From IMG/VR virus record IMGVR_UViG_3300048930_000669, positions 1 to 23,206 of that record: a stretch of 23,206 bases of DNA; one strand, 5' to 3'. The notes under the pieces were generated by a model, which made no database searches, was not told the DNA's origin, and was given only the letters and a program-made list of their open reading frames with translations. The DNA is from a virus. This document shows, one piece after another, positions 1 through 23,206 of the stretch (position 1 is its first letter; the number at the start of each line of letters is the position of its first letter). The position numbers were made by a program, and so were the translations under genes.

Positions 1-2
1 AA

Positions 3-491
3 CGTGCCCGCATCGAATCCAGGGCGGCAGGCAACTCGGAATCGCTCGCCTATGCCAACACACTGGTTGAACTGGCCGCCGCGCTTGGAGTTTCTCGCCG
101 CACACTATCGACGTGGCAGAAGATGGAAGGAGCCCCCAAGGCGCTTTCCAATGGCATGTGGCCCGTCGCCGACTGGCGAGAGTTCGTTCGCATCCGCGGG
201 CTGAGCGCCGGACGGGTGCCCGTCGGCAATGAGGAGGCGCTCAAGGCGCGAAAGTTGTTGGCTGAGGTGGAGGAACGGGAGCTGCGCATCGCGGTGAAAA
301 AGGGTGAATACGTCGCGCTCACCAAAGTCCGCGAGGAATGGATCGGCCTGGTAGCCCAGGCGACGTCCATCCTCCGCGCCAAATTCGAGAACGAGTTGCC
401 GCCCGTGCTCTCCGGTCTCGACGCCACCGGCATCCAGCGGGAATGCCGTCGTGCGATTGATGAAGTCCTGCGCTGCCTCCACGAATCATGA
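3..491 (+). CDS. Terminase small subunit, 5'-partial (Nu1-like)
   Basis: The frame is open from the first complete codon at base 3 to the TGA at 489-491, so the gene begins upstream of the window and 162 residues are visible. The early part contains an HTH-like stretch (ELAAALGVSRRTLSTWQ, about bases 69-119) followed by a charged helical region (KARKLLAEVEERELR). This is the expected layout of a small terminase: a DNA-binding N-terminal domain that recognises the packaging site, then an oligomerisation region. The large terminase starts inside its stop codon (ATGA), which supports the assignment. The first internal ATG at 123 would cut off the HTH and is not the likely start. Lambda Nu1 has 181 residues, so little is missing. 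The role is inferred from the HTH and position, since no diagnostic catalytic motif exists for this family. Confidence 0.75.
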   Translation, partial: RARIESRAAGNSESLAYANTLVELAAALGVSRRTLSTWQKMEGAPKALSNGMWPVADWREFVRIRGLSAGRVPVGNEEALKARKLLAEVEERELRIAVKKGEYVALTKVREEWIGLVAQATSILRAKFENELPPVLSGLDATGIQRECRRAIDEVLRCLHES

Positions 492-2308
492 ACGCGCTCA
501 AGGAAATCTGGCGCGAGGCATGGCAACCGCCCGACCGCCGCCCCGCCTGGCAATGGTGTGAGGATCACATCGAGGGCATCCCGTATTCACCCAACCCGGG
601 ACGCTTCCGCTCGGAAAACTCGCCGTGGATCCGGGAGGTCATGGAGGCGTTGGTCGATCCGCGCATCCGTCTGGTTTCGATCATCGCATCGGTGCAGTCG
701 TCGAAGACCACCGCGCCGGAACTCACCCTCTGCTACATCATTTCCAACCTGCCCGGGCCTGCGCTCTGGCTCGACCAGACCGACGAGGATGCCCGCGATT
801 ATTCCGAGTCGCGCCTGCAGAAGCTCTTCGACCAATGCGAACCGGTCGCGCGGCTCATGCCCACCGGCGTTCACCGCCACAAGCGCAAGAACAACGCGAT
901 TCAGTTCAACAATGGCATGACGCTCTGGATTCTCGGAGCGCACAACAAGACCAACCTCCAACGCCGATCGATCCGCTGGTTGATCGGTGATGAAACCTGG
1001 CGCTGGCCGCTCGGACACATGGCGGAAGCGGAGGCCCGCGTGACTGCATTCGGCTGGCTGGGCAAATGCATCTTCATGAGCCAGGGCGGCGAGGAGGATG
1101 ACGACACTCACCGCAAGTTCGAGACGACCGACCAGCGGGAATGGACCTTCGCGTGCCCGGAATGCGGCCACCGCCAACCGTTCAAGTGGGAATGCGTCGA
1201 GTGGAGCAAGTCGGCCCGCGACGAAACCGGCGAATGGGATTTCGACGAGGTCCGGCGCACGACCGCGCTGCGCTGTGAGTCGTGCAACCACTACTTCAAC
1301 GACAGCGACCGCACCCGGCGCGAACTCAACGCCACAGGGCAGTTCATCAAGAAGAACCCCAAGGCATCGGCGGAGAACGTCGGCTTTCACTGGAACGCCC
1401 TGTGCGCGATGAGCTGGGGCCAACTCGCCGAACTCTACCTGCGGGCGAAGGCGGCGGCGAGGAAGGGTGATGTCTCGCTGCTTCAACAGTTCTATCAGAA
1501 GCGTCTTGGCCTGCCGTGGCGCGAATACGTCGAGGACTACAAGCTGGAGATCGTCAAATCCGGCTACAAGCGCGGCGAGACGTGGGAGGAAGAGGGGGCG
1601 ATTGATCCGAAAACCGGGCGTGTGATTTCCGCACCGCTGCCCGAGCGCACCGGCCTGATCCCGCTTCGCTTCATCACGGTGGACTGCCAGATGGATCACC
1701 TGTTCGTCGTGGTCCGCTCATGGTCAGCGGAGGGATCGAGTCGCCTCATGTGGAACGAGCGCATCCTGACGTTCACCGACATCGACGTGATCCAGGAACG
1801 CTTCGGCGTGCATTCGAGCCTCGTCTTTCTCGACGCCGGCTATGCGACCTATGACGTGTATCGCGAATGCGCCAAGCGGGGATGGGTGGCGCTGATCGGC
1901 GACCGTCGCCCGGTGTATGCCCACAAGGGGCGCGACGGAAAAACCGTCCAGCGGTTCTACTCGCCCCGGCGCAAGGTGGTGCTTTCCCATCGCCAGCACT
2001 GCCACGTCCATTACTGGAGCAACCTCAACATCAAGGACACGCTCGCCCGCCTGCGTCGCAATCAGGATCCGAGCCAAGGCCCAACGTGGGAAGTTCCCGA
2101 CGACATCGACGATGACTATCTCGCCCAGATGGAAAGCGAGCAGCGCGTGAAGGAAAAGGGCCAATGGATGTGGAAGCAGATCGGTTCGCGACCAAACCAC
2201 TACCTGGACTGCGAGGCAGAACAGGCCGCCGCCGCGACCATGCTCAAGATCGTTGGCCGCGAGTCCATCGCCGCCGCACCGGTTGACACTCCGGACGGGG
2301 AGCAATGA
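488..2308 (+). CDS. Terminase large subunit, lambda GpA family
   Basis: A 606-residue DNA packaging ATPase and nuclease that forms the motor with the small terminase and the portal. The N-terminal ATPase has a Walker A-like loop (ASVQSSKTT, about 67-75) and a Walker B-like strand (WLIGDET, 164-170). A probable zinc site follows (CPEC 223-226, CESC 263-266), as in many GpA proteins. The C-terminal nuclease has acidic residues in RNase H-like strands (TVDCQMDH about 398-404; FLDAGYAT about 447-454) and a late HYLDCEAEQ motif (571-579). The length is close to lambda gpA (641). The ATG overlaps the stop of the small terminase gene. The family assignment rests on motif order and is strong; the exact catalytic residues are my reading. 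Confidence 0.92.
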   Translation: MNALKEIWREAWQPPDRRPAWQWCEDHIEGIPYSPNPGRFRSENSPWIREVMEALVDPRIRLVSIIASVQSSKTTAPELTLCYIISNLPGPALWLDQTDEDARDYSESRLQKLFDQCEPVARLMPTGVHRHKRKNNAIQFNNGMTLWILGAHNKTNLQRRSIRWLIGDETWRWPLGHMAEAEARVTAFGWLGKCIFMSQGGEEDDDTHRKFETTDQREWTFACPECGHRQPFKWECVEWSKSARDETGEWDFDEVRRTTALRCESCNHYFNDSDRTRRELNATGQFIKKNPKASAENVGFHWNALCAMSWGQLAELYLRAKAAARKGDVSLLQQFYQKRLGLPWREYVEDYKLEIVKSGYKRGETWEEEGAIDPKTGRVISAPLPERTGLIPLRFITVDCQMDHLFVVVRSWSAEGSSRLMWNERILTFTDIDVIQERFGVHSSLVFLDAGYATYDVYRECAKRGWVALIGDRRPVYAHKGRDGKTVQRFYSPRRKVVLSHRQHCHVHYWSNLNIKDTLARLRRNQDPSQGPTWEVPDDIDDDYLAQMESEQRVKEKGQWMWKQIGSRPNHYLDCEAEQAAAATMLKIVGRESIAAAPVDTPDGEQ

Positions 2309-2679
2309 AAACCGTTACCATCCTGCGATTCCTCACCTTCCTCGGCTCCGGTCTCACCACGATTGCCGCGATTGACCTCTCGGGCTTCGCCAATCTGCTC
2401 GATGCGGACAAGGCGCAATACCTGCTCATCGCTGGTCCCGCCGCGTTGGCGCTCAAGGAACTGGTTGTCGTGCTCGGCGACCTCTTTGACGACGGCAAGC
2501 CGAACAAATCGTTCAAGATCGGCCTGTTCTGCTTCGCCATGGCGGTGCTCACCCTGCCGATCCTTTCGTCCTGCACCACGCCCGCCATTTCCGGGGAGTT
2601 CATCAGCAAGGATGGCCGGTTCCGGATTCATCCCGATGGCCGCGTCGAGATTGTGGTCGAACCCCGCACCGCCAAGTAA
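2305..2679 (+). CDS. Small membrane protein, candidate holin with internal lipobox
   Basis: A 124-residue protein starting inside the terminase stop (ATGA). Three hydrophobic segments are visible: about 4-23, 38-58 and 72-88. The third is preceded by basic residues (KPNKSFK) and ends in LSSC (87-90), which reads like a lipoprotein signal with the modified cysteine at 90. It is followed by a soluble tail (FRIHPDGRVEIVVEP). The M15 peptidase gene follows three bases after the stop, so the pair looks like a lysis cassette, with this protein as holin or, because of the lipobox, a spanin-like or combined protein. No holin family signature can be claimed by eye. TTGACA at 2283-2288 lies 16 bases before the ATG. 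The membrane nature is clear; the lysis role is inference from context. Confidence 0.5.
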   Translation: MKTVTILRFLTFLGSGLTTIAAIDLSGFANLLDADKAQYLLIAGPAALALKELVVVLGDLFDDGKPNKSFKIGLFCFAMAVLTLPILSSCTTPAISGEFISKDGRFRIHPDGRVEIVVEPRTAK

Positions 2680-2682
2680 GCT

Positions 2683-3123
2683 ATGGCCACCGAAACATTC
2701 AGCGAGTGGTTCGCCGCTCAGAAGTTTCGCCACTTCGGCGCGGGCGAGTTCACCAGCTACTTCGCCCGCGAGCGCAACGGTGTGAAGAACAGCCCGCCTC
2801 CCAAGCGGCTTTGGAAGAACATCGTGCCGACACTTCGCATCGTGGACGAACTCCGTGATTCATTCGGCAAACCCTGCCGCATCCTGAGTTCGTATCGTGC
2901 CCCGGCATACAACAAGACGGTCGGTGGCGCTCCACTCAGCCAGCATCTTGAATTCAAGGCCCTCGACATCACCATCGACGGCATCAGCCCGCAGCGCGTC
3001 TATGACCGGCTCCTCGAATGGCGCAAGGCTGGTAAGTTCACCGGAGGTCTCGGAATCTACCCGTCGTCTGGCTTCGTTCATATCGACACGCGTCCACGTA
3101 ACGCCACCTGGAAGGGCAAATGA
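2683..3123 (+). CDS. Peptidase M15-type endopeptidase (candidate endolysin)
   Basis: A 146-residue protein of the M15A/YcbK-like zinc peptidase type, which cleaves peptide cross-links in peptidoglycan. Visible motifs are SSYRAPAYN (69-77), the zinc motif SQHLEFKALD (86-95; H88 and D95) and FVHIDTR (131-137; H133). The usual SxHxxGxAxD has phenylalanine at 91 in place of glycine; the metal ligands are all present. No signal peptide is seen, so release would need the candidate holin encoded just upstream. The start ATG is three bases after the preceding stop, without a clear ribosome binding site. It could instead be a virion-associated lysin used at entry, because it sits inside the head module rather than at the end of the late operon. 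Confidence 0.8.
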   Translation: MATETFSEWFAAQKFRHFGAGEFTSYFARERNGVKNSPPPKRLWKNIVPTLRIVDELRDSFGKPCRILSSYRAPAYNKTVGGAPLSQHLEFKALDITIDGISPQRVYDRLLEWRKAGKFTGGLGIYPSSGFVHIDTRPRNATWKGK

Positions 3124-3126
3124 TCC

Positions 3127-3387
3127 ATGGCACGCGGACTTTTCATCACCGGCTTCACGATTTCCGAGGTGCTCGCCATCCAGCAGCGGGCCAAGGAATT
3201 CCTGTTCGAAGGCAAGACCCTCATGACCTGGAACGAGGCGGGGAGTTCGGCATCGAAGCAGTTCACTATGCCGGTCGATGAGATCCTTGAAGAGTGCGGT
3301 CATGCACTCCGCGTGCTCGATCCCGCCACCTACGGCAAGCCCCGCACCGTCGCCGTGTCCCAAGTTTCCGGATACCTGCCGAAATGA
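3127..3387 (+). CDS. gpW-like head-tail connector candidate
   Basis: An 86-residue acidic/helical protein between the lysis genes and the portal. In lambda the small joining protein gpW (68 residues) lies between terminase and portal, exactly this position. The sequence has an N-terminal helix (FTISEVLAIQQRAKEFLFEG), a short extended part (KTLMTWNEAG... KQFTMPV) and a second helix (VDEILEECGHALRVLD), which resembles the alpha-beta-beta-alpha plan of gpW with a phage-specific tail. GGAAGGG lies about 15 bases upstream of the ATG. The portal gene starts inside its stop codon (ATGA). The assignment is from position and secondary-structure pattern, not from a conserved catalytic motif. Confidence 0.55.
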   Translation: MARGLFITGFTISEVLAIQQRAKEFLFEGKTLMTWNEAGSSASKQFTMPVDEILEECGHALRVLDPATYGKPRTVAVSQVSGYLPK

Positions 3388-4823
3388 ACCGTCTCAAGCA
3401 CATCGCGCATCTCTTTTTGCCTCCGATCCTTGTGCCCAAGGCGTGGGGATCGCCCTACGAGTCGGCCAACTGGTCACCGCGTCGCGGCAGCGTGCCGGGA
3501 GCATCGCCAACCGACGCCCGCAACGAACTCACGCCCGGTGTCCGCACCGAGCTGGTTCGCAAGTCGCGATACATGCACAAGAACTCGGGCTTCGTGCGGG
3601 AGCTTGTCGCCAACATGGCGATCTACTCGACCGGCGACGGGATCCGCGTCCAGGCGCAGTCACCCAACCCGGAGTGGAACCGGACCGCTGAAGCCTATTT
3701 CGCCATGTGGTCGCCCCGTTGCGAAGTGACGCGGCGGTTTTCGTTCGAGGAATGCCAGGCACTCGTTTGCCGCGGCATGGACATCGACGGCGAGTATTTC
3801 ATCCACAAGACCCGTGATGCCCAAGGCGAACCACGCATCCAGTTGATCGAATCCCACCGCGTCGGCGACCAGTTCGGTTCACAGGAAACCATTGATGGAA
3901 TCGGCCTCGATGCGTGGGGCGCACCGGTTTTTTATCGAACGCTGGAAGACAACGGCAAACCCCGTGACCTGCCGGCCCCATCGGTCCTTCACATCCATGA
4001 GCCGGAATGGGCTGGTGGTGTCCGTTCTCACCCGACGATCCAGCACTCGATCAATCATGTGCTCGATGAAATGGAATTGCTCGCTCTCGAAAAGCACGCG
4101 GTCAAAGACAATGCCGACGTGGCACGCATCCTCAAGACGGCTCGCGGCGAGATCGACGATAACGGCGACTTCGTGGTTGGCGGCGCGGCTAGCGGCAGTG
4201 ACTCCAGCGACCCGGTGTCGTTGCAACGCATCGTAGGCGGCAAACTGGTGGCACTCAAACCCGACGAGTCTCTCGACAGCTTCCAGTCCAATCGGCCATC
4301 ACCGACGTTCACCGGCTTCCTCGAACACCTGCGGCGTGACTCCGCGCTCGGCATGATCCCGTTCGAATTCGCGGCCGATTCGAGCAAGGTCGGTGGTGCG
4401 GGCGTGCGGTTGATCGTCGCCAAAGCCGACCGTCGTTTCTCGTTCCGCCAGATGATCCTGGAACGTCGCCTGATCCGCCCGGTGTGGGCCTATGTTATTG
4501 GCGACGCCATCGCGCGGGGTCTGCTGCCACCAATCGATGGCTGGTGGAAAATCTGCACCGTGCCGCCGAAACGCGTCACGGTCGATGCGGGCCGTGAAGC
4601 ACAACAAAACCGCGCCGATGTGGAGATGGGTCTGAAAACTCTTTCGGATCACTTCAACGAACAAGGCGCGGATTTCGGCGAGGAAATCGAACGTCGCGCC
4701 AGCGATGCGAAGCTCATCCTCGACACCGCCGCCAAACATGGCGTTCCGGTGGACATGCTCTGGAAGCCGAATGGCATGCCTGTGACTCTCCCGGAGCCGG
4801 AAGAACCGCCACCTGGCCGTTGA
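3384..4823 (+). CDS. Portal protein, lambda family (gpB-like)
   Basis: A 479-residue portal forming the ring at the packaging vertex. The start at 3384 (MNRLKHIAHL) overlaps the upstream TGA; an in-frame start at 3294 would overlap the connector gene by more than 90 bases and gives an Arg-rich non-native leader, so I reject it. Family landmarks in order are: the N-terminal linker with RKSRYMHKNSGFVRELVANM and GDGIRVQAQ, the RIQLIESHRVGDQ strand, GIGLDAWGAPVFYRTLED, a HIHEPEWAGGVRSHPTIQ motif equivalent to the HI..pgQ.RGvp region of lambda-type portals, and the long stem helices (DEMELLALEKHAVKDN). The length is a little below lambda gpB (533). Its TGA is in the same frame as the next gene's GTG, 15 bases on. 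Confidence 0.9.
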   Translation: MNRLKHIAHLFLPPILVPKAWGSPYESANWSPRRGSVPGASPTDARNELTPGVRTELVRKSRYMHKNSGFVRELVANMAIYSTGDGIRVQAQSPNPEWNRTAEAYFAMWSPRCEVTRRFSFEECQALVCRGMDIDGEYFIHKTRDAQGEPRIQLIESHRVGDQFGSQETIDGIGLDAWGAPVFYRTLEDNGKPRDLPAPSVLHIHEPEWAGGVRSHPTIQHSINHVLDEMELLALEKHAVKDNADVARILKTARGEIDDNGDFVVGGAASGSDSSDPVSLQRIVGGKLVALKPDESLDSFQSNRPSPTFTGFLEHLRRDSALGMIPFEFAADSSKVGGAGVRLIVAKADRRFSFRQMILERRLIRPVWAYVIGDAIARGLLPPIDGWWKICTVPPKRVTVDAGREAQQNRADVEMGLKTLSDHFNEQGADFGEEIERRASDAKLILDTAAKHGVPVDMLWKPNGMPVTLPEPEEPPPGR

Positions 4824-4838
4824 CACCGGATTCCGGGC

Positions 4839-6152
4839 GTGAACCCGGTAATTCAACATCGCGAGTGGCTGATCCAACCTGAAGCGTTGCAATCCATGGC
4901 CGCCTCGTTGCGGGGATTGGTGGATCGCGGGGGATTCCTGCCGAAGCAGACAGCCGAAAGCCCGCTGCTTTCCATCGAAGACGGCATCGGCGTGGTCGCC
5001 ATTGAAGGGCCAATCTTGCGCAAGCCCGACCTCTTCGCCCGCATCTTCTTTGGTGCCACCAGTTCAGAGGACATCGGCGAGGCTTTGCGTGAAGCGCGCG
5101 AACGGGAGGACATCAAGGCGGTGTTTCTCAACATCGATTCGCCCGGCGGCACGGTGGCCGGCACGCCTGAACTTGCGGCGGCGGTGAAGACGCTCAACGA
5201 GAGCAAGCCCGTCTATGCGTTCTCGTCCGGACTGATGTGCTCGGCGGCCTATTGGATCGCGAGCCAGGCCCGTGCCATCTACGCCACGCCATCTGCTCAG
5301 GTTGGATCTATCGGCGTGGTGCAAGCGGTGATCGACAACACCGCCGCCCTCGATAAAGCGGGACTCAAGGTTGAGGTCTTCTCCGTCGGCAAATACAAGG
5401 CGATGGGTGCGCCCGGCACTCCACTCACCGACGACCAACGCGAGTTGATTCAATCGAACCTCGCCGAGATCGCCGCCGAGTTCCATGACGCGGTGCTTTC
5501 CCGCGGCCGTGCGATTCCTGCCGAAGCCATGGAAGGCCAGACCTTCAGCGGCAAGCAGGCCCAACGCCACAACCTCGCGGGCATGGTGCCCGACCGCGCC
5601 GACGCGATGCGCCGCCTGCGCGTGTATCACGCCGCTTCGGTTGACACGGGATCACGGACGATGAAAAGCATCGAAGACGAACTCGCCGAAGCCCGCACCG
5701 AGGTTGTGAACCTCCAGCGGGACCACCAAGCCCAGACCGACCTTCTCAACGAGGCATCGACCAATGTCGATTCGCTGCGTGGCGAAGTGGAGTTGCTTGC
5801 CGCCGAAATCGACACGCTCAAAGCCGAACGTGACGAGGCGAAAACCCAAGCCGCCAATCTCATCACCGAGCGTGACGCCGCGAAGGCGCAAATCACCTCG
5901 ATGCAGACCCGCATCACCGAGCTGGAAGCATCGCAGACGGATTTTGACCGCAAGCTGCAACTCGAAGTCGCCCGCGTCGTCGCCTCCACCGGCACCACGA
6001 TGCCCGCCCAGGTCACTCCTGCCGGGGACGCCTCCCAAGCCGCCGATCTCCACGCGCGCTTCGCGGCCATCACCGATCCCGCCGAGCAGACCGCCTTCTG
6101 GCGCAAGCTCACCCCGGAACAACAAGCCCTCATCCTCAAACACCAAGCCTGA
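4839..6152 (+). CDS. S49 (SppA/ClpP-fold) prohead protease fused to scaffold
   Basis: A 437-residue protein with a GTG start; a TGA (the portal stop) lies five codons upstream in frame, so the start cannot be further up. Residues about 45-260 form an S49 serine peptidase: DSPGG (100-104), the nucleophile in MCSAAYW (Ser135) and the general base in GKYKAMG (Lys187). The Ser-Lys spacing of 52 matches SppA-type S49 enzymes. Residues about 275-375 are a long heptad-rich coiled coil, followed by a C-terminal segment (about 395-437) that probably contacts the capsid protein. This is the lambda C/Nu3 arrangement: protease plus scaffold, both removed during head maturation. An internal in-frame ATG at 5661 could give scaffold alone. 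A 5-bp hairpin (4833-4837 with 4844-4848) puts the GTG in its loop. Confidence 0.9.
   Translation: MNPVIQHREWLIQPEALQSMAASLRGLVDRGGFLPKQTAESPLLSIEDGIGVVAIEGPILRKPDLFARIFFGATSSEDIGEALREAREREDIKAVFLNIDSPGGTVAGTPELAAAVKTLNESKPVYAFSSGLMCSAAYWIASQARAIYATPSAQVGSIGVVQAVIDNTAALDKAGLKVEVFSVGKYKAMGAPGTPLTDDQRELIQSNLAEIAAEFHDAVLSRGRAIPAEAMEGQTFSGKQAQRHNLAGMVPDRADAMRRLRVYHAASVDTGSRTMKSIEDELAEARTEVVNLQRDHQAQTDLLNEASTNVDSLRGEVELLAAEIDTLKAERDEAKTQAANLITERDAAKAQITSMQTRITELEASQTDFDRKLQLEVARVVASTGTTMPAQVTPAGDASQAADLHARFAAITDPAEQTAFWRKLTPEQQALILKHQA
5661..6152 (+). CDS. Possible internal in-frame scaffold start (Nu3-like product)
   Basis: In lambda, the scaffold Nu3 is made from an internal start inside gene C, in the same frame. 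Here an ATG at 5661 (MKSIEDELAEARTEV) falls exactly at the boundary between the S49 domain and the coiled coil, and would give a 163-residue protein consisting only of the coiled coil and the capsid-binding tail. GGGA sits nine bases upstream and TTGACA (5641-5646) 14 bases upstream, the same spacing seen before several true starts in this window. Whether it is used is inference from the lambda precedent. Confidence 0.4.
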   Translation: MKSIEDELAEARTEVVNLQRDHQAQTDLLNEASTNVDSLRGEVELLAAEIDTLKAERDEAKTQAANLITERDAAKAQITSMQTRITELEASQTDFDRKLQLEVARVVASTGTTMPAQVTPAGDASQAADLHARFAAITDPAEQTAFWRKLTPEQQALILKHQA

Positions 6153-6161
6153 TAACACGCC

Positions 6162-7058
6162 ATGTCCAACACCCTCACCAACGTCAAAGACATCAAGGTG
6201 GCGCAACGCGCACTCATGCCTTTCATGTCGAACCTCCTGCCGGTCACGGCGTTCTCCACCGACTTCAGTCCGCAGCCGGCCGACAAGCTCGACACCGTGC
6301 GCGTTCCGCTCGTCGGAGCACCCAGTGAATCGAGCGACTTCGAAGGCGACTACTCGGCCAATGCCGACTCCACGGTCACCGTGGTTCCGGTAACGCTCAA
6401 TCGCCACAAATACAAGACCGTCCACGTCACCGCGCGGGAATCCGCCGAGACCTCGCTCAACGCGCTCGAAGCCCTGGTGGAAGCCGCCGCCCAGCAACTC
6501 GCCCAGGACGTGCTGGTGGACATCTTCAGTTGCATCACGCTCGCCAACTTCGGTGCTCCGGGCATCGCGGCCCTCGCCGCCACCGCCTTCGATTACAAGA
6601 AGGTGCTCAGCCTGCGCGAAGCCTGCGGCAATGCCAAGATGCCGCCCAACCCGCGCTCGCTGGTGCTCGATGCCGGCTACTACACCAACATGCTCGCTGA
6701 CGACGTGGTGGCCAAGAGTTTCAACCTGAACCTCAACGCCCCGGCTGTGACCGAAGGCATGGTCAAGCGGATCGCCGGATTCAACCTCCACGAAACGACC
6801 CTCATCCCGTCGGATCACGCGGAAAAACTCGTTGGTTTCGCCGCCCACTCCAGCGCCGTCGCGGTGGCCATGCGCTACCTGCAACCGGTGGCCGACTACC
6901 AGCAAGCCGGTGCCGTCACCGATCCGACCACGGGAATGACCTTCGGCTACCTTCGCTTCACCGATACCCGTGCCAACAAGATCTTCGTCACCCTCGAATG
7001 TCTTTACGGCTTCGCCCCGGCCAAAACCGACGCCCTCAAGCGCATCGTCAAACCATAA
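6162..7058 (+). CDS. Major capsid protein
   Basis: A 298-residue protein directly after the protease-scaffold gene and ending at a strong terminator, as expected for the most abundant head protein. It has an N-terminal region (MPFMSNLLPVTAFSTDFS), a beta-rich stretch (TVTVVPVTLNRHKYKTVHVTARESAETS) and a helix-turn region (LEALVEAAAQQLAQDVLVDIF) consistent with an HK97-fold P-loop and spine helix. It also has a typical coat-protein passage, NPRSLVLDAGYYTNML, and a C-terminal strand (FVTLECLYGFAPAKTDALKRI). The length is near lambda E (341). No separate decoration protein (gpD-like) gene lies between scaffold and capsid, unlike lambda. The assignment is mainly from position plus the fold-like pattern. 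Confidence 0.8.
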   Translation: MSNTLTNVKDIKVAQRALMPFMSNLLPVTAFSTDFSPQPADKLDTVRVPLVGAPSESSDFEGDYSANADSTVTVVPVTLNRHKYKTVHVTARESAETSLNALEALVEAAAQQLAQDVLVDIFSCITLANFGAPGIAALAATAFDYKKVLSLREACGNAKMPPNPRSLVLDAGYYTNMLADDVVAKSFNLNLNAPAVTEGMVKRIAGFNLHETTLIPSDHAEKLVGFAAHSSAVAVAMRYLQPVADYQQAGAVTDPTTGMTFGYLRFTDTRANKIFVTLECLYGFAPAKTDALKRIVKP

Positions 7059-7086
7059 GCTTCTTTGGAGTTCGATTGGCATCCAT

Positions 7087-7120
7087 CACCCTCTCTCGGG
7101 AAACCGGGAGGGGGTGTTTT
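7087..7120 (+). terminator. Rho-independent terminator after the capsid gene
   Basis: The left arm 7087-7099 pairs with the right arm 7104-7116 over 13 positions (11 Watson-Crick, 2 G-T) around a GAAA tetraloop (7100-7103), followed by TTTT (7117-7120). It lies 28 bases after the capsid stop, in the only real intergenic gap of the window (7059-7141). It would reduce or end transcription after the head genes, so the tail genes either receive partial readthrough or depend on antitermination. Confidence 0.85.
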
Positions 7121-7141
7121 GCTTGTGCCGATTGACACCGC

Positions 7142-7459
7142 ATGCGGTGCGTGAACTCGATCCAAGCCGCGGCAGCCGAAGCCTTCGTTGAGATCCTGCG
7201 AGATGCGGGCGTGCCAGTGACCATCGGCGGCAGGGAGTATCAGGCGATGGTCTCGCCGAGCGGACTGGCCGTCGATCTTGAGGAGGGCGGCTTCACCCAG
7301 GACGGCGCGCTCACGGTGAAGCTGCTCGTGGCACACCTGCCGACACCGCTTCCCGCCCACAACGACACGATCCTCATCGGCGGCGAGCGCCACAAGATCG
7401 AGGAGATCATCCGCAAACCCGGCTCCGGCATCATCGAATACCGCGTGGCCCGCCGCTGA
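7142..7459 (+). CDS. Head-tail connector, lambda FII-like
   Basis: A 105-residue protein directly after the capsid region, where lambda encodes gpFII (117 residues), the protein that completes the head-tail interface. The C-terminal half has the expected pattern: a strand, then HNDTILIGGERHKIEEIIRK, then a final strand EYRVARR. This is comparable to the 'gDtltigeenf.V' strand pair of FII and many phage connector proteins. The N-terminal half has a helix (AAAAEAFVEILRDAG) and a beta hairpin. The ATG at 7142 follows the terminator by 21 bases, with TTGACA at 7132-7137. A GTG at 7151 is a possible alternative start. Assignment by position and strand pattern. Confidence 0.6.
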   Translation: MRCVNSIQAAAAEAFVEILRDAGVPVTIGGREYQAMVSPSGLAVDLEEGGFTQDGALTVKLLVAHLPTPLPAHNDTILIGGERHKIEEIIRKPGSGIIEYRVARR

Positions 7460-7469
7460 AATCACCATC

Positions 7470-7871
7470 ATGAACCAAGCCATCGAAGATTACCTGGCCG
7501 GGCTGTTCACCTCCGCGCAGATCGTTCCCGCGCCCGAGGTTTTCACCGGAACATCCTCCGACATCCGCACGCCCGAATCCCACGCGATTCTTGTGCTGGC
7601 AGACTCGATTGAAAACGTGGTTGGCCCGCTGCACCGGGCGACGGTCAAGATTCTCGTTTCGTCACCCACCGACGACCGGGCACAACACGCCGCGCTCGCC
7701 CATGCGGTGAAGGGCATCATGGAAGGTTCGCTGCCTGCGGCGAATGGATTCACCATCGGCGGATTCAGGACGAAAGCCAACTCGACCGCCGTGACGGACG
7801 ATGACCGGTGGCTGACCACCATCGAGGGGATTCTCGGGGTGGACTGGACGCCGGTTGACAACGCGCCGTAA
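7470..7871 (+). CDS. Tail terminator candidate (gpU-like position)
   Basis: A 133-residue protein between the FII-like connector and the tail-tube candidates; lambda gpU, the ring that ends tail polymerisation, has 131 residues and a similar position. It has an N-terminal helix (IEDYLAGLFTSA), a central strand (RATVKILVSSPTDD), a helix (AQHAALAHAVKGIMEGS) and a C-terminal strand set (DRWLTTIEGILGVDWTP). This is the alpha/beta order common to phage tail-completion and terminator proteins that act on 'p..n.f.I......tr.......r...i...g'. No diagnostic motif is present. The leader, AAATCACCATC before the ATG, has no Shine-Dalgarno sequence. Confidence 0.5.
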   Translation: MNQAIEDYLAGLFTSAQIVPAPEVFTGTSSDIRTPESHAILVLADSIENVVGPLHRATVKILVSSPTDDRAQHAALAHAVKGIMEGSLPAANGFTIGGFRTKANSTAVTDDDRWLTTIEGILGVDWTPVDNAP

Positions 7872-7876
7872 GCGTC

Positions 7877-8191
7877 ATGCCCGCCACTTTCGGAGTCACC
7901 AACCTGCACGGACTCGCGCCCGCCACCGGCCATGCCCAGGAGGCATCCGCCGATGCATCCATTGAAGTGGCCACCCTTCGCGACTCGTTCGGCGTGACCG
8001 TGGTGGCGAAGCCCAAAAAGCTCATCACCCGCAGCATCACGCTGTCCGGCAAAGGCACCGTGAATTTCGGCGATGTCGCCGCTGGGGCGATCACCAAGGG
8101 TGCGTCCTTTGTGACCTCCGTCAAGGTGACCGAAAGCAATGACGACTTCCCGTCCTTTGAAATCCAAGCCGTCGCCTACGACGACATCTAA
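7877..8191 (+). CDS. Small tail-tube-like protein, copy 1
   Basis: A 104-residue beta-rich protein. It shares an order of elements with the next gene: a start MPA.F, a strand-turn SITLSGKGTV (next gene SFTIKGRGVA), a G-A-rich turn, FVTSVKVTESNDDFPSFEI (next gene IITSVKNSQTNEDYNSFEV) and a short end. The two are therefore tandem paralogues. Their place between the U-like gene and the G/T chaperone is where lambda has the tail tube gene V. A sandwich of about 100 residues is small for a tube protein but possible. No known family is recognised with certainty. TTGACA (7855-7860) lies 16 bases before the ATG, within the end of the upstream gene. Confidence 0.5.
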   Translation: MPATFGVTNLHGLAPATGHAQEASADASIEVATLRDSFGVTVVAKPKKLITRSITLSGKGTVNFGDVAAGAITKGASFVTSVKVTESNDDFPSFEIQAVAYDDI

Positions 8192-8199
8192 CTACTTCC

Positions 8200-8535
8200 A
8201 TGCCCGCCGCGTTCAACGAAATCGGAGTCAAGTGCGTCACCGCCGCCCTCGTGGAGAGTGTGGATGTGCAGAAGCAGCTTGAGCACAAGATCATCAAGAA
8301 GAACGACGGCGCGTTCGAGACGGGCAACCGCTACGACCCGTCCTTCAGCTTCACCATCAAGGGCCGGGGTGTCGCCGACGAAGCTCTCCTTGGTGGTGCC
8401 TCCGCTGCCTACGTTCCCGAGCAGATCACGGGCGGCACCACCATCATCACGTCCGTAAAAAACTCCCAGACCAACGAGGACTACAACTCGTTCGAGGTGT
8501 CCGGAGTGAACCACCCCGCCGCGAGCGCGGCATGA
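8200..8535 (+). CDS. Small tail-tube-like protein, copy 2 (paralogue)
   Basis: A 111-residue paralogue of the preceding gene, eight bases downstream. FTIKGRG, GTTIITSVKNSQTNEDYN and SFEVSGV align with equivalent parts of copy 1; identity is low to moderate, so the duplication is old or the copies have diverged in function. One copy may form the tube and the other an adaptor at either end, or both may co-assemble. It has an Ala-rich C-terminal end (HPAASAA). The start ATG has no Shine-Dalgarno sequence (leader CTACTTCC). Function is inferred only from position and the likely beta-sandwich fold. Confidence 0.5.
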   Translation: MPAAFNEIGVKCVTAALVESVDVQKQLEHKIIKKNDGAFETGNRYDPSFSFTIKGRGVADEALLGGASAAYVPEQITGGTTIITSVKNSQTNEDYNSFEVSGVNHPAASAA

Positions 8536-8566
8536 CGCATCCAACAGATCACCCGAGAAATCACCC

Positions 8567-9034
8567 ATGAAAGAAGGAATCACCATCAGCGTCGTGCGCG
8601 ATCACGACACGAAACCCACCGAAAGCCGCAACACCCGCCTGGTCGCGGCGGCGCTCGCCAGCGGCGGCATGTTTGCCACCGAAGCCGCATTCTCCGACAC
8701 GGTCGAACAGACGCCCAACGGCGCGAAACGCACCGTCACCTGGTTGATGGACGGCGCGGCGAAACTTCGCTTCGAACCCATCGAAGGCGAGGAAAGCATC
8801 ACGTTCGACGAGTTTCGCAAGCGATACGAGTCGCTCGAATGGTGCGAGGCCAACGCCAACCACCCCATCGCCTACTTACGGGCGATGAATGACCAGCACA
8901 ACCGGCTGCTCGACAAGGTGAAAACCATGCGCCCGATGCTTCTCATTCGCAAAGGCAAGCGCATCGCCATCGTCCCGAGTGGATCCGACGAGGCGAGCAA
9001 GGCCCGACGCGACCAAATCCTAGCCGAATTCTGA
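8567..9034 (+). CDS. Unknown phage protein upstream of the tail chaperone
   Basis: A 155-residue protein that I do not recognise. It reads as alpha/beta: an N-terminal strand (ITISVVRDHD), a helix (TRLVAAALASGGMFAT), a strand (AKRTVTWLMDG), an acidic turn with FDEFRKRYESLEW, a helix (HPIAYLRAMNDQHNRLLDKV) and a basic strand pair (LLIRKGKRIAIVP). No signal peptide or membrane segment. It lies 31 bases after the second tube-like gene and five bases before the G-like chaperone, so it is probably expressed with the tail genes and may be a tail assembly factor. Confidence 0.6.
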   Translation: MKEGITISVVRDHDTKPTESRNTRLVAAALASGGMFATEAAFSDTVEQTPNGAKRTVTWLMDGAAKLRFEPIEGEESITFDEFRKRYESLEWCEANANHPIAYLRAMNDQHNRLLDKVKTMRPMLLIRKGKRIAIVPSGSDEASKARRDQILAEF

Positions 9035-9039
9035 AATCC

Positions 9040-9459
9040 ATGAACGACCGCGAACACAACCTTGCCCTTGGCATGATCGACAACGGAGAACGCCAGATCG
9101 GCGGCATCAAGCTGCGTCCATTCTCTTTCGGTTCGATGCAACTGGCCTATCTCTTCAAGCTCACCACGTTCACACGGCAAAAGGATGATCCTCCGCTGGA
9201 ACTCGATGACGTGGAGGAAAGCCGCCAGATCATGACCTTCGCCTGGATGCAGTCTGCCGATGAGGATGAGATTTCGGATGCGATCAAGAACGACACCGTG
9301 GATCGTTGCGTGCTCAAGTTCTCGTTCGGCGTTACTTTCGACATGCTTCCCGCGCTGATGGACGAGATCAACCGGATAGGCGAAATGGTCGCCGCTTCCA
9401 GCGTGCGCGTCGAAAGCAAGTATCCGTCGAGTGACGACGACGCGCCGGGAAAGTCCTGA
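9040..9459 (+). CDS. Tail assembly chaperone G-like (unshifted product)
   Basis: A 139-residue protein whose length (lambda gpG 140), acidic helical character (LELDDVEESRQIMTF, DEDEISDAIKND) and position immediately before the minor-tail and tape-measure genes match lambda gpG, which coats the tape measure during tail assembly and is absent from the finished tail. The last codons contain GGGAAAG (9447-9453) in the correct phase for a -1 shift, six bases before the TGA. Most ribosomes would end here and make the short form. The assignment is based on size, position and the frameshift signal, a combination that is characteristic even when sequence similarity is absent. Confidence 0.8.
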   Translation: MNDREHNLALGMIDNGERQIGGIKLRPFSFGSMQLAYLFKLTTFTRQKDDPPLELDDVEESRQIMTFAWMQSADEDEISDAIKNDTVDRCVLKFSFGVTFDMLPALMDEINRIGEMVAASSVRVESKYPSSDDDAPGKS

Positions 9460-9701
9460 ACCCCGGCTGGCTGGCGGCGGCAGTCTATACCATCGCCAAG
9501 GACACCGGCTGGCACGAGGACTTCATCATCTGGAAACTCCCGATGGCGCGTGCCCTTCAGTATTACCACTGCGCGTTGCAGGCGGCGAACCTCTGGACGC
9601 TTGAGCCACCGACCGAAGAGGCGATCCAGGCACTCGCGCCCGACGAGATGATCAGCCTGATCGACCGCATGGTTGACGATGGCGACGATGACGATGGGTG
9701 A
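9040..9701 (+). CDS. Tail assembly chaperone G-T fusion by -1 frameshift
   Basis: Reading 9040-9453 in frame and continuing after a one-base backward shift from 9453 to the TGA at 9699-9701 gives 138 + 82 = 220 residues. The T part has no plausible start of its own near its beginning but reads like real protein (GWLAAAVYTIAKDTGWHEDF, then MARALQYYHCALQAANLW, with a strongly acidic end). It is helical and Trp-rich, and LxxAxxYH-like helices are usual in the shifted part of chaperones. In lambda the G-T form recruits tail-tube subunits to the chaperone-coated tape measure. The T part here (82) is shorter than in lambda (144). Confidence 0.8.
9447..9453 (+). promoter_or_regulatory. -1 ribosomal frameshift slippery heptamer GGGAAAG
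   Basis: In the G-like frame the codons read CCG GGA AAG TCC TGA, so the heptamer is phased as G GGA AAG, which allows both tRNAs to re-pair as GGG AAA. This is the same heptamer used by lambda between genes G and T. A 6-bp inverted repeat (GCCGGG 9444-9449 with CCCGGC 9462-9467) encloses the site; because it overlaps the heptamer, it may not act as a classical downstream stimulator. Confidence 0.85.
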
Positions 9702-10368
9702 TGAGGTGAAATTCGATCTTCATGTGGAAGAGTTCCAGCGGGCTGCCGACCGCCTTGCAGCCTACTCGAAGCGGGACGGCGAGACGTTCATGAAAGAACA
9801 GGTCCGCGGATTCATCCGGCACTTGCTCGATTTCACGCCACCGAGCCGTGGCAGCACACGCGGGGTGAAGGCAAAGAAACTCGGAGAGCAGGCAATTGTG
9901 GGCGACATCCGCGCCGTGTTTCGCGGCGTGTCCGATCCGAAGCGTGCCGATGTGGATTCGTTGGCGCAAATGCGCTCGGTAATCAAATCGCGCCGGAAGA
10001 GCGGCAGCATGCGCGTGGCCAAGGGTGGCACCAAGCTCAAGGCCCCGCGTGCGCTGATCGCGGAACTGATCAAGGCGAAGAAGGCGCGTGTCGGTTATCT
10101 CGCATCGGCGTGGGCGACGGCGGCGCGAAGTGTCGGGAAAATTCGCGTGCCCGGGTGGGTGTCGCGCCACGCCGCGCCTGGCAGCACCGACATCCAGGTG
10201 AGGGAGGGCGAGATCAGCGCGTCGATCACCAACGCCGTGGAGTGGTCATCCAAGGTCAACGGCCTGCGGGCACGGGTGAATGCCGCGCTCCGCGTCCAGA
10301 CCCGCGCCATGGAAAAGCGGCTGCTCTACTTCTTCGCCAACGTGAAGGGGAAGTCCGGCTTCGATTGA
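9679..10368 (+). CDS. Minor tail protein candidate (HK97 gp10-like)
   Basis: A protein of about 225-231 residues starting inside the T frame. Starts in the same frame are TTG 9673, ATG 9679, 9688 and 9694; ATG 9694, overlapping the T stop, gives the most usual spacing, but the choice is open. Features: an N-terminal helix region (EEFQRAADRLAAYSKRDGETF), FTPPSRGST, which recalls the TPvdTGrLr passage of HK97 gp10-type tail proteins, a basic middle (KKLGEQAIV; IKSRRKSGSMRVAKGG) and a C-terminal helix (ARVNAALRVQTRAMEKRLLYFFA). Its position between chaperone and tape measure differs from lambda, where the tape measure follows directly. The family link is tentative. Confidence 0.5.
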   Translation: MATMTMGDEVKFDLHVEEFQRAADRLAAYSKRDGETFMKEQVRGFIRHLLDFTPPSRGSTRGVKAKKLGEQAIVGDIRAVFRGVSDPKRADVDSLAQMRSVIKSRRKSGSMRVAKGGTKLKAPRALIAELIKAKKARVGYLASAWATAARSVGKIRVPGWVSRHAAPGSTDIQVREGEISASITNAVEWSSKVNGLRARVNAALRVQTRAMEKRLLYFFANVKGKSGFD

Positions 10369-10386
10369 CATGCCACCCGTGTCCGA

Positions 10387-12081
10387 ATGGCGAAGCTCAC
10401 CGCACTGCTGACACTCAACACGGCTGGTTTCCAGTCGGCGTTGAAAAGCGCCAAGTCGGCGACGGGTGGTCTCAAGAACTCGATGGCCGGCATGTCGTCG
10501 GGAGCCTCCAAGGGATTCGCGTCGATGGGCAGTGCCATGAAATCCGTGGCGAAGGGGACGGCGGTTGTCGCCGCTGCCGTGGCCGCTGCGGGTGCTGCGG
10601 TTGGCGCACTCACCTACAAGCTGATCCTCTCGGGCGAAGCGGCGAACTCCGCCGACGCCCGCGTCCGCAACATCGCCAAGTCGATGGGGCTGTTCGGCGA
10701 CCAGTCCGATGCGGTGGCCGAACGGCTCAACAATCTCGCGGACAAGATCGAGTTGCAGACCGGCATGGACGGCAATGCGATCCAGATGACCCAGGCGAAA
10801 CTTCTCACCTTCAAGGAACTCGCAGAAACCGCTGACGAAGTGGGCGGCAATTTCGACCGGGCCACCCAGGCTGCGGTGGACATGGCGGCGGCCGGATTCG
10901 GAACTGCTGAACAGAACGCCGTGCAACTCGGCAAGGCACTCAATGATCCGATCACCGGACTGGCGGCATTGCGGCGATCCGGCATCACCTTCACCGAAGG
11001 GGAAAAGGCGAAGATTAAGACCTTGGTCGAATCCAACCGGATGCACGAGGCGCAGGCTCTGGTGCTCGCCGCCATCGAGAAGCAGGTCGGCGGCACGGCA
11101 GCGGCGACCGCGGATGCGTCCGTCCAGATCAAGGCCGCGCTCTCGCAGGGATTCGAGGAAGTGGGCAGGCCGCTTGCCGACGCGCTCGCCTCGCTCACGC
11201 CGCAGTTCCTCGAATTCGTGGAAATGGCCAAGCCCAAGCTGGCCGAAGCCGGACAGTTTCTGGTGGCGATCTTCCGCAGCGGCGAGGCGCTCAATCTCGT
11301 CTGGTCGTCGCTCAAGTTGGCGTTCGCCCAGAGCGTGAATTTCCTGTGGGCCACCCTGCGGGCGACTATCGCCGCCACCGGGCAATACATCGTCGAGTAT
11401 TTCAAGACTGCGGTGACCTACTTCGAAATTCTCACCACCTCCGAGTTCTGGAGCGGCATGGGCAACGCCATCATCGGGATTTTCCTCTCCGCGATCAGTT
11501 TCCTGCAGAAGGGATTCGCTGAGATCATCGAAATCGCCCGTCCGCTCGCCGAGTTGTTCGGCAAGGACGCGGCGCTCGACGGCATCCAGAAGACGATCCG
11601 CCAGAGTGCCTCGATCCTCGATGAAGACGCGGCGGCTCGGTTCTCGACGGCCGGCGACCTGCTGGAACCTGCCGCGCAGAAGATCGCTGAACGCCTTGCC
11701 GAAGCCGGGGAGAACGTGAAGACCCGCTTCAATGAGACCTTCGCCAACACCGCGGAGGCCATCGACACGTCCGGCATGAAGCGCAAGTTCGGCGAGACCG
11801 TTCAGCGTATCAAGGACGCGATCCCACCGGCCAAGGAAGGGAAGAAGGTCGGAACGGGGGCACCGGCACCCGAGAAGCCAAAAGGCCCGGCAACCATTGC
11901 CGGTGGCGGCAGTGCGGCTCTCGGTGGCTTTGCCCAATCCATGAACATGCTCTTCGGGCGCAGCGCGAATGCCGGGTTGCTGGAGGAAAACAAGCGGCAG
12001 ACCGACTGGCTCAAGAAGATCCACGAGAACACCAAGAGCAGGGGCACCACCACGACACCGGGGGAGGCGGTTTTTGCGTAG
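10387..12081 (+). CDS. Tail tape measure protein
   Basis: A 564-residue protein that sets tail length and is ejected with the DNA. An N-terminal Ala/Ser/Gly-rich helical region (about 18-55) is followed by a hydrophobic stretch (about 58-80). Then comes the conserved tape-measure passage: NDPITGLAALRRSGITFT (186-203), EKAKIKTLVES and EAQALVLAAIEKQVGGTAAA (221-240). This matches phage tail-length proteins of the PF06791 type. More hydrophobic helices lie near 300-330 and 355-375. The C-terminal end is helical, with a Pro/Gly-rich linker near 480-510. At about 0.15 nm per residue the length predicts a rather short tail, near 85 nm. TTGACA lies 16 bases before the ATG. Confidence 0.9.
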   Translation: MAKLTALLTLNTAGFQSALKSAKSATGGLKNSMAGMSSGASKGFASMGSAMKSVAKGTAVVAAAVAAAGAAVGALTYKLILSGEAANSADARVRNIAKSMGLFGDQSDAVAERLNNLADKIELQTGMDGNAIQMTQAKLLTFKELAETADEVGGNFDRATQAAVDMAAAGFGTAEQNAVQLGKALNDPITGLAALRRSGITFTEGEKAKIKTLVESNRMHEAQALVLAAIEKQVGGTAAATADASVQIKAALSQGFEEVGRPLADALASLTPQFLEFVEMAKPKLAEAGQFLVAIFRSGEALNLVWSSLKLAFAQSVNFLWATLRATIAATGQYIVEYFKTAVTYFEILTTSEFWSGMGNAIIGIFLSAISFLQKGFAEIIEIARPLAELFGKDAALDGIQKTIRQSASILDEDAAARFSTAGDLLEPAAQKIAERLAEAGENVKTRFNETFANTAEAIDTSGMKRKFGETVQRIKDAIPPAKEGKKVGTGAPAPEKPKGPATIAGGGSAALGGFAQSMNMLFGRSANAGLLEENKRQTDWLKKIHENTKSRGTTTTPGEAVFA

Positions 12082-12084
12082 GCC

Positions 12085-12816
12085 ATGGCTGAGAACACCA
12101 TCCTCGAAGGCGCGAGCGGCGGCAGGGACGAAAACATGATTTCGACATTCGCCGTGTCGTATCACGCCAAGAGCATCGGCGAAGTCACCACGGTCGGGCA
12201 TGCGCGGTTTCACGGGCTGGTCGAACAGGGACGGACCTGGCAGGCGCTCAACGACGGCACCGACGGGTGGCTCGTCACCGTCACCTACAAGGGATACGCG
12301 GGTGACGAGGAACCCGAACCTGCGGAAACCGAACAGTGGAACCTTGGCTTCGACTTTTCCGAGGAACCCATCGAATCGCATCCAAACCTCAAAGCGATCA
12401 AGGACACCTACGGCGGCTATTACGAAGAACCGGGCGGCCCGCTCAAGTTCCCCGAGTTCATGCCGAAGGAGGCCAAGGGCAAGGGCGGCCTGGGTGGCAA
12501 GAGCAAAGCCAAGCCGGGAGAGAAGAACCCGATGTTCGGCACTTCGACCTATGCCGTGATGACCGCGCGCGTCACCCGAACCTGGTCGTCGAAGCAGATT
12601 CCGAAGAACGCGATCAACGACATCGGCAAAGTCTATACCAGCATCCCGGGAGCGCCGGACTCGATTGCGGAGGTCGATTTCGGCAGCCGCACCTGGATGG
12701 CGATGCCGCCGAAGATTTCGCAGAACGGCGATGTCTGGCGCATCGAGAACGAGTGGCTGCTCTCGCCGCCGAGCGGATGGGTCGAGGAGGTCTATGAGAA
12801 AGCCAGCAAGCAATGA
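12085..12816 (+). CDS. Unknown tail protein after the tape measure
   Basis: A 243-residue protein that I do not recognise. It is rich in Trp, Tyr and Gly with predicted strands (ISTFAVSYHAKS, GWLVTVTYKGY, YAVMTARVTRTWSS, SRTWMAMPPKIS, VWRIENEWLLSPPSGW) and a basic Lys/Gly loop (EAKGKGGLGGKSKAK) near 130-148. No cysteine pair, signal peptide or membrane segment is seen. Three bases separate it from the tape measure and it overlaps the next gene (ATGA), so it is co-translated with tail-tip genes. By position it would be a distal-tail or baseplate-hub protein (the place of lambda M/L). Confidence 0.6.
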   Translation: MAENTILEGASGGRDENMISTFAVSYHAKSIGEVTTVGHARFHGLVEQGRTWQALNDGTDGWLVTVTYKGYAGDEEPEPAETEQWNLGFDFSEEPIESHPNLKAIKDTYGGYYEEPGGPLKFPEFMPKEAKGKGGLGGKSKAKPGEKNPMFGTSTYAVMTARVTRTWSSKQIPKNAINDIGKVYTSIPGAPDSIAEVDFGSRTWMAMPPKISQNGDVWRIENEWLLSPPSGWVEEVYEKASKQ

Positions 12817-13493
12817 CGACGCGTGAGATCAAAGTGCGCAAGGGCGAGAAGGTCCGCGATGCGTGGGAACGCCTCATGCGGTGGGTCGATTCGCTCAAAA
12901 TCGTCCCCGACGACGGGATCGACGTGCGTGTCACGCCTCACGGGACCATCGTGCGAGTCCGCGACAACCAGATGTTCCACCATCCGTTCCGCGTGATGGT
13001 GAGCGGATCATCGGTGCGTGTCGCGCCCGGGACCGTGAACGACCTGATCCCCGTCATTACCGAGAATGGACAGAAACGCCGCATCGACAACCGCGACAGG
13101 GACGGCAACCGCGAAACCGGAAAGGATTATCCAGCGCTCAAGCTGGATCCGAAAAAGGCATCCAAGGACGGGCGGATTTACATTTCGCTCAAGGTGAAGC
13201 AATCGGTGAGCGGGGGGATTTCCGGCGTGAAGGAAAACAAGGCCGGCGAGCAGGTGAGTGAGAACGTCGAAATCATTCAGACCGACTCTGCCAAAGGACC
13301 GCTCGATGGATTCGGCTACTATCCGCTCGCGTTCCTCCGGGCATCGGCAGACAGCAGCTCCATCGAGGAGGTGTTCCAGATCGTTCACCACAACATCCGC
13401 TACGAGTTCCAGGAACGCCGACCGAGCGAAGCTGATCTCAAAAAAGACCCGAACGCGAAAGCCGTCGGTCGCCACCTGTTCATCCCGACATGA
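12813..13493 (+). CDS. Unknown tail-tip protein
   Basis: A 226-residue protein, not recognised. The N-terminal half is basic and beta-rich (DGIDVRVTPHGTIVRVRDN, FRVMVSGSSVRVAPGTVNDLIP). A polar Arg/Asp-rich segment (RRIDNRDRDGNRETGKDY) is followed by strands (GRIYISLKVKQSVSGG, VSENVEIIQTDS) and a C-terminal helix-strand (SSSIEEVFQIVHHNIRYEF). Sequences of the 'F.v...g..v.v.pG.vn..ip.i' type occur in phage tail-tip and fibre-attachment proteins, which fits the position. It starts and ends with 4-base ATGA overlaps to both neighbours, suggesting fixed stoichiometry with them. Confidence 0.6.
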   Translation: MTTREIKVRKGEKVRDAWERLMRWVDSLKIVPDDGIDVRVTPHGTIVRVRDNQMFHHPFRVMVSGSSVRVAPGTVNDLIPVITENGQKRRIDNRDRDGNRETGKDYPALKLDPKKASKDGRIYISLKVKQSVSGGISGVKENKAGEQVSENVEIIQTDSAKGPLDGFGYYPLAFLRASADSSSIEEVFQIVHHNIRYEFQERRPSEADLKKDPNAKAVGRHLFIPT

Positions 13494-14542
13494 AGCGCAA
13501 AGTCCCCATCATCAATCACAAGACATGGAACGCCATGATCGACGAGGTGTCGCGGCGGCTTCCGCTGCGGTTCGTGAGAACGTCGCGGCGTTGGGTCCAT
13601 CCATGGACCATCGTGCCGGAATGGAGCGATGTTTCCGAAAGCTGGGTGTTCCGCATCCGCCCCGGCTTCGTCAACGGAGTGGAACCGGAAATCTCCACGC
13701 TGGCCAAGCTCGCCACCGAGCGCACTCTTTCTCGGATCGAGGAGGAAACCGGATCGCGCCCGGAGAAGGATCAACCGGTGGATGCCCTTATAACCGAGTC
13801 GCCTCAGATCATGGTTCCGGGCACCCGCATCATCGGCAAGGGGGCGGATGCCGAATCGGTTTCGGTGTCGATGTCGGGGAACATCGCCGTTGAGTTCGAG
13901 GCCGTGCCCGAGTACTTCATCCAGTTCGGCGTGACTGATGAAAAGGTCGTGTTCCAAGGCAACCTCAATTCCGGCATCCAAGAGGTCCAATACGAATCGG
14001 CCAGCGATCCGCCATTGCTTCGGGCCTGCGACGTGGTGCTCTATGTGGACCGTGCCGCGGCCAAGTTCGATGTCATCCAGGGCAATCCATTCCTCGACAG
14101 TTACAGTGCGCTGCTCGTGATCAACTATGGGAGATCCAGCCCTGCGCGGAAACGTCCGTGGCTGACCGTGACGAGCAAATACAAGCCCATCGCAGAGGTC
14201 GATATGGGAAACCTGCTGGAAGGGAAAGCCGACCCGGAGTTCGATGCCATCAAGATCGCCACGATCTATTTCCTTTCGCCGCCGAAGTTCTCACCCGACA
14301 TGCCGATGGATGACACCTGGACGGCGTTCGTGAAGCATGACCAGTTCTGGAACCTCTGCCACGCACCGCAGCGCATCCCTGATCCGACACCCATTGATCC
14401 GATCCGCCTGCGAACCGGTCTTCTTGGCGGCATCGCGGATTCGATATTCAGCAGCCTGCTCGCTCCGAACAACGACGCGTTCAACGAAGCGTTGCAAGTG
14501 CTGCGCAACCGCAATCTGGCAGGGAGGTTCTGGTCGCTATGA
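13490..14542 (+). CDS. Unknown tail-tip or baseplate protein
   Basis: A 350-residue protein that I cannot place in a family. It begins with a basic, Trp-containing stretch (RRLPLRFVRTSRRWVHPW) and has strand-rich parts (SWVFRIRPGFVNG, ESVSVSMSGNIAVEFEAVPEYFIQFG, KVVFQGNLNSGIQEVQY) and a mixed C-terminal region (TIYFLSPPKFSPDMPMDDTW). It ends with a helix (NNDAFNEALQVLRNRNLAGRFW). No transmembrane helix, signal or metal site is seen. Overlapping starts with both neighbours place it in one translational block with the tail-tip genes, about where lambda has the hub genes K, I and J. None of the lambda signatures (NlpC/P60 or MPN for K, fibronectin repeats for J) are visible. Confidence 0.6.
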   Translation: MKRKVPIINHKTWNAMIDEVSRRLPLRFVRTSRRWVHPWTIVPEWSDVSESWVFRIRPGFVNGVEPEISTLAKLATERTLSRIEEETGSRPEKDQPVDALITESPQIMVPGTRIIGKGADAESVSVSMSGNIAVEFEAVPEYFIQFGVTDEKVVFQGNLNSGIQEVQYESASDPPLLRACDVVLYVDRAAAKFDVIQGNPFLDSYSALLVINYGRSSPARKRPWLTVTSKYKPIAEVDMGNLLEGKADPEFDAIKIATIYFLSPPKFSPDMPMDDTWTAFVKHDQFWNLCHAPQRIPDPTPIDPIRLRTGLLGGIADSIFSSLLAPNNDAFNEALQVLRNRNLAGRFWSL

Positions 14543-14700
14543 GTGATGAAACCAAAGACGGCTTCGGGCTGAACAAGGAAGAGCGCCTACTTGCCAAGCG
14601 TCTGGGCAAGGAAGAGGAGGAAGCCGAGCAGGCAGCCGGGTTGGAACCGCCGTTTCCCTACGTCATGACCAAGTTCGACGCGGCGTATTTCGAGCTGTGA
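14539..14700 (+). CDS. Small charged protein, 53 residues
   Basis: A short ORF starting in the stop of the previous gene (ATGA) and ending 32 bases before the fibre gene. The product begins MSDETKDGFGLNKEERLL, continues with a highly charged helix (AKRLGKEEEEAEQAAG) and ends PPFPYVMTKFDAAYFEL. The overlapping start, clean reading frame and lack of any competing gene in this interval support coding. Function is unknown; it may be a small adaptor or assembly helper for the fibre protein. Confidence 0.6.
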   Translation: MSDETKDGFGLNKEERLLAKRLGKEEEEAEQAAGLEPPFPYVMTKFDAAYFEL

Positions 14701-14732
14701 GTTGACGCGGCGGGCATGGGCAGGACATCCCC

Positions 14733-17084
14733 ATGCAGGCCACCGTTTACGCCAACCTTACCACACGCAGGCTGACCACCACGCTTGGCGGCAGTGCGAT
14801 TTCATTCCCCGCTTTCGTCCAAGGCGACAAGGTGCGGATTGGCCTGCGGTTTGCGGAATCGCTCGAAGGTGCGCCCATCGAAATCCAGAAGATCGTCACC
14901 CACATCCGTGCTTCGATTGGCTTTGTTGATGCTCGTCCCACGTCGGGATTCTTCGTGTTGCGTGTGGACGGCCAAGACACCGCGCCGATCCCTCACGATG
15001 CCACGGCGGGGGCTGTGCAAACCGCTCTCGCCGCTGTGGGGCTTGATGACACGGTGGTCAGCAGGCAGGACGGCTCGTGGATCATTTCCACCGGCGAAGA
15101 GAATCACGAGATCACCGGCGCATCCGCCGAAGGACTGCTTTCCGAACTGCGTCCCGTCTCGTTCGTGCGCGTCCGCTCGACGCAGATTGCCGGGCAGTTC
15201 CGCCACGAGGTGCGACTGGTGCAGGCCCCGCTTGCATCGACCGCGAGCTTCGAGACCATCGTGCCACCCGCGCCGACCGTGAGCGAGGTGCAGGCGGGCG
15301 GAGCCTCGGCCACCACACTCTGGCCCGAGATCCAGGCCCTCAAAATCCTGCCGACCTTCAAAGGGACCTATCAAATTCGCCGTGGGTTCAAGAAGACCCG
15401 CGAGCTGTCGGTGGACGACGGGCCCGAGGAAATCCAGGACGCGCTCTCGGTGCTGGCCGACGATGAGGGATCGTTTTCCGTCAGCAACCCAGCGACCAAC
15501 ATCGCCCACATCACCTTCAACGGCTCTATGGCCGGCATCGATCAGGAGTTGCTCGAAGTCGCGGTGTTTGCAGCACCGCCGGGTGATCCGACCGTCACGC
15601 TCGATCTCAACACCGCCGAAATTGCCGCCGCGCTGCGGGCCAATCCCGAAATCCGCCCGGAGCTTGAAATCGAAGTCACGGTCCAAGATGAGAACGATCC
15701 CGACAAGACCTACACGCTCACGCCATTCCGCGCTCCGATCACGCTGATCCGCGAACTCAACTGGGAGGGACTGGAAGCTGCCGCCAACATCGACTGGCTG
15801 CGGCCACCCTATGGCCGAACCTACATCCCGTTCACGCCCGACCAGATCATCACCGGATCGCAGCACTATGTCGCGCCCATCGGTGACGGGGTGAACGCGG
15901 AGTTCACCATCAGTCACAACCTTGGCACCCGCGACTTGCACGTCACCGTGCGCCAGAACGGCGGCAACCGCGCCATCGTCGAACCGCTGGCCGTGACACT
16001 CGATGGCCAGAACGACCTGAGCATCACGTTTGCCGAACCGCCCACGTTGAACGGATACGTCGCCATCATCTCCACAGCAGGCCCGGTGTCCGCATTTCAG
16101 GCGCACGGGCACACCATCGCGCAGATTGAGGGGCTGCAACTGATTCTCGATGACCTGGGTGAGCGTGTCGAGGACCTGGAAACATTCATCCCGACTTCTC
16201 CGCCTGGAGTCAGCAGCACTCAGCAAACCGTCATCGCCGCGTGGGAACTGCCGGAACTCTTCGAGGTGTTTCCGACCCGCCAGAAGATCGACGCGAAGGA
16301 CGTGCCCTCGATCAAGCCCGCCGACCTCCCTCGTGTGGGTGGCCTACTGCCCGCCGTGTATGTCGATCCGCTGGTCACCACCACGGTCGCCGCACTGCCG
16401 CCATTCCCCGTGACCGGCGTGATCTATGAATACACCAACACCGCCGCGCCACTGGTGATTCCCGGCTACCTCGGCCGCCGCTCAACCAAGCTCAATGCCC
16501 CGGGATTCTTTGCGTGGGACGGGCGCGGGTTTTATCAGGTCGAGCAGATCATCCCGAATGAGAAGGTGTTCTACCCGTCGGACTTCTTCCGCGAGCTGTT
16601 CCGCATCCACGTCAACGGCAAGCAACTGCGGCTCGGCAAACGACTCTCACTCGACTTCTCATTCGTCGCGGCTGTCTTCAACTCGAACACCCTGGTGCAT
16701 TGGGGCGTGGCCATCGACATCGGCATGCCGTCGAGCAATCCGCCGAACCCGAGCAATATCGCGGATGTGACCTTCCTGCCCCCGTCGCTCGATCACAGCT
16801 TCATGCTCACGAGCGTTCCCTCCTCGCACGGCTTCGGCCTGCGCATCGTCCGCAAGATCGTCGATACGGTGGATACCTGCGTCGTGGACCGCGTGATCTA
16901 CGGGGCCACCGAGGCGACTGAAACCACCCTGACCACCGCCAACTTCATCTTGCGCGGCCGTCTCGTGCGATTCGACACCGACGACCACCAGACCGATCCC
17001 CGCGGACTGGTCGCGTTCAACGGGCTGAAAGCCACCCTCACGGACGAAGGCGAATCCGAACTCGGCAAAGCAACCATTCAATAA
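14733..17084 (+). CDS. Tail fibre or baseplate protein with beta repeats
   Basis: A 783-residue protein, the largest in the window, probably a trimeric fibre or receptor-binding platform. The N-terminal 60 residues look like a baseplate-attachment domain (MQATVYANLTTRRL...GDKVRIGLRFAES). Two copies of a phage beta repeat follow: GFFVLRVDGQDTAPIPHDATAG-like (72-93, then AVQTALAAV) and GTYQIRRGFKKTRELSVDDG with EEIQDALSVL (211-241), each ending in a strand. Then comes IGDGVNAEFTISHNLGTRDL plus VTVR, a fold found in many phage fibres. A short coiled coil (IEGLQLILDDLGERVEDLETF) and a C-terminal beta region with FFRELFRIHVNGKQ complete it. It starts 32 bases after the 53-residue gene and ends two bases before the next ATG. 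Confidence 0.75.
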   Translation: MQATVYANLTTRRLTTTLGGSAISFPAFVQGDKVRIGLRFAESLEGAPIEIQKIVTHIRASIGFVDARPTSGFFVLRVDGQDTAPIPHDATAGAVQTALAAVGLDDTVVSRQDGSWIISTGEENHEITGASAEGLLSELRPVSFVRVRSTQIAGQFRHEVRLVQAPLASTASFETIVPPAPTVSEVQAGGASATTLWPEIQALKILPTFKGTYQIRRGFKKTRELSVDDGPEEIQDALSVLADDEGSFSVSNPATNIAHITFNGSMAGIDQELLEVAVFAAPPGDPTVTLDLNTAEIAAALRANPEIRPELEIEVTVQDENDPDKTYTLTPFRAPITLIRELNWEGLEAAANIDWLRPPYGRTYIPFTPDQIITGSQHYVAPIGDGVNAEFTISHNLGTRDLHVTVRQNGGNRAIVEPLAVTLDGQNDLSITFAEPPTLNGYVAIISTAGPVSAFQAHGHTIAQIEGLQLILDDLGERVEDLETFIPTSPPGVSSTQQTVIAAWELPELFEVFPTRQKIDAKDVPSIKPADLPRVGGLLPAVYVDPLVTTTVAALPPFPVTGVIYEYTNTAAPLVIPGYLGRRSTKLNAPGFFAWDGRGFYQVEQIIPNEKVFYPSDFFRELFRIHVNGKQLRLGKRLSLDFSFVAAVFNSNTLVHWGVAIDIGMPSSNPPNPSNIADVTFLPPSLDHSFMLTSVPSSHGFGLRIVRKIVDTVDTCVVDRVIYGATEATETTLTTANFILRGRLVRFDTDDHQTDPRGLVAFNGLKATLTDEGESELGKATIQ

Positions 17085-17086
17085 CC

Positions 17087-17836
17087 ATGGCCATCCCCGT
17101 CATTTCCAACACCACCTCAGTCCTCGGCTACCGCAAAGGACAGTATTTCGAGTATCAGATGCAGGCGACCAACTCGCCAACATCATGGACCGCGAGCGGC
17201 CTGCCATCCGGCATGTCGATCAGCAACGCCGGCCTCGTCAGCGGAGCCGCGACCACAGCGGGCGTCTATCTCGTGAAAGTCATCGCCACGAATGGTGACG
17301 GCCCGTCCGCGCCCTTGGAAGTGGCCATGGGCATCGAGGACACCAACTACAACGACGGCATCGGCATCGAGGTGAACATCGATCTGCGAAGCGGCGCGGT
17401 TTCCGTCCCCGGCATCACGCCCTCCTCTGGCCAGAATGCGAGCCAAGCCGTCATGTTCCTCAAATACGGTGACAAGGTGTTTCTCGATGTCGGATTTCTC
17501 AAGGGCGAGGAACTGCAAACGATGGCGATGGCGTCCATCGTCATGAACATCCGCGAGTTCGACGGCGAAACCGTGCTGGTTCAGAGCAACGGCGGCATCG
17601 AGATCATCGGCACCAGCGACCGCCCGCGATACCGCATCCTTGTCGATCTCGCCTCGCCGGATCTCATAAACGCGCTCGGCAACTACCAGGGCGACTATCA
17701 GACGACCTTCGACGCCATCGCCGAAATCGAGTGGCGCGTGGACTACCTCGAACCGAGCGCATTGTCCGACGAGGTCATCCGTTCGTCCAAGACCTTCCGC
17801 ATCGCCATCGACCGCGACCTCGTTCCGAACCTATGA
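17087..17836 (+). CDS. Structural protein with N-terminal He_PIG-type Ig domain
   Basis: A 249-residue protein. Residues about 8-80 follow the pattern of a putative Ig (He_PIG) domain: GYRKGQYFEYQMQATNSPT, then ASGLPSGMSISNA-GLVSGA-TTAGVYLVKVIATNGDG, with the usual Y..i.a...p..w.a.gLP.Gl......G.isGtp...G.y.v.v.a.n..G order. These domains are common in surface and phage fibre proteins of Verrucomicrobiota and Planctomycetota. The remainder is beta-rich (VFLDVGFLKGEELQ, TMAMASIVMNIREF, WRVDYLEPSA) without a recognised fold. The ATG is three bases after the fibre stop. It probably decorates the tail tip or links the fibre to carbohydrate receptors; the role is inferred. Confidence 0.65.
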   Translation: MAIPVISNTTSVLGYRKGQYFEYQMQATNSPTSWTASGLPSGMSISNAGLVSGAATTAGVYLVKVIATNGDGPSAPLEVAMGIEDTNYNDGIGIEVNIDLRSGAVSVPGITPSSGQNASQAVMFLKYGDKVFLDVGFLKGEELQTMAMASIVMNIREFDGETVLVQSNGGIEIIGTSDRPRYRILVDLASPDLINALGNYQGDYQTTFDAIAEIEWRVDYLEPSALSDEVIRSSKTFRIAIDRDLVPNL

Positions 17837-18267
17837 CCTACGGCACCGGCATGATCTGGCCACTGGCCGCCGAATACGCCCGTCGGGGGTGGGCGGTGCG
17901 TCGTGCCGGGTGGGATGACCTTGAGTTGTTCGGCGACACGGGGCGTGCCCTGCGTTGGGTCGTGTATCAGAACGCCTTGTTCTGGTTGCTCTATCGACAA
18001 GTCGGCACCGGCAACAAGGCGACTCGCGTCATTCGCAACACGGATTTCGGCGTGGAGGATTTCTATGCGGAGGATTGGACCGTGCTTTCACCGACCTGTT
18101 TCGACGGTGTGAGCATCACAGGAGCGGACCTCTACCAGCAGGGCAAGAAACGGTATCCACGCCCGATTGATGTCTCGCCTGTCGTCGATCCGCGCAACCC
18201 GAACTCGAAGTATGGCGCGTGCCCGGTCGTCCCGCTCTACGACTCTATTCGGAGGGTTTCGCCATGA
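17833..18267 (+). CDS. DUF2829 (Tad2-like) domain protein, copy 1
   Basis: A 144-residue protein starting in the previous stop (ATGA); an earlier in-frame start at 17731 lies inside the preceding gene and is rejected. Residues about 5-90 match DUF2829 (Thoeris anti-defence Tad2 family): a helix-strand start MIWPLAAEYARRGWAVRRAG plus W, comparable to 'aL..lk.Gk.V.R.GW', then RWVVYQNALFWLLYRQ, and the closing RNTDFGVEDFYAEDWTV, comparable to 'edllAeDW.v'. Tad2 proteins bind cyclic nucleotide immune signals. A C-terminal tail (KRYPRPIDVSPVVDPRNPNS, then GACPVVP) is shared with the next gene. The place inside the fibre cluster argues that it may instead be a virion part using the same fold. The ligand-binding residues cannot be judged here. 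Confidence 0.6.
   Translation: MTYGTGMIWPLAAEYARRGWAVRRAGWDDLELFGDTGRALRWVVYQNALFWLLYRQVGTGNKATRVIRNTDFGVEDFYAEDWTVLSPTCFDGVSITGADLYQQGKKRYPRPIDVSPVVDPRNPNSKYGACPVVPLYDSIRRVSP
17848..17913 (+). repeat. Tandem-duplicated DUF2829 core, copy 1
   Basis: A 66-base segment that is 57/66 identical to 18279-18344 (431 bases downstream). All nine differences are third- or first-position synonymous changes; the encoded 22 residues are identical in both genes (GMIWPLAAEYAR...RAGW). This is a duplicated coding unit under strong amino-acid constraint. Confidence 0.9.
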
Positions 18268-19871
18268 GCATCGGACACGGCATGATCTGGCCCTTGGCCG
18301 CCGAGTATGCCCGTCGTGGATGGGCAGTGCGGCGTGCGGGGTGGTCGAATGAAATCACCAACCCGTTCAACCACACCTCGTCGCTGCGCTGGATCATCCA
18401 TCACAGCGGTCTGTTCCATGTGACGTATCTCAACCGGGGAGACGACTTCATTGTCGGCAACGTCAGCCGTGTGGTTCGGAATACTGACTTTGGCGTGGAT
18501 GAGTTCTACGCCGACGACTGGACGGTGTATGCTCCGGGTTGCTCTGCCACCCCGGCACCCGACCAACAGGGCAAGCTCTGGTATCCCGGCGCGGTTGATG
18601 ACGAGCCATACACTGACCCCACCGAGCCAGGGGCGGGCAGCTCCGGGTGTCCCGACGTGCCACCTATCATTGATCCCCCGCCACCGAACTGCGGCGGATT
18701 ATGCCAGCCACCGCCCTACTGTGGACCGAACTTCAAGCTCGTGACTGGCGGTTATGATTTGTGCGGCTGCCGCACCCACATCTGCCAGCCGTTGTTTTGC
18801 GCGGACCCTACCACATGCCCGCCCGGTTCCACGCTGCGAATCGCTGGCTACAATGATCTCGGATGCGCGATCTGGATTTGCGCTCCGGATGACCGGGAGC
18901 CGTGCGGTGATCCACCCGCTTGTGGTGCCGACACCAAACTCGCTGTGAGCGGCAGTGATGCCCGAGGCTGCCCCACTTACATTTGCCAGCCCATTGCCTG
19001 CGGCGATCCTCCGGCCTGCCCGACGGGACAATCCCTCACCGTCACCGGCTACGACGATGCCGGATGTGCCTTGTGGGGGTGCGTGCCAAATGACGGGCCA
19101 TGCGGCGACCCGCCCGCGTGCGGTCCCGGACTCATCCTCGTGCAAACCGGAGTCGATGCGAACGGCTGCGCCACCTTCAAATGCCAAAAAGACGATGGTG
19201 GGGGCGGAGGCGGCGGGGGAGGCGGCGGGGGAGGAGGAGGTGGCGGCGGCGGTGGTGGTGGTCCGCGTCCACCCAGGCCGCCGCCGAATCGTGACCCGGC
19301 CCAGATCACTATCGAGAACGTGACGTGGACGCCTCAGTGCTTCCTCGACGGCACCGCGCCGCCGTTCCAGATCCAACTCGGATTCCGGGTCCGACTTGGC
19401 CCGGCTCCGACTGCCTATGCCAACGGACTCTATTGGATCTCAGTCTATGTGCACGGCAAGAAGATCGACGCCCCTTCATGGACGCCAGGAACGGCCGTCG
19501 ATTACTCCGTCGCCGTGCAGCAGGATCTGGGCAAATCCGTCCTGATCCGCGCCAACGCCTACCTGCCGATCAAGAAGATCCAGTCCAACGACCAGCACGA
19601 GTTCAACTTTCCGAAAATGTGCGGCAGCGGATGCACGAACCCATACGCGGCCAACTATGATCCGGAGATTTCCGACGATGACGGCTCCTGCATCACCTGC
19701 GCCTCGGCGGGAAAATGCCTCCCGAATGACACCGACGAAGGGGAGAACTGCAACAATGTCGGCAACGGCTGCTGCGACGGCTACTGCGAAACCGCCGGCG
19801 ATTGCAGCCCGTCGTTCCGCAGATCATTCACGGCGGAAAACGGAACCTACTACCCAAGCTGCTTCGGATAA
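18264..19871 (+). CDS. Mosaic adhesin: DUF2829 + Cys-rich repeats + poly-Gly + C-terminal domain
   Basis: A 535-residue protein. The start at 18264 overlaps the previous stop and has GGAGGG (18251-18256) seven bases upstream, so a start at 18219 is rejected. Residues 1-95 are a second DUF2829 (Tad2-like) domain and, up to about 137, a tail similar to copy 1. Residues 143-309 hold five cysteine-rich units (C..P.C..G..L...G.D..GC....C). Residues 312-333 are 22 glycines, then PRPPRPPP. Residues about 346-450 are a beta domain. Residues 456-476 form the GCTNP...DDGSC motif known from bacterial surface proteins, followed by more Cys pairs. The disulphide pattern suits an extracellular or virion-surface adhesin. 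Its origin appears to be duplication of copy 1 with fusion to new domains. Confidence 0.7.
   Translation: MSIGHGMIWPLAAEYARRGWAVRRAGWSNEITNPFNHTSSLRWIIHHSGLFHVTYLNRGDDFIVGNVSRVVRNTDFGVDEFYADDWTVYAPGCSATPAPDQQGKLWYPGAVDDEPYTDPTEPGAGSSGCPDVPPIIDPPPPNCGGLCQPPPYCGPNFKLVTGGYDLCGCRTHICQPLFCADPTTCPPGSTLRIAGYNDLGCAIWICAPDDREPCGDPPACGADTKLAVSGSDARGCPTYICQPIACGDPPACPTGQSLTVTGYDDAGCALWGCVPNDGPCGDPPACGPGLILVQTGVDANGCATFKCQKDDGGGGGGGGGGGGGGGGGGGGGGPRPPRPPPNRDPAQITIENVTWTPQCFLDGTAPPFQIQLGFRVRLGPAPTAYANGLYWISVYVHGKKIDAPSWTPGTAVDYSVAVQQDLGKSVLIRANAYLPIKKIQSNDQHEFNFPKMCGSGCTNPYAANYDPEISDDDGSCITCASAGKCLPNDTDEGENCNNVGNGCCDGYCETAGDCSPSFRRSFTAENGTYYPSCFG
18279..18344 (+). repeat. Tandem-duplicated DUF2829 core, copy 2
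   Basis: Partner of the segment at 17848-17913, located at the start of the mosaic adhesin gene. Outside this core the two genes remain similar in protein sequence (RWVVYQN versus RWIIHHS; RNTDFGVEDFYAEDWTV versus RNTDFGVDEFYADDWTV) but not in long DNA blocks. Confidence 0.9.
18690..19190 (+). repeat. Five cysteine-rich protein repeats of about 33 residues
   Basis: Within the mosaic adhesin, units start near residues 143, 179, 214, 246 and 280, each with four cysteines in the order C-P-C-G-L-G-D-GC-C. Consensus features are GDPPAC, a glycine-aspartate turn (TGYDDAGC, SGSDARGC, TGVDANGC) and a final C.P. The units differ in sequence, so this is an old expansion rather than recent slippage. 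Confidence 0.85.
19197..19262 (+). repeat. (GGN)22 tract encoding 22 consecutive glycines
   Basis: Twenty-two glycine codons of mixed third base (GGT, GGC, GGA, GGG), followed by a Pro/Arg-rich stretch. It forms a flexible linker between the Cys-rich repeats and the C-terminal domain of the adhesin. Because it is trinucleotide-based, slippage would change linker length without breaking the frame. Confidence 0.9.
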
Positions 19872-20428
19872 TGGACAAGAAAGACCTCATTCCCTCGTGC
19901 CTTCAGGCGTTTCAGGACGACCCGCAGTTTCGCGTTTCGCTGAAATCGGCCATGCCGGTGAAATCGCGCGAGGCATTCGAAGCGGTGGAACACGACGGGA
20001 TGTTTCTTCCGAACGGCATGATGACGCAGGCAGGCCATGACTTCATCAAGGAACTCAACACGGCGTTGCCCGTCGTGGAGGGGACACTTGCTGCGCTTGG
20101 TGATTCCGCGATCAAGGCCTGTGCCTCGGAATACCGCAACGGGGTCGAGTCCCGGAGATCGGCGCATGCGATGGAACGACAAGCGGCACCACCAGGGCTG
20201 CTCAAGAGGGCCGGAAGCCTGGCCAAAGCGATTGGGGCGGAAACGAAAGCCATCGCCCGGAAACAACCGAATCTGACCGCTCAGCAAGTGGCGGCTCGTC
20301 TGGCCATCTGCGGCTCGTGTGACCAACTGCGGCCGAACCGAACCTGCGCCCGTTGCGGATGCTTTGTCGATGCCAAGGCACGGTTCAGATCACAGGACTG
20401 CCCGCTGCGCAAATGGCCGACCAGGTGA
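19871..20428 (+). CDS. Unknown protein with C-terminal zinc ribbon
   Basis: A 185-residue protein whose ATG shares one base with the preceding TAA (TAATG); a start at 19802 is within the adhesin and rejected. The N-terminal part is helical (PSCLQAFQDDPQF, REAFEAVEHDG, HDFIKELNTALP). The C-terminal 40 residues hold six cysteines (147, 150, 159, 162, 164, 177) in the order CGSC...CARCGC...CPLRKW, with RLAICGSC before and an Arg/Lys-rich loop between, which is a zinc-ribbon pattern found in small phage proteins near tail genes. It might bind nucleic acid or stabilise a fibre chaperone; no function is assigned. Confidence 0.6.
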   Translation: MDKKDLIPSCLQAFQDDPQFRVSLKSAMPVKSREAFEAVEHDGMFLPNGMMTQAGHDFIKELNTALPVVEGTLAALGDSAIKACASEYRNGVESRRSAHAMERQAAPPGLLKRAGSLAKAIGAETKAIARKQPNLTAQQVAARLAICGSCDQLRPNRTCARCGCFVDAKARFRSQDCPLRKWPTR

Positions 20429-20446
20429 TCCGGTTGACAGGCACGC

Positions 20447-21115
20447 ATGGGCGTGAAGCTTCACGTCGATCTTGAGACGCTCCAACTCATCCAGGGACCC
20501 GGCCAGCGGAGCGCGGTTTCCTCATTGCGCTTCAAGCGCGGCGACTCGGCCAAGCTCAAGCTCGTGTTTCTCGAAAACGGCATCACACCCGTCACGATTG
20601 GCGACTCGGGCACGCTGGAAATCCAGATCGGCATCAAGCCGCGCAACCAGTTTGACCGGTCGTATCTCGTTCACAGCGCGGACTGGTTGATGCCATCTGA
20701 GGGCGACGACACACCCGCATACGAGTGCGCTCTCGGATTCAACACGCTGCAACTCAACTCGGCGCTCAACATCGGGTCGGCCACCGCCGAGGAGCTTTCC
20801 GAAATCACTTTGATGGGGGAAATCACCTGGCGCGAGGGCGCGGGTGAACCGACCAGCACGCGCACCTTCCTCGTGGTCGTCGAAAACGACGTGAACCGGG
20901 GCGACGAGGGTGTGCCTACGGATGCCGATCCTCCTTATCCCGCCCCTCAATCCATCGCGCTCGCCTCGCAGGTCGTAGTCAGGTCTGACGAGGGATTCAC
21001 CGTCACGCTGCGCGATATCCTCAAGTCCTTCGATGCCAATACGGCAACCATTGACCAGTTCATGGACGCATTCGCCACCCTGCTTTCCACCCTCAAATCC
21101 AAGAACGTCATCTGA
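20447..21115 (+). CDS. Unknown structural protein of the tail-tip cluster
   Basis: A 222-residue protein, not firmly recognised. It starts 18 bases after the previous stop, with TTGACA at 20434-20439 and AGGTGATCC at 20423-20431, which matches the complement of the 16S 3' end but is rather far (15 bases) from the ATG. The N-terminal half is a beta domain (LRFKRGDSAKLKLVFLENG, GTLEIQIGIKPRN, YECALGFNTLQLNSAL, TLMGEITWREG, RTFLVVVENDVNRG). This strand order (a GD.a.l...f..g......... followed by two strands) resembles N-terminal platform domains of phage baseplate upper proteins (BppU-like). The C-terminal part is helical (ATIDQFMDAFATLLSTLKSK). Confidence 0.55.
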   Translation: MGVKLHVDLETLQLIQGPGQRSAVSSLRFKRGDSAKLKLVFLENGITPVTIGDSGTLEIQIGIKPRNQFDRSYLVHSADWLMPSEGDDTPAYECALGFNTLQLNSALNIGSATAEELSEITLMGEITWREGAGEPTSTRTFLVVVENDVNRGDEGVPTDADPPYPAPQSIALASQVVVRSDEGFTVTLRDILKSFDANTATIDQFMDAFATLLSTLKSKNVI

Positions 21116-21966
21116 TGAAACAGCGCATCATGCTCTTCTCGCTCTTCCTCATCGCGACACTTCCGCTCGTCGCGCAAGGGGAACGCTTGGGCGATCTCAA
21201 CCGCGACTCGATCGTTCTCACGCCCGGTGACGACATCGATGCCCCGAGCGTCACGACCAAGGATGGTTTCCCGGTCTTCGAGATCGTCGTGCCGGACGGA
21301 TGGACCGAAATCCAGATCCGCGCCACCACCCGCAACTTTGCTCCGGGATTCCTTGTGAAGCGCAACGGCAGCCTTGTCCTCAACTACGTGCCGACCGGAG
21401 TCACCGTGAACGGCCGCAAGCAATACCAGGCGCTCGGCACCGACGACATCGCACAGTGGAACGGAACCAAGTGGACCTTCGGTTATGATAACCTGCAATC
21501 GACCAGCAACGTCATTGATCCTTGGAACTGCACCAGCTTCACCTCGACCAGCGGCAATGCCTACGCGCTCCAGAAGGAATACTTCGTCTATCGCACCTGC
21601 ACGACCGGGGCCGCCGCCGACACCACATGGGGCACTGGCACCAGCGATGCCGACCCGTGGGTGTTCATCAACAAGCAATCCATCGCCACTGGTGAGGAGC
21701 CGGCCGCCCAGGCCAAGTGGGATAAAGCCACCTCGTTGACATCCCAACTCCAGCTCGGAGGCACGCCGGGCCGCTCCGTCCTGTTCCAGCCGTCCCGCGG
21801 CGTGTTGGGAGCCGTCGAATGGATGCAGCAGAACCACCCGAGCCTCGTCTGGGTCTATTCGTTCGAGGGTGTCGCCGGTCCCGACAGGCACCCGGACGGC
21901 CAGCGCAAGTGGAACATCATGCACCCGCTCGAATGGCGTAAAGCACGCATCCAGCTCACCCCCTGA
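21115..21966 (+). CDS. Exported protein of unknown function (1 of 3)
   Basis: A 283-residue protein whose ATG overlaps the preceding TGA (TGATG). It begins with a clear Sec signal peptide: basic MKQR, a hydrophobic core (IMLFSLFLIATLPLV) and a probable cleavage site near VAQG. The mature part is beta-rich with Trp/Gly/Thr content (VVPDGWTEIQIRATTRN, PGFLVKRNGSLVLNYVPTG, WNGTKWTFGYD) and two cysteines (WNCTS, RTCTT). The C-terminal part has PSLVWVYSFEG and KWNIMHPLEW. No family is recognised. A secreted product coded in a tail operon is unusual; it could be envelope-located during assembly or act on the host surface. Confidence 0.65.
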   Translation: MKQRIMLFSLFLIATLPLVAQGERLGDLNRDSIVLTPGDDIDAPSVTTKDGFPVFEIVVPDGWTEIQIRATTRNFAPGFLVKRNGSLVLNYVPTGVTVNGRKQYQALGTDDIAQWNGTKWTFGYDNLQSTSNVIDPWNCTSFTSTSGNAYALQKEYFVYRTCTTGAAADTTWGTGTSDADPWVFINKQSIATGEEPAAQAKWDKATSLTSQLQLGGTPGRSVLFQPSRGVLGAVEWMQQNHPSLVWVYSFEGVAGPDRHPDGQRKWNIMHPLEWRKARIQLTP

Positions 21967-21970
21967 TTCT

Positions 21971-21991
21971 CCAACCACCAACCAACCAACA
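21971..21991 (+). repeat. CCAACC-type C/A-only leader repeat
   Basis: The bases between the stop of the first and the start of the second exported-protein gene are built from CCAA/CCACC units with no G or T over 21 bases. It is an unstructured leader, possibly relevant to translation initiation without a Shine-Dalgarno sequence. No function is proven. Confidence 0.5.
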
Positions 21992-21993
21992 TC

Positions 21994-23001
21994 ATGAAAA
22001 TGAACACCACCATCGCCGCCATCACCCTTGGAATCCTACTGGCCGGTTTCAGCCAGGCAGGATCACTCCTGCAAAACCGCGCCAAGCTCGACGGAGCGAA
22101 ACAGGAAGCCGAAGCCGCTGCCGCCGCCGCGCCTGCGAATGCCGAACTCGCGGCCGTCGCCGCCGACAAAGCCCAGGCACTCGTCAATTTCGACGCCGCC
22201 CAGGCCGCGAAGTTCGGCGCAGACTGGATCAACCGCTGGCAGAACAGCAGCCACGACAATCCGGATGACGAGGCTGTGGACATCTACATCAACGACGGCC
22301 CGTTCATCATCGGCCTGCCGACGATTTCCGGGGCGAAGAAGCGTGAACTGCTCGCGCACATCGCCGCCAAGCCGGTGCTGGTTTCCGAAGACCTGGCCAC
22401 GGTCATGCTCTTCCGGCAGCACAACGCGGCACTTGCCGACAGGATCGAGGAGTTCGCCGCGCTACTGCCATCCAACGGAGTCCATGATGCCGGGTATTTC
22501 CAACTCAAGCATCTTGGACTCGCTGGGCAACCGGGTGGCAGCACTACGTGGACGAAGCACATGTCCACGGCTGACTGGTTCGATCTCGCGTCTGCCGATG
22601 CCCCGTTCGCTCCCTATCTGTTTGTTTCGATGCGTGACCATCTGCTTGCACAGTCCGCACGCCTTCTCGTTGAGAAAAGAAAGTCCGCAGGGCAGTCCGT
22701 CGAAGGGCCCGAGTTCGATGCTGCCATCGCTCCGGTGGTGACCGCACTCGATGCCCCGAAGTTTGACGGACTTGCCGCTGCGGTGGGAGCGCTCGGCATC
22801 GACCTGGTGATCCCCGCACCGGACTACACCGCACAGGAAGCAGTCGCGGATGCCGTGGCAAGTGCCGCAGCCAGCAAGACCAAGTTCACCACGTCGTGGG
22901 GAGCGCAAGCCCCATACCAGGACGGACTCGGCAGCGTCATGTTCGTCAAAGGCAAGACCGCCTACACCGCTTGGCGCGACAGCCTGTTGGCCAACCCATG
23001 A
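21994..23001 (+). CDS. Exported protein of unknown function (2 of 3)
   Basis: A 335-residue protein with an N-terminal signal peptide (MKMNTTIAAITLGILLAGFSQA, cleavage near SQA/GS). The next part is an Ala/Lys/Glu-rich helix (KLDGAKQEAEAAAAAAPANA...), followed by a mixed region with FGADWINRW, AVDIYINDGPFIIGLP, AKKRELLAHIAAKPVLV and a C-terminal EAVADAVASAAASKTK segment. No catalytic motif is recognised. It lies 27 bases after the preceding stop; the leader 21971-21991 is almost only C and A (CCAACC repeats) and has no Shine-Dalgarno sequence. Expected in the periplasm or on the surface. Confidence 0.65.
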   Translation: MKMNTTIAAITLGILLAGFSQAGSLLQNRAKLDGAKQEAEAAAAAAPANAELAAVAADKAQALVNFDAAQAAKFGADWINRWQNSSHDNPDDEAVDIYINDGPFIIGLPTISGAKKRELLAHIAAKPVLVSEDLATVMLFRQHNAALADRIEEFAALLPSNGVHDAGYFQLKHLGLAGQPGGSTTWTKHMSTADWFDLASADAPFAPYLFVSMRDHLLAQSARLLVEKRKSAGQSVEGPEFDAAIAPVVTALDAPKFDGLAAAVGALGIDLVIPAPDYTAQEAVADAVASAAASKTKFTTSWGAQAPYQDGLGSVMFVKGKTAYTAWRDSLLANP

Positions 23002-23028
23002 TCCTCAAACACTCGACCCCGCACACCG

Positions 23029-23206
23029 ATGAAGACACTTCTTCTTTCCTCCATCTCAATCGTTCTATCCCTCACCGCCATCAGCAACGGTCAAACCCGC
23101 TGGCGCGATCTCACGCCCGAACAACGGGCTGCTAGAATCGAGACCATTCGCGAAGCACGGCGTCAGAAGCTCCGTGCCGAGCGCATCGCCCTTCGCCAGC
23201 AGGCGC
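23029..23206 (+). CDS. Exported protein, 3'-partial (3 of 3)
   Basis: The frame is open from the ATG at 23029 to the window end (59 codons). It begins with a signal peptide (MKTLLLSSISIVLSLTAISN, cleavage near SNGQ), then a charged helix with LTPEQRAARIETIREARRQ and further Arg/Gln-rich residues. The LTPEQ followed by Arg-rich helix resembles LTXXQ motifs of small periplasmic proteins (Spy/CpxP-type), but that is only a weak hint. It is 27 bases after the previous stop and is the third exported protein in a row. The end is outside the window. Confidence 0.6.
   Translation, partial: MKTLLLSSISIVLSLTAISNGQTRWRDLTPEQRAARIETIREARRQKLRAERIALRQQA

What the first reader, a model, noticed from the sequence alone, without database searches (positions are those of the whole stretch)
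17833..18600. Tandem DUF2829 (Tad2-like) genes inside a tail-fibre cluster
Two adjacent overlapping genes share a domain with the DUF2829/Tad2 order (Gx.V.R.GW at the start, AEDWTV at the end). Known Tad2 proteins are small cytoplasmic sponges that bind the Thoeris signal and related cyclic nucleotides. Here both copies sit among fibre and baseplate genes, and one is fused to a disulphide-rich extension. Either an anti-defence gene has inserted into the late operon, or the fold has a virion role (ligand or sugar binding) that has not been described.
Basis: partly seen in the sequence, partly recalled or inferred. Interest (0 to 1): 0.75.

Follow-up and report, generated by a model that had tools for sequence, protein, structure and literature searches.

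The report
Tad2-like fold in phage tail proteins
Two neighbouring genes of a virus of Verrucomicrobia carry a domain that looks like a known anti-defence protein, but it belongs to a conserved tail-gene set and lacks that protein's hallmark motifs, so it has probably been reused as a building part of the virus particle.

Summary
Gene A (17833-18267, 144 aa) and gene B (18264-19871, 535 aa) overlap; A aligns with B's first 129 residues at 50% identity. Pfam misses the shared domain (A 11.5 bits, cut-off 25; B none). Other tests support a Tad2-type fold. A predicted model of A's domain aligns best to three Tad2 entries (Z 7.4, 7.3, 6.2; next 3.1), although Foldseek alone ranked none in its top 50. 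Profile comparison with 20 PF11195-type sequences scores 41.0, against at most 17.5 in 200 shuffles. Motifs typical of those sequences are absent: WNG[KEA] 15 of 20 against 0 of 50, WxxSxxD..A..W-type 14 of 20 against 0 of 50. It does not look like a recent anti-defence insertion: it starts just after one Ig-like tail gene at 35 of 40 places examined in Verrucomicrobia phages and prophages (three of the other five are contig ends). Outside the window's group, 15 of 19 places found encode one long protein with the domain at its N-terminus and a glycine-rich part behind it; 10 of these 15 also carry B's Ig-like beta-sandwich. A and B look like one duplication, both under purifying selection. Most likely it is a tail-tip attachment or oligomerisation module. 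Virion presence and ligand binding are untested.

The parts
17833..18267 (+). gene A: Tad2-like domain plus short neck, 144 aa
   Evidence: both copies found in all 12 related viral contigs; dN/dS 0.06-0.17 in 8 of 9 pairs, the ninth saturated
17833..18099 (+). Tad2-like domain of A (residues 1-89)
   Evidence: AlphaFold model pLDDT 75.7, pTM 0.64; best matches 8wjd, 8wje, 8smg
18100..18264 (+). neck of A (residues 90-144); its first 41 residues align with the neck of B
18264..19871 (+). gene B: Tad2-like domain, neck, Cys-rich repeats, poly-Gly linker, beta-sandwich, Cys-rich C-terminus, 535 aa
18264..18542 (+). Tad2-like domain of B (residues 1-93)
18543..18686 (+). neck of B
18687..19187 (+). 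Cys-rich repeat region of B (22 Cys)
   Evidence: in 11 B proteins compared, the window's included, total Cys 14-55 and length 369-666 aa
19197..19262 (+). run of 22 glycines in B
   Evidence: longest Gly run 2-44 in the 11 B proteins
19287..19622 (+). Ig-like beta-sandwich of B
   Evidence: model pLDDT 96.3, pTM 0.85; best Z 10.0, generic Ig/CARDB/PKD-type sandwiches
19623..19868 (+). Cys-rich C-terminal part of B (10 Cys)
17087..17836 (+). gene directly upstream: He_PIG Ig-like, 249 aa, likely tail protein
   Evidence: Pfam E 7.3e-8; PHROG tail protein E 1.4e-5; syntenic marker
14733..17084 (+). 783-aa likely tail/fibre protein upstream of the He_PIG gene
   Evidence: partial PHROG tail, head and virion hits; homologue in 11 of 15 larger loci examined

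Best explanation
A and B are paralogous parts of the tail tip or fibre apparatus of a group of lambda-like siphophages of Verrucomicrobia (siphophage and temperate inferred from gene content and from copies on bacterial contigs). Their shared N-terminal domain is a diverged member of the Tad2 fold that lacks the motifs typical of the signal-binding family. It most likely works as an assembly module: it folds and oligomerises (as solved Tad2 does) and anchors the protein at the tail tip beside the He_PIG protein, while the linker, beta-sandwich and Cys-rich parts of B reach outwards. A, which is the domain and neck without the rest, most likely mixes with or caps B and sets how many long arms are displayed. 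Shown by computation: the genes, the profile homology and predicted fold match, the motif absence, the fixed gene order, A and B as two clades, purifying selection. Inferred: virion location, oligomerisation, anchoring, and the A-B relation.
For: Fold: of 995 PDB chains aligned, only three have Z of 5 or more, all Tad2 (8wjd Z 7.4, 2.2 A over 64; 8wje Z 7.3; 8smg Z 6.2; next 3.1); the model's alignment held no canonical Tad2 row. Profile homology: hhalign probability 94%, E 1.3e-7, score 41.0; 200 column shuffles at most 17.5, reversed 9.2, two unrelated alignments 13.1 and 14.8. Gene order: the profile match to the He_PIG gene ends within about 45 bases of the Tad2-like match (in L117, of its ORF) at 35 of 40 distinct places: 31 of 34 (L081 dropped as a copy of L038), L118 (L119-L121 dropped as copies of L107, L106, L116), and 3 of 5 more; 3 of the 5 misses are contig ends. 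Fusion: of 19 places outside the window's group found by the order search, 15 encode one protein of 336-571 aa (two of them cut by a contig end) with a Gly-rich part behind the domain; 10 of these 15, and L038, carry the beta-sandwich at E <= 1e-4. Duplication: A and B are each one side of a branch in 95% and 100% of bootstrap trees, with the single fused copy L038 beside them. Selection: dN/dS 0.03-0.17 in the 15 of 18 pairs (window against 9 of the 12 contigs, for A and for the B domain) where it could be computed.
Against: No virion proteomics. No Pfam, PHROG or NCBIfam tail-fibre family matches A or B; among 6 fused relatives only one weak tape-measure PHROG hit (E 0.049, L105). The model of A is only of medium confidence, Foldseek alone ranked no Tad2 entry in its top 50, and Z 7.4 is a value that unmatched models can also reach. 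The branch of A has SH-aLRT 50 only. Two true misses of the gene order: L083 (damaged copy) and L115, which lies beside a DUF3987 gene. A W-x-G trace of the first motif remains in 10 of 50 clade rows.
Confidence: 0.68

Rival explanations
1. A virion ligand-binding domain: the Tad2 fold keeps a pocket, re-tuned for a host-surface sugar or nucleotide-sugar, so that B (and A) are receptor-binding proteins.
For: The clade has its own conserved residues outside the shared core: R23 and W42 in 50 of 50, R65 and D71 in 44 of 50 rows. B carries an Ig-like sandwich. Of 6 fused relatives scanned, one matches the chitin-binding CBM_14 family over its cut-off (L115) and one under it (L057).
Against: No pocket could be examined on coordinates. 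The N-terminal domain is the conserved part, whereas receptor-binding ends usually vary most (general knowledge); here the length-variable part is the Cys-rich/Gly region.
Confidence: 0.17
2. A working anti-defence sponge expressed late: A and B sequester a Thoeris- or CBASS-type signal in the cytoplasm, as Tad2 does.
For: Same predicted fold; canonical DUF2829 genes can sit inside structural operons and in tandem (phage SpaA1 genes 7, 60 and 61; passages of PMC3398947; P60/P61). Tad2 relatives bind different signals (gcADPR, His-ADPR; passages of PMC13299392).
Against: WNG[KEA] 0 of 50 and the WxxSxxD-type motif 0 of 50, against 15 of 20 and 14 of 20; fusion to a long Gly-rich protein at 15 of 19 outside places; position fixed in the tail cluster.
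Confidence: 0.1
3. The Tad2 resemblance is convergent: a small alpha/beta fold that happens to share W, R and ADW positions.
For: Foldseek did not rank Tad2; the first, shallow profile comparison gave 8.3% probability; no PDB sequence matched the profile A2 at E <= 10.
Against: Shuffle control; only Tad2 entries stand out; the family profile reaches SPO1L3 Tad2 at E 0.0027 in a set of six-frame ORFs; L113 matches PF11195 over positions 1-72 of 73, E 0.016, under the cut-off.
Confidence: 0.05

Closest known systems
Tad2 / DUF2829 (Pfam PF11195), e.g. SPO1 gp34.65 (PDB 8smg, 8wje) and SptTad2 (8wjd)
   Same: Predicted fold over 62-64 residues; shared A, G, V, R, W of the first helix and strand and D/E..A.DW at the end.
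   Different: Under the Pfam cut-off; WNG[KEA] and WxxSxxD-type motifs absent; own invariant W42 in an inserted stretch; in B fused to a ~440-residue extension; tail-cluster position.
Tandem DUF2829 genes of phage SpaA1 (P60/P61)
   Same: Two adjacent Tad2-like genes that overlap by one base (passages of PMC3398947).
   Different: Both are small and unfused, and lie among genes without an assigned function near the record's end.
Modular phage tail-tip and fibre accessory proteins (general knowledge)
   Same: Position behind the likely tape measure and tail genes; Gly-rich linker, Ig-like sandwich, variable Cys-rich part.
   Different: No sequence match to a known fibre family; N-terminal Tad2-type fold (no such fusion was seen in the listings).

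Membership tests
Tad2 (PF11195, Thoeris anti-defence 2) | Profile match over the curated cut-off | tested here: not met
   A 11.5 bits against 25; B no match; fused relative L113 16.2 bits
Tad2 (PF11195, Thoeris anti-defence 2) | Tad2 fold | tested here: met
   Predicted model; Z 7.4, 7.3, 6.2 to Tad2 entries, next 3.1; profile comparison with shuffles. Prediction only, medium confidence
Tad2 (PF11195, Thoeris anti-defence 2) | Conserved motifs in the regions that line the gcADPR pocket (loop beta1-beta2; loop beta4-alpha3 and alpha3; regions as told in passages of PMC12043709; matching them to the motifs is my inference) | tested here: not met
   0 of 50 clade rows against 15 of 20 and 14 of 20 PF11195-type rows; a shorter W-x-G trace in 10 of 50 against 17 of 20; many of the 50 are near copies
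Tad2 (PF11195, Thoeris anti-defence 2) | Homotetramer that binds a signalling nucleotide and blocks Thoeris or CBASS | not testable with these tools
   needs protein
Tad2 (PF11195, Thoeris anti-defence 2) | Small stand-alone protein | tested here: not met
   B 535 aa; 15 of 19 outside places encode 336-571 aa; A alone is stand-alone, 144 aa
Phage tail-tip/fibre component | Encoded in the tail module in conserved order | tested here: met
   He_PIG gene directly upstream at 35 of 40 places; 783-aa protein homologue in 11 of 15 larger regions
Phage tail-tip/fibre component | Sequence match to a known tail-fibre family | tested here: not met
   A, B; 6 fused relatives, one weak tape-measure hit
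Phage tail-tip/fibre component | Present in virions | not testable with these tools
   no proteomics

The most novel reading that the evidence does not exclude
The Tad2 fold, known as a cytoplasmic sponge for immune signals, also exists as an old tail module of Verrucomicrobia phages. In its boldest form the domain still binds a nucleotide-like or sugar ligand, so that virions carry it either as a receptor-binding domain or as a sponge delivered with the particle, and the anti-defence sponges and the tail module share an ancestor that could have started on either side.
Probability: 0.18. Interest if true: 0.85.

Novelty: new variant of a known kind. Interest (0 to 1): 0.6.

Why it matters
If right, a fold now used to annotate genes as anti-defence has a second life as a tail part. 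Structure-based annotation alone would then mislabel tail proteins as Thoeris inhibitors, and the origin of signal sponges (from, or into, virion parts) becomes testable by comparing the two clades. It also gives a function hypothesis for a conserved but unannotated tail-cluster gene of Verrucomicrobia prophages, including Akkermansiaceae.

Tried and rejected
Foldseek alone gave no match at E <= 0.001 against PDB or viral models; no Tad2 entry is in the 50 PDB rows shown, and the viral rows are mostly unnamed proteins that I did not follow up (best E 0.055, prob 0.97, phage 4MG). The Tad2 signal appeared on realignment. The first profile comparison (10 against 8 rows) was weak (8.3%) and grew with deeper families (37% local, 62% global; 94%). 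The profile A2 matched no PDB sequence at E <= 10. The narrow profile A2 found only 2 of 387 genomes of the phylum; the broader A5 found 16 of 239 of the order. The only phage hit of A by tblastn (Sphingopyxis phage VSN-002, E 2) falls inside a 753-aa hypothetical protein near a pectate-lyase gene and shows no ADW motif: taken as chance. tblastn of B and of the He_PIG protein against named phages found nothing. Viral-contig scans with L057, L038 and two distant subfamilies gave 0, 1 (itself), 1 and 3 loci. The clade was not sought by profile outside Verrucomicrobia genomes. Papers with the Tad2 pocket residues (Nature DOIs from recall) are not held, so the pocket was judged by motif conservation, not from coordinates. 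The beta-sandwich has only generic Ig-like matches, and no function is read from them. Prior print: open-licence papers only; of the 10 papers with PF11195, Tad2-like or DUF2829 I saw passages of three and listings of the rest; none of these describes a tail fusion in what I saw. Outside those ten I saw passages of PMC12043709 and PMC11722364.
Full report
What is there. Gene A (17833-18267) and gene B (18264-19871) follow each other with overlapping start and stop codons, and A overlaps the stop of an upstream gene of 249 aa. That upstream gene has a He_PIG Ig-like domain (Pfam E 7.3e-8) and a tail PHROG match (E 1.4e-5). Further upstream lie terminase GpA, a lambda-type portal, an S49 peptidase, a P22-like coat protein and a likely tape measure (Pfam E 0.0023, under its cut-off), then several genes among them a 783-aa protein with partial tail, head and virion PHROG matches. 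The window is a virus record. Close relatives lie on contigs of Akkermansiaceae and other Verrucomicrobia assemblies; the best of 18 loci compared are about 87% identical in DNA to the window over 7.7-7.8 kb.

The shared domain. A aligns with residues 1-129 of B at 50% identity; the ~90-residue domains are 53-55% identical. All 12 related viral contigs found with A hold both copies. PF11195 (Tad2-like) is far below its cut-off for A and absent for B. A search of 387 genomes of the phylum with PF11195 finds nine genomes at E <= 0.01, but not G013, which carries the window's relatives.

Is it a Tad2 fold? An AlphaFold model of A's domain, built from 33 rows without any canonical Tad2, has pLDDT 75.7 and pTM 0.64 and the order helix, four strands, short helix, strand. 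Foldseek alone did not rank Tad2 in its top 50. Realignment of Foldseek's 1000 best chains (995 aligned) put three Tad2 entries on top (Z 7.4, 7.3, 6.2; rmsd 2.2-2.3 over 62-64 residues) and everything else at 3.1 or below. The tool warns that Z 7-8 can be chance, so sequence profiles were tested separately. Profile comparison with 20 PF11195-type sequences (ten over the Pfam cut-off, the others from named phages, one annotated as Tad2) rose from 8.3% (10 rows against 8) through 37-62% to 94%, E 1.3e-7, with 50 clade rows. 200 column shuffles scored at most 17.5 against 41.0; the reversed alignment scored 9.2 and two unrelated alignments 13.1 and 14.8. I take homology as well supported.

What is lost. 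In a merged alignment the two groups share A12, G19, V/I22, R24, W27, D/E76, A79, D81 and W82 (numbers of A). WNG[KEA] is in 15 of 20 PF11195-type and 0 of 50 clade rows; the WxxSxxD..A..W-type motif in 14 of 20 and 0 of 50; a looser W-x-G in 17 of 20 and 10 of 50. I place these motifs in the loop beta1-beta2 and the beta4-alpha3 region, which a review names as lining the gcADPR pocket (passages of PMC12043709); I could not check individual contacts. Many of the 50 rows are near copies. The clade has its own conserved residues (R23 and W42 in 50 of 50, R65 and D71 in 44 of 50), so a different ligand is not excluded.

Where it lives. The clade profile A5 finds 16 of 239 genomes of the order, with 19 places outside G013. 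Fifteen of the 19 encode one long protein (336-571 aa; the two of G426 are cut by the contig end): the domain, then Gly-rich stretches. The exceptions are a damaged fragment (G556), a 137-aa form (G411:C21), the two short pieces of G500, and G545, where the domain is incomplete. Ten of the 15, and L038, carry the beta-sandwich of B at E <= 1e-4. That sandwich is predicted with high confidence (pLDDT 96.3) and has generic Ig/CARDB/PKD-like neighbours. The He_PIG match ends just before the Tad2-like match at 31 of 34 distinct places, at L118 and at 3 of 5 more: 35 of 40. Three misses are contig ends (L105, L111, L089); L083 (damaged) and L115 are true misses. Homologues of the 783-aa protein lie upstream in 11 of 15 larger regions. 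Phyla other than Verrucomicrobia were not searched by profile.

How the tandem arose. In the tree of 50 domains (labelled A or B by a short motif) A and B each form one side of a branch in 95% and 100% of bootstrap trees (support 91/50 and 98/99), with the single fused copy L038 beside them (few columns, so deeper forks are unresolved). A is the domain and neck of B without the Cys-rich region, linker and sandwich. Both are under purifying selection: dN/dS 0.03-0.17 in the 15 of 18 pairs where dS could be computed; the pairs all share the window and use 9 of the 12 contigs. Among 11 B proteins, the window's included, Cys count (14-55), longest Gly run (2-44) and length (369-666 aa) vary strongly.

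Mechanism. Best reading: an N-terminal Tad2-fold assembly module of a tail-tip accessory protein, with A as a short partner of B. The location in virions, the oligomer and the A-B relation are inferred. Rivals are a ligand-binding virion domain and a late-expressed sponge. Published canonical DUF2829 genes inside a structural operon and in tandem (SpaA1; passages of PMC3398947) keep the sponge rival alive, but the motif loss and the repeated fusion speak against it.

Known or new. I saw no paper describing a Tad2-type domain in tail proteins in the listings, which cover open-licence papers only. I file it as a new variant: Tad2 fold, not a Tad2 by the cut-off and motif tests.

Noticed in passing
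L115 (G439:C1), 9927-11063: A fused Tad2-like protein lies beside a DUF3987 gene, with no He_PIG gene found; its end matches CBM_14 (E 7.1e-8). Possibly a satellite element that carries a tail part.
   Followed up: partly
L096 / L117 (G500): Behind the He_PIG gene lies a 78-aa ORF with a weak Tad2-like match and then a 246-aa protein with a second weak one (E 4.2e-5 and 0.0088): perhaps a separate tandem.
   Followed up: partly
L040 and L042 (JAGYIT010000014.1): Two related prophage tail regions lie at the two ends of one 178-kb Akkermansiaceae contig; in one the He_PIG gene and B are broken into several frames, by decay or assembly error.
   Followed up: no
window 19197-19262: A 22-residue poly-Gly tract; the longest Gly run differs between B proteins (2 to 44) as does the Cys count: a candidate for rapid length variation.
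   Followed up: partly
window 19802-20428: Small protein with a DUF6171 match (E 3.2e-6) behind B; a homologue lies behind the Tad2-like gene in L081.
   Followed up: no
L059, L066, L068: Some PF11195 proteins of Verrucomicrobia genomes carry an extra N-terminal part (with SW[CS]PK..FE) before the Tad2 domain.
   Followed up: no
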